From Hydrogenophaga sp. 2FB (GTDB lineage Bacteria > Pseudomonadota > Gammaproteobacteria > Burkholderiales > Burkholderiaceae_C): a stretch of DNA of 64,000 nucleotides. Below are positions 1 to 64,000 of this stretch, one piece after another (within the stretch, counting starts at the first letter, position 1; each line of letters starts with the position of its first letter). Position numbers and translations under genes: made by a program. The notes under the pieces are model-generated. The model was not told the DNA's origin and searched no databases. It saw only the letters and a program-made list of their open reading frames with translations. The stretch is from positions 1 through 64,000 of the forward strand of contig NZ_SCML01000026.1 of the NCBI RefSeq assembly GCF_005503365.1, given 5' to 3'.

Positions 1-1223
1 GCCTCGCCGCTGCTCAGCGCGAGCGCGCGTTGCAGCAGGTTTTCAAGTTCGCGCACGTTGCCGGGCAAGTCGCGCGACTGCAGCCATGCCATGGCCCTGG
101 GCGACATGGCCGGCACGCTGTGCCCCGATTCGGCGCACAGGCGCGCGAGCAGCGCGCTCACCAGGCTGGGCAGGTCTTCCCGGCGTTCGCGCAGCGACGG
201 TGTGCGCAGCCCGATCACGTTGAGCCGGTAAAACAGGTCCTGGCGGAACTGGCCCGACTGCACCAGGGCGTTGAGGTCGCGGTGGGTGGCGCTGACGAGC
301 CGCACGTCGACCGGCTCTTCCTGCACGCCGCCCAGCGCGCGCACGCGGCGCTCCTGGATCACGCGCAGCAGCTTGGCCTGCATGGCCAGGGGCAGGTCGC
401 CGATTTCGTCGAGGAACAGGGTGCCGCCACGCGCTGCCTGGAAATAGCCTTCGCGGTCCGCGGTGGCGCCGGTGTAGGCGCCTTTGCGCGCGCCAAAGAA
501 TTCGGCCTCGATCAGGTTTTCCGGAATGGCGCCGCAGTTGACCGCCACGAAGGGTGCCGCGCTGCGGTGGCTGCAGTCGTGCACCGCGCGCGCCACGAGT
601 TCCTTGCCGGTGCCGGACTCGCCGAGGATGAGCACTGGCGCCATGCTGGACGCGACTTTTTCGATGCGCGCCTTGATCTGCGCGATGCTGGGCGCGCTGC
701 CCACGATGCGCCGCAGCGACTGCGCGCCACTGGCGCCGGCCGGTTGCTTGCGTGCGGGGTCGGTCGGACCGTTGCTGTTGTGGGTGGTTGCGCTGGACGC
801 GGCCGGTGCACCACCATTGCTGCCGTTGGCCTGGCGTGGCAGCCGCTGGCTTTGCAGGGCCGCCGTTACCGCGCTGCGCAGTTGCTTGAGGTCCACCGGC
901 TTGGTGAGGTAGTCGAAGGCGCCGGCCTTGAGCGATTCGACCGCGTTCTCGGCCGAGCCGTGGGCCGTGATCACGATGCACTTTTCTTCGCGCTGTGCTT
1001 CTGCGAGCTCGCGCAACAGCTCCAGGCCCAGACCGTCGGGCAGGCGCATGTCGGAGATCAGCACGTCGAAGCGCTGTTGGGCGAGCCACTCGCGCGCCTG
1101 GGCGAGGTCGGGCGCGGCCACCACCGCATGGCCTTCGCGCAGCAAGGTCAGCTCGTACAAGGTGCGCAGGTCGGGCTCGTCGTCGACGACCAGCACGGAT
1201 GCGGCTTGGGAGGGGGTGGGCAT
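1..1223 (-). CDS. pilR: Type IV pilus response regulator PilR, sigma-54 activator (3' part cut by window edge)
   Basis: NtrC-family regulator; with PilS it switches on sigma-54-dependent pilin (pilA) transcription. The start ATG at 1221-1223 opens with LVVDDEPDLR, a receiver domain whose phosphoacceptor aspartate lies in LISDMRLPDG. The AAA+ domain follows, with Walker A GESGTGKE, sigma-54 contact loop GAYTGA (a tolerated F-to-Y variant of GAFTGA), Walker B FLDEIGD and the LPGNVREL segment near the cut end. The C-terminal Fis-type helix-turn-helix lies outside the window. The gene starts 4 nt after the pilS stop, so the two are co-transcribed. Identity as PilR rather than another NtrC relative rests on the adjacent PilS and is very likely. 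Confidence 0.93.
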   Translation of the reverse strand, partial: MPTPSQAASVLVVDDEPDLRTLYELTLLREGHAVVAAPDLAQAREWLAQQRFDVLISDMRLPDGLGLELLRELAEAQREEKCIVITAHGSAENAVESLKAGAFDYLTKPVDLKQLRSAVTAALQSQRLPRQANGSNGGAPAASSATTHNSNGPTDPARKQPAGASGAQSLRRIVGSAPSIAQIKARIEKVASSMAPVLILGESGTGKELVARAVHDCSHRSAAPFVAVNCGAIPENLIEAEFFGARKGAYTGATADREGYFQAARGGTLFLDEIGDLPLAMQAKLLRVIQERRVRALGGVQEEPVDVRLVSATHRDLNALVQSGQFRQDLFYRLNVIGLRTPSLRERREDLPSLVSALLARLCAESGHSVPAMSPRAMAWLQSRDLPGNVRELENLLQRALALSSGE

Positions 1224-1227
1224 CGGA

Positions 1228-3036
1228 TCAGCGGGTGGTCAAGGGTGCGTCGCCGGACAGCGGGTGGTCGGGTTGCATCCCTCGCGGACCCACCGAGTCG
1301 CCCGGGTACTGCAGGCTTTCCTGCAGGGGTTCGCGGTTGGGTGCCTGCGCGGCGTTGGTGGCGGGAATCAGGACGTAGAACTCGTTGCCTTCCTGCTGAT
1401 CGAGGCGCGTGCGGCGGTAGGCGATTTGCGCACCATACCGCTCGCACAGTTCGCGGCAGATGTAGAGGCCCAGGCCGCTGGATCGGCTCTCGGACGAGAA
1501 GAAGGGCTCGAACAGGTGGCGCATCACACTGGCTTCCAGTGCCTCGCCATCGCTCCACACCGAAAGACGGACGTGTTCACTGCCGCTGGGCTGGGTGACG
1601 ATGCGGATCGACGCCGGTTTGCCGCTGGCGTGGCGCTGAGCGTTGTCCAGCAGGTTGATCAGCAGGCGGCGCAGGTGTTCGGGGTCGAAGCCGATGTGGG
1701 CGGCGGGTGCGTGCACGTGCACGCCCAGGCTGCGCTCGGCCTGCTTCTGGCGTGCCCATTCGCGGGTGATCTGGCGCACCGCGGAGTCGATCGGCAGCGC
1801 GGGCGAGGCCCCTGAGCTCTGGCTGGGCTGGGCGCGGGCCACGTTGAGGATGTCGTCGACGATGCGCGCGAGCCGTTGCGCGTTCTGATCGATCATGCGC
1901 GTCAGGCGTTTCTGGGCGGGCGCCTGCACTTCTTCGTCGAGCAGCGCGTTGGCCTGCGAAATGGCCGAGAGCGGGTTGCGGATTTCGTGCGCCACCGCGG
2001 CCGACATGCGGCCCATGGAGGCGAGTTTCTCGGTGCGCACACGCGCTTCGATCTCGCGCAAGTCTTCGAGGAACAACACGCACAGACCTGCGCGCCGGCC
2101 GTTTTGCGCCGTCAGCCGGGTGCGGGCATGCAGGCGCTGAACGGGGCGGTCTTCGTTGTCGATGGTGGTTTCCATTTCCAGGGCCTCACCCTGCGCGAAG
2201 GTCTCGTGCACCAGGTGGGACAGGTGGTGCCAGCTGCTGCGCGCCGAGAGCAGCAGCTTGACGGCCTGGGGCGACGCATGGCCGAGCAGCATGGTTTTGG
2301 CCGCCGGGTTGGCGTTGCGCACCACGCCGTGCGGGTCCACCACCAGCACACCGATGGTCAGGTTGTCGATCACCAGTTCGTTCACCTGCGCTTGCGTGCG
2401 CGCCGCGGCACGGCTGGTGGCGGCCAGGATCTCTTCGCGGGCGAGGCGGATGGCCAGTTGGTTGGCGAGCACGGCCACCAGGAAGAAGCCGGTGCCGGTC
2501 AGACTGGCCTGAAGGAAGCGCGCGGTCGCCGCATCGCCGAGCAAGGGGCCATTCAGGGCCGCTTCGCCCAGCAGGTACAGCGTGACGCTGGCGGCGGTGC
2601 CCAGCGCGAGTGTCAGCGGCCCGAGGATGGCCGCCAGCAGCACCGGCAGGGCGAACAGGGCGGTGAAGTTGATGCCACCGGTCTGGAACGACTGCAGCAG
2701 GGCGAACACGACCACGTCCACGCCGATGGTCAGCAGCCACTGGATGTGCAGCGGCTGACCTTGTTCCACCGGGCGCCAGAGGAACAGCATCAGCAGCGTG
2801 GCGCAGAGGTGGAACGCGCAGATCACCACCAGCCACTGGGCTCCGCCCGAGCGGGTGACGACCACGAACAGTTGCAAGGCCAGCAGCACCACGGCGATGA
2901 GCACCCGCGCCTGCATGAAGGCGCGCCACAGCCGCACAAAAGCGCGCATGCGTTGCTCACGCTCCTGGTGGTTGCTGCCTTCGAAGCCGGCGTACCAGGA
3001 CGCGGCGAACTGTGAAGAGATGTCGCTGGCGGCCAT
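1228..3036 (-). CDS. pilS: Sensor histidine kinase PilS
   Basis: 602-aa membrane sensor kinase of the PilSR two-component system. About six hydrophobic segments occupy residues 45-195, the arrangement of PilS, which monitors pilin in the inner membrane. A PAS-like linker (about 220-330) precedes the HisKA box AVAHEIRNP, with the phosphoacceptor histidine near residue 350, and an HATPase_c domain with a GLGLYI G-box. The last about 45 residues are a proline-rich tail without known function. It lies 1 nt after the small upstream gene and 4 nt before pilR, in one tight minus-strand operon with ypjD. Confidence 0.93.
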   Translation of the reverse strand: MAASDISSQFAASWYAGFEGSNHQEREQRMRAFVRLWRAFMQARVLIAVVLLALQLFVVVTRSGGAQWLVVICAFHLCATLLMLFLWRPVEQGQPLHIQWLLTIGVDVVVFALLQSFQTGGINFTALFALPVLLAAILGPLTLALGTAASVTLYLLGEAALNGPLLGDAATARFLQASLTGTGFFLVAVLANQLAIRLAREEILAATSRAAARTQAQVNELVIDNLTIGVLVVDPHGVVRNANPAAKTMLLGHASPQAVKLLLSARSSWHHLSHLVHETFAQGEALEMETTIDNEDRPVQRLHARTRLTAQNGRRAGLCVLFLEDLREIEARVRTEKLASMGRMSAAVAHEIRNPLSAISQANALLDEEVQAPAQKRLTRMIDQNAQRLARIVDDILNVARAQPSQSSGASPALPIDSAVRQITREWARQKQAERSLGVHVHAPAAHIGFDPEHLRRLLINLLDNAQRHASGKPASIRIVTQPSGSEHVRLSVWSDGEALEASVMRHLFEPFFSSESRSSGLGLYICRELCERYGAQIAYRRTRLDQQEGNEFYVLIPATNAAQAPNREPLQESLQYPGDSVGPRGMQPDHPLSGDAPLTTR

Positions 3037-3037
3037 G

Positions 3038-3274
3038 TCAGCCTTCCAGCAGGCGCCGGTGCTCGGCGCTGCAGTAGACGCCCTGGTTGCCCTGAACCGC
3101 CTCGTTCTCGGGCAGGTGCGTGCCGCACTGCCGGCACGCGACCATGATGGTGGGCACGTTGCTTTTCGGGGGTGGGGCCTTGCGCGCCGCGTTGGAGCGG
3201 TGGTCTTCCAGGCGGTTGTTGCGCCATATATAGAAGGCCACCATCACCACAGCCAGAACGAGCAGGTATTTCAT
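3038..3274 (-). CDS. PP0621-type small membrane-anchored cysteine protein
   Basis: 78-aa protein with one N-terminal membrane helix (MKYLLVLAVVMVAFYIW), a short basic and proline-rich linker, then a small metal-binding-looking module: CRQC near residues 47-50 and YCS near 67-69, followed by EHRRL. This matches the widespread but uncharacterised PP0621 family. The first methionine was chosen because it begins directly at the hydrophobic helix; longer in-frame starts run into ypjD. It lies 4 nt after ypjD and 1 nt before pilS. That fixed position suggests a link to pilus or membrane function, but no function is known. Confidence 0.85.
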   Translation of the reverse strand: MKYLLVLAVVMVAFYIWRNNRLEDHRSNAARKAPPPKSNVPTIMVACRQCGTHLPENEAVQGNQGVYCSAEHRRLLEG

Positions 3275-3278
3275 GGGT

Positions 3279-4136
3279 TCAACCGCGTTGCAACAGGACT
3301 TCGATGACGAAGCGCGAGCCGGCGTAGCCCAGCAGCAGGAAGCCCGCGGCCACGTAGAGCGTGCGCACGGCGACGCGGCCACGCCAGCCCAGGCGCCAGC
3401 GGCCCCAGAGCAGCACGCCCATGGTGAGCCAGGACAGCACCGAGAAGGTGGTCTTGTGGTCCCAGACCCAGCGGTGGTTGAGCGTTTCGGAGAAATACCA
3501 GCCGGCCAGCAGCGTGGCGCTGAGCAGGGCGAAGCCGGCGGCGACAAAGCGGAAGGTGAGCCGCTCCAGCGTGAGCAGCGGCATGGCAGCTTCGTTGGCG
3601 TGGCCCAGGCGGATGGCTTTTTCCGCGCGCTGCATCAGCCAGGCGTGCACGACAGCCGCGGCGATCAGGCCGTAGGAGGCGATGCCCAAGGCCCAGTGCA
3701 GGGGCATGAGCGCGGAATGCAGGGCCGGGTACGGCGTGCCCGGGAACGCCAGGGCGAGCAGCACCACCCACATGCCCAGGATGGCGAGCGTCCAGCGCGC
3801 GCGCATCTGCGGGTACAGGCGGCTTTCGATCAGGTAGACGGTGAGCACCAGCCAGCCCGTGACGGACAACGCCGGCGCGAAGCCGAAGCGCGCGGGCTGT
3901 TCGAACAGCCCGAGCACCAGCACGGCCAGGTGCAGCAGCCACGCCAGGCCGAGCAGGCCGCGGCTCTGCGGCGCCGACATGCGGGCGTGGGCCACGGCGA
4001 GCAAGGCGTAGATCAGCGCCGCGCCGGCGGAGAGCACGGCGGCGGACAGGTTGGGGGATGCGAGTGTGGGCAGCAGGCTCATCACCAGGGCAGCGCGCCA
4101 AGCATGGAAAGGAAGGGCGCAGCTAAAATCATCCAC
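3279..4136 (-). CDS. ypjD: Cytochrome c assembly-like inner membrane protein YpjD (CcsA superfamily)
   Basis: 285-aa polytopic membrane protein of the CcsA/CcmC superfamily, resembling E. coli YpjD (CorE). About eight hydrophobic segments span the length. The tryptophan-rich WVWDHKTTFSVLSW stretch near residues 218-231 and nearby histidines are typical of the haem-handling signature of the superfamily. YpjD proteins are not the main cytochrome c maturation factors and their substrate is unclear. It is the first gene of the ypjD-PP0621-pilS-pilR operon and is divergent from ffh, an arrangement common in Burkholderiales. Identification is by family features and context. Confidence 0.85.
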   Translation of the reverse strand: MDDFSCALPFHAWRAALVMSLLPTLASPNLSAAVLSAGAALIYALLAVAHARMSAPQSRGLLGLAWLLHLAVLVLGLFEQPARFGFAPALSVTGWLVLTVYLIESRLYPQMRARWTLAILGMWVVLLALAFPGTPYPALHSALMPLHWALGIASYGLIAAAVVHAWLMQRAEKAIRLGHANEAAMPLLTLERLTFRFVAAGFALLSATLLAGWYFSETLNHRWVWDHKTTFSVLSWLTMGVLLWGRWRLGWRGRVAVRTLYVAAGFLLLGYAGSRFVIEVLLQRG

Positions 4137-4238
4137 ACAGTTTAACGGCCTTGCCCGGCGCGATACCGCCGCTGCGCCGCCTTCACCGACCGCCCGACGC
4201 GGCCCCTTTGCCCCCTTCTCCCCCTACCCGAGCGTAAC

Positions 4239-5615
4239 ATGGCCTCAGCCCTTTCAGATCGACTCTCACGCATCGTCAAGGAAATGCGCGGCCAGGCCCG
4301 CATCACCGAGAGCAATGTCACCGACATGCTGCGCGAGGTGCGCATGGCCTTGCTGGAGGCCGACGTCGCGCTGCCGGTGGTGCGCGATTTCATCGCGCGC
4401 GTGAAGGACAAGGCGCTGGGCCAGGAGGTGGTGGGCTCGCTCACGCCGGGGCAGGCGCTAGTGGCGATCGTCAACCGCGAGCTGGCCGCGACCATGGGCG
4501 ACGGCGTGGCCGACATCAACCTCGCGGCGCAGCCGCCCGCGGTGATCCTCATGGCCGGTCTGCAGGGTGCCGGTAAAACCACCACCACCGCCAAGCTGGC
4601 CAAGCACCTGATCGAGAAGCGCAAGAAGAAGGTGCTCACGGTGTCCGGCGACGTGTACCGCCCGGCGGCCATCGAGCAGCTGAAGACCGTGACCGCGCAG
4701 GCCGGGGCCGAGTGGTTCCCGAGCACGCCCGACCAGAAACCGGTGGACATCGCGCGCGCTGCCATCGATTACGCGCGCAAGCACCACTTCGACGTGCTGC
4801 TGGTCGACACCGCCGGCCGCCTGGCGATCGACGAGGCGCTGATGCGCGAGATCCAGGAACTGCACGCCGTACTCAAACCGGTGGAAACGCTGTTCGTCGT
4901 CGACGCGATGCAGGGGCAGGACGCGATCAACACCGCCAAGGCGTTCAAGGACGCGTTGCCACTGACCGGCATCATCCTCACCAAGCTCGACGGTGATTCG
5001 CGCGGCGGCGCGGCGCTGTCGGTGCGGCAGATCACCGGCGCGCCGATCAAGTTCGCCGGTGTGTCGGAAAAGATCGACGGCCTGGAGGTGTTCGACGCCG
5101 ACCGCCACGCGCAGCGCGTGCTCGGCATGGGCGACATCCTGGCGCTGGTCGAACAGGTCACCGCGGGTGTGGACATGGCGGCGGCGCAGAAGCTCGCGGC
5201 CAAGGTCAAGAGCGGCGGTGGCTTCGACCTCAATGACTTCCTTGAGCAGATCCGCCAGATGAAGCAGATGGGCGGCCTCTCCAGCCTGATGGACAAGCTA
5301 CCCGCTGCCATGGCCGCGAAGGCCGGCCAGGTCGACATGGGCCGTGCCGAGAAGGACGTCAAGCGCAAGGAAGGCATCATCTGCAGCATGACGCTCAAGG
5401 AGCGCACCAAGCCCGAGATCATCAAGGCCACGCGCAAGCGCCGCATTGCCGCCGGCGCCGGCGTGCAGGTTCAGGAAGTCAACCGCCTGCTCAAGGAGTT
5501 CGAGCAGATGCAGGGCATGATGAAGAAGATGCAGGGCGGCGGCATGATGAAGATGATGAAGCGCATGGGGGGCATGAAGGGCATGCCCAAGCTGCCGCCC
5601 GGCATGGGCCGCTGA
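4239..5615 (+). CDS. ffh: Signal recognition particle GTPase Ffh
   Basis: 458-aa SRP54 homologue that binds 4.5S RNA and signal sequences of nascent membrane proteins and delivers ribosomes to FtsY. The N-domain occupies about residues 1-90. The G-domain carries GLQGAGKTTTTAK (P-loop, about 107-119), VDTAGR and ILTKLDGD. The M-domain, from about residue 300, ends in a methionine-rich run (repeated MM/GGMM motifs) that forms the signal-peptide groove. Length and motif order are full and normal. The 100-bp gap to divergent ypjD should hold both promoters. Confidence 0.98.
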   Translation: MASALSDRLSRIVKEMRGQARITESNVTDMLREVRMALLEADVALPVVRDFIARVKDKALGQEVVGSLTPGQALVAIVNRELAATMGDGVADINLAAQPPAVILMAGLQGAGKTTTTAKLAKHLIEKRKKKVLTVSGDVYRPAAIEQLKTVTAQAGAEWFPSTPDQKPVDIARAAIDYARKHHFDVLLVDTAGRLAIDEALMREIQELHAVLKPVETLFVVDAMQGQDAINTAKAFKDALPLTGIILTKLDGDSRGGAALSVRQITGAPIKFAGVSEKIDGLEVFDADRHAQRVLGMGDILALVEQVTAGVDMAAAQKLAAKVKSGGGFDLNDFLEQIRQMKQMGGLSSLMDKLPAAMAAKAGQVDMGRAEKDVKRKEGIICSMTLKERTKPEIIKATRKRRIAAGAGVQVQEVNRLLKEFEQMQGMMKKMQGGGMMKMMKRMGGMKGMPKLPPGMGR

Positions 5616-5619
5616 CGCC

Positions 5620-6237
5620 ATGAGCGCCGCCGACGCCCACACCGTCACCGACCTCGCGTCGCTGCAATCGCTGTTCGGAGCGGTGGGCGAGGCGTCGCTG
5701 CGCAAGGAGGTGGACCGACTGCACCCGGTCTACCAACGCTGGATCGAGGCTTCGCCGTTCGCCGTGCTGGCCACGGTCGGGCCCGATGGTCTCGATGCTT
5801 CGCCGCGTGGCGACCCGCCCGGGCTCGTGACCATTCAGGACGAGCACACGCTGCTGCTGCCCGAGCGCGCCGGCAACAACCGCATCGACAGCCTGAAGAA
5901 CATCCTCGGCGATCCGCGCGTGGCCTTGCTGTTCTTCGTGCCCGGCGTGGGCGAGACGGTGCGCGTGAACGGCAAGGCACGCATCTCGGTGGATCCGGCT
6001 CTGCTGCAGCGCCTCGCCATGGACGGCAAGCCGCCGCGCTGCGTGATCGTCATCTCGGTGGAGACGGTGTTCTTTCAGTGCGCCCGTGCGATGAAGCGGT
6101 CGGGCCTCTGGGACGCGCGCGAACCCGTAGCCGTGCCCACCGCCGGCGAGATGCTCGCGGCCCTCACGCACAACGGCATCGACGGCAAGGCCTACGACCT
6201 GGCCCTGCCCGAGCGCCAGCGCAACACGCTGTACTGA
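5620..6237 (+). CDS. Pyridoxamine 5'-phosphate oxidase-family FMN protein
   Basis: 205-aa protein of the split-barrel flavin-binding superfamily, closest in layout to the MSMEG_1061-type subgroup. Typical elements are FAVLATVGPDGLDASPRGDPPG (about residues 47-68, with an acidic/arginine patch for FMN) and the later ARAMKRSGLWD segment near 150-160. These proteins reduce or oxidise small molecules with FMN; the substrate of this subgroup is not known. It begins 4 nt after the ffh stop and so may be co-transcribed, but no functional link to SRP is known. It converges with the amidohydrolase gene, leaving a 7-nt gap. Confidence 0.85.
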   Translation: MSAADAHTVTDLASLQSLFGAVGEASLRKEVDRLHPVYQRWIEASPFAVLATVGPDGLDASPRGDPPGLVTIQDEHTLLLPERAGNNRIDSLKNILGDPRVALLFFVPGVGETVRVNGKARISVDPALLQRLAMDGKPPRCVIVISVETVFFQCARAMKRSGLWDAREPVAVPTAGEMLAALTHNGIDGKAYDLALPERQRNTLY

Positions 6238-6244
6238 CGTCGGA

Positions 6245-7126
6245 TCAGGAACCAAACGGTCCGTACAGGACGCGCGGGTTGTCCACCAGGATGCGCCGGC
6301 GCACCGCTGCGTCGGGCACCCATTCGGTCAGCAGGTCGAACAGATCGCCGTCGTTGGGCATGGCGCGCCCGTTCATGTTGACGTGTGGCCAATCGGTGCC
6401 CCAGACCAGGCGCTCGGGTGCGGCGGCCACCAGAGCCCGCGCCAGCGGCGTGACATCGGCATAGGGCATGTCGCCCGGCGTGCAGCGCATCGGCCCCGAG
6501 AGCTTCACCCAGAATTTCCCGGTGTCCAGCAGCCGCAGCAAGCGCTGGAACGCCGGTTGGTCCACGCCGCCCGCTGCCGGGATCGCCGCGAAATGGTCCA
6601 GCACCACCGCGTCGTTGGGCAAGGCTTGCAAGGTGTCGGCGAAGTCCACCAGGTCGTCTGCACTCGGATAGAACTGCACGTGCCATCCCAGCTCGGCCAC
6701 CATGGCCGCGATCCGTGGGGACAAACGGGGTAGAGCGCCCCGGTGACCGGGGCTCACGAAACGCGCGCCGCGCACGCCCAGCGCATCCAGGCGTTGGAGT
6801 TCAGCGGGCGTCACGTCTTCGGGCAGCAACGCCACGCCTTTGAAGCGGCCCGGGTGCAGCGCGAGCATCGCGGCCAGGTGGTTCGGGTTCATGCCGTAGC
6901 CGGCGCCGCTGACCACCACCGCGCCCTCCAGCCCCAGTGTGTCCTGCAGGTGCATGTGCATCTCGGGCAGGGCGTCTTCGGAGACGTACTTGCTGTCCGG
7001 GTGGAACGGGTGCTGCGCCGCCGGGCCGAACAGGTGGATGTGGCAGTCGATCGCGCCGGGTGGGCAGGGGGTGGCGGGCTTGCGCGGCGCACGGTCCGGC
7101 GGTTGGGTCAACGGGGGCGTGGTCAT
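6245..7126 (-). CDS. Amidohydrolase, 2-pyrone-4,6-dicarboxylate lactonase-like
   Basis: 293-aa TIM-barrel metal hydrolase of the COG3618 type. IDCHIHLFG near residue 28 is the metal-binding HxH strand, and LVWGTDWPHVN near 242-252 carries the catalytic aspartate. VLDHFAAIP and FWVKLSGP are the other conserved strands. The family opens lactones such as 2-pyrone-4,6-dicarboxylate in aromatic breakdown; the actual substrate here cannot be read. The chosen ATG precedes a proline-rich leader. It lies 11 nt downstream of a Bug receptor gene, so the receptor probably binds a carboxylic substrate or product of this enzyme. Confidence 0.88.
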   Translation of the reverse strand: MTTPPLTQPPDRAPRKPATPCPPGAIDCHIHLFGPAAQHPFHPDSKYVSEDALPEMHMHLQDTLGLEGAVVVSGAGYGMNPNHLAAMLALHPGRFKGVALLPEDVTPAELQRLDALGVRGARFVSPGHRGALPRLSPRIAAMVAELGWHVQFYPSADDLVDFADTLQALPNDAVVLDHFAAIPAAGGVDQPAFQRLLRLLDTGKFWVKLSGPMRCTPGDMPYADVTPLARALVAAAPERLVWGTDWPHVNMNGRAMPNDGDLFDLLTEWVPDAAVRRRILVDNPRVLYGPFGS

Positions 7127-7137
7127 GGGTTCGGGCG

Positions 7138-8124
7138 TCAATCGGCTTTGATGTTGGACTTGCGCACCACCTCGGCCCACTGCTTCAGTTCGGTGTGGAT
7201 CAACTTGCCGAAAGTGGGCGGGTCGCTGGCCACGAGGTCCACGCCGTCGGCCTTCAACTGCTGCTGGAACGCGGGGACGCGCGCGAAAGCGGCGATGGCC
7301 TTGTGCAGCGACGAGATCACCGCCGGGTCGGTGCCCGCCGGCGCGAGGATGCCCATCCACAGGATGCCCTGGTAACCCGGCACGCCGGACTCGGCCACGG
7401 TCGGGACGTCGGGCATCAGCGGTGAGCGCTTCAGGCTGGCGATCGCCAGCGGTTTGATGCGCCCGCCCTTGATGTGTTGCGAAGACGTCGCGATGGTGTC
7501 CATCTTCACCGCCGCCACGCCGCTCAACAGGTCGTTGAGCGCGGGTGCCGCGCCGCGGTAGGGCACGTGATCGATCTGCAGCGCCATGCGCTGCAGCAAG
7601 AGTTCCATGGTGACGTGGGGCAGCGTGCCATTGCCGGCCGAGGCGTAGTTCAACTTGCCGGGGTTCGCCTTGGCGTAGGCCACGAACTCGGCCATGGTGT
7701 TGAAGGGCTGGGCGCTGTGCGCCACCAGCAGCTCGGGGATCTCCGCGATGAGCGAGACGGGTGCGAGGTCTTTCTCGGTGTCGAACGGGAGCTTGGGAAT
7801 CAACGACGGGTTGATGGTGTGGTTCGGTGTGGTGAACAGCAGCGTGTAGCCGTCGGCCGCCGACTTGGCCACGCGTGTGGTCGCGAGGGTGCCGCCGGCC
7901 CCCGGCACGTTCTCCACCACCACCGATGCGGAGAGCTGCTGGCCGAGTTGCGCGGCCACCAGACGGGCCACGAAGTCCACGGTTCCACCTGCGGAGAATG
8001 GCACAATGAGCCGCACCGGGCGGTCCGGATAAGCCGCTTGCGCAGGCATGGCAAAGGCCCATGCCGCCATGCTGATCAGCGCCACCAAGGCGCTGCGTGG
8101 GATGCGTAAAGAAGAGGGGAACAT
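7138..8124 (-). CDS. Bug/TctC-family periplasmic solute receptor
   Basis: 328-aa tripartite-tricarboxylate-transporter receptor. A signal peptide with hydrophobic core ALVALISMAAWAFAM ends near AQA (about residue 31). The mature protein opens with YPDRPVRLIVPFSAGG, the Bug signature, followed by NVPGAGG and DGYTLLF. Such receptors bind carboxylates in the periplasm. No TctA/TctB membrane partner is encoded in the window, so it is an orphan receptor, which is common in Burkholderiales. It is the first gene of the left arm, divergent from the LysR gene; a 13-bp palindrome lies in the shared promoter region. Confidence 0.93.
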   Translation of the reverse strand: MFPSSLRIPRSALVALISMAAWAFAMPAQAAYPDRPVRLIVPFSAGGTVDFVARLVAAQLGQQLSASVVVENVPGAGGTLATTRVAKSAADGYTLLFTTPNHTINPSLIPKLPFDTEKDLAPVSLIAEIPELLVAHSAQPFNTMAEFVAYAKANPGKLNYASAGNGTLPHVTMELLLQRMALQIDHVPYRGAAPALNDLLSGVAAVKMDTIATSSQHIKGGRIKPLAIASLKRSPLMPDVPTVAESGVPGYQGILWMGILAPAGTDPAVISSLHKAIAAFARVPAFQQQLKADGVDLVASDPPTFGKLIHTELKQWAEVVRKSNIKAD

Positions 8125-8185
8125 AGGGTCTCCAACACAGGGGTCATCGTCAGGGAGCGCAGTACACCATCGGCGCGCACCACCC

Positions 8186-8198
8186 ACAAATGATTTGT
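8186..8198. promoter_or_regulatory. Palindromic LysR operator candidate, left arm
   Basis: ACAAAT-G-ATTTGT is a perfect 13-bp inverted repeat in the 111-bp gap between the divergent Bug receptor and LysR genes. It has the A/T-rich dyad shape of LysR-type sites. Its near-copy at 9187-9199 in front of the other Bug gene supports function; binding by the adjacent LysR protein is inference. Confidence 0.6.
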
Positions 8199-8235
8199 TT
8201 GCATCCCCTGATGTACGCCATTCATTGGTCTTTCC

Positions 8236-9141
8236 ATGCAGATTGATTTCCTCGGCATCCAGGCCTTTCTGGCCATCATCGAAACCGGCAGCTTTCATCT
8301 GGCGGCCGCGCAGCTCAACCTGTCGCAAACGGCCGTCAGCCACCGCCTGCGCAAACTGGAGGAAACCCTCGGTGTACGCCTCATTGCCCGGACCACGCGC
8401 GAGGTCTCGCTGACCGACGCGGGCCGCGCGCTGCTGCCCCGCGCGCGCAGTGCGGTGCAAGAACTCGGCGTGTCCTGCGAAGCGGTTCGCAAACATGGAC
8501 AGCATGCCCACAACTGGCTGGTGCTCGCCTGCCTGCCGACGCTGGCCACGGGTGCGATGGTGGACGTGTTGCGCGCCTGCCAGGCGCGCTGGCCCGACAC
8601 GCCGGTGCGTGTGTTCGACAGCGCGGTGCATGAAATCCTTGAACTGGTGGAGTCGCGCATCGCGGCGTTTGGCGTCAGTGTGATGCGCACCAACATGACC
8701 GGTGGTGACTTCATCACCGAGCGCATCGGCGAAGAGCCGTTCGTGCTGCTCTGTCCCGAAGGACATGCGCTGGCGCAACAAGCGACCGTGCGCTGGAGCG
8801 AGCTGCGCGACGAAGCGCTGATCCGTATCAGCATGACCTCGGGCAACAGCGTGACGATCGACGAATCGCTGGGCCCCTTGCGCGAGCAATTGCGCTGGCG
8901 CCTGGAAGCCCAGCACACCGCAATGGCGGTCGAGATGGTGCGCGGCGGGCTGGGCCTGACCGTGGTGCCCTTGCTGGCTTCGAACGTCGGCCCCGGCGTG
9001 CGCGCAGTGCCGCTGGAGCAACCGACGGTCACGCGCACGCTGGCCGTGGTGATGCGGCGCGATGCCGTGTTGAGCGAGCAGGAAATGTTCGTGCGCGACC
9101 ACATCGTGGCGTCGATCCGCGAGCGCATCCACGCGGTCTGA
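8236..9141 (+). CDS. LysR-family transcriptional regulator
   Basis: 301-aa LysR-type regulator. The winged helix-turn-helix lies at residues 3-60 (FLAIIETGSFHLAAAQLNLS, then AVSHRLRKLEETLGVRL), followed by a substrate-binding effector domain (about 90-295). It lies between two transcription units that each pair a Bug receptor with an amidohydrolase, and near-identical palindromes sit upstream of both. The simplest reading is that it controls both arms in response to the transported or hydrolysed compound. The ligand is unknown. Confidence 0.93.
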   Translation: MQIDFLGIQAFLAIIETGSFHLAAAQLNLSQTAVSHRLRKLEETLGVRLIARTTREVSLTDAGRALLPRARSAVQELGVSCEAVRKHGQHAHNWLVLACLPTLATGAMVDVLRACQARWPDTPVRVFDSAVHEILELVESRIAAFGVSVMRTNMTGGDFITERIGEEPFVLLCPEGHALAQQATVRWSELRDEALIRISMTSGNSVTIDESLGPLREQLRWRLEAQHTAMAVEMVRGGLGLTVVPLLASNVGPGVRAVPLEQPTVTRTLAVVMRRDAVLSEQEMFVRDHIVASIRERIHAV

Positions 9142-9186
9142 GCGGGGTGGCCGTGCCAGATGAATCTGGCGCATGGATGTTCAAGA

Positions 9187-9199
9187 ACAATTCATTTGT
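9187..9199. promoter_or_regulatory. Palindromic LysR operator candidate, right arm
   Basis: ACAATTCATTTGT reads on the other strand as ACAAATGAATTGT, differing at one position from the perfect palindrome at 8186-8198. It lies 51 bp upstream of the ATG of the second Bug receptor gene, just after the end of lysR. A second small dyad (CAGAT-GA-ATCTG) lies near 9158-9169. Shared control by the LysR protein is inferred. Confidence 0.55.
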
Positions 9200-9249
9200 G
9201 GCGGGCGAGGGCGCGTCCTAGACTGGTCTCCATTCCAAGGAGACCCGCC

Positions 9250-10239
9250 ATGACCGCCTTCCCATTGCCCGCGCGCCGCCGCGATTTCCTGCTCGGCTGC
9301 GCTGCCACCGCGTTGACCACCAGCGTCGGCGGCCTGCACGCCCAGCCGACTTATCCCAGCCAACCCATCCGCGTCATCGTGCCGTTTGGCCCGGGCGGCC
9401 TCGCGGACATTTCGCTGCGGCTGGTGGCACAGAAGATGAGCGAGCGCATGGGCGGTCACGCCTGGGTGATCGAGAACCGCCCCGGCGCGGGTGGCGTGGT
9501 GGCGGCGCAGGCCGCACTCAACGCGCCGCGCGACGGGCACACGTTGATCCTCTTTGCCAACGGCACGGCCATCGGCAAATCGCTCTTCAAGCTTGACTAC
9601 GACCCCGAGAAGGACTTCACGCCGATCTCCACGCTCGCCTTGTTCGACCTGATCCTCGTCACCCGCAAGGACGGGCCGTTGACCGATGTGCGCTCCATGC
9701 TGGCCGCGGCCCGTCAGCGCCAACTGATGCTGGGCAGCATCAACCCCGGCAGCACGCAGAACCTGTCGGCCGAGCTGTTCAAGTCGGTGGCCAAAATCGA
9801 CGCGACCGTCGTGCCCTACAAGAGCACGCCCGAGGTGCTCACCGGTGTGCTGCGCGGCGACATCGATGTGGCCTTCGAGTCGTATGCCGCGCTCAAGGGC
9901 CCGGTCGACGCGGGCCAGGTGCGCGTGATCGCCGGCACCGACGCGAAGCGAACTGCCTGGCTGCCGAACGTGCCCACCGTGAAGGAAAGCGGGCTCGCGG
10001 GATACGAGGTCACCGGCTGGAACGCGCTCTACGCCACCGCCGGCACGCCGGCCAGCGTGGTCGCGCTGCTCAACGCGCACGTGCAGGCGGTGATGGCCAT
10101 GCCCGATGTGCGCAAGCGCCTGACCGATCTCGGCACCGAAGCCAAGTCCAGCACGCCCGCCGAACTGGCCGACATCTTCCGGCGCGACGCGGCCAAGTGG
10201 GGCCAGGTGATTGCCCGCGCCAACATCAAGGTGTCCTGA
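9250..10239 (+). CDS. Bug/TctC-family solute receptor with twin-arginine-type signal
   Basis: 329-aa receptor. The start is set at ATG 9250 because AAGGAGAC lies just upstream; a longer in-frame start exists but has no such site. The signal peptide reads RRRDFLLGCAATAL, a twin-arginine-like motif, and ends near HAQ. The mature part begins YPSQPIRVIVPFGPGG, with NRPGAGG and DGHTLIL, the Bug fold signature. It is followed 42 bp later by a second PDC-hydrolase-like amidohydrolase, mirroring the left arm. No cognate TctAB transporter is present. Confidence 0.92.
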   Translation: MTAFPLPARRRDFLLGCAATALTTSVGGLHAQPTYPSQPIRVIVPFGPGGLADISLRLVAQKMSERMGGHAWVIENRPGAGGVVAAQAALNAPRDGHTLILFANGTAIGKSLFKLDYDPEKDFTPISTLALFDLILVTRKDGPLTDVRSMLAAARQRQLMLGSINPGSTQNLSAELFKSVAKIDATVVPYKSTPEVLTGVLRGDIDVAFESYAALKGPVDAGQVRVIAGTDAKRTAWLPNVPTVKESGLAGYEVTGWNALYATAGTPASVVALLNAHVQAVMAMPDVRKRLTDLGTEAKSSTPAELADIFRRDAAKWGQVIARANIKVS

Positions 10240-10281
10240 CGTTCAGGCCCTTCTCTCAATGCCGTCTCAAGGACCTTTGAT

Positions 10282-11082
10282 TTGACTTCCGCCGCCCCCT
10301 GCGTCGACTCGCACGTGCATGTGTTTCGCCGCAACATGCCCCTGATCCCCGATCCGCGCCACAGCCCCGACTACGAATTCACCGCGGAGCAACTGCAGTC
10401 CACGCTGGACGCCCACGGCGTTCAGTGTTGCGTGATCGCCGCCGCGAGCCCCTGGGGCGATTGCAACGACTACGTGATCGAAACGCTGCGTTCGCGCCCG
10501 CGTTGGCGCGGCACGGTGATCCTGGACCCGGAGAAGACCGACCGCTACCAGCTCGAGCAGATGGCGCGCGATGGCATCGTCGGCGTGCGGCTGCCCTTCA
10601 TCAGCCTGCAGGACCTGCCCGATCTCGACAGCTGGGCGTACCGCAAGTTCCTGTACCGGCTGGCCGAGCTGGACTGGCATGTGCACCTGCACCTGGATGG
10701 GCCGCGCATCCCGCGGGTGCTGCCCTTGCTGGAGCGCTCGGGTGTGAAGATCGTCATCGACCACATCGGTCGCCCCGATCCGGTGGAGGGCATCCACAGC
10801 GAAGGCTTCAAGGCCATGGTGCGCTCGGTGGAAAAAGGACGCACCTGGGTGAAGCTCTCGGGCGCCTACCGGCTCGGTCCACAGGCGACGGAGCAGGCGC
10901 GCGAACTGTGCCGCCAGGTCGGGTACGACCACATGGTCTGGGCCAGCGATTGCCCGTTCGTGGGCGCGGAATCCACCACCTACCAGAGCACCATCGACTG
11001 GTTGACCGAGGTGGTGCCGGACGCGGCGGTGCGCACCCGCATCGGTGGCGCGAACGCGTTCGCGCTGTACTTCGGACAATAA
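10282..11082 (+). CDS. Amidohydrolase, PDC lactonase-like (TTG start)
   Basis: 266-aa COG3618-type hydrolase. VDSHVHVFR near residue 8 supplies the metal-binding HxH. VIDHIGRP, TWVKLSGAYR and MVWASDCPFV (aspartate near residue 217) are the remaining conserved strands. TTG at 10282 is taken as the start because AAGGA lies about 10 nt upstream and no ATG precedes the conserved HxH strand. It is paralogous in fold to the gene at 6245-7126 but clearly different in sequence, so the two may act on different lactones or successive intermediates. It converges with the IclR gene after 9 nt. Confidence 0.85.
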   Translation: MTSAAPCVDSHVHVFRRNMPLIPDPRHSPDYEFTAEQLQSTLDAHGVQCCVIAAASPWGDCNDYVIETLRSRPRWRGTVILDPEKTDRYQLEQMARDGIVGVRLPFISLQDLPDLDSWAYRKFLYRLAELDWHVHLHLDGPRIPRVLPLLERSGVKIVIDHIGRPDPVEGIHSEGFKAMVRSVEKGRTWVKLSGAYRLGPQATEQARELCRQVGYDHMVWASDCPFVGAESTTYQSTIDWLTEVVPDAAVRTRIGGANAFALYFGQ

Positions 11083-11091
11083 ACACGCGGT

Positions 11092-11853
11092 TCAACCCAG
11101 CGTGCGCGCCAGCGCCAGCGCCGCCGCTTCCAGACGTGGCAACTGCGCGCGGGCCTGTGCCAACGTCATGCGCGCGGCCGGTGCCTGCAAGGCCAGTGCG
11201 CAGCGCACCGTGCGCTGGCTGGGCGCGAACACCGGCACCGCGACGCACACCAGGCCATCGACGAACTCTTCGGCGTCCACCGCGTGGCCGTCGCGGCGGA
11301 TGGCTTTCAGCTCGGCTTCGAGCGCGCTGCGCTGCGTCAGCGTGTTCGCGGTGTAGCGGGTGAGTGCCAGGCCGTCGAGCAAGGCCCGGCGCGGGCGCGC
11401 GCCCATCCAGGCCAGGAACAGCTTGCCGCTGGCCGAGCAGTGCGCCGGCACGCGCGTGCCCGGGCGCAATTCCATGCGCAATGGAAACGCCGACTCCACG
11501 CGATCGAGGTAGACCACCTCCGCGCCCGACATCGCCGTGAGGTTGCAGCTCTCGCCGACCTCGGTCACCAACTGGCGCAACACCGCGTGGCGCACGCCCT
11601 GCTGGGTGCTGTTGCTCAACGCGTTTTCCGCCAGCCGCAGCAGGCGCGGTGCCATGGCGTAGCGCCGGCCATCGGGCTCGCGCACGAGCCAGCCACCTTG
11701 TTCCAGTTGCGCCAACATGCGGTGCACCGTGGGCTTGGGCCAGCCGCTCAAACCGACCACTTCCGGCAAGGCCAGCGGCTGCGCGTGGCGCGTGAGAAGC
11801 TCCAGCAGTTCCATGAGCCGCAGACCGGGGCTGTTGTCGGTTTTTGTGTCCAT
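11092..11853 (-). CDS. IclR-family transcriptional regulator
   Basis: 253-aa IclR regulator. The N-terminal winged helix (about residues 13-70, LRLMELLELLTRHAQPLAL and KPTVHRMLAQLEQGGWL) precedes an effector domain with LDRVESAFPLRM and a central cysteine-containing AHCSASGKL near 125. The methionine at 11853 (MDTKTD) was preferred to one nine residues earlier because it matches the usual N-terminus. It is divergent from the SDR gene across a 91-bp gap with two direct repeats, so it probably controls the 11945-17985 series and itself. Confidence 0.92.
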   Translation of the reverse strand: MDTKTDNSPGLRLMELLELLTRHAQPLALPEVVGLSGWPKPTVHRMLAQLEQGGWLVREPDGRRYAMAPRLLRLAENALSNSTQQGVRHAVLRQLVTEVGESCNLTAMSGAEVVYLDRVESAFPLRMELRPGTRVPAHCSASGKLFLAWMGARPRRALLDGLALTRYTANTLTQRSALEAELKAIRRDGHAVDAEEFVDGLVCVAVPVFAPSQRTVRCALALQAPAARMTLAQARAQLPRLEAAALALARTLG

Positions 11854-11854
11854 A

Positions 11855-11897
11855 TCTCGGAAAATGAGACGAATCTGCAAATTATTTCGAGACGAAT
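11855..11897. promoter_or_regulatory. IclR operator candidate: direct repeats GAGACGAAT
   Basis: GAGACGAAT occurs at 11866-11874 and 11889-11897, 23 bp apart, about two helical turns. The first copy is also part of the dyad TCTC-N7-GAGA (11855-11869). This is the only repeated structure between the divergent IclR and SDR genes, so it is the best candidate operator; binding is inferred. Confidence 0.5.
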
Positions 11898-11944
11898 TCT
11901 AGGCGCGCCTACATTGCGGACTCAATCTTGAGGAGACAGGTGGT

Positions 11945-12757
11945 TTGACGACGCCGAACTTTCACAACGCCGTGGTGACCGGCGCCTGCGGTGGCCTGGG
12001 CCAGGCGCTGGCGCGCGCGCTCATCGCCGGTGGCGCGCGCGTGGCGCTGGTGGGTTTGCAGCGCCCCGCGCTGGACGCGCTCGCTTCGTTGGCGCCGGAC
12101 CGTTGCGCGGTCTACCAGCCCGACGTGTCCGACGCCGCCGCGGTGCAGGCCATGGCTGCCGACTGGATGGACCGCTTCGGCACGCCCGACCTGGTGATCG
12201 CCAACGCCGGTGTGGCCGGCGGCTTCGACACCGCGCAGGCGACGGACCTTGCCGTGATGCGCCGCATGCTCGAGATCAACCTGCTCGGCGTGGCCACCAC
12301 CTTCCAACCCTTTCTGGACCCCATGCGACACAGCGGCCAACGCGGCGCGCTGGTGGGCGTGGCCAGTGTGGCGGGCTGGCGCGGCATGCCGGGCAACGGC
12401 GCGTACTGCGCGAGCAAGGCCGGCTTGATCGCTTACCTGCAAAGCCTGCGCGCCGAATTGCGCCCCACGGCATTGCGCGTGCACACCATCAGCCCCGGTT
12501 ACCTGCGCACCGCGCTCACCGCCGGCAACCGCTTCGCCATGCCCGGCCTGCTCGAACCCGACGAGGCCGCGCGGCGCCTGCTGGCCGGTGTGGCGGCGGG
12601 AACCGAACACATCGTGCTGCCCAGGCGCATCGGCTGGCTTTCGCGAACGCTGAGCCTGCTGCCCGCGCGTTTGCACGACCGCATCCTGCTCGGCCAACCG
12701 CGCAAACCGCGCGCGGGTGAACCGGGCGCGACGGATATTCCAGGCTTGAAGAAATGA
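11945..12757 (+). CDS. Short-chain dehydrogenase/reductase (TTG start)
   Basis: 270-aa classical SDR. The NAD(P)-binding motif TGACGGLGQA is near residue 14, NAG in VIANAGVAG near 85, the catalytic serine in VASVAGW near 140, and YCASK (Tyr/Lys pair) near 154-158, with SPGYLRT after it. TTG at 11945 is taken as the start, about 5 nt after GAGGAGACAGG. The about 25 residues after the core are basic and look like a family tail. The stop overlaps the ATG of the monooxygenase gene (ATGA), so translation is coupled. It probably oxidises or reduces an alcohol/ketone handled by the same series. Confidence 0.9.
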   Translation: MTTPNFHNAVVTGACGGLGQALARALIAGGARVALVGLQRPALDALASLAPDRCAVYQPDVSDAAAVQAMAADWMDRFGTPDLVIANAGVAGGFDTAQATDLAVMRRMLEINLLGVATTFQPFLDPMRHSGQRGALVGVASVAGWRGMPGNGAYCASKAGLIAYLQSLRAELRPTALRVHTISPGYLRTALTAGNRFAMPGLLEPDEAARRLLAGVAAGTEHIVLPRRIGWLSRTLSLLPARLHDRILLGQPRKPRAGEPGATDIPGLKK

Positions 12758-14067
12758 CGACACCCACCGAACAACAGATCGCCCTCATCGGCGCCGGCCC
12801 CTCGGGGCTCGCGGGCGCGCGCTGCCTGCAGAAGCACGGCATTGCCTTCCAGGGCTTCGAGGCCCACACCGACGTCGGTGGTTTGTGGAATATCCACAAC
12901 CCGCGCTCCACCGTGTACCCGTCGGCGCATCTGATCTCCAGCAAGCGCATGACGGAATTCAGCGAATTCCCCATGCCCGAGCGCGTGGCCGATTACCCGA
13001 GCCACCGCGAGCTGCTGGACTACTTCAGCGCATTCGCCGACCACTTCAACCTGCGCGAGCACTACCGCTTCGGCACGCGCGTGCTGAAGGTCGAGCCGGT
13101 GAGCGACGCGCCCGACACGCTGTGGCGCGTGACCACCTTGGACGGGGGCGGCCAACAGAGCACAGCGCAATACAAGGGCGTGGTGGTGGCCAACGGCACA
13201 CTCGCCGAGCCCAACATGCCGCGCTTCGAAGGCCACTTCACCGGCGAGCTGCTGCACACCTCGGCCTACAAGAGCGCCGACCAGTTCCGCGACAAGCGCG
13301 TACTCATCGTCGGCGCGGGCAATTCGGGTTGCGACATCGCGGTCGACGCGGTGCACCAGGCGCGCAGCGTGGACATCTCGGTGCGGCGCGGTTATTACTT
13401 CGTGCCCAAGTACGTGTTCGGCAAACCGGCCGATTCGATCGGCGGCAAGATCACGCTGCCGCCGTGGCTCAAGCAGAGGATCGACAGCACGATTCTGAAG
13501 TGGTTCACCGGCGACCCGGTGCGCTTCGGCTTCCCCAAGCCGGCCTACAAGATGTACGAGTCGCACCCTGTCGTGAACTCGCTCATCCTGTACCACATCG
13601 GCCATGGCGACGTGGGCGTGCGCGCGGACATCGCGCGCTTCGAGGGCAAGACGGTGCACTTCAAGGACGGCACGGCGCACGACTACGACCTGGTGCTTGC
13701 CGCCACCGGCTACAAGCTGCACTACCCTTTCCTCGACCACGCCCTGCTCAACTGGAAGGGCATGGCGCCGTCGCTGTACCTCAACATCTTTGCGCCGCGC
13801 TTCGACCGCCTGGCGGTGCTCGGCATGGTCGAGGCCAGCGGCCTGGGCTGGCAGGGCCGCTACGAGCAGGCCGAGCTGGTGGCGCGCTATTTCAAAGGAC
13901 TGGACGAAGGCAAGGCCAGCGCCGCCGCGCTCAAGGCCGCGAAGGCCGGGCCGCCGCCCGACCTTTCGGGCGGCTACAAATACCTGCAGCTCGAACGCAT
14001 GGCCTACTACGTGAACAAGGACGCCTACCGCCACGCGGTGCGCCAGGCCGCCGCCGCGCAGGGCTGA
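12754..14067 (+). CDS. Flavin-containing monooxygenase (FMO / Baeyer-Villiger type)
   Basis: 437-aa FAD/NADPH enzyme. GAGPSGLAG (residues 11-19) binds FAD, GAGNSGCD (about 187-194) binds NADPH, and FEGHFTGELLHTSAYK (about 154-169) fits the FMO fingerprint. LAATGYKL near 314 is the FATGY-like motif. Such enzymes insert oxygen at ketones, sulfur or nitrogen; together with the coupled SDR, an alcohol-to-ketone-to-ester route is plausible but not provable here. It overlaps the SDR by 4 nt. Confidence 0.9.
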   Translation: MTTPTEQQIALIGAGPSGLAGARCLQKHGIAFQGFEAHTDVGGLWNIHNPRSTVYPSAHLISSKRMTEFSEFPMPERVADYPSHRELLDYFSAFADHFNLREHYRFGTRVLKVEPVSDAPDTLWRVTTLDGGGQQSTAQYKGVVVANGTLAEPNMPRFEGHFTGELLHTSAYKSADQFRDKRVLIVGAGNSGCDIAVDAVHQARSVDISVRRGYYFVPKYVFGKPADSIGGKITLPPWLKQRIDSTILKWFTGDPVRFGFPKPAYKMYESHPVVNSLILYHIGHGDVGVRADIARFEGKTVHFKDGTAHDYDLVLAATGYKLHYPFLDHALLNWKGMAPSLYLNIFAPRFDRLAVLGMVEASGLGWQGRYEQAELVARYFKGLDEGKASAAALKAAKAGPPPDLSGGYKYLQLERMAYYVNKDAYRHAVRQAAAAQG

Positions 14068-14094
14068 GGCCGACAACAACAACAGGAGACACGC

Positions 14095-15030
14095 ATGCTG
14101 CCCGTCGACGAAATCCGCCTGAACTTCAACCCCGCCTCGCTGGCCGTGCTCAATGCCGTGCTGGCCTTCCTCATGTTCGGCATCGCGCTGGACACGCGCA
14201 TCGACGACTTCCGCCGCGTGGCGCGCATGCCGCTGGCGTTCACGGTCGGCATCGTCGCGCAGTTCATCGCGCTGCCGGCCATCACCTTCGTGCTCACGCT
14301 GTTGCTGCAACCGGGCCCGAGCATTGCGCTGGGCATGATCCTGGTGGCCTGCTGCCCACCGGGCAACGTGAGCAACATCCTCACCCACCGCGCCAACGGC
14401 AACGTGGCGCTCAGCGTGTCGATGACGGCGGTGTCCAACGCCATCGCCATCGTCGCCATGCCGTTGAACTTCGCGTTCTGGGGAGGCATCCACCCCACGG
14501 CCGCGCCGCTGCTCAAGACCATCGCGCTCGACCCGCTGGAAATGGTCGGCCACATCCTGCTGATCATCGGCATTCCCTTCGTGCTCGGCCTGTGGTGCTC
14601 GCACCGTTTCCCGAACTGGACCGCGCGCTTCAAGAAACCGCTGCGCATCATCAGCTTCCTCGCGCTCATCGCCTTCATCGTCGGCGCGATCGCGGGCAAC
14701 TGGCGCTACTTCCTCGACTACGTGGGCCTGGTGCTGCTCGCGGTGGTGATCCACGACGCGCTGGCGTTCGGCACGGGTTACGCCATCGCGCGCGCCGCGG
14801 GCCTGTCGGACTACGACCGCCGCGCGCTGTCCATCGAGGTCGGCATCCGCAACGCTGGCCTGGGCCTGGTCATCATCTTCAGCTTCTTCGGCGGCCTGGG
14901 TGGCATGGCCGTGGTGGCGGGCGTGTGGGGCTTCTGGGACATCATCGCCGGCCTGATCCTCGCGGGCTGGTGGTCGCGCCGTCCCTTGCAAGGGGGCATG
15001 CCCGAGGTGGCGGCAGAATCGAAGGCATGA
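14095..15030 (+). CDS. Bile acid:sodium symporter-family transporter
   Basis: 311-aa membrane protein with about nine to ten helices. It carries the family's ACCPPGNVSNILTHRANGN stretch (about residues 83-101), which contains the crossed-helix sodium site, and EVGIRNAGLGLVI (about 247-259), the second conserved half-helix. Bacterial members import organic anions, including sterol acids and pantoate-like acids. An AACAGGAGACACGC Shine-Dalgarno precedes the ATG. Placement after an SDR and a monooxygenase suggests uptake of their substrate. Its stop overlaps the next gene's start. Confidence 0.9.
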   Translation: MLPVDEIRLNFNPASLAVLNAVLAFLMFGIALDTRIDDFRRVARMPLAFTVGIVAQFIALPAITFVLTLLLQPGPSIALGMILVACCPPGNVSNILTHRANGNVALSVSMTAVSNAIAIVAMPLNFAFWGGIHPTAAPLLKTIALDPLEMVGHILLIIGIPFVLGLWCSHRFPNWTARFKKPLRIISFLALIAFIVGAIAGNWRYFLDYVGLVLLAVVIHDALAFGTGYAIARAAGLSDYDRRALSIEVGIRNAGLGLVIIFSFFGGLGGMAVVAGVWGFWDIIAGLILAGWWSRRPLQGGMPEVAAESKA

Positions 15031-16043
15031 GTTTCTCCGCATACAACAAGGCGCCGGTCGCACGGCGCATCCTCGTCACGGGCGCGGACGGCTTTCTGGG
15101 CCGCAGCCTGATCGCAACCCTGGCGCGCGACCCAGGCACCCACCAGCATGTGGTGGCGGTGGACGTGCGCGAGGTGCCACCCGAGCGCCGCCTGCCGGGC
15201 GTGGTCTATGTGCAGCAGGACGTGCGCGCGCCCGCGTTGGCCGACACCGTGGCGATGCACGCCATCGACACCGTGGTGCACCTGGCTTCCATCGTCACCC
15301 CGGGCAAGGGCTCGAACCGCGCGTTCGAGTACGCGGTCGACGTGGGTGGCACGCGCAACGTCATCCGCGCCTGCCTGGCGCATAGCGTGCAGCACCTGGT
15401 GGTGTCGTCCAGCGGCGCGGCCTACGGTTACCACGCCGACAACCCGGCCTGGCTGACCGAAGACCACCCGCTGCGTGGCAACGAGGTGTTTGCCTATGCG
15501 CACCACAAGCGCCTGGTGGAAGAAATGCTGGCGCGTGCGCGCACGAACCACCCCGAACTGCGCCAGACCGTGCTGCGCATCGGCACCATCCTGGGCGAGC
15601 GGGTCGACAACCAGATCACCGCGCTGTTCGAGAAGCCGCGCATCCTGAGCATCGCGGGCAGCGACAGCCCGTTCGTCTTCGTCTGGGACGAAGACGTGAC
15701 CGGCGCCATCCTGCACGCTCTGAACGGGCAGGGCGTGCCCGGTTGCTACAACCTCGCGGGCGACGGCGCGCTCACCCTCCACGAGATCGCCGCGCGCCTG
15801 AACAAAAAAGAGCGTGTGCTGCCCGCGGGTGTGTTGCGCACGCTGTTGCACGCGGGCTCGGCGCTGGGCATCAGCCGCTACGGCCCGGAGCAGCTCGACT
15901 TCCTGCGCTACCGCCCGGTGCTGCTCAACACCGCGCTCAAGGAGCGCTTTGGCTACACGCCACGCAAGACCAGCGCCGAGGCGTTTGAGGCATTCGTGGC
16001 CGCGCGCAACACGAATGGACGACCGGTGAGGGTGATGTCATGA
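15027..16043 (+). CDS. NAD-dependent epimerase/dehydratase-family protein
   Basis: 338-aa extended SDR. The start ATG at 15027 overlaps the transporter stop. VTGADGFLG (about residues 17-25) is the NAD-binding glycine motif. SSSGAAYG (about 127-134) and YAHHK, which takes the YxxxK position (about 156-160), supply the catalytic residues. The C-terminal half is variable as usual. The family includes sugar epimerases and 3-beta-hydroxysteroid dehydrogenase-like enzymes; nearby sterol-acid-type transporter and FMO genes favour a small-molecule catabolic role over sugar metabolism, as inference only. Confidence 0.85.
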   Translation: MSFSAYNKAPVARRILVTGADGFLGRSLIATLARDPGTHQHVVAVDVREVPPERRLPGVVYVQQDVRAPALADTVAMHAIDTVVHLASIVTPGKGSNRAFEYAVDVGGTRNVIRACLAHSVQHLVVSSSGAAYGYHADNPAWLTEDHPLRGNEVFAYAHHKRLVEEMLARARTNHPELRQTVLRIGTILGERVDNQITALFEKPRILSIAGSDSPFVFVWDEDVTGAILHALNGQGVPGCYNLAGDGALTLHEIAARLNKKERVLPAGVLRTLLHAGSALGISRYGPEQLDFLRYRPVLLNTALKERFGYTPRKTSAEAFEAFVAARNTNGRPVRVMS

Positions 16044-16966
16044 ACGCATTGCCCTTGTCCCGTGGCGACCTGCTGCGCGCCCTGGCCGTGGTGGTCATCT
16101 GGGGTCTGAACTTCGTGGTCATGAAGGTCGGGTTGCAAGGCATCGGCCCCATGCTGCTCGGCGCGTTGCGCTTTGCCGCCGCGTCGCTGCCTTTCCTGCT
16201 GTTCGTGAAATGGCCGCGTCTGCCCTGGCGTTTCCTCGTGGCCTACGGCCTGGCGCAGGGCCTGGGCCAATTCGGTTTCCTGTTCCTCGGCCTCCAGCTC
16301 GGCATGACCGCGGGCATGGCCTCGGTGGTGATGCAGACCCAGGCCTTCTTCACGCTGCTGCTGGCCGCACCCCTGCTGGGCGAGCGCGCCCGCGGCACGC
16401 AATGGCTCGGGCTGTTGGTGGCGCTGGGCGGGCTGTTGCTGATCGCAACCGCGCACGGTGAAGGCCCCGGGCAGATGACGCTGGCCGGCTTCGTGCTCAC
16501 GCTCTCGGCGGGGTTCATGTGGGCGGTCTCCAACATCGTCGCGCGCCTGGCCAACCGCGTGGCCGACTACGACCCGTTCCCCTTCATCGTCTGGAGCAGC
16601 GTGGTGCCGATCGTGCCCTTCATCGCGCTGGCGCTGTGGATGGACGGACCGCGGACCGTGGCCCACCAACTCGCCCGCATCGGCTGGCCGGCGGTGCTGT
16701 CCGTGGTGTTCCTGGCCTGGTTTGCCACGCTCCTGGCCTACACCCTGTGGACGCGCCTGCTCAAGCGCCACCCCGCCGGGCGCGTCACGCCGTTTTCGCT
16801 GCTGGTGCCGGTGGTGGGGTTGTGGTCGGCCTGGACATTCTTTGGCGAATGGCCGCTGCCGCAGCAATGGCTGGGCGCAGGGGCGGTGCTGATGGGCCTG
16901 GTGGTGAACCAGCTGGGCGGCTGGTGGCAGGCGCAGCGGGCGCGGCGCAAACCGGTGCGGGTTTGA
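16040..16966 (+). CDS. EamA-family (DMT) transporter, probable exporter
   Basis: 308-aa protein of two five-helix EamA repeats. The first repeat opens with LLRALAVVVIWGLNFVVMK, the RhaT/YdcZ-like signature with the WG motif; the second begins near residue 152. It resembles the acetylserine/cysteine exporter EamA (YdeD) subgroup, which often reads WGLNFV. The ATG overlaps the previous stop. Substrate is unknown; it may export an end product of the gene series. Confidence 0.87.
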   Translation: MNALPLSRGDLLRALAVVVIWGLNFVVMKVGLQGIGPMLLGALRFAAASLPFLLFVKWPRLPWRFLVAYGLAQGLGQFGFLFLGLQLGMTAGMASVVMQTQAFFTLLLAAPLLGERARGTQWLGLLVALGGLLLIATAHGEGPGQMTLAGFVLTLSAGFMWAVSNIVARLANRVADYDPFPFIVWSSVVPIVPFIALALWMDGPRTVAHQLARIGWPAVLSVVFLAWFATLLAYTLWTRLLKRHPAGRVTPFSLLVPVVGLWSAWTFFGEWPLPQQWLGAGAVLMGLVVNQLGGWWQAQRARRKPVRV

Positions 16967-17028
16967 GCAAGCGCCGAAGCCGGCGAAGTCGTATCCTGAC
17001 GCTCCCTCAACTTCCTGGGAGTGCTTCG

Positions 17029-17985
17029 ATGACATCCACACGCTGGCTGAAAACCGCGCTCGGCGCATCCGCCCTGGCCCTGACCACCTGGGCGCACGCC
17101 GGGGCCCCCATGGTCAAGACGTCGGCGCCGGGCTATTACCGCATGATGCTGGGCGACTTCGAAATCACCGCGCTGTCCGACGGCACGGTGGATCTCCCGG
17201 TCGACAAACTGCTCACCAACACCCAGCCCGGCAAGGTCACGACGGCGCTGAACCAGTCGTTCCTGAAAGCGCCGCTCGAAACCTCGGTCAACGCCTACCT
17301 GATCAACACCGGCGACAAGCTGGTGCTGGTGGACACCGGCGCGGCCGGCCTGTTCGGCCCCACGCTGGGCAAGCTGGTGGGCAACCTCAAGGCCGCCGGC
17401 TACCAGCCCGAGCAGGTGGATGCGGTGGTCATCACGCACATGCACCCCGACCACGTCGGCGGCCTTGTGACCGGTGACCAGCGCGCGTTCCCCAACGCCA
17501 CCGTGCATGCCGACCAGTACGACGCCGACCACTGGCTCAGCCAGTCCAGCATGGACAAGGCCCCGGCCGACGCCAAGGGCTTCTTCCAGGGCGCGATGGC
17601 CGCGCTCAAGCCCTACCAGGCGGCGGGGCAGTTCAAACCGTTCAAGGGCAACACCGACATCGTGCCCGGCATCAAGGCCCTGGCCTCACCGGGCCACACG
17701 CCCGGCCACAGCACCTACGTGGTGGAGAGCAAGGGCCAGAAGCTGGTGTTGTGGGGCGACCTGATGCACGTGGCGGCGGTGCAGTTCGCCAACCCGGCCG
17801 TCACCATCGCCTTCGACACCGACAGCAAGGCCGCCGCCGCGCAGCGCCAGAAGGCGTACGCCGATGCCGCGAAGAACGGCTACTGGGTGGCGGCGTCGCA
17901 CCTCTCGTTCCCGGGCATCGGCCATCTGCGCCGCGACGGCAAGGGCTACCGCTTCGTGCCGGCGAACTACAGCGTCTTGCGTTGA
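17029..17985 (+). CDS. Secreted MBL-fold metallo-hydrolase
   Basis: 318-aa metallo-beta-lactamase-fold hydrolase. A signal peptide (LKTALGASALALTTWAHAGA) ends near residue 25, so it is exported. The zinc motif HMHPDH is near residue 130-135; further ligands are in SPGHTPGHS and LWGDLMH. It is similar in layout to quorum-quenching lactonases and aryl-hydrolases; the substrate is not known. It lies 62 bp after the EamA gene with no clear terminator between, and is followed by a strong bidirectional terminator. Confidence 0.9.
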   Translation: MTSTRWLKTALGASALALTTWAHAGAPMVKTSAPGYYRMMLGDFEITALSDGTVDLPVDKLLTNTQPGKVTTALNQSFLKAPLETSVNAYLINTGDKLVLVDTGAAGLFGPTLGKLVGNLKAAGYQPEQVDAVVITHMHPDHVGGLVTGDQRAFPNATVHADQYDADHWLSQSSMDKAPADAKGFFQGAMAALKPYQAAGQFKPFKGNTDIVPGIKALASPGHTPGHSTYVVESKGQKLVLWGDLMHVAAVQFANPAVTIAFDTDSKAAAAQRQKAYADAAKNGYWVAASHLSFPGIGHLRRDGKGYRFVPANYSVLR

Positions 17986-18010
17986 GAGCCCAAGCCGAAA
18001 GCGCCAGGCG

Positions 18011-18046
18011 AAAAAAAACGCGCCGCAAATGCGGCGCGTTTTTTTG
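18011..18046. terminator. Bidirectional intrinsic terminator
   Basis: An A-run leads into the stem AACGCGCCGC, loop AAAT, GCGGCGCGTT and a T-run. It lies between the convergent metallo-hydrolase and opgH genes and works in both directions by sequence. Confidence 0.9.
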
Positions 18047-18067
18047 CCTGTGTGACAGCAGGGAATT

Positions 18068-20113
18068 TCAGGCGGCGTGCGGCAGCGCGAAGCGGCTGGC
18101 ATGGCGCCAGGCGCGGCGCAGCACGGCGGGCGACCACGATTCTTCGGGAATCAGCAGCACGCCGCGCGAACGCATCCAGGCGCCCAGCTCCACGTGGCTG
18201 GTGGCCACGGTGAGCGGCACGGCCAGCAGCAGGGGCAGGGCGACCGGGGCGAGCCAGATCAGCGCGTTGGCGTTGATCACGGCCACACCCAGGGCCAGCA
18301 GGCCGATCACGGCCGTCATGGGCGCCAGACGCGACACGGCATCGCTCCAGCTCACGCCGTTTGCTTCGCGCGGGGGCGACTTCCATTCGAGCTTGAGACC
18401 GGTGATGGCCACCAGCACGAACAGCGAGTGCGCCAGCATGCGGATGGGCGCCTGCATCACGGCCAGCAGCGTTTCCACCGCCGAGCTGCCGAGCAGGCCC
18501 ACGGTGCCGCCGAAGGACTTCTGCTCGCCCTTCATGAACACGGCCACCAGACCCAGCACGCGCGGCATGAACAACATGGTCAGCGTCCACATCCACAGCG
18601 CGCGCAGCTCCTCGGGCACGGCCTGCCAGGTCGGGATTTCGCCGGTGTGGGCGGTCCACAGCGCGGTGCCGATGCTCATGAAGGCCAGCCACAGCGGGGC
18701 CGACAGGTAGGACATGGCGCCAATGGCGAACATGGTGCGGTGCACGCGGTGGATGCCGGGCTCGGCCATCAGGCGCGAGTTCTGCAGGTTGCCCTGGCAC
18801 CAACGGCGGTCGCGCTGCAGTTCGCTCAGCAGGTCGGGCGGCTGCTGTTCGTAGCTGCCGGTGAGGTCGGAGACCAGCCACACGTGGTAGCCGGCGCGGC
18901 GCATCAGCGCGGCTTCCACGAAGTCGTGCGACATGATGCCGCCGGACATGCCGCCCGTGCCCTTGATGGGGGCCAGCGCGCAGTGCTGCATGAAGGGCTC
19001 GACGCGGATGATGGCGTTGTGGCCCCAGTAGTGCGACTCGCCGAGCTGCCAGAACTGCATGCCCAGCGTGAACAGACGGCCGGTCACGCGCGAGCCGAAC
19101 TGCTGCGCGCGCGCGTGCAGCGTGGCGTGGCCGATGGCCTGGGTGGCGGTCTGGATGATGCCGGCTTTCGGGTTGGCTTCCATCAGCTTGACCATGGACA
19201 CCAGGCAGCTGCCGCTCATGACGCTGTCGGCGTCGAGCACGACCATGTAGCGGTAGTCCTTGCCCCAGCGGCGGCAGAAGTCGGCCACGTTGCCGGCCTT
19301 GCGGTGGCTGCGGCGGGTGCGCAGGCGGTAGTACACCTCGATCTGCGGCAGGTCGGGCTGGGCGGCGAGCGCGGCGCGCAGGTCTTCCCAGGCGGTGCGC
19401 TCGGCCTTGGCGATGGCGGGGTTGTAGCTGTCGGAGAGCACGAACACGTCGAACTGCTGCGCATGGCCGGTGGCCGCGAGCGACTCGCAGGTGGCGCGCA
19501 GACCGGCGAACACGGTGGCCACGTCTTCGTTGCAGATCGGCATGATGATCGCCGTGCGCGCCTCGGGGTTCATGGCGTGCTCGCGCACGTCGGCGGCGCG
19601 CAGCGTGTGCTTGTCACCGAACAGCGAGACCCAGAAGCCCATGAGCGCGGTCACGAAACCGGTGACCACCCAGGCCGAGAGCAGGCCGAACAGCGCGAGC
19701 TGGCCGTATTGCAGCCAGGGGTTTTCGTGCACCGGTTGCGCGTCGGCGAACAGGCTGGTGGCGAAGGCGGTGCTCAACACCGTGAGCAGGGCGAACACGG
19801 CGCGGCGGCGGTTGGCGGCTTTCTCCCAGGCGGCGGCCGGCGCGGCGACTTCGGTGGACGCCGTGCGCGGGGGCATGGCGCGGCTGGCCGTGCTCAGGAT
19901 GGCGGTGCCGATGCTGTTCCAGAAACCGCGCCAGGGGCGCGGCACCATGGAGCCGCGGTTGATCGGTGGGGCCGTCGCCGCATTGGGGTGGCGTTCTTCG
20001 CGCAGCGAGGGTCTGGTGGACGGCATGGACGCACTGCCGTGCAGCGCCAGCGGTGCGTTGGCTGGGGCGAGAGCCGGTTCGGCGCTCATTCGGGTAGCAA
20101 CAGATGTGTCCAT
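18068..20113 (-). CDS. opgH: Osmoregulated periplasmic glucan glucosyltransferase OpgH/MdoH
   Basis: 681-aa inner-membrane glycosyltransferase family 2 enzyme that builds the linear beta-glucan backbone from UDP-glucose and extrudes it to the periplasm. Two helices lie around residues 85-150. The GT2 core contains IIMPICNEDV, VLDADS (DxD-type) and QRDRRWCQGN (Q/RxxRW). More helices follow in the C-terminal third. ATG at 20113 was chosen as it is the first start after the upstream gene frame and gives a normal length with a variable proline/alanine leader. It overlaps the end of opgG by 28 nt, so the two are translationally linked. Confidence 0.94.
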   Translation of the reverse strand: MDTSVATRMSAEPALAPANAPLALHGSASMPSTRPSLREERHPNAATAPPINRGSMVPRPWRGFWNSIGTAILSTASRAMPPRTASTEVAAPAAAWEKAANRRRAVFALLTVLSTAFATSLFADAQPVHENPWLQYGQLALFGLLSAWVVTGFVTALMGFWVSLFGDKHTLRAADVREHAMNPEARTAIIMPICNEDVATVFAGLRATCESLAATGHAQQFDVFVLSDSYNPAIAKAERTAWEDLRAALAAQPDLPQIEVYYRLRTRRSHRKAGNVADFCRRWGKDYRYMVVLDADSVMSGSCLVSMVKLMEANPKAGIIQTATQAIGHATLHARAQQFGSRVTGRLFTLGMQFWQLGESHYWGHNAIIRVEPFMQHCALAPIKGTGGMSGGIMSHDFVEAALMRRAGYHVWLVSDLTGSYEQQPPDLLSELQRDRRWCQGNLQNSRLMAEPGIHRVHRTMFAIGAMSYLSAPLWLAFMSIGTALWTAHTGEIPTWQAVPEELRALWMWTLTMLFMPRVLGLVAVFMKGEQKSFGGTVGLLGSSAVETLLAVMQAPIRMLAHSLFVLVAITGLKLEWKSPPREANGVSWSDAVSRLAPMTAVIGLLALGVAVINANALIWLAPVALPLLLAVPLTVATSHVELGAWMRSRGVLLIPEESWSPAVLRRAWRHASRFALPHAA

Positions 20114-21657
20114 GTTTCGCTCACTGTGTCGTTGTTGTGTTGCAGAAAGGCGCGCAGTTCGACCGGTTGTGCCGGGTCGACGCGTGCCACACGCACGGTC
20201 ACGCGCCAGGTGCGCGTGGCGGGGTTGGGGTAGGCCAGGGTTTGCAGCACGCGGCCGTTGGCGTCGGCGGTGATCACCGCCTTCACCGGCGCGTTGGCGG
20301 GCAGCGCGTCGAGCGCGGGGCCGGCGAAGTCGATCACGTACTGCGGCTGGCTGGCCTGTTCGGCGGCGGAGAGCTTGGAGTAGCCATAGCCGCGGCGCGT
20401 CTGGGTGACCCAGCTCGCGGGCGGGCGCTGTTGCGCATCGCCCTGCCAGGCCAGTTCGTAGCTCAGTTCCAGCGGCTGGCCAGCGGCGGGCAGTTGCGCG
20501 GGCACCCAGTAGGCGACGATGTTGTCGTGCGTCTCGTCGGGCGTGGGCAATTGCACCAGCTCCACGCGGCCATTGCCCCAGTCGCCCAGGGGTTTGATCC
20601 AGGCGCTCGGGCGGCGCTCGTAGCGCGCTTCCACGTCTTCGTAGTTGGCGAAGCTGCGGTCGCGCTGCATCAGGCCGAAGCCGCGCGGGTTCTGCAGCGT
20701 GAAGGAGCTGACCGTGACCGCCTTCGGACGCTGCAACGGGCGCCACAGCCATTCGCCGCTGCCGCTGGCGATCATCAGGCCGTCGGAGTCGTGCACCTCG
20801 GGGCGGAAGTCGCTCGGCAGGGCCTGGTTCTCGCCCGAGAGGAACATGCTGGTGAGCGGCGCCATGCCCAGGGTGTTCACCGGGCCGGCGCCGGCGCGCA
20901 GGAACACACGGGCGCTGACGGTGGTGGTGGTCTGCTGGCCCGGGCGGATCACGAAGCGGTAGGCGCCGGTGGCGCGCGGCGATTCGAGCAGCGCGAACAC
21001 GGTGACTTCCTGGGCGTCGGCGGCGGGCCGCTGCAGCCAGAACTCGCTGAAGCGCGGGAATTCTTCGCCGCTGCCACCCACGGTGTCGATCGCCAGGCCG
21101 CGTGCCGACAGGCCGTAGCCCTGCCCCGCGCCCAGCGCGCGGAAGTAGCTCGCACCCTGGAACACCGCCAGTTCGTCCTTGTAGGCCTGGCCGTTGAGCG
21201 GGTAGTGCAGGCGAAAGCCCGCGTGGCCGAGGTCGCCCCAGGCGCTGGTGTCAAACGTGTTCTTGCCGACGTTGAAATCCGCGCGGCGGTAAGGCAGGTG
21301 GTTCACCCGGCCATCGGGCAACAGTTCGTGGATGCGCACCGGCTCGGTCTGGTACAGGCCGAGGTGGAAGAACTGGGCTTCAAAGGGCAGGTTGGACGAG
21401 CGCCACAACGACTGGTCGGTGTTGAACCGGATGTCGCGCAGCTGGTCGTAGGTGATGTTGGCGAGCGTGTCGGGCAGCTTGTCGCTGTTTGCCCGAAAGG
21501 GTTCCTGGGCGAGGGTCTGCGCGCGTTGGGTCAGCGCGTCCCAGTCCATGCGGTGCGACTGGGCCGACGCCCCGCAAAGGGCTCCCGTCAGCGCGCCCAG
21601 CACGGTCCAGGCGCGCAGGCGCTGGAGGCTGAAAAACGGTCGGTTCGTGATGGGCAT
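20086..21657 (-). CDS. opgG: Periplasmic glucan biosynthesis protein OpgG/MdoG
   Basis: 523-aa periplasmic protein needed for branching or processing of osmoregulated glucans. Signal peptide: basic LQRLRAW, hydrophobic core, cleavage near GASAQS (about residue 33). Conserved OpgG blocks follow, including ITYDQLRDIRF and LGLYQTEPVRIHEL. No Shine-Dalgarno sequence precedes the ATG, and the predicted sigma-54 start site falls on this codon (see promoter entry), which suggests a leaderless message. It is directly downstream of glrR on the same strand and followed by opgH. Confidence 0.94.
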   Translation of the reverse strand: MPITNRPFFSLQRLRAWTVLGALTGALCGASAQSHRMDWDALTQRAQTLAQEPFRANSDKLPDTLANITYDQLRDIRFNTDQSLWRSSNLPFEAQFFHLGLYQTEPVRIHELLPDGRVNHLPYRRADFNVGKNTFDTSAWGDLGHAGFRLHYPLNGQAYKDELAVFQGASYFRALGAGQGYGLSARGLAIDTVGGSGEEFPRFSEFWLQRPAADAQEVTVFALLESPRATGAYRFVIRPGQQTTTTVSARVFLRAGAGPVNTLGMAPLTSMFLSGENQALPSDFRPEVHDSDGLMIASGSGEWLWRPLQRPKAVTVSSFTLQNPRGFGLMQRDRSFANYEDVEARYERRPSAWIKPLGDWGNGRVELVQLPTPDETHDNIVAYWVPAQLPAAGQPLELSYELAWQGDAQQRPPASWVTQTRRGYGYSKLSAAEQASQPQYVIDFAGPALDALPANAPVKAVITADANGRVLQTLAYPNPATRTWRVTVRVARVDPAQPVELRAFLQHNNDTVSETWTHLLLPE

Positions 21658-21669
21658 GCCGGTATAAGG

Positions 21670-21684
21670 GCAAACCCTGTGCCA
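21670..21684 (-). promoter_or_regulatory. Sigma-54 (-24/-12) promoter for opgGH
   Basis: On the minus strand TGGCAC-AGGGT-TTGC matches the RpoN consensus at every conserved base, with GG and GC exactly 10 bp apart. With -12 at 21670, the start point is 21657-21658, i.e. at the opgG ATG. The gene for a sigma-54 activator (GlrR) lies immediately upstream, and two GlrR-type operators are located 100-180 bp further up. No other sigma-54 gene target is nearby. Confidence 0.8.
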
Positions 21685-21779
21685 ACACGAAAAAATCCTT
21701 TTGAATCAACGCCTTTTCAGGTATCCAGATGTGTTTCCGGGACCTAGTGGGCTGAGGAGGGGGTGGAACCCCCTGTTTT

Positions 21780-21797
21780 TGTCGCCAAACAGCGACA
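21780..21797. promoter_or_regulatory. GlrR-type operator, promoter-proximal
   Basis: TGTC-GCCAAACAGC-GACA is an exact copy of the TGTC-N10-GACA motif reported for enterobacterial GlrR; the dyad extends to TGTCGC-N6-GCGACA. Its centre is about 130 bp upstream of the predicted start point, a usual enhancer distance. A GGGGG-TGGAA-CCCCC hairpin at 21759-21773 sits next to it. Confidence 0.75.
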
Positions 21798-21841
21798 GGA
21801 CTGGCCGGTGTTCTGGAAAACCCTAATCAAAACAACAGCTT

Positions 21842-21869
21842 GACGCTGTCACTCATCGGCGACAGCGTC
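21842..21869. promoter_or_regulatory. GlrR-type operator, distal, overlapping the glrR stop
   Basis: GACGCTGTC-N10-GACAGCGTC is a perfect inverted repeat with 9-bp arms containing TGTC-N10-GACA. It straddles the glrR stop codon, centre about 198 bp upstream of the predicted opgG start point and 67 bp from the proximal site. It lacks a T-run, so it does not look like a terminator. Confidence 0.75.
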
Positions 21870-23228
21870 GCTCTTGAACAGACCGGGCGTGAGCGCGTGC
21901 TTCTGCAGCAGGCGGTAGAACTCCGTGCGGTTGCGCTGCGCCAGACGGGCCGCGTCGGCCACGTTGCCGTCGGTCATCTTGAGCAGATCCACCAGGTACT
22001 CGCGCTCGAAGCGCTGCTTGGCGTCGGCAAAGCTCAGCACCTCCACCGACGGCGTGCGCAAGGCGCGCTGCACCAGCGCCAGCGAGACCAGCGGCGTGGC
22101 CGACAGCGCGCAGACCTGTTCGACCACGTTGTAGAGCTGGCGCACATTGCCCGGCCAGGGGGCCATCGTCAGCGCCTTGAGCGCTTCGGGCGCAAAGCCC
22201 GAGCTGCGCTTGCCGTACTTGGCGGCCAGCTTGGCGAGGAAGTGGTTGGCCAGCAGGGCGATGTCTTCGCGCCGCTCGGCCAGCGTGGGCAGGGTGAGCG
22301 TGACGACGTTGAGGCGGTAGTACAGGTCCTCGCGGAACTGCGCGGCGGCCATCGCGTCTTCCAGGTCGCGGTGGGTGGCCGAGATGATGCGCACGTCCAC
22401 CGGCATCGACTGGCTCGATCCGAGCGGGCGCACCGCGCGCTCCTGCAGCACGCGCAACAGCTTCACCTGCAAGGCCGGCGGCATGTCCCCGATTTCGTCG
22501 AGCAGCAGCGTGCCGCCATCGGCGGCCTGGAACAGGCCCTTGTGGTTGGCCACGGCGTCGGTGAAGGCGCCCTTCATGTGGCCGAAGAGCTCGGATTCGA
22601 GCAGCGCTTCCGGAATCGCGCCGCAGTTCACCGCGATGAACGGCCGGTTGGCGCGTGCGCTGGCCCTGTGGATGGCGCGCGCCAGCATTTCCTTGCCGGT
22701 GCCCGAGTCGCCGCGCAGCAGCACGCTGGCGTCGGACTGCGCCACCATGCGCGCCTCGGCCAGCAGGTCGGCCATGCGGTTGGAGCGGCTCACGATCTCG
22801 CTGCGCCAGGCCTCGTCGACGTGGGTGTTCTGGTGCGCGGGCGCGCCCAGGGCCAGCGCCTGCGCGATCTTCTCGAGCAGTTCCTTGGCGTCGTAGGGCT
22901 TGGTGAGGTAGGTGAAGACGCCGCGCGCCGTGGCCTCGACCGCGTCGGGGATGGTGCCGTGCGCGGTGAGCAGGATCACCGGCAGCGAGGGGTGGCGCGC
23001 GCGGATCTCGTCGAACAGTGCCAGGCCGTCGCGCCCGGGCAGGCGCACGTCGGAGAGCACGAGCTGCGGCCGCTCGATGTCGAGTTGCGCCAGCGCGGCT
23101 TCGGCCGAACCGACCGAGGTGACCTGGTAGCCCGCGGAGCCCAGCCGCATCGCCAACAGGCGCAGCATGTCCGCGTCGTCGTCGACGACGAGCAGGCGGG
23201 CGCGCGGCGTGGCGGTGTGGTCGCTCAT
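21849..23228 (-). CDS. glrR: Sigma-54-dependent response regulator GlrR (QseF)
   Basis: 459-aa NtrC-type regulator of the GlrKR envelope-stress system. Receiver: VVDDDAD at 15-20 and phosphoacceptor Asp60 in LVLSDVRLPG. AAA+: Walker A GDSGTGKEM and Walker B LLDEIGD. The sigma-54 contact loop reads GAFTDA (Asp224) instead of GAFTGA. C-terminal Fis-type helix-turn-helix NVADAARLAQRNRTEFYRLL. Long blocks such as QVKLLRVLQER and ISATHRDL match enterobacterial GlrR closely. It overlaps the lipoprotein gene by 4 nt, completing glrK-lipoprotein-glrR, the same order as in E. coli, where it activates sigma-54 promoters (glmY, rpoE). Confidence 0.92.
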   Translation of the reverse strand: MSDHTATPRARLLVVDDDADMLRLLAMRLGSAGYQVTSVGSAEAALAQLDIERPQLVLSDVRLPGRDGLALFDEIRARHPSLPVILLTAHGTIPDAVEATARGVFTYLTKPYDAKELLEKIAQALALGAPAHQNTHVDEAWRSEIVSRSNRMADLLAEARMVAQSDASVLLRGDSGTGKEMLARAIHRASARANRPFIAVNCGAIPEALLESELFGHMKGAFTDAVANHKGLFQAADGGTLLLDEIGDMPPALQVKLLRVLQERAVRPLGSSQSMPVDVRIISATHRDLEDAMAAAQFREDLYYRLNVVTLTLPTLAERREDIALLANHFLAKLAAKYGKRSSGFAPEALKALTMAPWPGNVRQLYNVVEQVCALSATPLVSLALVQRALRTPSVEVLSFADAKQRFEREYLVDLLKMTDGNVADAARLAQRNRTEFYRLLQKHALTPGLFKSDAVADE

Positions 23229-23893
23229 GGTGGGGTGGGGCGCGGGGTGACGGGCGGCCGGGTGGTGAGACTGCGCTCGATCGCGCGCATGGCTTCCAGG
23301 CGCTCGTTGAGCTGGTCGATGCGGCGCTGGCTCTCTCGCAGCTGCTGGGCCTGGCGCTCCGCGCTGTCTTCCAGCTTGCGCTGGTCCATCAGGCGGTTGG
23401 CCAGCAGGCGCGCCAGCGGCTTGAGCGGCAGGCTCTCGGCGCCGACGTGGTTGATCACGCGCTGCAAGAGGCCGAGGGCGCGCGCGGTTTCCGCGGGCTG
23501 GCGCAAATGGATGAGCGCCAGCGCCAGCTGCATCTGGCGCAGCGGCGCATTGCCCGGGTCGCCCTGCACCACGATCTCGGCCGCCAGGTCGGTCGGGCTG
23601 AGCGCTTGCAGGCGGTCGGCGTAGCTCAGCAGGGCCGCGACCACGTCGGGCGCGGGGGGTGTTTCGGCGCTGAGCACCACCGGGGGTTGGGCCGGTGCGG
23701 CCTGCAGGGGCGTGACGGTGGGCGCGGCAACCGGCGGGCGGGTGGTCGGGATGGAGGCGCCCTCGGACCCGGTGGTGCTGGGCGCGGCGGGCGCCGCGCT
23801 GCACGCGGCCAGCCAGAAGGCGAGCACGGAAACAAGGGTGCAGCAACCGGCGCGCGTCAGGCGGCTGGGTGGTGGTGACAGGTCAGTTGGCAT
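23225..23893 (-). CDS. QseG-like outer-membrane lipoprotein
   Basis: 222-aa lipoprotein. The signal peptide ends in lipobox LAAC (cysteine near residue 31). A low-complexity alanine/proline/threonine stretch follows, then an alpha-helical part. A heptad-rich coiled coil (QRKLEDSAERQAQQLRESQR and on, about 165-207) is near the C-terminus. ATG 23893 was chosen because it directly precedes the signal. Position between glrK and glrR, with overlaps on both sides (11 and 4 nt), equals that of enterobacterial QseG, which modulates the GlrK sensor; sequence similarity itself cannot be judged here. Confidence 0.8.
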   Translation of the reverse strand: MPTDLSPPPSRLTRAGCCTLVSVLAFWLAACSAAPAAPSTTGSEGASIPTTRPPVAAPTVTPLQAAPAQPPVVLSAETPPAPDVVAALLSYADRLQALSPTDLAAEIVVQGDPGNAPLRQMQLALALIHLRQPAETARALGLLQRVINHVGAESLPLKPLARLLANRLMDQRKLEDSAERQAQQLRESQRRIDQLNERLEAMRAIERSLTTRPPVTPRPTPP

Positions 23894-25301
23894 GGGGCAG
23901 TTCGATGCGGAAGTGGGCGCCCTGGCGCTGGGGCAGCAGCGTGATGCGACCCCCGTGGGCAAGAATGTACTCGTGCACGATGGACAGGCCGATACCGGTG
24001 CCGCGCACGGTGCCGGTGGGTTGGCGTTCACCGCGGAAGAAGGGTTCGAAGATGCGCTCGCGGTCGGCCTCGGCCACGCCCGGTCCCTGGTCGACGATGT
24101 CGATGCAGACGCGCCCCGGCAGGTCCAGCAGCACGAGGTGGATCTGGCCGCCGTGCGGCGAGAAACGGATCGCGTTGGACAGGAGGTTGCCCACGGCGGA
24201 CGCGATCTTCTCGCGGTCCAGCGGCATCGTCACGGGCGCGCCGTCCACCCGCACCGTCAGGGCCTGGGCCTGCCACTGCAGGCGCTGGATGTCGACCTGG
24301 TCTTCGAGCAAGGCGATCAGTTCGGTGCGCTCGCGCTTGAGCTGGCGCGCCTCGAACGCCGCTGCGTTGAAGCGCAGCAGCGCCTCGATCTGGTGCTGCA
24401 GCAACTGGGTGTTGTGCTGCAGGATGGTCACCACCTCGGCCTGGCTGGTGTTGAGCGGGCCGGCCACGCCGTCGCCCAGCACCGCCACGCCTTCGTGCAG
24501 CGAGGCCAGGGGTGTCTTGAGTTCGTGCGAGACGTGGCGCAGGAAACGCGCCTTGTCGGCGTCGAGTTCGGTCAGGCGCAGGCGCAGCCAATCGAGTTGC
24601 TGGCTCACGCGGCGCACGTCCGAGGGGCCGTGGATGTCGATCGGCACATCGAGCCGGTTCTCGCCCAGGCCCTGAATGGCCTTCTCCAGCCGCTTGAAGG
24701 GCCGCGCCAGCCAGACGCCAAAGGCCAGCGCCAGGATGGCGGCGATGCCGATCGAGCCCACCACCTGCTCGGTGAGTTCCTGCCGGCTGGTTTCGAAGCG
24801 CGCCTGCAGGGCTTCGTTGCGGCCGGTGATGATGGACTGCACCTTCTGCGCGATCGAGGCGCTGTGGCCGTCGATTTCGCGGAATGCCTGCGCCACTTCG
24901 CGTTCGCGGTCCAGCGCCGTTTCGGGTGGGCCGTCGAGCAACAGGGTGATGGCGTCGAGCCGCTCGCGCCAGTTGGTGGCGTACTCGGGCGGCAGTTCGT
25001 TGTCTTCGAGCCGGCGCAGGATGTCGCGCGCGTTGCCCGAGGCCTCGTCGAAACGCCGGCGCAGCTGGACGTCGCGCAGCACGAGCGATTGGCGCGCGGC
25101 GCGCTCCATGGTCAGGCTGCGTTCGGAGAGCGACTGCGCGGCGGTGGACAGCGCGATCGCCTGTGCCGCACTGTCGCGGCTTTGCGCCATCAGGGTTTCG
25201 AGCGAGAACAGCGTGCGCACGGCGGCCAGGCCCAGCAACGCCCCGATCAACAGGAAGGCGACCAGCAGCAACTGCTGGAAGGAGAAACGCAGGGGTTTCA
25301 C
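23883..25301 (-). CDS. glrK: Sensor histidine kinase GlrK (QseE)
   Basis: 472-aa membrane kinase. TM1 is at about residues 10-30, a periplasmic helical sensor region at 32-175, and TM2 at about 180-200, followed by HAMP. The HisKA box RHVSHELKTPLASL has the phosphoacceptor His259. The HATPase domain has NAIRFSPHGG, DQGPGV and GTGIGLSIV. It senses cell-envelope state and phosphorylates GlrR. The start is 6 nt after the miaB stop, so transcription may come partly from the miaB promoter. Confidence 0.9.
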   Translation of the reverse strand: MKPLRFSFQQLLLVAFLLIGALLGLAAVRTLFSLETLMAQSRDSAAQAIALSTAAQSLSERSLTMERAARQSLVLRDVQLRRRFDEASGNARDILRRLEDNELPPEYATNWRERLDAITLLLDGPPETALDREREVAQAFREIDGHSASIAQKVQSIITGRNEALQARFETSRQELTEQVVGSIGIAAILALAFGVWLARPFKRLEKAIQGLGENRLDVPIDIHGPSDVRRVSQQLDWLRLRLTELDADKARFLRHVSHELKTPLASLHEGVAVLGDGVAGPLNTSQAEVVTILQHNTQLLQHQIEALLRFNAAAFEARQLKRERTELIALLEDQVDIQRLQWQAQALTVRVDGAPVTMPLDREKIASAVGNLLSNAIRFSPHGGQIHLVLLDLPGRVCIDIVDQGPGVAEADRERIFEPFFRGERQPTGTVRGTGIGLSIVHEYILAHGGRITLLPQRQGAHFRIELPHAN

Positions 25302-25307
25302 GCGGCT

Positions 25308-26666
25308 TTACGCTTCCTGGGGCACCAGCACCGCGCCGCGCAGCGAGTGCGGCCGCGCTTCGGTGATGCGCACGTCGAGCATCTGGCCGATGAGGCGATC
25401 GGCCTGGGGCCCGCCGTCGAAGTTGACGATGCGGTTGCACTCGGTGCGGCCCATGAGTTCGACCGCGCCATCCTGCCCGGGACGGCGCGAACGGCCTTCC
25501 ACCAGGATGCGCTGCACGGTGCCTTCGCGGCTCGCGCTGATGCGCTTCACGTTGTCTTCGATCACGGCCTGCAGGTGCTGCAGCCGCTGGAGCTTGACCG
25601 CGTGCGGCGTGTCGTCGGCGAGGTTGGCCGCCGGCGTGCCCGGGCGCGGGCTGAAGATGAAGCTGAAGCTGGCGTCGAAGCCGACGTCGTGGATGAGCTT
25701 CATCATCTTGTTGAAGTCGTCGTCGGTCTCGCCGGGGAAGCCGACGATGAAGTCGCTGCTCATGGCCAGCTCGGGGCGGATCGCGCGCAGTTTGCGCACG
25801 GTGCTCTTGTATTCCATGGCGGTGTAGCCGCGCTTCATCGCCATCAGGATGCGGTCGCTGCCGTGCTGCACCGGCAGGTGCAGGTGGTTCACCAGTTGCG
25901 GGATCTTGCCGTAGGCCTCGATCAGGCGCGGCGTGAATTCGTTGGGGTGGCTGGTCGTGAAGCGGATGCGCTCGATGCCGGGGATTTCGGCCACGTACTC
26001 GAGCAGCAGCGCGAAGTCGGCGATCTCGGCGGTGTCGCCCATCGCGCCACGGTAGGCGTTCACGTTCTGGCCGAGCAGCGTCACTTCCTTCACGCCCTGG
26101 TCGGCCAGGCCGGCGACCTCCACCAGCACGTCGTCAAACGGGCGGCTCACTTCTTCGCCGCGCGTGTAGGGCACCACGCAGTAGCTGCAGTACTTGGAGC
26201 AGCCTTCCATGATCGACACGAAGGCCGACGCGCCCTCCACCTTCGCCGGTGGCAGGTGGTCGAACTTCTCGATTTCGGGAAAGCTGATGTCGACCTGCGG
26301 CATCGCCTGGCGCTTGCGCTGGTTCAGCAGCTCGGGCAGGCGGTGCAGCGTCTGCGGGCCGAACACCACGTCCACATACGGCGCGCGCTTGATGATCTCG
26401 GCGCCTTCCTGGCTGGCGACGCAGCCGCCCACGCCAATGAGCACGCCCTTTTCCTTGAGGTGCTTGACGCGGCCGAGGTCGCTGAACACCTTCTCCTGCG
26501 CCTTCTCGCGCACCGAACAGGTGTTGAAGAGGATCAGGTCGGCTTCTTCCACGTCCTGCGTGGGCACGTAGCCTTGCGCGGCGCCCATCACGTCGGCCAT
26601 CTTGTCCGAGTCGTACTCGTTCATCTGGCAGCCGAAGGTTTTGATGAAGACTTTTTTGGTGGTCAT
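25308..26666 (-). CDS. miaB: tRNA-2-methylthio-N6-isopentenyladenosine synthase MiaB
   Basis: 452-aa radical-SAM methylthiotransferase that modifies A37 of tRNAs reading U-starting codons. UPF0004 domain: [20 protein letters not shown] and GGCVASQEG hold the three cysteines of the auxiliary cluster. Radical SAM motif [16 protein letters not shown] near residue 155 (CxxxCxxC). A C-terminal TRAM domain is present. The start at 26666 (MTTKKVF) matches the family; a longer frame start has no support. It sits upstream of glrK with a 6-nt gap. Confidence 0.96.
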
Positions 26667-26759
26667 GGGGAATTCCAGTGGGGACAAGGACGCCGCGCGC
26701 GCGGGGGCGGGCATCAATGCGCGGCCACGACCCGTGGGCCGCGGCGGGCGCGAAATGGT

Positions 26760-27161
26760 TCAGTTGTTCGCGCTGGCCCGCGTGCGCGCGGGCGAGGTCT
26801 GCAGCGACTCGAACGTGTAGTTGCGCTCCGTGCCGAGGCCCGGACGTTTTTCCTTGGCCTCGGCCTCGGTCAGGATCCACACCTGGTGGACCTGGCCGCG
26901 CTGGTCGGTGGTGTAGTTCACCACGAGTTCCTGGTTGATCAGCGATGCCGAGCGAACCAGGTTGTTGTGGATGTCGAGAATGCGCGCGCCCGGCGAGAGG
27001 CGCGTGGGCTGGTCGTCCATGGCCACCAGCGGCGGCTGCGCCACCACCAGCGTGCCGCGCAGGGCCTTGGCGGGAAAGTTGCGCTGCACGGCTTGCGCGT
27101 GCGCGGCAGCGGCGGTGAGGAGGCCCAGGCAGAGGGCGGCGACGGGGATGCAGCGGTTCAT
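26760..27161 (-). CDS. Exported protein of unknown function
   Basis: 133-aa protein with a clear signal peptide (VAALCLGLLTAAAAHAQA, cleavage near residue 23). The mature part is mostly beta-strand-like: LRGTLVVAQPPLVAMDD, ARILDIHNNLVRSASLINQE, VVNYTTDQRGQVHQVWIL. It contains no cysteine. I do not recognise the family. The run of hydrophobic/polar alternation is compatible with a small periplasmic beta fold. It lies between miaB and a methyltransferase gene, with 93- and 64-bp gaps, so it may be a separate unit. Confidence 0.75.
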   Translation of the reverse strand: MNRCIPVAALCLGLLTAAAAHAQAVQRNFPAKALRGTLVVAQPPLVAMDDQPTRLSPGARILDIHNNLVRSASLINQELVVNYTTDQRGQVHQVWILTEAEAKEKRPGLGTERNYTFESLQTSPARTRASANN

Positions 27162-27225
27162 GGTATGTGTCCAGAGGCTGTGGGAAGGGGCTCGGCGCGG
27201 TGGCGCGCGCGAGGGGTGGATTGTC

Positions 27226-27870
27226 TCACGCGGGCAGGGCCGGCTTGTGCATCAGCACCACGTTGGCGCACGGCGCTTCCGCGTGCCAGCCATGGTGGCG
27301 CGCCAGCCAGCGCAGCGTGGCCTCGCGGTAGAACACCACGTGGGTCGGGTCGCGCCGGTAGTGCCATTGGGCGAAGCGCGCGTCGTCGGTCTGAAAGCGC
27401 GTCATCAGCGCCAGCCAGCCGCCGGGGCGCAGCAGCGCGTGCAGGCGGCGGAACTCGGCGGCGGGGTCGTGGAAATGCTCGGCCACCTCGGTGCAGGTGA
27501 TGAAGTCGTACGTGGCGGCAAGCGTGGCGGGGTCGGGGTGGAAGAAGGGGTCGTACAGCGCCACCGTGTGGCCGGCCTCGCGCAGCATCCCGGCCAGCAC
27601 CGGGCCGGGGCCGCAGCCGAAGTCCAGCCCATGCTGGTGGGGCGGCAGGCGTTGCAGCAGCGGTGTCGCCACGCGTTGCAGAAATCCGCGGTAGCCCGCG
27701 TCGTCCGCGGTGTTCTGGTGCAAGGCGTATTCGGCGCGCTCGGCCTCGGGGGAGGGCCGGTGTTCGGGCAGGAGGAAGGTGGCTTCGCAGCGGTCGCAGC
27801 GGCCGTAGGCGAGGTCGCCGACGACCTGGAACGCCCGGCCGTCAAGGCCTTCGCAGACAGGGCAGCGCAT
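27226..27870 (-). CDS. Class I SAM methyltransferase with N-terminal zinc ribbon
   Basis: 214-aa protein. Residues 3-6 CPVC and 25-28 CDRC form a small zinc-ribbon. The SAM-binding domain starts at GLDFGCGPG (about 81-89), with CTEVAEHF as the acidic-loop region and LLRPGGWLALMT as strand 5. This architecture is shared by uncharacterised small-molecule methyltransferases. The ATG directly before CPVC is the natural start. It follows yaeQ by 20 nt, so the two are probably one operon. Confidence 0.88.
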   Translation of the reverse strand: MRCPVCEGLDGRAFQVVGDLAYGRCDRCEATFLLPEHRPSPEAERAEYALHQNTADDAGYRGFLQRVATPLLQRLPPHQHGLDFGCGPGPVLAGMLREAGHTVALYDPFFHPDPATLAATYDFITCTEVAEHFHDPAAEFRRLHALLRPGGWLALMTRFQTDDARFAQWHYRRDPTHVVFYREATLRWLARHHGWHAEAPCANVVLMHKPALPA

Positions 27871-27890
27871 GGCGCGAAGGTGCGTGCGGC

Positions 27891-28451
27891 TTACTTCCAG
27901 CGCAGCGGCTCGATGTGCACGCTGCCGCGTTCGCTGGAGAGCGTGAGCTCGCCTTCCTGCACCGTGGCCTGCAGTTGCATGCTGCGCTCGGCGAGCTGGG
28001 CCAGCGCGGGCGCGACTTCGGTGGGCAGGCGCCAGGCTTGCAGGCGGTCGAGCCGGGTGAGTTTGTTTTCGATGCCACGCCACCACACGTCGGCGGCGCT
28101 GCCGAAGGCATAGACCACCACCGCGTCGGCCTTGCTGCAGGCTTTGGACAGCGGCTTGTCTTCGGGCTGGCCGACCTCGATCCACAGGCGCTTGCGGCCG
28201 GTGAAATCGGTGAGCGACACGTCGGGATCGTCCGGGTCCGACAGGCCGGCACCAAAGGCCAGCGTGCCATCGCCATGGCAGGTGTCCTGCAGCTCGTGGG
28301 CGTTCAAGGCCAGCGCCACCAGGCGGACCATCATGCGCTCGTCGGTCTCGCTGGGGTGGCGGGCCAGGGTGAGTGCGTGGTCGGCGTAATAGCCGTGGTC
28401 GATGTCGGCGATCTGCAGATGCGCCTTGAAGATGGTGGACTTGATGGCCAT
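27891..28451 (-). CDS. yaeQ: YaeQ family protein
   Basis: 186-aa YaeQ protein, a PD-(D/E)XK nuclease-like fold. Family signatures present are STIFKAHLQIADIDHGYY (N-terminal), ERMMVRLVALAL, DFTGRKRLWIEVGQPEDKPLSKAC (here split around residue 87-110) and VYAFGS. The E-x-G-Q core resembles the nuclease motif. E. coli YaeQ was linked to suppression of RfaH loss, but its biochemical role is not settled. The start lies only 17 nt after the tRNA-Met terminator. Confidence 0.93.
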   Translation of the reverse strand: MAIKSTIFKAHLQIADIDHGYYADHALTLARHPSETDERMMVRLVALALNAHELQDTCHGDGTLAFGAGLSDPDDPDVSLTDFTGRKRLWIEVGQPEDKPLSKACSKADAVVVYAFGSAADVWWRGIENKLTRLDRLQAWRLPTEVAPALAQLAERSMQLQATVQEGELTLSSERGSVHIEPLRWK

Positions 28452-28467
28452 GAAGGGACCGGAAATG

Positions 28468-28502
28468 AAAAAAGCGGGCTCCGTTGCCGGAACCCGCTTT
28501 TT
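28468..28502 (-). terminator. Intrinsic terminator after tRNA-Met
   Basis: On the minus strand a stem AAAAAGCGGG... with inner GGTTCC/GGAGCC pairing (one mismatch) ends in CCCGC followed by a T-run, 8 nt after the encoded CCA of tRNA-Met. Confidence 0.85.
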
Positions 28503-28510
28503 GGAATTGT

Positions 28511-28587
28511 TGGTGGCGATAGGTGGACTTGAACCACCGACATCAGCATTATGAATGCTGCGCTCTAACCAACTGAGCTATATCGCC
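28511..28587 (-). tRNA. tRNA-Met (CAT), elongator type
   Basis: 77 nt on the minus strand including an encoded CCA end. Acceptor arm GGCGATA pairs with TATCGCC. The D-arm carries AGCTCAGTTGGTTAGAGC. The anticodon stem-loop is CAGCA-TTCATAA-TGCTG with anticodon CAT, and the T-arm contains GGTTCAAGTCC. The paired first base and ordinary anticodon stem (no three G-C pairs) exclude the initiator form. A tilS-type CAT-Ile tRNA cannot be fully excluded by eye, but the sequence matches betaproteobacterial elongator tRNA-Met. Confidence 0.93.
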
Positions 28588-28626
28588 AACGAAGCCCAGA
28601 ATTATAGCCAGCTTTTTTCAGGCCGT

Positions 28627-29415
28627 TCAGCTGTGCGTGAAAGCCGGTTTGCGCTTGTTCACAAACGCATCCATGCCTTCCTTCTGGTCGGCGGTGGCGA
28701 ACAGCGCGTGGAACAGGCGGCGCTCGAACATCACGCCGTCGGACAGCGAGCCTTCGAACGAGCGGTTCACCGCTTCCTTGGCGGCCATCACGCTGGGCAG
28801 CGAGAGGCCGCAGATGATGAGGGCCGCGCCCAGGGCTTCGTCCATCAGCTTGTCCAGCGGCACCACGCGGCTCACGAGGCCCGAGCGCTCGGCTTCGGTG
28901 GCGTCCATCATGCGGCTGGTGAGCACCATGTCCATGGTCTTGGACTTGCCCACCGCGCGCGGCAGGCGCTGCGTGCCGCCCGCGCCGGGGATGATGCCGA
29001 GCTTGATCTCGGGCTGGCCGAACTTGGCGTTGTCGGCGGCGATGATGAAGTCGCACATCATGGCCAGTTCGCAGCCACCGCCCAGCGCGAAACCGCTCAC
29101 CGCCGCGATCACCGGCTTGCGGATCGAGCGGATGGTTTCCCAGTTGCGCGTGATGTAGTCGCCCTTGTAGACGTCGGCGAAGGTGTAGGTGGCCATGGCG
29201 CCGATGTCCGCGCCCGCGGCAAAGGCCTTCTCACTGCCGGTGACGATCATGCAGCCGATCTCGTCGTCCGCGTCGAAGGCCTTGAGCGCGGCGCCCAGCT
29301 CGTCCATCAGCTGGTTGTTGAGCGCGTTGAGCTGCTTGGGGCGGCTGAGCGTGACGATGCCCACGCGGCCTTCGGTGCGCACGGTGATGCATTCGGGGGA
29401 GGTCGGGACGGACAT
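28627..29415 (-). CDS. Enoyl-CoA hydratase
   Basis: 262-aa crotonase-family enzyme that hydrates 2-enoyl-CoA thioesters. Oxyanion-hole segments: [11 protein letters not shown] (about 62-72) and [15 protein letters not shown] (about 104-118). Catalytic glutamates: one in GGGCELA and one in [16 protein letters not shown] (about 131-146). Both acid residues of true hydratases are present. It is divergent from paaG across 141 bp and may be the PaaF-type hydratase of phenylacetate breakdown or a general beta-oxidation enzyme. The start ATG has a GCAGGAGACA site. Confidence 0.93.
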
Positions 29416-29489
29416 GTTGTCTCCTGCGGCAATAAGGTTGGAATGAAAGCCCACCACTATATCGACCCGCAACCCCGGGTAACCATTGG

Positions 29490-29505
29490 CCGACCGCCTG
29501 GTTGG
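29490..29505. promoter_or_regulatory. Candidate regulator site between the divergent hydratase and paaG
   Basis: CCGACC-GCCT-GGTTGG is an imperfect inverted repeat (5 of 6 bp) in the 141-bp divergent region. TetR-type PaaR regulators of betaproteobacteria recognise dyads of similar type. No paaR gene is in the window, so this is a weak inference. Confidence 0.35.
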
Positions 29506-29556
29506 TGAATGGTAAATTGCGGCCCACACCCATCGAAAAACAGGAGACAAGACGAC

Positions 29557-30351
29557 ATGAGCGCAGCCACCGTTGTGTACGAAGAGCGAGGGGCCGTGGC
29601 CCTGGTCACGCTGAACCGCCCCGATGCCCTGAACAGTTTCACGCGCCAGATGCACCGCGAGCTCTGGGCCGCACTGGACGTGGCCGAGGCCAACCCTTCG
29701 GTGCGGGCCCTGGTCATCACCGGCGCGGGGCGCGGCTTCTGCGCGGGCGCCGACCTCGCCGAGTTCGATTTCAAACCCGGTCCGGATCTGGTCGCGCGCG
29801 CCAACCCGGGGCCGGTGATCGATGAGGCGTTCAACCCCACGGCACGTCGCCTGCAAAGCCTGCGCATGCCGACCATCGCGGCGGTCAATGGCGTGGCGGC
29901 CGGCGCGGGAGCGTCGCTGGCAATGACCTGCGACATCACCATCGCCGCCACCGGCGCGAGCTTCATCCAGGCGTTCAGCAAGATCGGGCTGATTCCCGAT
30001 GCCGGCGGCAGCTGGTTTCTGGTCGAGCGCCTGGGCCTGGCGCGCGCCATGGCGCTGGCCATGACGGGCGACAAACTGCCCGCCGCGCAGGCCAAGGAGT
30101 GGGGCCTGATCTGGGACGTGTCCGACGATTGCCTGGGCGCTTCGCTGGCGCTGGCGCAGCGCCTGGCCACCATGCCCACGAAGGCGCTGGTGGCCACGCG
30201 CGCCCTGCTGCGCGACGCCGGCAAGCACACGCTCGACGAACAGCTGGACGTGGAACGCGACACCCAGATGGCGCTCGGCCACACGCACGACTACATCGAA
30301 GGCGTGATGGCGTTTCTGCAGAAGCGCCCGGCGCAATTCAAAGGCGAGTGA
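29557..30351 (+). CDS. paaG: 2-(1,2-epoxy-1,2-dihydrophenyl)acetyl-CoA isomerase PaaG
   Basis: 264-aa crotonase-family enzyme that turns the ring epoxide of phenylacetyl-CoA into the oxepin. [16 protein letters not shown] (about 58-73) and [17 protein letters not shown] form the oxyanion hole. The first acid of true hydratases is replaced (GAGASLA rather than GGCELA), while [14 protein letters not shown] follows, as in PaaG. ATG 29557 follows CAGGAGAC. Its stop overlaps the paaI start by 1 nt (TGATG), forming a paaG-paaI-paaK operon. Confidence 0.92.
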
Positions 30352-30791
30352 TGACGCCGCAAGCGCGTGCCCGCAAGGTGGGCGAAACGATGTTCGCGGT
30401 GGACACCGCGAGCAAGGACACCATGGGTATGGAGCTGCTGGCCTGCGAACCCGGGCGCGCGGTGATGCGCATGGCGGTGCAGGCGCTGCACCTCAATGGC
30501 CACCAGATCTGCCACGGCGGTTTCATCTTCACCCTGGCCGATTCGACCTTCGCGTTCGCCTGCAACAGCCACAACCGCAACGCCGTGGCCGCGGGCTGCA
30601 GCATCGAATTCCTGCGGCCCGCGCACGCAGGTGACGTGCTCACCTGCGAGGGCATGGAGCAGACGCTGTCGGGCCGCCATGGCATCTACGACATGCGGGT
30701 GAGCAACCAGCGTGGCGAGGTGGTCGCGGTGTTCCGCGGCAAGAGCGCGGTGATCGCCGGCACGGTGTTTCCCGAGGAGGACAAGACATGA
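30351..30791 (+). CDS. paaI: Hydroxyphenylacetyl-CoA thioesterase PaaI
   Basis: 146-aa hot-dog-fold thioesterase that rescues CoA from dead-end hydroxylated phenylacetyl-Co[24 protein letters not shown] (split around residues 45-67) is the catalytic helix with the nucleophilic Asp. [14 protein letters not shown] is the second strand pair. Length and motifs are typical. It overlaps paaG by 1 nt and paaK by 4 nt. Confidence 0.93.
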
Positions 30792-32077
30792 GCCACTTTG
30801 CCCTGGAGCCGATCGAGAAAGCCAGCATCGACGAACTGCGCGCGCTGCAACTCAAGCGCCTGCAGGGCACGCTGCGCCACGCGTACCAGAACTCGCCGGT
30901 GTACCGCGCGAAGTTCGACGCGGCGGGCGTGCACCCGGACGACTGCCGCAGCCTGGCCGATCTGGCGAAGTTTCCGTTCACCACCAAGAAGGATTTGCGC
31001 GACAGCTACCCGTTCGGCATGTTCGCCGTGTCGCGCGAACGCTGCGCGCGCATCCACGCCAGCAGCGGCACCACGGGCAAGCCGACGGTGGTGGGCTACA
31101 CGCTCAAAGACATCGACACCTGGGCCACCGTGATGGCGCGCAGCATCCGCGCCAGCGGCGCGCGGCCGGGCGATCTGGTGCACGTGAGTTATGGCTATGG
31201 CCTGTTCACCGGTGGCCTGGGCGCGCACTACGGCGCCGAGAAACTGGGCCTGACGGTGGTGCCCTTCGGCGGTGGGCAGACCGAGCGCCAGGTGCAGTTG
31301 ATCCACGACTTCCGGCCCGACATCATCATGGTCACGCCGAGCTACATGCTGGCCATCGCCGACGAATTCGATCGCGTGGGGCTGGATCCGCGCGAGAGCA
31401 GTCTGCGCCTGGGCATCTTCGGCGCGGAGCCCTGGACCAACGACATGCGCCTGGCGATCGAGCAGCGCATGGGGATCGACGCGGTGGACATCTACGGCCT
31501 GTCCGAGGTGATGGGCCCGGGCGTGGCCAACGAGTGCGTGGAAACCAAGGACGGCCCGACGGTCTGGGAAGACCACTTCTACCCCGAGATCATTCACCCC
31601 GAGACCGGCGAGCCGGTGCCCGATGGCGAACTGGGCGAGCTGGTGTTCACCAGCCTCACAAAGGAAGCGCTGCCGATCATCCGCTACCGCACGCGCGACC
31701 TCACGCGGCTCTTGCCGGGTACGGCGCGCACCATGCGCCGCATGGAAAAGATCACCGGCCGCAGCGACGACATGATGATCGTGCGCGGCGTCAACGTGTT
31801 CCCGACGCAGATCGAGGAACTGATCCTCAAACGCGCCGAATTGAGCGCGCACTACCAGTGCGTGTTGACGCGGCAGGGGCCGATGGACGATCTCACCGTG
31901 GTGGTGGAAACGCGCGCGGGCCTGGCGCCCGAGAGCGAAACCGCCCAGGCCGCCGCGCGCCTGCTGCAGCACGAGATCAAGGTGTTCGTGGGCAGCAGCG
32001 TGTTGGTGGAGCTCAAGCCCGAAGGGGGCGTGGAGCGCAGCCAGGGCAAGGCCAAGCGCGTGATCGACAAGCGGTGA
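30788..32077 (+). CDS. paaK: Phenylacetate-CoA ligase PaaK
   Basis: 429-aa ANL-superfamily ligase that activates phenylacetate with ATP and CoA. The P-loop HASSGTTGKPT is at about 90-100, LGIFGAEPW near 213-221, the A5 motif DIYGLSEVMGPG near 236-247, RTRDLTRLL near 300 and the C-terminal lysine region near 420. It starts inside the paaI stop (ATGA). The ring-epoxidase genes paaABCDE are not in the window, so the rest of the pathway must be elsewhere. Confidence 0.95.
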   Translation: MSHFALEPIEKASIDELRALQLKRLQGTLRHAYQNSPVYRAKFDAAGVHPDDCRSLADLAKFPFTTKKDLRDSYPFGMFAVSRERCARIHASSGTTGKPTVVGYTLKDIDTWATVMARSIRASGARPGDLVHVSYGYGLFTGGLGAHYGAEKLGLTVVPFGGGQTERQVQLIHDFRPDIIMVTPSYMLAIADEFDRVGLDPRESSLRLGIFGAEPWTNDMRLAIEQRMGIDAVDIYGLSEVMGPGVANECVETKDGPTVWEDHFYPEIIHPETGEPVPDGELGELVFTSLTKEALPIIRYRTRDLTRLLPGTARTMRRMEKITGRSDDMMIVRGVNVFPTQIEELILKRAELSAHYQCVLTRQGPMDDLTVVVETRAGLAPESETAQAAARLLQHEIKVFVGSSVLVELKPEGGVERSQGKAKRVIDKR

Positions 32078-32094
32078 GGTGACAGCACCCCCGC

Positions 32095-32160
32095 CACGCT
32101 TCGCGTGACCCCCTCAAGGGGGCGCAGCCAGCGGCCCGGCAAAGCCGGTTCCGCGGCTGC
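32095..32160. repeat. Structured intergenic repeat-like element (three hairpins)
   Basis: The gap between convergent paaK and the M61 peptidase gene is packed with dyads: CACGC-TTC-GCGTG (32095-32107), CCCCC-TCAA-GGGGG (32109-32122), and a nested arm GCAGCC...GGCTGC (32124-32160) enclosing CCGGC-AAA-GCCGG. Similar short palindromic elements are scattered between genes in Comamonadaceae. There is no T-run, so it is not a standard terminator, although it may stop or stabilise transcripts. Confidence 0.6.
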
Positions 32161-32176
32161 CCTGGAGGGTGTGGTC

Positions 32177-34006
32177 TCAGGCGTGCCGGGTGTCGCTTAA
32201 CCAGGTGTCCAGTTTGGCCGCATCGCTCACCGCCAGCATCACGGCGTGCGACTCGGTCGGCCATTTCAAGGGCAGGCGCAGCAGGCGCTTGTCGCGGGCG
32301 ACCACGGCGGTGAGTTCGGCGCGCCGTGCGCGCAGCGCGGGCAATTCGTCGAGCTTGTGGATGCGCCAGGCTTCGGGCGCGTCACCGCGTTTCGCGGGTG
32401 CGAATTCCACCCCCAGCCATTCGTCGTTCGCGGCCAGGCCCGCGGCCTCGGCCGCGCCGCCGCGCAACACGGTCTTGAGCACCAGGGCGCCGTCGGCTTC
32501 GCTCACGCGCACACCCAGTTGCTGCGCCAGCGGGGCCTTGTCGTGCGAGTACTTCGCGCCCTGGCCTTGCAGCACCGACGACAGCGGCAGTTCGTCCGTG
32601 CTGTGGACCCAAGCCCCTATCTCGCCTTCGTAGCTGCGCTGGCCCAGGCGCTTGAGCGCGCGCAGCAGGTCGGCTTCGCGCATCGGGCCGCCGTCGGTGC
32701 GCTGCCAGAGTTCGCGCATCACCGCGTCCAGCGTGCTGTGGCCTTCGGCGCGCAGCGTCAGGTCCAGGCACAGCGCCACCAGCGAGCCCTTGGTGTAGTA
32801 GCTCACCGTGGCGTTGGGCGTGTTCTCGTTCATGCGGTAGTACTTCACCCACGCATCGAAACTGGCCTGGGCGACGGTCTGCACCAGGCGGCCCGGCGTC
32901 TGCTGTACCTGGTTGATGGTCTTGGCCACGAGCTTCAGGTAGGTCGCGTCGTCGATCAGGCCGGCGCGGCGCAGCATCAGGTCGTCGTAGTAGCTGGTGA
33001 AGCCTTCGAAGAACCAGAGCAGCTCGGTGTAGTTCTCGTGGTTGTAGTCGTAGCGCGCGAACTCGGCGGGACGCAGGCGTTTGACGTTCCAGGTGTGGAA
33101 GTACTCGTGGCTGATGAGGCCCAGCAGCGTGGTGTAGCCGTCGGTGGCCTTCAGCGCGGCGTGCTTCTCGCCGGGGGCGGCGGGGCGCGGCAGGTCGGCG
33201 CGTTGGCAGATCAGCGCGGTGGAGTTGCGGTGTTCCAGGCCGCCATAACCGTCGGCGCTGGCGTAGAGCATGAACACGTAGCGCGAGAAGGGCGGCGGCT
33301 GCGTGCCATGCCAGAACGCGATCTGCGTCTCGCAGATCTTGCGTGTGTCTTCGATCAGGCGATCGCCGTCCATCCACGCGCCCGCGCCCGCGACGACGAA
33401 GCGGTGTTCCACGCCACCCGCCGTGAAGCTCGCGCTCCAGAAACGGCCCATCTCCACCGGGCAGTCGGCGAGTTCGTCGTAGTGCTGGGCGAGGTAGTGG
33501 CCGAAGCCTTGGGCATCGGTGTCGCTGGGCGTGAGACCGGTGGCGACTTCCCAGCCTTGCGTGGCCTTGCCCGCCACGATCTCCAGCCCATGCGGCTGGT
33601 CTTCCTGGCCGAGCACCTGCAGGCACAGGCTGGTGGCGTTGAAGAAGCCGCGTTCGGCGTCGAGGAAGGCGGTGCGCACGGAAGCGTCGAAGGCATACAC
33701 CTCGTAGCGCAATTCCAGCGGTTGACCCGCCTCGGCCTGGGCTTGCCAGCGGTGTTTGTCGAGCTGCTTGATGGCGATGGGCTCGCCGTTTTGCCAGGCG
33801 CTGGGTTGCAACAGGTGCTGCGAGAACTCACGCACCAGGTAGCTGCCCGGTATCCACACCGGCAGGCTCAGACGCTGGTTTTTCGCCGGCTCGTCGATCT
33901 GCAGCGTGACCGCAAACAGGTGGGCGTGCGCGCTCGACACCGCCACGGTGTAGCGCACACCCGGGCGCGCAGGCCGGCTGCTTTTGCGCGAGGCCTTGGC
34001 GCTCAA
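32177..34006 (-). CDS. M61 family metallopeptidase (glycyl aminopeptidase type), TTG start
   Basis: 609-aa M61 peptidase. Zinc motif HEYFHTW is near residue 300, followed by NVKRLRP and a glutamate in the WFFEGFTSYYDD segment (third ligand). A PDZ domain fills about residues 490-590. TTG at 34006 overlaps the dsbC stop (TTGA) and gives the family's normal length and N-terminal beta domain; upstream in-frame methionines lie inside dsbC. No signal peptide is visible, suggesting cytoplasmic action. It is the last gene of a ubiH-like/dsbC/M61 series. Confidence 0.9.
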   Translation of the reverse strand: MSAKASRKSSRPARPGVRYTVAVSSAHAHLFAVTLQIDEPAKNQRLSLPVWIPGSYLVREFSQHLLQPSAWQNGEPIAIKQLDKHRWQAQAEAGQPLELRYEVYAFDASVRTAFLDAERGFFNATSLCLQVLGQEDQPHGLEIVAGKATQGWEVATGLTPSDTDAQGFGHYLAQHYDELADCPVEMGRFWSASFTAGGVEHRFVVAGAGAWMDGDRLIEDTRKICETQIAFWHGTQPPPFSRYVFMLYASADGYGGLEHRNSTALICQRADLPRPAAPGEKHAALKATDGYTTLLGLISHEYFHTWNVKRLRPAEFARYDYNHENYTELLWFFEGFTSYYDDLMLRRAGLIDDATYLKLVAKTINQVQQTPGRLVQTVAQASFDAWVKYYRMNENTPNATVSYYTKGSLVALCLDLTLRAEGHSTLDAVMRELWQRTDGGPMREADLLRALKRLGQRSYEGEIGAWVHSTDELPLSSVLQGQGAKYSHDKAPLAQQLGVRVSEADGALVLKTVLRGGAAEAAGLAANDEWLGVEFAPAKRGDAPEAWRIHKLDELPALRARRAELTAVVARDKRLLRLPLKWPTESHAVMLAVSDAAKLDTWLSDTRHA

Positions 34007-34716
34007 GGCTTGGCTTCCGCGAGTTGCTTTTCGACCTGCTCGGCGCCGATCGCACCGGGCACGCGCGTGCCGTTGGCGAAGATAAGGGTCGGCGTGCCGG
34101 TGATGCGCGCCTTCTTGCCGAACTCGAAGTTGCGCGCGACGGCCGCCGCGTCGCAGGTGGCCGTGGGCGGTGTCACGTCGCGCACCATCCAGTCGGCGTA
34201 GGTCTTGGCCTTGTCTTTGGCGCACCAGATGTGGCGCGATTTTTCGGCCGAGTCGGCGCTCAGGATCGGGTACAGGAACATGTACACCGTCACGTTGTCG
34301 ATCTTCATCAGGTCGCGCTCGAAGCGCTTGCAATAGCCGCAGTTGGGGTCGGTGAACATGGCCATCTTGCGTTTGCCGTTGCCGCGCACGACGGTGAAGG
34401 CGTCTTTGAGCGGCAGGTCCTTGAAGGCGATGGCGGTGAGTTTGTCCAGGCGCTTTTCGGTCAGGTCGACGCGGGCCTTGGTGTCGATCATCGAGCCCTG
34501 GATCAGGTAGTTGCCTTCGGCGTCGGTGTAGAAAATCTCGCTCTGGTTGACGCGCACTTCGAACACGCCGGGCATGGGCGTCTTGCTGACTTCGTCGATG
34601 GCCGGCAGGTTCGGCAGGCGCTCGGCGAGGTTCTTGCGGATGGTGGCTTCCTGGGCCAGGGCGGCCATGGACACGGCGGCCAGCGCGGCGATCAGAAAGG
34701 ATTTGAAGAATTTCAT
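34003..34716 (-). CDS. dsbC: Thiol:disulfide interchange protein DsbC
   Basis: 237-aa periplasmic disulfide isomerase. Signal peptide FLIAALAAVSMAALAQ ends near residue 21. An N-terminal dimerisation domain precedes the thioredoxin fold, whose active site DPNCGYCKRF (CGYC) is near residues 119-128. GTPTLIFANG contains the cis-proline. The 3' end overlaps the TTG start of the M61 gene. It repairs wrong disulfides in exported proteins and is kept reduced by DsbD. Confidence 0.95.
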   Translation of the reverse strand: MKFFKSFLIAALAAVSMAALAQEATIRKNLAERLPNLPAIDEVSKTPMPGVFEVRVNQSEIFYTDAEGNYLIQGSMIDTKARVDLTEKRLDKLTAIAFKDLPLKDAFTVVRGNGKRKMAMFTDPNCGYCKRFERDLMKIDNVTVYMFLYPILSADSAEKSRHIWCAKDKAKTYADWMVRDVTPPTATCDAAAVARNFEFGKKARITGTPTLIFANGTRVPGAIGAEQVEKQLAEAKP

Positions 34717-34750
34717 CGTGGGGGTCTTGTGGTGTGTGACAGAGAGTGGT

Positions 34751-35920
34751 TCAGACGCTCGGATGGCCCATGGCCTGCTTCGCGATCCAGTGTTTGAGCG
34801 GGCCGATGCGGTCGAAGCCGGAGAGACCCCAGTTGCGCAAGGCTTGCACGCGTGTGTCGCCGTGCGAGAACAGGCCGAACAGGCCGTCGGTCACCCAGCC
34901 CATGGCGCCGACGTCGGCGGCGCGCGCGCGCTCGTAGCGGCGCAGCAGTTTCAGGTCGCCCAGGTCGCGCCAGTACTCGCGCGTTTGCAACACGCGCGCG
35001 AGTTCGGCCGCATCGGCCAGGCCGACGTTGAGGCCCTGTCCGGCGAGCGGGTGCATGGTGTGCGCCGCGTCGCCCGCCAGCGCCACCCCGCCTTGCGCCG
35101 TGCGCGTGATCCAGCGCTGCGCGCGGGAGAGTTCGAGAGGCCAGGCTTGAGGGGGGCTTTCCATGTGCATGTGGCCCAGGGCCTGCGCGCACCGTGTTTG
35201 CACGGCCTGGGTGAAGGTGGTCGGGTCGGCTTGCAGCCAGGCATCGGCCTGCTGTGCAGGGACAGACCACACCAGCGCCACGGAGTTCCCGAAGGCGCCG
35301 CCCAGCGGCAGCAGCGCCATCACCTCGCCGTTGGAGAACCACTGGCGGGCGATGCCGCCATGCGGTTGTTCGCAGTGCAGGCGGGCCGCCACGGCTTTGT
35401 GCGGGTAAGGCCGCACGTCGAAATCCAGCCCGAGCTCGTCGCGCGTGCGGCTGCGTTTGCCTTCGCACACCACGGTGAGCGCGGCGGCGGGGGCTTCGCT
35501 CATGCGCTCAATGCCGCTCTGAAAGCCGATCGCATCGTTCAGCCGCTGCTCCAGCGCGGGCACGTCGACGATCCAGGTGAGCGCGTCGGCGCCTTGTTCG
35601 TCGGCCGAGAACTGCAGCTCGCCGCCGTTGTCGCCCCAGACCTGCATGGCGCTGACCGCGGTGATCGGTGGTGTGCGGGGGTCTTGCGGGTCGACCTCGG
35701 GCCAGGCGCGCACCGTGCGCAACAGATCGCGGGAGGCGGCGTTGAGCGCGTAGGCACGCACGTCGGGCGTGTCTTGCGGGCCGCGCGGCGTGCCGACCAG
35801 GGCCACGCGCAGCCGGTCTTTGGCCAGCAGCAGGGCCAGGGTCTGGCCCACCACGCCAGCCCCGCGGATGGCGACGTCAAAACGCCGGCCGGAGCCGGAG
35901 CGGGGAGCGGGGAAGTTCAT
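34751..35920 (-). CDS. UbiH/UbiF/VisC-family FAD-dependent monooxygenase
   Basis: 389-aa flavoprotein hydroxylase. The FAD-binding GAGVVGQTLALLLA is near residues 20-33, and ALAGDAAHTMHPLAGQGLN near 298-316 is the second FAD motif with the family's GD and GQGLN features. Ubiquinone ring hydroxylation is the usual role, but which carbon it acts on (UbiF/H/I) cannot be read. The gene is 34 bp upstream of dsbC on the same strand. Confidence 0.9.
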   Translation of the reverse strand: MNFPAPRSGSGRRFDVAIRGAGVVGQTLALLLAKDRLRVALVGTPRGPQDTPDVRAYALNAASRDLLRTVRAWPEVDPQDPRTPPITAVSAMQVWGDNGGELQFSADEQGADALTWIVDVPALEQRLNDAIGFQSGIERMSEAPAAALTVVCEGKRSRTRDELGLDFDVRPYPHKAVAARLHCEQPHGGIARQWFSNGEVMALLPLGGAFGNSVALVWSVPAQQADAWLQADPTTFTQAVQTRCAQALGHMHMESPPQAWPLELSRAQRWITRTAQGGVALAGDAAHTMHPLAGQGLNVGLADAAELARVLQTREYWRDLGDLKLLRRYERARAADVGAMGWVTDGLFGLFSHGDTRVQALRNWGLSGFDRIGPLKHWIAKQAMGHPSV

Positions 35921-35999
35921 GCGGGGATTTTAGGAGCAGGGCACAATCCGGGCCTTCGCGGGGCGATACCCCGGCTCCCGTCACCGACTTAGCCCCTCC

Positions 36000-36902
36000 A
36001 TGAGCACAGACAGCCGCCCCACCGCCCCCTCCGACGTGCAGGCCACCATCGCCGAGCTCTGGGTGTACCCGATCAAGTCCTGTGCCGGCATTCGCCTGCG
36101 CGAGGCCGAGCTCACCGACACCGGCCTGCTGTACGACCGCGCCTGGATGGTGGTCGATGCGAAGGGCGATTTCGTGTCGCAACGCGAACTCCCGCGCATG
36201 GCGCTGGTCCAGACCGCGTTCAGGATGGGCCAGCTGGTGGTGCGCGCCCCCGGCATGCTGGCGCTGCACCTGGCGCTGGACGCCGCCGAAGGGCCCCTGA
36301 AGGTGCGCGTGTGGGACGACGAGGTGATGGCCTGCGACATGGGCGACGTGGCCGCGCAATGGTTCAGCGATTTCCTCGGACCCGATGCGCCCGCCGGCTT
36401 GAAGCGGTTGCGCCTGGCGCGCTTCGACCCCGAGGTGCGGCGTGTGAGCAGCCTGAAATGGACGGGCGGTCGCGAAGCGGTCACGCAGTTCGCCGACGGC
36501 TTCAGCCTGCTGGTGACCAGCACCGCGTCGCTGGCCGATCTGAACGCGCGGTTGAGCGCGGGCGGTCATTCGCCGGTGGTGATGGAGCGCTTCCGGCCCA
36601 ACCTCGTGCTCGATGGGGTGGAAGCGCACGACGAAGACCGCATCGGTGCGATGCACATCACCACGGACGACAGCGCGGTGGCCGTGATCGAACCGGTGAA
36701 GCCGTGCGCGCGCTGCCCCATTCCCAACATCGACCCCGCCACGGCGCTCTCCAGTCCCGAGGTGAACGACACCTTGCAGACCTACCGCCAGGACCCGCGC
36801 GTGAACGGTGGCATCACGTTCGGCATGAACGCCGTCGTGATCGAAGGCGATGGACAGATGCTGCGCGTGGGGCAGTCCGTCAGTGCCGACTGGTCGTTCT
36901 AG
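36000..36902 (+). CDS. MOSC-domain protein with beta-barrel N-terminus
   Basis: 300-aa protein. The MOSC N-terminal barrel opens with ELWVYPIKSCAGI (about 19-31), and the MOSC domain includes RFRPNLVLDG (about 199-208) and the cysteine in VKPCARCPIPN (about 238-248), which may bind molybdenum cofactor sulfur. The family includes YcbX and mARC-type N-hydroxylamine reductases. Its stop TAG shares a CTAG with the stop of the convergent AraC gene. A molybdenum hydroxylase is encoded next door. Confidence 0.92.
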   Translation: MSTDSRPTAPSDVQATIAELWVYPIKSCAGIRLREAELTDTGLLYDRAWMVVDAKGDFVSQRELPRMALVQTAFRMGQLVVRAPGMLALHLALDAAEGPLKVRVWDDEVMACDMGDVAAQWFSDFLGPDAPAGLKRLRLARFDPEVRRVSSLKWTGGREAVTQFADGFSLLVTSTASLADLNARLSAGGHSPVVMERFRPNLVLDGVEAHDEDRIGAMHITTDDSAVAVIEPVKPCARCPIPNIDPATALSSPEVNDTLQTYRQDPRVNGGITFGMNAVVIEGDGQMLRVGQSVSADWSF

Positions 36903-37813
36903 GTCGGCGACGCGAAGGTATTGCGGTACAGCACCGGCGTCATCGCGGTGTGCCGCTTGAACTGCCGCGTGAAGTGCGCCTGGTCGGCGAAGCCACACAC
37001 ATAGCCCACTTCGGCCGTGGGCATGGCGCCCGCGGTCAACAGCCGGGCCGCGCCGATGAGGCGCGCGGACGACAGCAACTGCGTGAAGCTCTGACCCTGT
37101 TGCGCCAGCCGGCGCTGCAGCGTGCGCGATGAGCACGCCGTTTCCCGCGCCAGGGTCTCCACCGTCCAACCACGCCCGGGGTCGGCGGCGAGTTGGGTTT
37201 GCAGTTGGGCGATCCAGCGGTCGGGGTCGGTGTGCGCGGTCTCGGTGGCCGCCCTGGTTGCCGGGGCTTGCCAACGCAGTTCCCAGGTCGACACATCGTC
37301 TGGCCACGCGCCATCGGTCCAGGTGCATCGGTCGCGGCGCCAACCGGGCACGCCAGCCGGCCGGGCCTGCAAACCCGGCGCCTTCTGCCGCTCACACAGC
37401 GCCACCAGAAACCCGAACACCAACAGGTCCTCGGCGGGTGTGGGCGCTTGTTCCGGGTCGAGCGACACGTGCTGGATGCGCAGCCACCCCGGTTCGGGTT
37501 GGGTCACGCGCACGCGGTGGCGCGAGTGCACGAAGCGCTCCAGGCGTTGCCAGCGTTGCAGCAGGTCGGCCGGGTCGCGCGCGAGCGAGAGGGCCAGCAG
37601 CAAGGGCTCGTCGTCCATGCCGTGTACCGCTTCGCCCAGGCGCACGATCACGTCCAGCCCATGGGCTTGCCACAAGCGCGCCAGCCAGGCGCGTTTGTCC
37701 GCCAGCGGCACGTGTGCCTGGCGCACCGGCGCGGGGCCGTCCACCGCCAGGCCCTGGCGCTGCAGGCCGGCGCGCACCAGGCGCAGCATGGCTTCGGAGG
37801 CGAAGTCGTTCAT
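36899..37813 (-). CDS. AraC-family transcriptional regulator
   Basis: 304-aa regulator with the N-terminal arabinose-binding-like domain of the OruR/ThnR type (about residues 10-185) and a C-terminal double helix-turn-helix: WTVETLARETACSSRTLQRR and VGYVCGFADQAHFTRQFKR (about 265-283). The ATG overlaps the stop of the molybdenum hydroxylase large subunit by 4 nt, so it is the last gene of that operon and probably regulates it. Confidence 0.9.
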   Translation of the reverse strand: MNDFASEAMLRLVRAGLQRQGLAVDGPAPVRQAHVPLADKRAWLARLWQAHGLDVIVRLGEAVHGMDDEPLLLALSLARDPADLLQRWQRLERFVHSRHRVRVTQPEPGWLRIQHVSLDPEQAPTPAEDLLVFGFLVALCERQKAPGLQARPAGVPGWRRDRCTWTDGAWPDDVSTWELRWQAPATRAATETAHTDPDRWIAQLQTQLAADPGRGWTVETLARETACSSRTLQRRLAQQGQSFTQLLSSARLIGAARLLTAGAMPTAEVGYVCGFADQAHFTRQFKRHTAMTPVLYRNTFASPT

Positions 37814-39876
37814 GTGATCGGCGGTTGGGCGAGCAGGGTGGGGTCGACGGGAAACCGCTGGATGCGCACACCGGTGGCGTCGCGCACGGCGTTGGCGATG
37901 GCCGCCGCCGTGGCCACGATGGCGGTCTCGCCGGCCCCGCCGGGCGCACCGCCTGCTTCCACCAGCACCACGTCCAGCGGCGGAATCTGGTGCAGCCATG
38001 GTATCGGCGCTTCGGCAAAACGGGTGGGGCCGATGCGCGCGTCGGCCGCGTCCAGCCGGTCGCTCAGCGCCATGCCCAGGCCCCACACCAGGTTGCCTTC
38101 GCACTGCGCGCGCACCTGGTCGGGGTTGATCACGGTGCCGCAGTCGTGCGCGCAGACCAGGCGTGTTACGCGCAACCCCCCCTTGGCGTTGACCTCCACC
38201 TCGGCCACGACGGCGGCGTAGCTCACCTGTTTGTAGATGCCGCAAGCCACGCCGCGCCCGCGCCGCAAGGACGGTGTGGCGACGGGCAGCGCACCGGCGT
38301 GGTCCACGGCCGCGCGCAGCACGCGGGCCAGGCGTGGGTCTTCGGCGTGTTGCAGGCGAAACGCCACCGGGTCCGCGCCCGCGCGGCGCGCGCATTCGTC
38401 GATGGCCGATTCCATCGCCAGGCCGTTGGGACCCGCGCCCAGCCCGCGCCAGGGGCCGGTGAACACGGGCAGGCGGTTCAGTGCGAATTCGGCGCGCTTG
38501 TGCGTGCAGCGGTAGGGCAACAACGCGCCGCGCGCCACGCCGGCGTCGGTCACGAAGTCGGTGAGGCGCTGCATCCAGACCGGCAGCCCCGCGTTGGTGA
38601 ACAGGATGTGGCTGCTCGCGAACACATGCCACCACTGGTCGAGCCGGCCATCGCGCAGGCGCACGCGGATGCGGTGGCTCGAGGGCGGGCGGTGGAAGCC
38701 CTGGCGGAATTCCTGCGCGCGCGTCCACTGCAGCTTCACCGGTTGCTGCACGGCTTGCGCCAGCACGGCGGCTTCGAGTTCGACGGTGCAGATCGTCTTG
38801 CCGCCGAACGCACCGCCCACGCGGCTGCCGTGCACCCGCACGCGGTCTTCGTCGAGCCCGAGGCGTTTGCAGACCACGTCGCGCTGGTAGTACACGTCCT
38901 GCGACCCCACCCACAGGTCCAGCCGGCCTTCGGCATCGAACGCCGCCACCGCCGCGCGCGGCTGGATCGGCGCGTGCGCCGCCAGCGGGATGTCGATGCG
39001 CAGGTCCACATCCCAATCGCCGTTTCGGTCGATGGTGTCGTCGTGCACCGTGTAGCGGAACCCGTCACCGGCGAGGTGGCGGTCCACATCCACCGCGCGG
39101 TCGATGTCCGTCTGGTCGAACCCGCCTTGCCACACCCAGCGCGCATCCAGCGCCGCCTCGATCCGTTCCAGCGCGCCCGGCGTGCGCGCGACGATGCCGA
39201 TGCCTTCGCTCTCGCCCTGCTGAAGACGCTCGTCGCGCACCACCGCCACCCAGCCCGGCACCTGCCGCGCGGCGGCTTCGTTCAACGAGGACAGGCGCGA
39301 ATGCAACTCGGGCGACACCGGCGCGCGCAGCACGCGGCCGAACAGCATGCCGGGCTGGCGCACGTCGGCCACGTAGACCGGCGCACCGGTGACGATGGCA
39401 TGCCCTTGCTCCAGCGGCGCCGGCCGCCCCACATGGCGGGCGCCGGACTGGAAGGCGCGCAGCTCGGCCAGTGGCCGGGGCGTGGCCACGCGCTCGCCGT
39501 CGGTGTGGCCTGCGGCGAGTGCATCGCGCAAGGTGGCGCAGGCCTGGGCCAGCGGCACGGCGAAGTCCTTCACCGATTCGCTGCCCACGGTGGCGCGCAC
39601 CCGCGCCATCTCGCCGGTGTGTGGCAGGCGCAGCGTGAGTTGCCGCCATTCGATGCCCAGCTCGTCGCACGCCACCTGCTTGAGTGCGGTGCCGATGTTC
39701 TGGCCCATTTCCACGCGCGGCAGCAGCAGCTCGTAGTGGCCATTGCGGTGGCGGATCCAGCCCAGCGCGTCCTCGTATTGCGCGACAGGCCGCTTGGGAA
39801 TCACCGGCAGCGAACAGCCGGCGAGGACGGCCACGCTGAGCACGCCACCGGCCTGGAGGAATCCGCGCCGCTTCAC
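37810..39876 (-). CDS. Molybdopterin-binding aldehyde/isoquinoline oxidoreductase large subunit (IorB-like), GTG start
   Basis: 688-aa xanthine-oxidase-family catalytic subunit. The start GTG at 39876 (overlapping the previous stop) leads into [10 protein letters not shown], a twin-arginine-type motif, then a lipobox LAGC near residue 21. This suggests Tat export and lipid anchoring. Molybdopterin segments include [28 protein letters not shown] and [11 protein letters not shown], the last with the catalytic glutamate. It is somewhat short for the IorB family. The substrate (aldehyde or N-heterocycle) is unknown. Confidence 0.9.
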
Positions 39877-40343
39877 GACGGCCGCCCCTGCAACACCACC
39901 GCGCGTTGCACGCCGGCACGGATGCGCTGCTGCGTGCCGCAGCGGCAGAGGTTGCCCGACAGCGCTTCGTCGACGCGCGCCGGGCTGGGCGCGGGGTCCT
40001 GCCGCAGCAGGGCCACGGTGGCCATGATCTGGCCCGCCTGGCAGTAGCCGCACTGCGGCACGCGCTCGTCCAGCCAGGCCTGCTGCACGGGGTGCAGCCT
40101 GCCCTTGGCGTCGGCCAGGCCCTCGATGGTTTCCACCGATTGGTCCTGCACCGCGCCCACCGGCAACAGGCAACTGCGCTGCGCCTGGCCGTTCAGCAGC
40201 ACGGTGCAGGCGCCGCACTGGCCGGCGCCGCAGCCGAACTTGGTTCCGACGAGGCCGAGGTGCTCGCGCAGCACGGCGAGCAGGGTTTCGTTGTGCCATT
40301 CGGGTGGAATGGGGACGCGCTGGCGGTTCACGAGGAGGTGCAT
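39873..40343 (-). CDS. (2Fe-2S)-binding small subunit of the molybdenum hydroxylase (IorA-like)
   Basis: 156-aa iron-sulfur subunit. Plant-type cluster [15 protein letters not shown] (about 44-58) with a further cysteine in RSCLLP; second cluster CGYCQAGQ and CRCGTQQRI (about 103-145). ATG 40343 was chosen because MHLLVNRQ starts the usual beta-grasp and AGGAGG precedes it. It passes electrons from the molybdenum site to an external acceptor. It is the first gene of the operon with the large subunit and araC gene. Confidence 0.94.
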
Positions 40344-40481
40344 GGCGGTGCTCCGATCGGTTGACGATGGCGCACTGTCGCCGTGGCTGGCGCGCAGGTC
40401 TTGAAGATTCGCGCCACGCGCGGGAGGGCCGCGAGACCCGGGCACAAACACGGATAGGATGCTGCGCGGCCGTGAGCGATC

Positions 40482-40498
40482 GGCGGACCGAGTCCGCC
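40482..40498 (+). promoter_or_regulatory. Hairpin just upstream of the TauE-type gene
   Basis: GGCGGAC-CGA-GTCCGCC is a perfect 7-bp stem followed by ACTTTTG, 15 nt before the ATG at 40514. It resembles a short intrinsic terminator or a translation-blocking hairpin. No Shine-Dalgarno is visible before that ATG. Role is unknown. Confidence 0.5.
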
Positions 40499-40513
40499 AC
40501 TTTTGAGACACCT

Positions 40514-41242
40514 ATGGATTTCACGCTGGTACTTCTGCTCGGGCTGGTGGCCGGCACCGTCGGTGGCGTGGTCGGCTTTGGCACGTCCATCATGCTGATG
40601 CCCGCGCTCGTGCTGGTGTTCGGCCCGCGCGAGGCCGTGCCCATCATGGCGGTGGCGTCCATGATGGCGAATGCCTCGCGTGTGCTCGCCTGGTGGCGCG
40701 AGGTGGACTGGCGCGCGGTGGGCGTCTACAGCGCCACCGGCATGCCGGCCGCGGCGCTCGGCGCGGCGACGCTGCTGGTCTTGCCGGGCCGCACCGTGGA
40801 AGCGGTGATCGGCGGTTTCTTCGTCGCCATGATTCCGCTGCGCCGGTGGATGGCCCGCCACGCCCTGAGGCTGCGGCTCTGGCACCTGGCGCTGGTGGGT
40901 GCGGCCATTGGCTTCCTGACCGGCATCGTTGTCAGCACCGGCCCCATCAACGCGCCGTTTTTTCTCGCCTATGGCCTGGTCAAAGGCGCTTACCTCGGGA
41001 CCGAGGCGATGGGCTCACTGGCCGTCTATGCCGCCAAAACGTGGATGTTTGGCAGCCTGGGAGCGCTGCCCTGGGCGTCCGTGGTCAAGGGCTTGATCAT
41101 CGGGACGTCGTTGATGGCCGGCGCGTTCATCGCGAAGCGCCACGTGCGCCGACTGGATCCCGAGCGGTTCAGGCTGCTCATGGATGGCCTGTTGCTGGTG
41201 GCGGGCGGCACCATGATCTGGGCCGCCGTGACCGGCCATTAG
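40514..41242 (+). CDS. TauE/SafE-family permease
   Basis: 242-aa membrane protein with about seven to eight helices. The first opens with LLLGLVAGTVGGVVGFGTSI, the family's glycine-rich repeat motif; a second copy-like region, GAAIGFLTGIVVSTGPINAP, lies in the middle. Members export sulfite, sulfoacetate or related organosulfur anions. The stop overlaps the convergent LysR stop. No sulfur-metabolism genes are adjacent, so the substrate is open. Confidence 0.88.
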   Translation: MDFTLVLLLGLVAGTVGGVVGFGTSIMLMPALVLVFGPREAVPIMAVASMMANASRVLAWWREVDWRAVGVYSATGMPAAALGAATLLVLPGRTVEAVIGGFFVAMIPLRRWMARHALRLRLWHLALVGAAIGFLTGIVVSTGPINAPFFLAYGLVKGAYLGTEAMGSLAVYAAKTWMFGSLGALPWASVVKGLIIGTSLMAGAFIAKRHVRRLDPERFRLLMDGLLLVAGGTMIWAAVTGH

Positions 41243-42147
41243 GCGACCACCGTCTGCTGCTCGGCGCGTGCGCCCGCCGCATGCAGCCACGCGAGAAATT
41301 CGCGCAGATGCTTGGGTTTGTCGGAGTCCCGCGGCACCAGCACAAAGTAGGCGCTGCCCTGCACCTGCCATTGAGGGAAGGGCGTGACCAGCCGACCAAG
41401 TTCCACGTCGGTCGCCAGCGTCGGGAAGGTGCCGATACCGAACCCCATGCCGTCGACCACGGCCTGCAGCGTCACGAAGAAGTGGTCGAAGCGCAGGATC
41501 TGCATCGGGCGCAAATCCGCGCAGCCGGCCGCGCTGAGCCAGTTTTCCCAGTCGCCCGGTCGCGATTCGGTGGAGAGCAGCACGGCCTTCTCCAACTGCC
41601 GCGGCGCCTTCAAGGCGCGGCCCTTGAGCAACTGCGCGCTGGCGATGACGGTGGTGCTCTCGGTGAACAGCGGCGCCACCTCGAACTGCGTCTGGTCGCC
41701 CGGCGCGCGGCGAATCGCCACATCGAAGCTGCCCTTGAGCACGGGATCGTTGCTGAACGCGGTGGAAATGCGCACCTCCGTCGCCGGGTGGCGCGCGCGA
41801 AATTCCGCCAGCTGCGGTATCAGCCAGCGCATCGCCAGCGTGGCGGGCGCGTTGATGCGGATGACTTTGCTGGCGGCGTTCTTGCCGTAGCGCCGTGAGG
41901 CGTCGCTGATGTGGTCGAACGCCGCGCTGATCTCGCGTGCGAAGGCTTTGGCGTGCCCGGTCGCCACCATGCGTTGCCCCTCCTTGCGGAACAGGGGTTG
42001 TCCCAGCGACTGCTCCAGCAGCTGGATCTGACGGCTCACGGCGCCATGGGTCAGGTTCAGTTCCTTCGCGGCCTCGGTGTAGCTGCCGGCGCGTGCCGTC
42101 ACTTCGAAGATGCGCAAGGCGTTCAGGGGCGGGAGCTGGTGGGGCAT
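41239..42147 (-). CDS. LysR-family transcriptional regulator (probable regulator of phosphonoacetate genes)
   Basis: 302-aa LysR-type regulator of the GcvA-like subgroup. N-terminal helix-turn-helix: ALRIFEVTARAGSYTEAAKE and HGAVSRQIQLLEQSLGQPLF (about 9-57). The effector domain is full length. It is divergent from phnA with an 81-bp gap containing two A/T-rich repeats 21 bp apart. Phosphonoacetate hydrolase genes in other bacteria are also controlled by a divergent LysR protein (PhnR), which supports the assignment by context. Confidence 0.9.
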   Translation of the reverse strand: MPHQLPPLNALRIFEVTARAGSYTEAAKELNLTHGAVSRQIQLLEQSLGQPLFRKEGQRMVATGHAKAFAREISAAFDHISDASRRYGKNAASKVIRINAPATLAMRWLIPQLAEFRARHPATEVRISTAFSNDPVLKGSFDVAIRRAPGDQTQFEVAPLFTESTTVIASAQLLKGRALKAPRQLEKAVLLSTESRPGDWENWLSAAGCADLRPMQILRFDHFFVTLQAVVDGMGFGIGTFPTLATDVELGRLVTPFPQWQVQGSAYFVLVPRDSDKPKHLREFLAWLHAAGARAEQQTVVA

Positions 42148-42176
42148 GGTGATGAGTGAGTTTTTATCACGCGAGG

Positions 42177-42213
42177 TCGATTATTTGTCGATGGTGTCAG
42201 ATTATTTATCTGA
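42177..42213. promoter_or_regulatory. LysR operator candidate in the phnA promoter region
   Basis: GATTATTT occurs at 42179-42186 and 42200-42207, exactly 21 bp apart. The second copy lies in the dyad TCAGAT-TATTT-ATCTGA (42197-42213). Two similar boxes two helical turns apart is the usual layout of LysR recognition and activation sites. Inference from position and shape. Confidence 0.55.
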
Positions 42214-43452
<1,239 letters not shown>

Positions 43453-43500
43453 GCACTGGCAACCGTTTCGATTCACATTTCAATAAAGGAGACAGTCCCC

Positions 43501-44466
43501 ATGAAGAGCTGGAAGCTAAGAGGTGTTTTGGTGTGCGTTGGGCTCTTGGCAGCGGGATCCGCCGCCGCGCAGCCGTACCCGGCCAAACCGGTCCGGATCG
43601 TCGTAGGGTTCGCCGCCGGCGGGTCGACCGACAAGCTCGCCCGCGTGCTCGCCATGCGCATGACCGACATCCTGGGCCAGTCGGTGATCGTGGACAACCG
43701 GCCCGGCGCCGCCGGCAACCTGGCCGCGGAGCTTGTGGCGACTTCGCCTGCGGATGGATACACCGTCTTCATGGCGACACTCAGCAGCCAGGCGATCAAT
43801 CCGCACTTGTACAAGCTCAAGTTCGACCCGATCAAGTCGTTCGAGCCGATCGCACTGGTGGCCAAATACCCGTTGCTGCTCGTCGTACCGCCGCAGTTGC
43901 GCATCAACTCGGTGCCCGAACTCATCGCCCATGCAAAGGCCAATCCGGGGACGTTTTACGCTTCGTCGGGCAATGGCTCGCCGGCGCATCTGGCTGGGGA
44001 AATCTTCAAGGGCACTGCCGGTGTGGACGTCCAGCACATCCCTTACAAAGGGGGTGGCCCGGCCATGCTGGCGTTGATGGCCAACGAGGCGCAGTTCGGC
44101 TTCGAAACCATTCCAAGCGCCATCGGTTACGCCCGCGGCGGCAAGCTCAAAGGCCTGGCCGTGACGTCCGACCGGCGTTCCACCGCGTCACCCGACCTGC
44201 CGACGATGCAGGAAGCCGGCCTGAAGGACTTTTCGGTGACGTCATGGGCGGGTCTTCTCGCGCCCGCCGGCACACCGAAATCGGTGATCGATCGTCTCAC
44301 GCAGGCGACGCAAGCCGCCATCGGCAGCCCGGCCGTTGCCACCGCGCTGGCCAGCGATGGCGCGGAGCCCGGCAGCGGTGGCGGCGCCGATTTCAAGCGC
44401 TTCATGAACGACGAGCTCCAGACCTGGGGCAAGGTGGTGCGCGCGTCGGGAGCGAAGGTCGACTGA
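43501..44466 (+). CDS. Bug/TctC-family periplasmic solute receptor
   Basis: 321-aa receptor. The signal peptide LRGVLVCVGLLAAGSAAAQ ends near residue 22; the mature part starts YPAKPVRIVVGFAAGG, with NRPGAAGN and DGYTVFM. It lies 48 bp after phnA behind AAAGGAGAC, so it is probably co-expressed and may bind phosphonoacetate or a related carboxylate. No TctAB partner is nearby. Confidence 0.92.
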   Translation: MKSWKLRGVLVCVGLLAAGSAAAQPYPAKPVRIVVGFAAGGSTDKLARVLAMRMTDILGQSVIVDNRPGAAGNLAAELVATSPADGYTVFMATLSSQAINPHLYKLKFDPIKSFEPIALVAKYPLLLVVPPQLRINSVPELIAHAKANPGTFYASSGNGSPAHLAGEIFKGTAGVDVQHIPYKGGGPAMLALMANEAQFGFETIPSAIGYARGGKLKGLAVTSDRRSTASPDLPTMQEAGLKDFSVTSWAGLLAPAGTPKSVIDRLTQATQAAIGSPAVATALASDGAEPGSGGGADFKRFMNDELQTWGKVVRASGAKVD

Positions 44467-44485
44467 GTTTGCGATCGCTGCCACC

Positions 44486-46168
44486 ATGCATCATCTGTTG
44501 AATCTCCTGGCAGCGATTGCACTGCTCGTCTGGTCCACCCATCTTGTTCGCACCGGCATCCTGCGGGTGTTCGGCGCGAACCTGCGGCACATCCTGGCGC
44601 GCAGCATCAGCAACCGCTACACCGCCGCCATCTCCGGTCTGGGCGTCACGGCGCTGGTGCAGTCGAGCACGGCCACCGCGCTCATCGCCTCGTCCTTCGT
44701 CGGACAGGGTCTGCTGACCCTGCCGTTGGCCCTCGCCGTGATGCTGGGCGCCGACATCGGCACCAGTCTGATGACGGTGGTGTTCTCGTTTGACCTGTCC
44801 TGGCTATCGCCGCTGCTCATTCTGGCGGGCGTGGTCATGTTCATTTCGCGCCAACAAAGCGCCGCCGGGCGCGTCGGCCGGGTGCTGATCGGACTGGGGC
44901 TGATGTTGCTGGCGCTGCGCCTGGTGTCGGCATCGACCGCGGTGCTGACCCAGTCGCCCGTGGTCAAGGCCTTGCTCTTTTCCATCAACAGCGACCTGCT
45001 GCTGGAGATCACGGTGGGTGCGGCACTGGCTCTGATGGCCTATTCCAGCCTGGCCATCGTCCTGCTGACGGCCACCCTCGCCGCGTCCGGCGTGGTGCCG
45101 CCGGAAATGGCCCTGGGCCTGGTGCTGGGTGCCAACCTGGGCAGCGGCTTGCTGGCCGTGGTGACCACGGCGCGCTCGGCCATCGACGTGCGCCAGGTGC
45201 CGCTGGGCAACCTTATCTTCAAGGTGCTGGGCGTGCTGCTGGCCGCGCCGCTGGCGGGGCTGTGGTTGCGCAGCGTGCGGCCCTATGTGGCCGACCCGGC
45301 AACGCTGGTGGTGCTGTTCCACCTGAGCTTCAACATCGCCGTGGCCATCCTGTTCATCGGCCTCACGCAGGTTGTGGCGCGCTGGGTCGAGCGGCTGCTG
45401 CCCAAGCCCGAGAAGAACCTGGTGGCCGGCCGTCCGCACCACCTGGACCCTTCCGCGCTGGCCACACCCTCGCTGGCGATCTCCTGCGCGGCGCGCGAGG
45501 CGTTGCACCAGGCCGATGTGGTCGAGACCATGATGGTCGGCATGCTGGCCGTGATCAAGAGCGACGACCTGCGCCTGGCCGAGGAACTGCGCAAGCTCGA
45601 CGACTCGGTGGACGAGCTGTACTCGGCCATCAAGTACTACCTGACGAAGATCTCGCGCGAGGCGCTGGCCGAGGAGGAAAGCCGGCGCTGGACCGACATC
45701 ATCAGCTTCACCATCAACATGGAGCAGATCGGCGACATCGTCGAGCGTGTGCTGCTGGACATCGAGGACAAGAAGATCAAGATGGGCCGCCATTTTTCGG
45801 ACGCCGGCATGGCCGAGATCTGCGAGCTGCACGCCCGGCTCATCGACAACCTGCGCCTGGGCATGAGCGTGTTCCTCAACGGCAACGTGCGCGACGCGCA
45901 GAAGCTGCTGGAGGAAAAGGCGCGGTTCCGCGACCTGGAGCGTGCTTACGCCACCAGCCACCTCGTGCGGTTGACGGACAACACGGTGCAGAGCATCGAG
46001 ACCAGCTCGCTGCACATCGACCTCATCAGCGACCTGAAGCGGATCAATTCGCACATCTGTTCGATCGCCTATCCGATCCTGGATTCCGCGGGTGCGTTGG
46101 CGCCGAACCGGCTGCGGATGAGCGAGGGGCTGTTAGCAGGACGGTCGCGCGCCGAGATTGCCGCCTGA
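44486..46168 (+). CDS. Na+/phosphate cotransporter (PNaS family) with PhoU-like C-terminus
   Basis: 560-aa protein. The first PNaS repeat has [16 protein letters not shown] (about 50-65) and [14 protein letters not shown]. The second repeat reads [10 protein letters not shown] and [15 protein letters not shown], so the usual QSSS-type motif is changed to YSSL. A PhoU-like helical domain occupies about residues 340-540. It imports or exports phosphate with sodium. Position 19 bp after the phnA-Bug pair suggests it handles phosphate released by PhnA, although that would require phosphate export or overall balance. Confidence 0.88.
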
Positions 46169-46400
46169 GCGCGCCTTGGGCCTGCGCGCGGATGGCCTGG
46201 CGAGGCCGACATTCGCCGGTCAGTACAATTGGCTCCCGTTTCCCCCAGGCAAAAAAGAGGACCACGTCCTCGAAGAATCGCGGTGTCGCCATCCCGGTTC
46301 GCTCAATTGCTGGCCATCTGCCGCGAGCGCAATTCGGGCACCTCCACCACACCGGTGTGGGCCCAATGGTGCAGAGGGGGTTGATTTACAAGGAATTTCC
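46169..46400. other. 232-bp gene-free region upstream of ychF with structured elements
   Basis: I see no convincing ORF. It holds a TACAAT -10-like box (46224-46229), a perfect 14-bp palindrome CCACACCGGTGTGG (46347-46360), and AATTGC/GCAATT inverted arms (about 46302-46333). AAGGAATTTCC precedes the ychF ATG. A minus-strand terminator lies at 46251-46271 although no minus-strand gene reads into it. It may be a long structured ychF leader or hold a small antisense RNA. Confidence 0.45.
46251..46271 (-). terminator. Short intrinsic terminator on the minus strand without an obvious gene
   Basis: On the minus strand GAGGAC-GTG-GTCCTC is followed by six T. It would end a minus-strand transcript starting within or beyond the ychF leader; the only nearby genes are on the plus strand. 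Confidence 0.5.
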
Positions 46401-47492
46401 ATGAGCCTCCAATGCGGCATCGTGGGCCTGCCCAACGTCGGCAAGTCCACCCTTTTCAACGCGCTGACCAAGGCCGGCATCGCGGCCGAGAACTACCCGT
46501 TCTGCACCATCGAGCCCAACACCGGCGTGGTGGAGGTGCCCGATCCGCGCCTGCAGCAACTGGCCCAGATCGTGGAGCCCGAGCGCGTCGTGCCGGCCAT
46601 CGTGGAGTTTGTGGACATCGCCGGCCTGGTGGCCGGTGCCAGCACCGGTGAAGGCCTGGGCAACAAGTTCCTCGCGCACATCCGCGAGACCGACGCCATC
46701 GTCAACGTGGTGCGCTGCTTCGAAGACGACAACGTCATCCACGTGGCCAACAAGATCGACCCGATTGCCGACATCGAAGTCATCCAGACCGAGCTCTGCC
46801 TGGCCGACCTGGCCGCGGTGGAGAAGGCGCTGCACCGCGTGAACAAGACCGCGCGTTCGGGCGACAAGGAATCGATCAAGCAGGTGGCCATTCTGGAGAA
46901 GTGCCAGGCCGCGCTCAACGACACCCAGCCCGTGCGCACCATCGATTTCAGCAAGGAAGAGCAGGCCCAGCTCAAGCAGTTCTTCCTGATCACCGCCAAG
47001 CCCGCGATGTTCGTGGCCAACGTGTCGGAAGACGGCTTCGAGAACAACCCGCTGCTGGACCGCCTGAAGGAATTCGCAGCGAAGCAGAACGCGCCCGTGG
47101 TCGCCATCTGCGCCAAGATCGAGGCCGAACTCTCCGAGATGGACGACGCCGACCGCCTCGAATTCCTCAAGGAACTGGGGCAGGACGAGCCGGGCCTGAA
47201 CCGCCTGATCCGCGCAGCCTACCAACTGCTCGGCCTGCAGACCTACTTCACCGCTGGCGTGAAGGAAGTGCGCGCCTGGACCATCCATGTCGGCGACACC
47301 GGCCCGCAAGCTGCCGGTGTGATCCACACCGACTTCGAAAAAGGCTACATCCGCGCCCAGACCATCGGCTTCGACGACTACATCGCCTTTAAGGGCGAGC
47401 AGGGCGCGAAGGACGCGGGCAAGATGCGCGCCGAAGGCAAGGACTACGTCGTCAAGGACGGCGACGTGATGAACTTCCTGTTCAGCAGCTGA
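46401..47492 (+). CDS. ychF: Redox-regulated ribosome-associated ATPase YchF (OLA1 family)
   Basis: 363-aa Obg-like P-loop protein that hydrolyses ATP rather than GTP and binds ribosomes. G1 [12 protein letters not shown] (residues 8-19), G3 DIAG, and a non-canonical G4 that explains ATP preference. The helical insertion is at about 130-190 and the C-terminal TGS domain at about 275-360. The chosen ATG follows AAGGAATTTCC. It is usually constitutive; the long upstream region is unusual. The stop is 4 nt before the next gene. Confidence 0.96.
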
Positions 47493-47496
47493 CCCG

Positions 47497-48270
47497 ATGA
47501 GCGAATCCGGCCGGCCCGAACCCCAACGCCTGGCCAAACGCCTGGCGGCGCAGCTGCCGTGTTCGCGCAGCGACGCCGAAAACTACATCGCCGGTGGCTG
47601 GGTGCGGGTGGACGGCGTGGTCGTGGAAGAGCCCATGGAACGGGTGCGCGACGACCAGACGGTGCTGCTGGACCCGAAGGCCAAGCTGGAGCCGCTGGCG
47701 TCGATAACGCTGATCTGGCACAAACCGGCCAACCGGGTGCTGCCCGACGAGCCGCTGCTGCCGGACGCCTTGGCCGCCAAGTGGTTCACCAACGCCAACC
47801 GCTTCAAAGGCGACCGCTCGGGCGTGCGCCCGCTCAAGGCGCACCTGCACAAGCTGTTGCCGGTGGCGCCGCTGGGCACCAAGGCCAGCGGCCTCATGGT
47901 GTTCACGCAAAACCCGAGCGTGGCCCGCAAGATGACCGACGACGCGGGGCAACTGGAGCACGAGTGGCTGGCCGACGTGGCGGCCGATCCCGAACTGGAA
48001 GACGATGCCCGGCGCGACGCCGTGCTCAAGTCCTTGGGCAAGGCCCTGTTCTTTGACGGCTGGGCCGTGCCTTCCGCGCGCGCCAGTTGGCAGAGCGAGC
48101 TGCGCTTGCGCCTGGCCATCAAGGGCAACCAACCCGGCCAGGTGGCGCACCTGTGCGAACGCGCCGGTCTGAACCTCACGGCCTTGCGCCGCCTGCGGCT
48201 GGGCCGCATTTCCTTGGCCGGGCTGCCGGTGGGCGAGTGGCGCTACTTGCTGCCCCACGAGCGCTTCTGA
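47497..48270 (+). CDS. S4-domain RsuA/RluB-like pseudouridine synthase homologue lacking the catalytic Asp
   Basis: 257-aa protein. An S4 RNA-binding domain at about 10-65 (RLAKRLAAQLPCSRSDAENY) precedes a pseudouridine-synthase fold. At the active site, where RsuA/RluB enzymes read GRLDxxTSGLLLFT, this protein reads APLGTKASGLMVFT; without a gap the nucleophilic aspartate aligns with Gly127. The IKGNQPGQVAHL and LRRLRLGRISLAG segments of the C-terminal half are kept. It may be a catalytically dead RNA-binding protein or use another residue. Its 3' end overlaps the convergent MFS gene by 28 bp. Confidence 0.85.
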   Translation: MSESGRPEPQRLAKRLAAQLPCSRSDAENYIAGGWVRVDGVVVEEPMERVRDDQTVLLDPKAKLEPLASITLIWHKPANRVLPDEPLLPDALAAKWFTNANRFKGDRSGVRPLKAHLHKLLPVAPLGTKASGLMVFTQNPSVARKMTDDAGQLEHEWLADVAADPELEDDARRDAVLKSLGKALFFDGWAVPSARASWQSELRLRLAIKGNQPGQVAHLCERAGLNLTALRRLRLGRISLAGLPVGEWRYLLPHERF

Positions 48271-49421
48271 AGCCGCGCCGCCCACACGCTCACGGCCATC
48301 GCGGCCAGCAGGACCACAAATCCCACCTCGTGCAGCCGCAGCATGCCGCCCTGGGCGATCATCACGCCACCGAGTGCCGCACCCAGGGCCTGCCCGCCGT
48401 AGATGGCCGACGAGTTGAGCGCCACCGTGGCCGAGGCCAACTCGGGTGACATGTGCACCACCCGGGCCTGTTGGGCCGAGTTGCTGGAGAAACAGCCCAG
48501 CGCCCAGGGGATGACCACGAACGCCTGGGCCCAGAAGCCATGGCGCCCCAGCGGCCACAGGAGCAGGCTCAGGGCCATGCAGCCCAGCGTGATCAACACC
48601 GCGTTGGCGGCGCCGATGCGGTCGATGTAGCGCGTCACGGCGACGTTGCCCACCAGACCAAAAACGCCAAACCACAGCAGCATCAGCGACAGGGCGGTGC
48701 CACCCCCGCCAATGACCTGCGCGACATACGGCGCGAAATAGGCGAACAGCGTGAACTGCCCGAAGGCCGAGAGCAGCGTCACGGCGACCGCGACCATCAG
48801 CGACCCCGAACCCAAAGTGCGACCCCAGGATGCGCGCGACAGCGCCGCCGGCCGGATGCCGTCGGGCATCTCGCGCCACACCCAGGCGCCGCTGAGGAAC
48901 GACATCAGGGCCACCAGCCCGAAGGCCCAGCGCCAGCCCAGTTCGCCGCTGATCCACGCCGCCAACGGCATGCCCATCACCGACGCCACCGACCAACCCA
49001 GGAAGACGAAGGTGATGGCGCGTCCCCGCTGCGCCGGGCCGACCAGCAGGCCCACGCTGGCCGCGGCCTGCGGCGTGAAGATCGCGGGTGAAACGACGGC
49101 CAGCACGCGCAGCGGCAGCAAGACCTCGTAGTGGGGCGCCCATGCGCAGGCGGCGGTGAGCACGCCGTACCAGACCAGCGAAAGCGCGAGCAGGCGCCGG
49201 CGGTCCCAACCCGCGACCAGGCCGGCGAACACTGGCGCGCCCACGCCCATCAGGATGGCCGCGGCGGTGATGAGCTGGCCGGCCTGGGGGATCGACACAC
49301 CCAGGGACACACTGATGTCGTTGAGCGTGCCGGGCACCACCATCACGCCGGTGCCGATCACGAAGTTGCCGACCATCAGCGCCCAGAGCGAGCGCGGCAG
49401 TCCTTGATCGTGGGGCTTCAT
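48243..49421 (-). CDS. MFS transporter, drug/metabolite exporter type
   Basis: 392-aa twelve-helix permease of the AraJ/YdhP (DHA1) type. Motif A lies between helices 2 and 3 (AGLVAGWDRRRLLAL, about 65-79), and LPLRVLAVVSPAIFTPQA is the motif-B/C region. Start ATG 49421 overlaps the yqaA stop by 4 nt, so the two are one unit. The substrate is not predictable. The 3' end overlaps the S4-domain gene on the other strand. Confidence 0.88.
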   Translation of the reverse strand: MKPHDQGLPRSLWALMVGNFVIGTGVMVVPGTLNDISVSLGVSIPQAGQLITAAAILMGVGAPVFAGLVAGWDRRRLLALSLVWYGVLTAACAWAPHYEVLLPLRVLAVVSPAIFTPQAAASVGLLVGPAQRGRAITFVFLGWSVASVMGMPLAAWISGELGWRWAFGLVALMSFLSGAWVWREMPDGIRPAALSRASWGRTLGSGSLMVAVAVTLLSAFGQFTLFAYFAPYVAQVIGGGGTALSLMLLWFGVFGLVGNVAVTRYIDRIGAANAVLITLGCMALSLLLWPLGRHGFWAQAFVVIPWALGCFSSNSAQQARVVHMSPELASATVALNSSAIYGGQALGAALGGVMIAQGGMLRLHEVGFVVLLAAMAVSVWAARLQKRSWGSK

Positions 49422-49900
49422 GGGTGCAGGGCGCCGGGGAAGAACCACAGTAGCGCCGCCGTCATGGTGAGGTAGCGGGCGAACTTGCCGATCGCCATGT
49501 ACAGCAGGCAGGGCCAGAAGGGGAACTTCATCCAGCCCGCCACGGCGCACAGCGGGTCGCCCACCACCGGCAGCCAGGACATCAGGCAGGCTTTGGGGCC
49601 AAAGCGCTCCAGCCATTTCAGTGCCCGCAGGTCGACGTGGGTGCCACGCGCGCGGTCGACCGCCTTGTGTGTGCCCAGGCCCATGAGCCAGCTCACCGCA
49701 CCGCCCAAGGTGTTGCCCGCCGTGGCCACCAGGATGGTCGGCCAGAACAGCTCGGGGCTGAGCTTGATGAGGCCGAACACCGCGGGCTCCGATCCCAGGG
49801 GCAGCAGCGTGGCCGACACAAACGCCACCACGAACACCGTGCTCAACCCGAATTCGGGCAAAGCGAGCAATTGCATCAGGTGGGTGAGCCAGGGGTGCAT
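49418..49900 (-). CDS. yqaA: YqaA-family (DedA/SNARE-associated superfamily) membrane protein
   Basis: 160-aa membrane protein. FVVAFVSATLLPLGSEPAVF (about 23-42) and WLPVVGDPLCAVAGWMKFPF (about 109-128) are the paired re-entrant motifs of the DedA-like superfamily; VATAGNTLGG contains the conserved glycines. It may move lipids or ions; E. coli yqaA has no defined role. ATG 49900 precedes the first helix. The MFS gene follows with a 4-nt overlap. Confidence 0.88.
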   Translation of the reverse strand: MHPWLTHLMQLLALPEFGLSTVFVVAFVSATLLPLGSEPAVFGLIKLSPELFWPTILVATAGNTLGGAVSWLMGLGTHKAVDRARGTHVDLRALKWLERFGPKACLMSWLPVVGDPLCAVAGWMKFPFWPCLLYMAIGKFARYLTMTAALLWFFPGALHP

Positions 49901-49974
49901 GTGGAATGAAAGGGGGTCGGCCCGCGCCGACGCGAGAGAAGATGGACAGACGGTTGAAAAAAGGGCCGGGCATA

Positions 49975-50004
49975 TTGCCTGCTGAAAAAACAGGCAGATA
50001 CAAT
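49975..50004 (+). promoter_or_regulatory. Sigma-70 promoter of dusB-fis, with overlapping Fis-like dyad
   Basis: TTGCCT (49975-49980) and TACAAT (49999-50004) are separated by 18 bp. The spacer holds TGCCTG-N9-CAGGCA, whose centre GCTGAAAAAACAGGC fits the degenerate Fis consensus (G and C 15 bp apart, A/T-rich core). Autoregulation of dusB-fis by Fis, as in E. coli, is therefore plausible. Confidence 0.6.
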
Positions 50005-50074
50005 CGCGTTCCTTCGCCCCCACCGCCATCGGTGGCGCGGCCATCAACCGCTCGACACCCATTCTCCCACCGCC

Positions 50075-51112
50075 ATGCAACTCGGGGCCTTCACCTTGCC
50101 CAATGCCCTGTTTGTCGCGCCCATGGCGGGTGTGACGGACCGGCCATTTCGCAAACTGTGCAAGCGCCTCGGGGCGGGCTACGCGGTGAGCGAGATGGTG
50201 ACCTCGCGGCCCGACCTGCGCGACAGCCTGAAGACCTCGCGCCGCGCCAACCACGAAGGCGAAGCCGCGCCCATCTCGGTGCAGATCGCGGGCACCGACG
50301 CGCAGATGATGGCCGACGCCGCGCGCTACAACATCGACCGCGGTGCGCAGATCATCGACATCAACATGGGCTGCCCGGCCAAGAAGGTGTGCAACAAATG
50401 GGCCGGCTCGGCGCTGATGCAGGACGAGGCCCTGGCCATCGAGATCGTGCAAGCCGTGGTGGCGGCGTGTGAACCGCACCGGGTGCCGGTCACGCTCAAG
50501 ATGCGCACCGGCTGGTGCGCCCAGGTGCGCAACGCACCCGCGCTGGCGCTGGCCGCGGAAGCGGCTGGCGTGCAGATGCTCACCGTGCACGGCCGCACGC
50601 GCGAACAAGGCTACAAAGGCCAGGCCGAACACGACACCGTCGCCCACATCAAGAGCCGCGTGCGCATTCCCGTGGTGGCCAATGGCGACATCAACAGTCC
50701 CGAGCAGGCGCGCGACGTGCTGAAGGCCACGGGTGCAGACGCGATCATGATCGGCCGCGCGGCGCAGGGACGCCCCTGGATCTTCCGGGAAGTCGCCCAT
50801 TTCCTGGCCACGGGTGAGCACCTGCCACCGCCCGCGCTGAGCGAAGTCCGGGCCTGGCTGCTCGACCACCTGCACGACCACTACGACCTGTACGGCGAAG
50901 ACACCGGCGTGCGCAGCGCGCGCAAACACCTGGGCTGGTACGCGCAATCGCTGCCACTGCCGCCCGGCGCCGCCGCGCTGTTCCGCTCGCGCGTGAACGC
51001 CATCACCACGGTGGAAGCGCAATTGCGCTGCGTGAGCGACAGCCTGGACGAGTGGTCCACCGATATGACAAACGCAACAACAACAAGCGAACCCTGGGAA
51101 CTGGCCGCATGA
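50075..51112 (+). CDS. dusB: tRNA-dihydrouridine synthase DusB
   Basis: 345-aa flavin enzyme that reduces uridine in the tRNA D-loop. [17 protein letters not shown] (about 13-29), [20 protein letters not shown] (about 97-116, with the catalytic cysteine), [14 protein letters not shown] and [10 protein letters not shown] are standard Dus motifs. It is the first gene of dusB-fis; its stop overlaps the fis ATG (ATGA), as in gammaproteobacteria, where dusB precedes fis. Confidence 0.96.
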
Positions 51113-51348
51113 AACAACAGAACACCTTGCACGACTGTGTGCGTGCCAGCATGGAAGACTTTTTCCGCGACCTCGATGGCACCGATCCGGCCAACCTGCA
51201 CGACATGCTCGTCAAGGCGGTGGAAAAGCCCTTGCTCGAAGTCGTGATGGAGCAGGCGCAGAACAACCAGTCGCGCGCCGCGCAGTGGTTGGGGTTGAAC
51301 CGCAACACCTTGCGCAAGAAATTGCTCGAACACAAGCTCATCGATTGA
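51109..51348 (+). CDS. fis: DNA-binding protein Fis
   Basis: 79-aa Fis. The C-terminal helix-turn-helix [21 protein letters not shown] (split around residues 51-71) is complete. It is about 20 residues shorter at the N-terminus than E. coli Fis, lacking much of the beta-hairpin that contacts the invertase; this shorter form is usual in betaproteobacteria. ATG 51109 overlaps the dusB stop. It acts as a nucleoid protein and rRNA promoter activator. purH follows 26 bp later. Confidence 0.95.
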
Positions 51349-51374
51349 ATTCAAAACCTCCTCAAGACCTTCTC

Positions 51375-52961
51375 ATGCGCGCACTCATTTCTGTCTCCGA
51401 CAAGACCGGCATCGTCGAACTCGCTCAAGCCCTGCACGGCCTCGGCGTGGCACTCATCTCCACCGGCGGCACCGCCAAGCTGCTGGCCGACAAAGGCCTG
51501 CCCGTCACCGAAGTGGCCGAAGTCACGGGCTTTCCCGAGATGCTCGACGGCCGCGTGAAGACGCTGCATCCCAAGGTGCACGGCGGCCTGCTTGCGCGCC
51601 GCGATCTGCCCGAGCACGTGGCCGCTCTCAAGACCCACGGCATCGACACCATCGACCTGCTGATCGTCAACCTCTACCCCTTCGAAGCCACGGTGGCCAA
51701 GGCCGGCTGCACGCTGGAAGACGCGATCGAGAACATCGACATCGGCGGCCCTGCCATGGTGCGCAGCGCGGCGAAGAACTGGAAAGACGTGGCGGTGTTG
51801 ACCGACGCAGCCCAGTACGCCGGTGTGATCGACGAACTCAAGACCAGCGGCAAACTCTCCGACAAGACGCGTTTTGCGCTGTCGGTGGCCGCGTTCAACC
51901 GCATCAGCAACTACGACGCCGCCATCAGCGACTACCTCTCGAGCATCACCTTCGAAGAGGGCGCGAGCGTGCCGCAGCGCACGATGTTTGCCGCGCAGAG
52001 CAACGGCCGCTTCGTCAAGCTGCAAGACCTGCGCTACGGTGAGAACCCCCACCAGAGCGCAGCCTTCTACCGCGACCTGTACCCAGCGCCCGGTTCGCTG
52101 GTGAGCGGGAAGCAGTTGCAAGGCAAGGAGCTGAGCTACAACAACATCGCCGACGCCGATGCGGCGTGGGAATGCGTCAAGAGCTTCGATGCGCCTGCGT
52201 GCGTGATCGTCAAGCACGCCAACCCTTGCGGCGTGGCCGTGGGCAAGGACCCGCTCGAGGCCTACAGCAAGGCCTTCCAGACCGATCCCACCAGCGCCTT
52301 CGGCGGCATCATCGCGCTCAACCGAACGCTCGATGGCGCGGGCGCGCTGGCGATCAGCAAACAGTTCGTTGAAGTGCTGATGGCGCCGGGCTACACGGCC
52401 GAAGCGCTGGAGGTGTTCAAGGCCAAGGCCAATGTGCGCGTGCTGCAGATCGACCTGCCGCCCGGGGGCCCCACGCCATGGGACCAAGGCCTCAACTTCA
52501 TGGACGTCAAACGCGTGGGGTCCGGGCTGTTGATGCAGACCGCCGACAACCACGTGCTCCAGCGCGCCGATCTGAAAGTCGTGAGCAAGCTGCAGCCGAC
52601 CGAACAGCAGATTGAAGACCTGCTGTTCGCCTGGAAAGTGGCGAAGTACGTGAAGTCCAACGCCATCGTGTTCTGCAAGGACGGCATGACCATGGGCGTG
52701 GGCGCCGGTCAGATGAGCCGCCTGGACTCGGCGCGCATCGCCAGCATCAAGGCCGGTCACGCCAAGCTGACGCTGCAAGGCACCGCCGTCGCCAGCGATG
52801 CCTTCTTCCCGTTCCGCGATGGGTTGGACGTGGTGGTCGACGCGGGTGCGACCTGCGTGATCCAGCCCGGTGGCTCGATGCGCGATCAGGAAGTCATCGA
52901 CGCGGCCGACGAGCGTGGTGTGGTGATGGTGACTTCGGGCGTTCGCCACTTCCGGCACTGA
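51375..52961 (+). CDS. purH: Bifunctional AICAR transformylase / IMP cyclohydrolase PurH
   Basis: 528-aa enzyme for the last two steps of IMP synthesis. The N-terminal MGS-like cyclohydrolase part includes [13 protein letters not shown] and STGGTAKLL, with [13 protein letters not shown] near 64-76. The AICAR transformylase part has [13 protein letters not shown] (about 219-231), [11 protein letters not shown] (catalytic lysine and histidine) and, at the end, the [10 protein letters not shown] segment. Full length. It lies downstream of dusB-fis and ends before a strong terminator. Confidence 0.97.
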
Positions 52962-52977
52962 ACGGCGCTGCCCCATG

Positions 52978-53008
52978 AAAAATGGCCGGTGATTCACCGG
53001 CCATTTTT
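52978..53008. terminator. Bidirectional intrinsic terminator between purH and hemL
   Basis: AAAAATGGCCGGTG, loop ATT, CACCGGCCATTTTT: a 14-bp perfect stem with A-run and T-run flanks, between the convergent purH and hemL genes. Confidence 0.93.
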
Positions 53009-53029
53009 CTTTGCGGTCGAGATGCGCGT

Positions 53030-54337
53030 TCAGCGACCCAACTGCTTGAAGATTTCACGCGCCGCAGCAACCGTTTCTTCGATGTCGTTCGCCGTGTGCG
53101 CCGCGCTCACGAACCCGGCCTCGTACAAGGCCGGGGCGATATAGACGCCGCGATCGAGCAGACCATGGAACAGCGTGTTGAAGCGCGGACCATCGGTGGT
53201 CATCACCTTGGCGTAGTTCTGCGGCAACTCGTCAAACAGGAAGAAACCGAACATGCCGCCTTCGCTATCGCCGCTGAGGGGCACGCCCTCGGCCGCGGCG
53301 GCAGACTTCAGGCCGTCAACAAGCGAACGCGTGGTGGCCGAGAGCGCCTCGTAGAACCCCGGCTTCCTGATTTCGCGCAAGGTCGCCAGGCCGCAGGCCG
53401 TGGCCACGGGATTGCCCGACAGGGTGCCGGCCTGGTACACACCACCCAGCGGGGCCAGTTGCTCCATCACCGCGCGCTTGGCGCCGAACGCGGCCAGCGG
53501 CATGCCGCCGCCAATCACCTTGCCCATCACCGTCATGTCGGGCTCGAAGCCCGGGATGAGTTTCGCGTACACGCTCTGCGCGCTGCCGAGCGCCACGCGG
53601 AAACCCGTCATCACCTCGTCAAAGGCGAGCAGTGCGCCGTGCTGCGTGCACAGCTCGCGGCAGCGCTTCATGAAAGGCACGCCGGCGCGCACGAAGTTCA
53701 TGTTGCCCGCGATCGGTTCGATGATCAGGCAGGCGACGTCGGCGCCATGCTCGGCGAACGCGGCTTCCAGCTGTTCGATGTTGTTGTACTCCAGCACCAG
53801 CGTGTGCTGCACCACCTCGGGTGGCACGCCGGCGCTGGTCGGGTTGCCGAACGTGGCCAGTCCCGAACCCGCCTTCACCAGCAGCGCGTCCGCATGGCCG
53901 TGGTAGCAGCCCTCGAACTTGATGATCTTCTTGCGCCCGGTGGCGCCGCGCGCCAGGCGGATCGTGCTCATGCCCGCCTCGGTGCCCGAGCTGACCAGCC
54001 GCACCATGTCGATGCTGGGCACGAGTTCGATGATGGCCTCGGCCAGCTCCACTTCACGCTCGGTCGGTGCGCCGTACGAGAAACCTTCGAGCACGGCTTT
54101 CTGCACCGCTTCCACCACGGCCGGATGGCCATGGCCCAGGATCATCGGACCCCAGGATCCGATGTAGTCGATGTAACGCTTGCCATTGGCATCCCAGAAG
54201 TAAGCCCCTTGCGCGCGCTGCACGAAACGGGGCGTGCCGCCCACGGCACGGAATGCGCGAACGGGCGAGTTCACGCCGCCGGGAATCAGCGCCTTGGCGC
54301 GGTCGAAGAGTTGCTGGTTGCGGTCGGTCGTGGTCAT
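53030..54337 (-). CDS. hemL: Glutamate-1-semialdehyde 2,1-aminomutase HemL
   Basis: 435-aa PLP-dependent class III aminotransferase-fold enzyme that makes 5-aminolevulinate in the C5 haem pathway. Key segments: [10 protein letters not shown] near residues 18-27, [10 protein letters not shown] near 121, [13 protein letters not shown] (about 242-254) and [13 protein letters not shown] with the PLP lysine near 273. Full length. The thiD-like kinase gene lies 13 bp upstream on the same strand. Confidence 0.97.
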
Positions 54338-54350
54338 GGGGCGCTGAGCG

Positions 54351-55292
54351 TCAGTGTCGTGTGGTGTCCAGAGGGAAATCGTCTGCGTCGAGCGTGCTGT
54401 CGGTCGCCGTTTCGGTCAGCGGCGCATCTTCGCCATCGTCCTCGTCGTGCGCCCAGAAAAGCCGATCGGGCACGGCGTGGCCCATGCCAGGCTGGAAGCC
54501 GGCATCCAGGCACTGGTCCAGATAGGTCAGCGCCTCGGCGCAGGCCGACTGCAGGTCGCTGCCGCCTGCGATCAGGGCACACAGGGCGGCGGACAGCGTG
54601 TCGCCCGCACCAGAGAAAGTGGCTTCGAAGCGCTCGTAGCGGGCTGTGGCGAGCACCGTTTCGGGTGTGGTCAGGTGGCTTTCCAGGTACTGGTCGGCGG
54701 CATTGAAGCCGGTGACCAACGTGTAGGGCACGCCGTGCACGGCCGCGGCGCGCGCCACCTCGCGCGGGCTTGGGGGGCGGTCCCCTTCCCACTCGGGCAG
54801 CAGCCAGCGAGACAGGGTGCTGTGGTTGCCAACCAGCACGGTGGTCTGCGGCAGCAGCAACTCGACGCACGCGTCCAGGTAAGTCTCGATCGCCAGTTCG
54901 TCCCACCACGACAAGTCCGGCATGTAGGTGATCACCGGCACATCGGAATAGTCGGTGGTGATCTCCGCGATGGCGCTCAGGTTTTCAGGGCTGCCCACGA
55001 AGCCGACCTTGAAGGCCAACACCGGCATGTCTTCGAGCGCGCATCGGGCCTGATCGGCCACCGCCTCTTCGTCGAACGCGATGTGATCGTGAATGTCCGA
55101 CGTATCGCGCACATAAGCCCCCGTCACGACCGCCAGCACATGGGCCGAGGCACTCGACATGGCCGTGATGTCCGCGCTCAACCCGCCCGCGCCACTGGGG
55201 TCGCTGGCGTTGAAGGTCATCACGCAGGGAAGAGAGTTTTCGCCAGGACTTTCGACCGGGGTGCGCACGGAGGATTCGGGTGTATCGGGCAT
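54351..55292 (-). CDS. ThiD-type hydroxymethylpyrimidine/phosphomethylpyrimidine kinase
   Basis: 313-aa ribokinase-fold kinase. [19 protein letters not shown] (about 29-47) is the ThiD signature, with N-A in place of the more usual A-G ahead of [21 protein letters not shown] (about 229-245) is the catalytic GAGD motif. A strongly acidic tail of about 40 residues (EDDGEDAP...) is appended; it is unlike E. coli ThiD. ATG 55292 (MPDTPE) is the first supported start. It makes HMP-PP for thiamin, or salvages pyrimidines. No TPP riboswitch is visible upstream. Confidence 0.88.
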
Positions 55293-55417
55293 GGAGGTCG
55301 ATGGAGAAAGGGGTGGCGCAACGGTCGCTTGAACGAGGGTGGACGCGCGAGTGTGGCGGTGTCGACAGCCGGTGCCACTGGCTTGCGGAGCGGCGCAGCG
55401 TGGCACAGAGGGCTCGA

Positions 55418-55423
55418 TACAAT
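55418..55423 (+). promoter_or_regulatory. -10 box of the rubredoxin gene
   Basis: TACAAT lies 17 nt before the ATG at 55441. A -35 box at the usual distance is poor, so this is a weak promoter call in the 148-bp region divergent from the thiD-like gene. Confidence 0.35.
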
Positions 55424-55440
55424 GGTTGCATTCTAAGACA

Positions 55441-55629
55441 ATGCCCCCTATAACTATGAGCGAACCCAAGACTTGGATGTGCCTGATTTGCGGCTGGATT
55501 TACGACGAAGCCGAGGGTGCTCCTGATCATGGCGTCGCAGCAGGAACGCCCTGGGCCGAAGTGCCGATGAACTGGACCTGCCCCGAGTGCGGCGCCCGCA
55601 AGGAAGACTTCGAGATGGTGCAGATCTGA
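55441..55629 (+). CDS. Rubredoxin
   Basis: 62-aa iron protein with two knuckles, MCLICGWIYDEAEG and CPECGARKEDFEM, giving the Fe(Cys)4 site; W, P and F core residues are kept. Two ATGs are possible (55441 and 55456); 55441 has a weak AAGAC upstream, 55456 has none, and the rubredoxin core starts after both. It carries single electrons, for example to alkane hydroxylases or oxygen-detoxifying enzymes, none of which is in the window. Its place just before pilG is common in Burkholderiales. Confidence 0.93.
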   Translation: MPPITMSEPKTWMCLICGWIYDEAEGAPDHGVAAGTPWAEVPMNWTCPECGARKEDFEMVQI

Positions 55630-55723
55630 TCTGAACAGGTGCATCTGGTCTCGTTGCGAATCCGCCCCCCGCTCTCGCAAATTTTGCATCCCTGGCCCGC
55701 CTACCTTCTGGAGCAAGTGAACC

Positions 55724-56119
55724 GTGAGCACAACGCCTGCACTCAAAGTCCTGGTGGTCGATGACAGCAATACCATTCGCCGCAGCGCCGAGATCTTCCT
55801 CAAGCAGGGCGGGCACGAAGTGCTTCTGGCAGATGACGGGTTCGATGCGCTTGCCAAGATCAACGACTATCAGCCTGATCTGGTGTTTTGCGACATCCTC
55901 ATGCCACGACTCGATGGCTACCAGACCTGCGCGATCATCAAGCGCAACGCCCGATTTGCGAATATTCCTGTGGTCATGCTGTCATCCAAGGATGGCGTTT
56001 TCGACAAAGCCCGTGGCCGTATGGTGGGCTCACAGGACTACCTCACCAAACCCTTCACCAAAGACCAGCTTCTGCATGCCGTGCAGCAGTTTGGCGCCAA
56101 CCTCACTGGAGCCGTGTGA
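55724..56119 (+). CDS. pilG: Twitching-motility response regulator PilG (GTG start)
   Basis: 131-aa single-domain CheY-like regulator. VVDDSNTIRRSAEIFLKQGG (about 10-29) has the acidic pair, FCDILMPRLDGY the phosphoacceptor Asp near 58, and YLTKPF the conserved lysine near 108. GTG at 55724 follows CTGGAGCAAG. First gene of pilG-pilH-pilI-pilJ-pilL, the Chp/Pil surface-sensing pathway that steers type IV pili. The stop overlaps the pilH ATG by 1 nt. Confidence 0.94.
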   Translation: MSTTPALKVLVVDDSNTIRRSAEIFLKQGGHEVLLADDGFDALAKINDYQPDLVFCDILMPRLDGYQTCAIIKRNARFANIPVVMLSSKDGVFDKARGRMVGSQDYLTKPFTKDQLLHAVQQFGANLTGAV

Positions 56120-56484
56120 TGCCCATCCGCAAAATTCTCGTCGTTGACGATTCGAAAACCGAGCTGATGGTTTTGTCCGATCTTTTGAGCAAAAACGGCT
56201 ACATCGTTGGCACCGCCGAGAATTCGGACGAGGCCTTTCGTCGGCTTGGTGAGGAAAAGCCCGACTTGATCCTCATGGACGTCGTGATGCCCGGTCAGAA
56301 TGGATTCCAGTTGACGCGTGCCATCACGCGCGACCCTCAGTTTTCGAGCATCCCCATCATCATGTGCACAAGCAAGAACCTGGAGACCGACCGAGTTTGG
56401 GGTATGCGCCAAGGTGCTCGTGATTACGTCACCAAGCCGGTGGACGCGGAAGAACTCCTGTCAAAAATTCGCGCGCTGGGATAA
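56119..56484 (+). CDS. pilH: Twitching-motility response regulator PilH
   Basis: 121-aa CheY-like protein. VVDDSKTELMVLSDLLSKNG, LILMDVVMPGQNGF (Asp near 52) and YVTKPVD (Lys near 105). In Pseudomonas, PilH opposes PilG by controlling retraction or acting as a phosphate sink. Overlaps pilG (GTGATG) and precedes pilI by 29 nt. Confidence 0.94.
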   Translation: MPIRKILVVDDSKTELMVLSDLLSKNGYIVGTAENSDEAFRRLGEEKPDLILMDVVMPGQNGFQLTRAITRDPQFSSIPIIMCTSKNLETDRVWGMRQGARDYVTKPVDAEELLSKIRALG

Positions 56485-56513
56485 ACGCAGTACACGAACC
56501 CAACCCACCGAGC

Positions 56514-57053
56514 ATGGCCAAGCGTCAATCACTCAAGGAGCTCCAGGAACGATTGGCGCAGCGTTTGACGGCCGCCAAGACGGAGGCCGTCACGGCGACC
56601 TGGCTTGCGGTAGAAGCCAATGGCCGGCGCTACCTTCTCCCCTTGGTGCAATCGGGTGAGATTTTCCCCTGGTCTCCGGTGCAGCGCGTGCCGTACACCA
56701 AGCCCTGGTATGCCGGCGTTGCCGGCTTGCGCGGTGGTCTGCACGGTGTGATCGATCTGGCGTGTCTGGTGGAATCCACCGCCGCATGGGCTGCGACGTC
56801 CTCCGTTGACCGAATTACTTCCGAATCGCGCCTGATCAGTTTGCATGCCGCGTTGAGCGTCAATGCGGTGATCTGGATCGATCGTTTGTTGGGCTTGCGC
56901 AACCTCTCGATGTTTGCCTCCGCCGGTGCCAATCCTGTGGACGCCCCCTCTTATTTCACCCGCACGCTGGTGGACCTGCAAGGCCAGGTGTGGCAAGAGT
57001 TGGATTTGCAATCGCTCGTGGCTGAGCCTGAATTTCTGGCGATTGCAGCCTGA
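56514..57053 (+). CDS. pilI: CheW-like adaptor PilI
   Basis: 179-aa CheW-domain protein connecting receptor PilJ with the kinase. The beta-barrel begins at TATWLAVEANGRRYLLPL (about 26-43) and continues through VPYTKPWYAGVAGLRGGLHGVIDL (split around residue 60-83). There are no enzyme motifs. It lies between pilH and pilJ in the usual order. Confidence 0.93.
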   Translation: MAKRQSLKELQERLAQRLTAAKTEAVTATWLAVEANGRRYLLPLVQSGEIFPWSPVQRVPYTKPWYAGVAGLRGGLHGVIDLACLVESTAAWAATSSVDRITSESRLISLHAALSVNAVIWIDRLLGLRNLSMFASAGANPVDAPSYFTRTLVDLQGQVWQELDLQSLVAEPEFLAIAA

Positions 57054-57117
57054 CGGTTGAGCCCGCGGACCCCACGAGGTCCTTTTGTCATTCTGTTTTC
57101 AGTTGGAAGGTTATTAC

Positions 57118-59370
57118 ATGGCCATGCTTGATCGATTCCAGGGATTCTTCAAAAAGAATGCCGGAGACGAACCCGACCTCTCCAACGCAACCGACCAAGA
57201 AGTGGCCGAACTCGCCGCCGCCAGGCTGAAGCTCAATCCCGCCGCGGATGGCGGCGCGGGCAATGCGATGGTGGACGACCGCGAAGACGGTGCCGAGCAG
57301 GCCGGAATTGTGTCGCTGCCCTTGCTGGGGCGGCGTCGTGCAGATCAGCACCAGCGCACGTTGGCCGTGTTGCTCGCCGCCGGTCTGGTGGTGCTGGGCG
57401 CAGTGACCTTCTTTGTCCTGAGTCAAACCGAAAAAGTCGGGCAACAGGTGGCGGCCAGTGGTCAGGCGCTGATGCAGTCTCAACGTTTGGCAAAGAGTGT
57501 TTCTCAGGCGCTGATTGGCAGTCCGGCCGCGTTTCCCGAAGTGAAAGACAGTTCGGACGTGATGGCTCGAACGTTGCGGGGTTTGAAGCAAGGCGACACG
57601 GAGTTGTCGCTCCGCGCACTGGGCGATGACTACGCCGGCCAGCTGGATGAGCTCTTGCCCAAGATCGATCTGGCTGAACGCAATGCTTCGGCAGTGCTGG
57701 CCCAGCAGAGCATCCTGACCCAGGTGGGCAATGCCTTGCGCACCATCAACCGCCAGTCGTCGGATTTGCTGGAAGTCGCCGAAACCATTTCCTCGTTGAA
57801 GCTCCAGCAGAATGCCCCTCCCGCTGAAATCTCCGCGGCAGGCCAACTCGTGATGTTGACGCAGCGCATCGGCAAATCGGCCAACGAATTCCTGACCATG
57901 GAGGGGGTGAGCCCCGAGGCGGTGTTCTTGTTGGGTAAGGACTTGAACACGTTCAAGGAAATCTCCGAAGGTTTGCTTAACGGCAGCGAGGAATTGCGCC
58001 TTGCGCCAGCGCGTGACCCGCAGATTCGTGATCGCCTGAGTGCTCTGCTGAAGCTGTACGAGGCCACCCGTGTCGAATCCAGCGCGATTCTGGGCAATTT
58101 GCAGGGGCTGGTGGCTGCTCGTGAAGCACAGACCGGCATCATCGCCGATAGCGAACCGCTGCGCCTTGGTCTGGAAAAACTGCAAAGCGACCTGTCGTCA
58201 CGTTCCGGCCTGGGCGGTGGAGAGTTTCTGGCGCTGTTGTTCTCCGCCGTGTTCGCTCTGCTGTGCGCGGCAGGCTTGGCCTATGTGCAGTTGCAAGACA
58301 GTCGCCAACGTCAGTTGACGGCTGAATCTCAGCGGCTCAACGCGGAGGCCCAGGAACAGGATGCCAAACGTGTCAACGATGCGAACCAGGCCGCCATTCT
58401 CCGGTTGATGAACGAACTCCAGACAGTGGCCGAAGGCGATCTGACCCAGGAGGCCACGGTGACGGAGGACATCACCGGCGCCATCGCCGACTCGGTGAAC
58501 TACACGGTTGAGGAACTGCGCTCGCTGGTGGGCAACGTGCAGGCCACGGCAACGCGTGTGGCGCAAACGACGTCCGCGGTGGAAAACACGTCTACCGAAC
58601 TGTTGGCCGCTTCCACAGAGCAGTTGCGCGAAATTCGCGAAACCGGCCAGTCGGTGTTGGACATGGCGCAGCGCATCAACGAGGTGTCCGGTCAAGCGCA
58701 AGAATCAGCGACGGTGGCGCGTGCTTCTCTGCAGGCCGCCGAATCCGGTTTGCAGGCAGTGCAGGACACCATCGGGGGCATGAACGCGATCCGAGACCAG
58801 ATCCAGGAAACGTCCAAACGCATCAAACGACTGGGTGAATCGTCGCAGGAGATTGGTGAAATCACGGAACTGATTTCGGACATTACCGAACAGACCAACG
58901 TGCTGGCGCTCAACGCCGCCATTCAAGCGGCATCCGCCGGTGAAGCTGGTCGTGGCTTTTCGGTGGTGGCGGAAGAAGTGCAACGGTTGGCCGAGCGTTC
59001 CGCCGACGCCACGCGCCAGATCGCGGCGCTGGTGAAGGCCATTCAAACCGACACACAGGATGCGGTGGCCGCCATGGAGCGTTCAACGCAGGGCGTGGTC
59101 GAAGGAGCCAAGCTGTCAGACAACGCAGGTACTGCGCTGTCGGAGATTGACCGCGTTTCGCGTCGACTTGCCGAGCTGATCGAACAGATCTCCAGCGCCA
59201 CCTCCCGGGAAGCCGATTCGGCCAACGAGGTGGCCGGCAACATTCAACACATCTTCGCGGTGACGGAGCAGACCGGTGAAGGTACGCGCTCGACCGCGCA
59301 GCAGGTGCGTGAGCTTTCTGCCATGGCCGAGGAACTTCGTCAGTCGGTGGCCCGATTCAAGATCGCGTAA
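57118..59370 (+). CDS. pilJ: Methyl-accepting chemotaxis protein PilJ
   Basis: 750-aa pilus-linked chemoreceptor. ATG 57118 follows GGAAGG by 7 nt and is preferred to a TTG at 57085. TM1 is at about 80-102 after an unusually long polar cytoplasmic N-terminus. A periplasmic region with two PilJ-type repeats (MQSQRLAKS; LVMLTQRIGKS) follows, then TM2 at about 367-390, HAMP, and the signalling hairpin ITEQTNVLALNAAIQAAS and GFSVVAEEVQRLAERS (about 590-622). It detects surface contact through pilin. The kinase gene starts 44 nt later. Confidence 0.95.
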   Translation: MAMLDRFQGFFKKNAGDEPDLSNATDQEVAELAAARLKLNPAADGGAGNAMVDDREDGAEQAGIVSLPLLGRRRADQHQRTLAVLLAAGLVVLGAVTFFVLSQTEKVGQQVAASGQALMQSQRLAKSVSQALIGSPAAFPEVKDSSDVMARTLRGLKQGDTELSLRALGDDYAGQLDELLPKIDLAERNASAVLAQQSILTQVGNALRTINRQSSDLLEVAETISSLKLQQNAPPAEISAAGQLVMLTQRIGKSANEFLTMEGVSPEAVFLLGKDLNTFKEISEGLLNGSEELRLAPARDPQIRDRLSALLKLYEATRVESSAILGNLQGLVAAREAQTGIIADSEPLRLGLEKLQSDLSSRSGLGGGEFLALLFSAVFALLCAAGLAYVQLQDSRQRQLTAESQRLNAEAQEQDAKRVNDANQAAILRLMNELQTVAEGDLTQEATVTEDITGAIADSVNYTVEELRSLVGNVQATATRVAQTTSAVENTSTELLAASTEQLREIRETGQSVLDMAQRINEVSGQAQESATVARASLQAAESGLQAVQDTIGGMNAIRDQIQETSKRIKRLGESSQEIGEITELISDITEQTNVLALNAAIQAASAGEAGRGFSVVAEEVQRLAERSADATRQIAALVKAIQTDTQDAVAAMERSTQGVVEGAKLSDNAGTALSEIDRVSRRLAELIEQISSATSREADSANEVAGNIQHIFAVTEQTGEGTRSTAQQVRELSAMAEELRQSVARFKIA

Positions 59371-59414
59371 CACCGGCCCGTGCCTGTCCGTCTGTGTAAA
59401 CCCACTGGAAGAAC

Positions 59415-62400
59415 ATGTTCGACACCGTCACCGACACCGACAGCCTGAACGTGGATACGCCGGTTGCCGATCTTGGCCCGCTGGCGTGGGTCTTTGAGGA
59501 GTTGCGCAAGTCGCTGGATGGCGCCAACAAGGCCGTCAAACGTTTTGTGCGAGAGACCGAGCAATCGCGTAACAACGATCTCGAGGCGGTGGACCCAGGC
59601 TCTCTGCGGTTGGCGCGCCAACAATTGCACCAGGCCGTGGGCGCTCTTGAGATGGTGGGGCTGGGCGGGCCCGCGCAAGTGCTGCGCGCGATGGAAGCGG
59701 CGGTTCAGCGCTTCGTGCAACGGCCCAACACCTGCACGGAAGAGGCGGCCAGCAAGGTTGAGCGGGCCAGTTTTGCGCTGATCGAATACCTCGAAGCTGT
59801 GCTGAACAACAAGCCGATGCAACCGGTGGCGCTGTTCTCTCAATACCGTGACGTGCAGGAATTGGCTGCTGCGGAGCGCACTCATCCCGCCGATCTCTGG
59901 ACTTTCGAACACCGTGGGGTGGAGCTGGCTGCTGCGCCTGGGGTTACTCCATTGCAATGCAATGCTGCGATCCGTTCGCTGTTCGATCGCCTGGTGTTGC
60001 TCGTGGTCAAAACCCAAAGTGTGGCGGCGGCCAGCCAGTTGGCGAAGCTCAGTGCGGGGTTGTCGGCGGGCACCGAAGATCCGCGCGCACGTACTTTCTG
60101 GCGCGTGTCCGCAGGCTACTTTGAGGCCGTTGCGCATCTTTTGGTGCCGGCGGACGTTTATGTCAAGCGCGCCACATCGCGCATCCTCCTGCAGTTCGCC
60201 AACCTGGCGCAGGGCAAGCCCCAGGTGTCAGAGACCTTGCTGCACGACCTGCTGTTCTTTTGTGCGCAGCCCGTCAGCGTATCGGCAGCCACAACCCCTC
60301 AACTGGCTGCGGTGCGTGCCGCGTTTGGTTTGGGCAAGCTGCCGTCGGTGGACTACCAGCAGGCCACGCTGGGGCGCTATGACCCGGCGATCCTCGCACA
60401 AGCCCGCAAGCGAATTCATGCTGCCAAGGAGGCGTGGTCCCTGTACTCCGGTGGGGATAACAGCCGTGCTCGACAGGTGGTAGACCAATTCAGCTTGATC
60501 GGGGACTCTCTGCTCAAGCTGCATCCAGCCAGTACGGTGCTGGCCCAGGCATTGATCAAGGCGGCCGATCAGGCCGTGCAAGAAGCGAGCGGTGCAGTGC
60601 GCCCTGAGCTCGCCATGGAAGTCGCCACCACCACGTTGTACCTTGAGGCCGCCTTCGAAGATTTCGACCCCAGTGCTCCCGAGTTCACCGAGCGCACGCT
60701 GGCCTTGGCCGAACGGCTTGAGGCCGTGTTGGCGGGGCAACCGGCGCGGCCACTGGACGCCTGGATGGAGCAACTCTATCGCCGGGTGAGCGACCGCCAG
60801 ACCATGGGCAGTGTGGTCGGCGAGATCAAGGTGTCCTTGGGCGAGGTCGAAAAATCGCTCGACCAGTTCTTCCGCAACCCACAGGAAAAGGCGGGTTTGC
60901 ATCTGGCGGTGTCCCAACTGGCACAGATGCGCGGCGTGCTCTCCGTGCTGGGGCTTGAACAGGCGGTGCAGACGGTTGTGCGCATGCGCACCACGGTCGA
61001 GCAAATCCTCGACACGGAAGTCGACGAAGCGATGGCCCGCGAAGCGGGCACGTTCCAGCAACTGGGCAACAACCTCAGTGCGATGAGTTTTCTGGTGGAC
61101 ATGCTCAACTACCAGCCCGCACTGGCGAAGAAGCTGTTCGTATTTGACGAAGCGAAGGGCGAATTGCTCCCGCTGATGGGACGTGTTGCGAGCGCGGAAC
61201 CCTTGCACCAACCGTCGCGCGACGAGGCGCAAGCCATCAGCGAAGGCGTCCAGCGCGTGGTCGAGGGTGTTCAGGGTGGCCTCAGCTTGGTCGATCTGAG
61301 CGAGCAGTTGGACTCGTTGGCCGATCAGGCCTCGCTGGCCGAACAATCCGGGGTGGCTCGCGCAGCCCGCGAGGCGGCCGAGGCTGTCGTCAATGACCAT
61401 GCGGCGGTGGGTGCGCAGGCGCTGGTCGGTTTGTCGGAAACGTCCAACAACGCTCGTGTTGTGGAGCCCGTCGCTCCGACCGAGGAAGACAACGACGAAG
61501 ACGATCTGCTCGATATCTTTCTTGAGGAAGCCCGCGAGGTTGTTGGCAATGGCCTGGATGCGGTGTCGCATTTGCAGGCCCAACCCAGCGATCTCGAACA
61601 CCTCACCACTTTGCGGCGTGCTTTTCACACGCTCAAGGGCAGTTCGCGCATGGTGGGTCTGGACGAGTTTGGTGAAGCCGCCTGGGCGATGGAGCAGTTG
61701 CTCAACACCGTGTTGGCCGAACAGCGTCCCGCGAGCCAGCCGCTGTTGACCTTGGCCGCTGAGGCGATGAACGAATTTGCGCGGTGGGTTGACGAGATCT
61801 CTGCACGTGGCCCCACATCGCGGCGCTCGCAGCCCTTCCGCGCCAGCGCCGAGGCGCTGCGTGACCATGGCCAATACCTTCCCTTGGCGCAGGTGGCGCC
61901 TGAGGTCGAGGCACCCGTGTCGAGTGAAGCGCATGCGCTTCAAGACGCGCCAACAGAGCTGACGGTCGTCGAAACGGCGTCGGATGAAGTGGCCGATGCT
62001 GCACCGGTTGTCGACAACAGCGGTATCGCGACGACCTCTGAGATGGACGCCGTGCCCTCGGACACGCCGCAGCCGTTGCTGGACGACACCGTGGCACCGG
62101 AACAGGCCGCCATGCTGGCCGACATCGATTTCGGTAGCCTTGAGGCGTTGTCGTCGAACGAACCCGTCGCCGCGAGTACCGCACCGATCGAAGCGACCGA
62201 GCTTGTCGAAGTTGTTGAGCTCGCACCAACGGGAGCCAAGACGGTTGTGGGCGACGACATCGACGCGCCTGAGCCGACGCCTGAACCTGAACCTGAACCT
62301 GAACCTGAACCTGAACCTGAACCTGAACCTGAACCTGAACCTGAACCTGAACCTGAACCTGAACCTGAACCTGAACCTGAACCTGAACCTGAACTGGTGG

Positions 62401-64000
62401 CGGAATCGGCATTCGACGCCATGCATGACGAGCAGACCCGTGTCATCGGGCCGCTGCGCATCGCCTTGAAGCTCTACAACGTCTACCTCAACGAGGCAGA
62501 TGAATGGTCGCGCCGATTGAATACGGTATTGACCGAATGGTCGCTGGAACGCCACGAGCAGGTGCCCGATCAGGCTGAGGCCTTGGCGCACTCGCTGGCA
62601 GGCAGTTCTGCAACGGTGGGTTTCGAATCCCTGTCCGAGATTTCCCGCGGGCTTGAGCATGCTCTGGAGTCGGTTGGCTCGCGCCAGCGTTTGGGCCAGC
62701 CTGCCGCGGCCCAGCACGCGCAGCTTTTTGTCGATGCATCCGAGGACATTCGCCGTTTGCTGCATCAGTTCGCGGCTGGCTTTCTCAAGGAAGCCAATTC
62801 CGATCTGGTGGCTGCGCTGTACCGCGTGGTGCACGATCCACAACCAGAATCGGTCGCAGGCGAGGGCGGTGCAGAGCTTCAAGAAGACGTGGTTCAGGCG
62901 GAGGTGACGCCGGCGTTCGAGCCAACGCCCGAGCCCGATGCAACCCCCGATGAGGTTGTCTCGCCCGCTCTTTCTCTCACGGGCTTCGAAGCGCCTGCAC
63001 CGGTCGAGCATGTGGTTACCTTCACCCCGCCACACGCGGACACCACACGCGTGCACGAACGGGTGCAGGACATTGACGACGACATCGACGTGTTCGACAC
63101 GATCGACGTTGACCTGTTCCCTATTTTTGCCGAAGAAGCGCAGGAACTGATGCCGCAGCTGGGTAGCGCGCTGCGCCAATGGGTTGCGCGCCCGGAGAAT
63201 TCCAGTGCCCGTGCGGAGGTGCTGCGCAACCTGCACACGCTCAAGGGCAGTGCTCGCCTTGCCGGTGCCTTGCGACTGGGTGAGTTGGCGCATCGCATGG
63301 AGACGACGGCCGAGCGCCTGGGTACTGACGTGCAACGCAGCACGGATATCGAACCGCTGCAAGTCGAGTTCGACGCGATCACCGCCCGTTTCGAACAACT
63401 GCGAAATGCCGATGGGCGGGTGGAAGACATCGTGCAAGTCGCACCCGAGCACGTGCCGCCGGGCGCTGGAGAACTGCCGTCGCAAGCAGCGGACGCGGTG
63501 CCATCTTCCTCCGCCGAAATCGCACCCACGGTTGCTGAGGGCAGTTTGGCGAGCGTGCGCATGCCGGCCGTGCCCTCGGCCGCTTTTGCGCGCGCCGGCG
63601 CTGCGGTGCGTGTGCGCCCCGAGCTGCTCGATCGCCTGGTCAACCAGACCGGTGAGGTGATGATCACGCGTGCGCGCATGGAGTCCGAACTCGTGACCTT
63701 GCGCGGTTCGCTCAAGGACCTCACAGGCAACCTGGACCGTCTGCGTGGCCAACTGCGCGATATCGAGCTGCAGGCCGAAACCCAGATGCAATCGCGCTTG
63801 GCGCAGGCCCGCGACGCCGATCAGTCGTTCGATCCGCTCGAATTCGACCGTTTCACGCGGGTGCAGGAGCTCACGCGCATGATGGCCGAGTCGGTCAACG
63901 ACGTGGCCACTGTGCAGCGCAACCTGCAACGCGCGGTGGAATCCACCGAGGACAGCTTGGTCGCCCAAGCGCGCCAGACACGTGAGCTGCAGCGCGATTT
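59415..64000 (+). CDS. pilL: Chemotaxis-type hybrid histidine kinase PilL/ChpA (3' end outside window)
   Basis: At least 1528 residues are visible; the kinase, CheW and receiver domains lie beyond the edge. Phosphotransfer (HPt) domains are visible by H-x-LKGS-type motifs: [10 protein letters not shown] with His738, a weaker [10 protein letters not shown] with His1059, and [10 protein letters not shown] with His1274; the N-terminal 600 residues look like further degenerate HPt-type helical bundles. Residues 956-993 are (Pro-Glu)19 from a 19-copy hexanucleotide repeat. From about 1400 on the dimerisation helix [17 protein letters not shown] starts. The start ATG follows GGAAGAAC. It phosphorylates PilG and PilH. 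Confidence 0.93.
62280..62393 (+). repeat. Tandem CCTGAA x19 in pilL
   Basis: A perfect 114-bp run of the hexamer CCTGAA, in frame, coding for 19 Pro-Glu pairs between the first and second HPt modules. As a 6-bp unit it changes linker length without frameshift when copies are lost or gained. Confidence 0.97.

Follow-up and report, generated by a model that had tools for sequence, protein, structure and literature searches.

The window analysed here is a 64-kb stretch of the genome of Hydrogenophaga sp. 2FB (positions 1 to 64,000 of contig NZ_SCML01000026.1), in which five minus-strand genes succeed each other in the order kinase, lipoprotein, glrR-like regulator, opgG and opgH. The first gene (23883-25301) encodes a glrK/qseE-like sensor histidine kinase, to which Pfam assigns HAMP, HisKA and HATPase domains. 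It is 32% identical to E. coli GlrK across residues 55-471, and among the NCBIfam models it matches only a general histidine kinase, under the cut-off. The second gene (23225-23893), overlapping the end of the kinase gene, is read from the sequence as a lipoprotein of 222 residues with a LAAC lipobox, and returns no Pfam match. Its similarity to E. coli QseG is so weak (a match of 17 residues only, E 0.008) that the protein is named qseG-like mainly by position, its gene standing between kinase and regulator as in the three-component qseE-qseG-qseF systems. Similar lipoprotein translations are found in 75 of 118 loci of relatives, and loci of the qseE-qseG-qseF type occur in Betaproteobacteria, according to the available sections of PMC12691602. 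The third gene (21849-23228) encodes a sigma-54 activator of the glrR/qseF type with receiver, AAA+ and helix-turn-helix domains, as indicated by Pfam, NCBIfam and alignment with E. coli GlrR (259 of 444 aligned residues identical, 58%). Its top NCBIfam match is GlrR itself (NF011695, 608 bits) and, since this score is under the curated cut-off of 763, the protein is called GlrR-like on the basis of that identity and of the gene order. The C-terminal helix-turn-helix is very similar to that of E. coli GlrR, the RNRTEFY stretch included. Downstream, opgG (20086-21657; PF04349, 523 residues, with a signal peptide recognised by eye) is followed by the glucosyltransferase gene opgH (18068-20089; NCBIfam MdoH, over the cut-off), the ATG of which overlaps the opgG stop codon (ATGA). 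The MdoG domain of the former and the MdoH equivalog match of the latter identify the pair as an opgGH operon. Elsewhere, the genome (G000) carries two rpoN copies, both over the family cut-off, on contigs C58 (36872-38479) and C33 (102442-103854).

Within the glrR-opgG gap, a pattern search reports a minus-strand sigma-54 -24/-12 box, TGGCACAGGGTTTGC, at 21670-21684, which has the GG-N10-GC spacing and ends 12 nt before the opgG ATG. The first-pass annotation had described this box as TGGCAC-N5-TTGC, and it is indeed the sole exact match to that pattern in the window; when up to two mismatches are allowed, 93 matches are observed vs 114 expected. Upstream of the box lie two candidate GlrR operators of the TGTC-N10-GACA form, also on the minus strand and likewise announced by that annotation: the near one (UAS2), TGTCGCTGTTTGGCGACA, at 21780-21797, and the far one (UAS1), TGTCGCCGATGAGTGACA, at 21847-21864, which overlaps the glrR stop codon. 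They had been placed within 85 bp of the box, but this figure is the span of both operators, the near one lying ~95 bp and the far one ~163 bp from the box. The window should hold 0.92 exact TGTC-N10-GACA matches by chance and holds three, the two operators and a site at 43121-43138. Genome-wide, 86 matches are found in 6.31 Mb, or about one per 73 kb, close to the earlier estimate of one per 65 kb, and the reversed control pattern returns 57. The more demanding TGTCGCN6GCGACA occurs exactly only once in the 6.31-Mb genome, as the near operator, and the far operator is a one-mismatch copy of it 67 bp away. If one mismatch is tolerated, the genome has fewer matches to the near-operator pattern (48) than to its reversed control (74), so that single sites mean little. 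The arrangement is a different matter: when the 254-base gap region is shuffled 5000 times with its dinucleotides preserved, and one mismatch is allowed per site, the box with two operators never recurs in this arrangement, and the box with one operator does so twice. The sites in the glrR-opgG gap are not there by chance.

The perfect 9-bp arms that had been attributed to the far dyad (21842-21869) are real, but conservation is confined to the TGTC/GACA core. The outer arm bases have a mean identity of 0.63 in the 27 genomes of the genus compared, near the 0.54 of the background, and the extra arm length is therefore probably due to chance. The position of these long arms at the glrR stop codon would suit an RNA hairpin, for example a glrR terminator, and the dyads might then not be operators at all. 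We regard this as extremely improbable: TGTC and GACA are conserved and the outer arm bases are not, the distance between the two dyads is 65-68 bp in 46 of 51 loci, and Rfam returns no match at gathering score between positions 15000 and 27000. The hairpin or terminator candidate was accordingly rejected on the arms and the Rfam result, and the dyads are treated below as candidate operators.

Conservation was followed in opgG upstream regions of related genomes. OpgG is found in 32 of 60 relatives and in 81 of 250 family genomes, and 97 loci, the window's included, make up the set examined, which omits 6 of the 36 matches in relatives and 36 of the 106 in family genomes; among 76 family-genome matches, the 40 that were added are the better-scoring ones, apart from three fragments. 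In 53 of the 97 loci, glrR lies immediately upstream of opgG, and there, with at most one mismatch per site, an operator is present in 52, a box in 52 and both in 51, the misses being L037 and L046. Where glrR is not adjacent, both site types are found in 3 of 44 loci (L029, L042 and L044), and in none of 39 further opgG-like family loci (L074-L112), all of which lack an adjacent glrR. Loss of the sites in relatives with the same gene order had been set beforehand as the outcome that would overturn the proposal, and the opposite is observed. The 51 loci with an operator pair and a box (L041 dropped) keep the two operators 67 bp apart in 37 cases. When 27 loci of the genus, again including that of the window, are aligned, the majority base reaches 0.99 in the operator half-sites (TGTC/GACA) and 0.97 in the -24/-12 box, as compared with 0.54 in the 117 columns outside the named elements; the 12 nt that separate the box from the opgG ATG are only moderately conserved (0.72).

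The three loci without an adjacent glrR bear on which gene the sites serve. In L042 (genome G177) and L044 (genome G148), both operators and the box precede opgG although glrR resides elsewhere on the same contig; behind these separated glrR genes (L237 and L235), neither an operator pair nor a box is found within 500 nt, although L237 has a lone operator-like match at 440 nt. L029 comes from another family of the order; there, opgG is preceded by an operator and a box that are both exact, and glrR is on another contig. These loci keep the sites with opgG, which shows that the sites accompany the gene they regulate and do not simply result from the glrR coding sequence. It could still be argued that they serve glrR itself or a different transcript, as the operators adjoin glrR, one of them overlapping its end, and as the promoter stands beside glrK in some Rhodocyclaceae records. 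However, the box is oriented towards opgG, whose ATG is 12 nt away, with glrR behind it, and the sites persist before opgG where glrR has moved, which makes a role other than opgGH transcription very improbable. The genome that carries L029 (G046) also has an operator and a box behind glrR, before a glycine-zipper protein gene (L239), and perhaps possesses two GlrR targets.

Two putative minus-strand IHF-like sites, absent from the first-pass annotation, complete the gap. Site a, CAAGCTGTTGTTT, at 21830-21842, lies between the operators, and site b, AAAGGCGTTGATT, at 21704-21716, begins 32 bp upstream of TGGCAC; each has one mismatch to YAANNNNTTGATW, which we take to be the IHF consensus and used for scoring. 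Among the 51 loci with an operator pair and a box, a site with at most one mismatch is present between the operators in 36, and in 45 such a site starts 31-32 bp ahead of TGGCAC. Between the near operator and the box, 32 of the 51 loci have an exact consensus, vs a mean of 0.06 in plain letter shuffles, both sites of the window being one base off; with one mismatch allowed, the figures are 49 of 51 loci and a shuffled mean of 2.4. The two sites are conserved at 0.84 and 0.75 in the 27 genus loci. IHF-type sites may be part of the promoter layout. Between 21704 and 21842 of the window, each IHF-like site is followed by a weakly conserved G-then-T-rich stretch, which gives the impression of a ~25-bp unit repeated to either side of the near operator.

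The position of the box relative to opgG is equally constrained. All 27 genus loci read TTGC-N11/12-ATG, and in 85 of 99 distinct opgG loci an in-frame start codon, always ATG, lies 11-14 nt past the box (69 at 12 nt, 9 at 11, 6 at 13 and 1 at 14), the other 14 having no start at this position. The 99 loci combine sets of 53 and 46, from which L028-L030, loci lacking an operator or with a box more than one mismatch off (L037, L046) and 11 duplicates were left out. Where opgH directly follows the promoter, the ATG is also found at 12 nt in 7 of 10 loci. As this spacing is that between box and start for the E. coli small RNA GlmY, transcription in the window is predicted to start at 21657-21658 on the minus strand, on the A of the opgG ATG or the base beside it, and the opgG mRNA is probably leaderless, beginning at its start codon. 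Alternatively, the promoter may be real and GlrR-dependent while the opgG message has a leader or uses a later start codon, the 12-nt spacing reflecting something else. The point at which sigma-54 polymerase starts can shift by a few bases, 14 of the 99 loci lack a start at the leaderless position, and several of the BON, EF-hand and glycine-zipper targets described below have leaders of ~35-100 nt with a ribosome-site-like stretch. Such a reading would nevertheless have to account for a spacing of exactly 12 nt in 69 of the 99 loci, for the exclusive use of ATG in the 85 short-spaced ones and for the GlmY 5' end at the same distance; in the window, moreover, the next in-frame start is codon 19, within the likely signal peptide. 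We consider it unlikely, and retain the leaderless message as the favoured reading. In two Variovorax loci (L144 and L190), the ATG 12 nt past the box opens a similar frame of 67 codons, which ends shortly before opgH and in another frame, a possible leaderless leader peptide. Leaderless mRNAs of the alphaproteobacteria Sinorhizobium and Bradyrhizobium begin at the AUG, which is used at all leaderless starts of S. meliloti (available text of PMC3616915), and the leaderless motif of PMC4842269 is, in the sections available, of the -10 type. The accessible parts of these two papers describe no leaderless gene under sigma-54, and the opgG candidate would differ in this respect. If true, a family-conserved sigma-54 leaderless mRNA would be a useful case for studying regulated translation without a ribosome site.

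The same genome was scanned for further GlrR promoters. An operator combined with a loose box returns 12 matches (3 forward and 9 reverse), vs 6 (3 and 3) for the control. The opgG box has no mismatch, one on contig C71 has 2 and the rest have 3-4; the genome yields no other operator accompanied by a box with 0 or 1 mismatch, and with 2-4 mismatches in all 11 boxes other than that of opgG, other GlrR promoters in this genome were rejected. Contig C39 (L113) displays a near-tandem pair of sites, read by eye within 401 bases.

Beyond this genome, a scan of genome contigs for the near operator and box, blind to the genes around them, returns at least 118 stretches. The number is a minimum and no census, and the pattern demanded an exact near operator, which favours close relatives. 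Among the stretches listed, glrR is directly upstream in 95 and further upstream in 1, a divergent glrK is found in 4, another activator (below 56% identity) in 5 and neither glrR nor glrK in 9, and 4 are cut. The gene next behind the 95 glrR is, among these matches, opgG in 56, a BON protein gene in 25, opgH in 10 and a cyanophycin synthetase gene in 1, with 3 cut, and beside the divergent glrK it is a bactofilin gene in 3 of 4. These downstream classes rest on BLAST with seven self-chosen query proteins and one query per opg gene, and Pfam agrees for six of the BON queries, for the bactofilin and for the cyanophycin synthetase. The bactofilin cases (L124, L130 and L182) are Rhodocyclaceae MAGs in which the promoter diverges from glrK, and the cyanophycin synthetase case is Noviherbaspirillum massiliense (L154), where the gene behind glrR and the promoter has no obvious envelope role. 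Approached from the regulator, the 3' regions of GlrR orthologues sampled from the order and class contain an operator and a box in 30 of 64 cases and the full pair in 17 of 64, as compared with 3 and 0 of 3200 shuffles; the other 34 have no operator with box under the criteria used. The 64 regions include the window, a congener and hand-picked genomes, a short one (L269) being dropped, and DNA was taken from the best matches only, out of the 60 of 274 and 62 of 150 genomes with a match. Ten products picked from these loci return, by Pfam, BON with EF-hands (3), BON alone (1), EF-hands (2), glycine zipper (3) or nothing (1); at one of the ten loci (L292), the same criteria detect the box without an operator. 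Most identified outputs are secreted, periplasmic or cell-shape proteins, the cyanophycin synthetase being the exception.

That the pattern adjoins glrR while the downstream genes vary argues that the promoter belongs to GlrR, opgGH being its output mainly in one family. The comparison suggests that the promoter stays tied to glrR while its target changes between opgG, opgH, BON, EF-hand, glycine-zipper, bactofilin and cyanophycin synthetase genes. A different assignment, in which another NtrC-family activator and not the adjacent GlrR uses the operators, could draw on the 73 matches that the GlrR query returns in the genome and on the five loci where the pattern accompanies other activators. 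It is made very improbable by the 95 stretches directly behind glrR and the 4 diverging from glrK among the at least 118 listed, and by the operator itself, which is a known E. coli QseF site but for 2 of 18 bases. Four Firmicutes-type loci (L128, L133, L142 and L188) show the same pattern with a different sigma-54 activator of 44-47% identity, and may be chance matches or belong to a separate family whose site resembles this one.

Taken together, it is quite likely that the glrR-opgG gap constitutes a complete GlrR-activated sigma-54 enhancer promoter of the glmY type, driving opgGH from a start on or near the opgG ATG. GlrR very probably controls the periplasmic glucan genes here, and the first-pass proposal of such control through a sigma-54 promoter is supported, at the level of sequence comparison, by the conservation and by the likeness to the glmY promoter and to GlrR. 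In this scheme, dimers of the GlrR-like protein would bind the two TGTCGC...GACA operators 67 bp apart, phosphorylated GlrR being the activator as at glmY. Bends of the IHF type, one by the far operator and another shortly before the -24 element, would bring the activator to the sigma-54 polymerase, which would wait at TGGCAC-N5-TTGC and open there. Transcription would start at the A of the opgG ATG, or 1-2 bases from it, yielding a leaderless mRNA, and translation of opgH would be coupled to that of opgG via the ATGA overlap. Transcripts from a more distant upstream promoter could reach opgGH as well. The signal would be supplied by the QseG-like lipoprotein and the kinase, and may be the envelope stress that the first-pass annotation proposed. 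QseG reaches across the periplasm and touches the kinase, from which we infer that the circuit may sense the state of the periplasm and answer with glucans that set its volume; a loop in which the sensor reads a state set by the glucans themselves is a speculation. The lipoprotein itself points to an input of the QseG type from the periplasm, on the available text of PMC12691602.

More broadly, GlrR may carry, beside glrKR, a portable UAS-IHF-UAS-IHF-sigma-54 unit whose output is swapped by lineage, with a leaderless opgGH and a circuit that may sense the periplasm, a composite proposal that we hold to be evenly balanced. The predicted outputs would be the GlmY small RNA in enterics, opgGH in the Hydrogenophaga family and the others mostly in betaproteobacterial lineages. 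Three elements are new beyond the first-pass annotation: the IHF-type sites, the spacing expected of a leaderless message and the apparent change of target in other lineages. If correct, the scheme provides a clear target of GlrKR at the protein level outside enterobacteria, and a transcriptional route into osmoregulated periplasmic glucan synthesis. It also suggests that an enhancer promoter can remain attached to one regulator through successive outputs, which makes the conserved job of a poorly understood sensor testable.

The literature searched, which covers few subscription papers and not the main study of the glmY promoter, connects GlrR nowhere with opgGH and has no paper on GlrR in Hydrogenophaga. 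The available sections of PMC6075780, PMC5243855, PMC4287350, PMC12691602, PMC8895600 and PMC8745638 contain no such link, and opgG, mdoG and glucan are absent from the accessible text of PMC3162934. The one literature match for GlrR together with opgG is, to judge by its entry, an E. coli fluoride study, and the accessible part of PMC5192318 deals with a Burkholderia operon of different gene order and does not mention GlrR.

The known systems closest to this locus are opgGH in other bacteria and the enterobacterial targets of GlrR. The opgGH (mdoGH) operon of other proteobacteria comprises the same two genes, and there it is under osmolarity control. In gut bacteria, GlrR activates a small RNA with a protective role for the cell envelope. 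The available text of PMC6075780 reports that QseF and IHF activate glmY and that QseF activates rpoE, both from sigma-54 promoters, and gives the QseF operator as TGTN12ACA; that of PMC8745638 gives the consensus as TGTCN10GACA, with three QseF and two IHF sites at glmY. By its description in PMC6075780, E. coli rpoE P2 is likewise a sigma-54 promoter of an envelope gene preceded by QseF-type operators. The GlmY RNA itself (RF00128) was not found in the Hydrogenophaga genome among the 150 of 251 first-look candidates that were scored, the E. coli control being found. The glmY promoters of E. coli and Proteus mirabilis share with the window the TGTC-N10-GACA operators, the TGGCAC box and the linked glrK-qseG-glrR genes. 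Upstream of E. coli K-12 glmY, the operators TGTCGCTTTCTGGCGACA and TGTCTCTTTTTAGCGACA are 63 bp apart, with a third operator further up, and the box TGGCACAGTTACTGC follows 107 bp after TGTCTCTTTTTAGCGACA; an exact IHF consensus stands just behind TGTCGCTTTCTGGCGACA, and the annotated GlmY 5' end is 12 nt past the box. The near operator of the window is identical in 16 of 18 bases to the middle glmY operator, TGTCGCTTTCTGGCGACA. E. coli glmY differs by its three operators, an overlapping sigma-70 promoter and a small RNA target placed before glrK, whereas the window has two operators, a protein operon after glrR and a predicted start on the ATG. The spacings are 63 and 107 bp at glmY vs 67 and 113 bp in the window, with 12 nt from the box to the annotated or predicted start, and the layout of the glrR-opgG gap matches that of E. 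coli glmY: operators and box agree in sequence, in their order and in their spacing.
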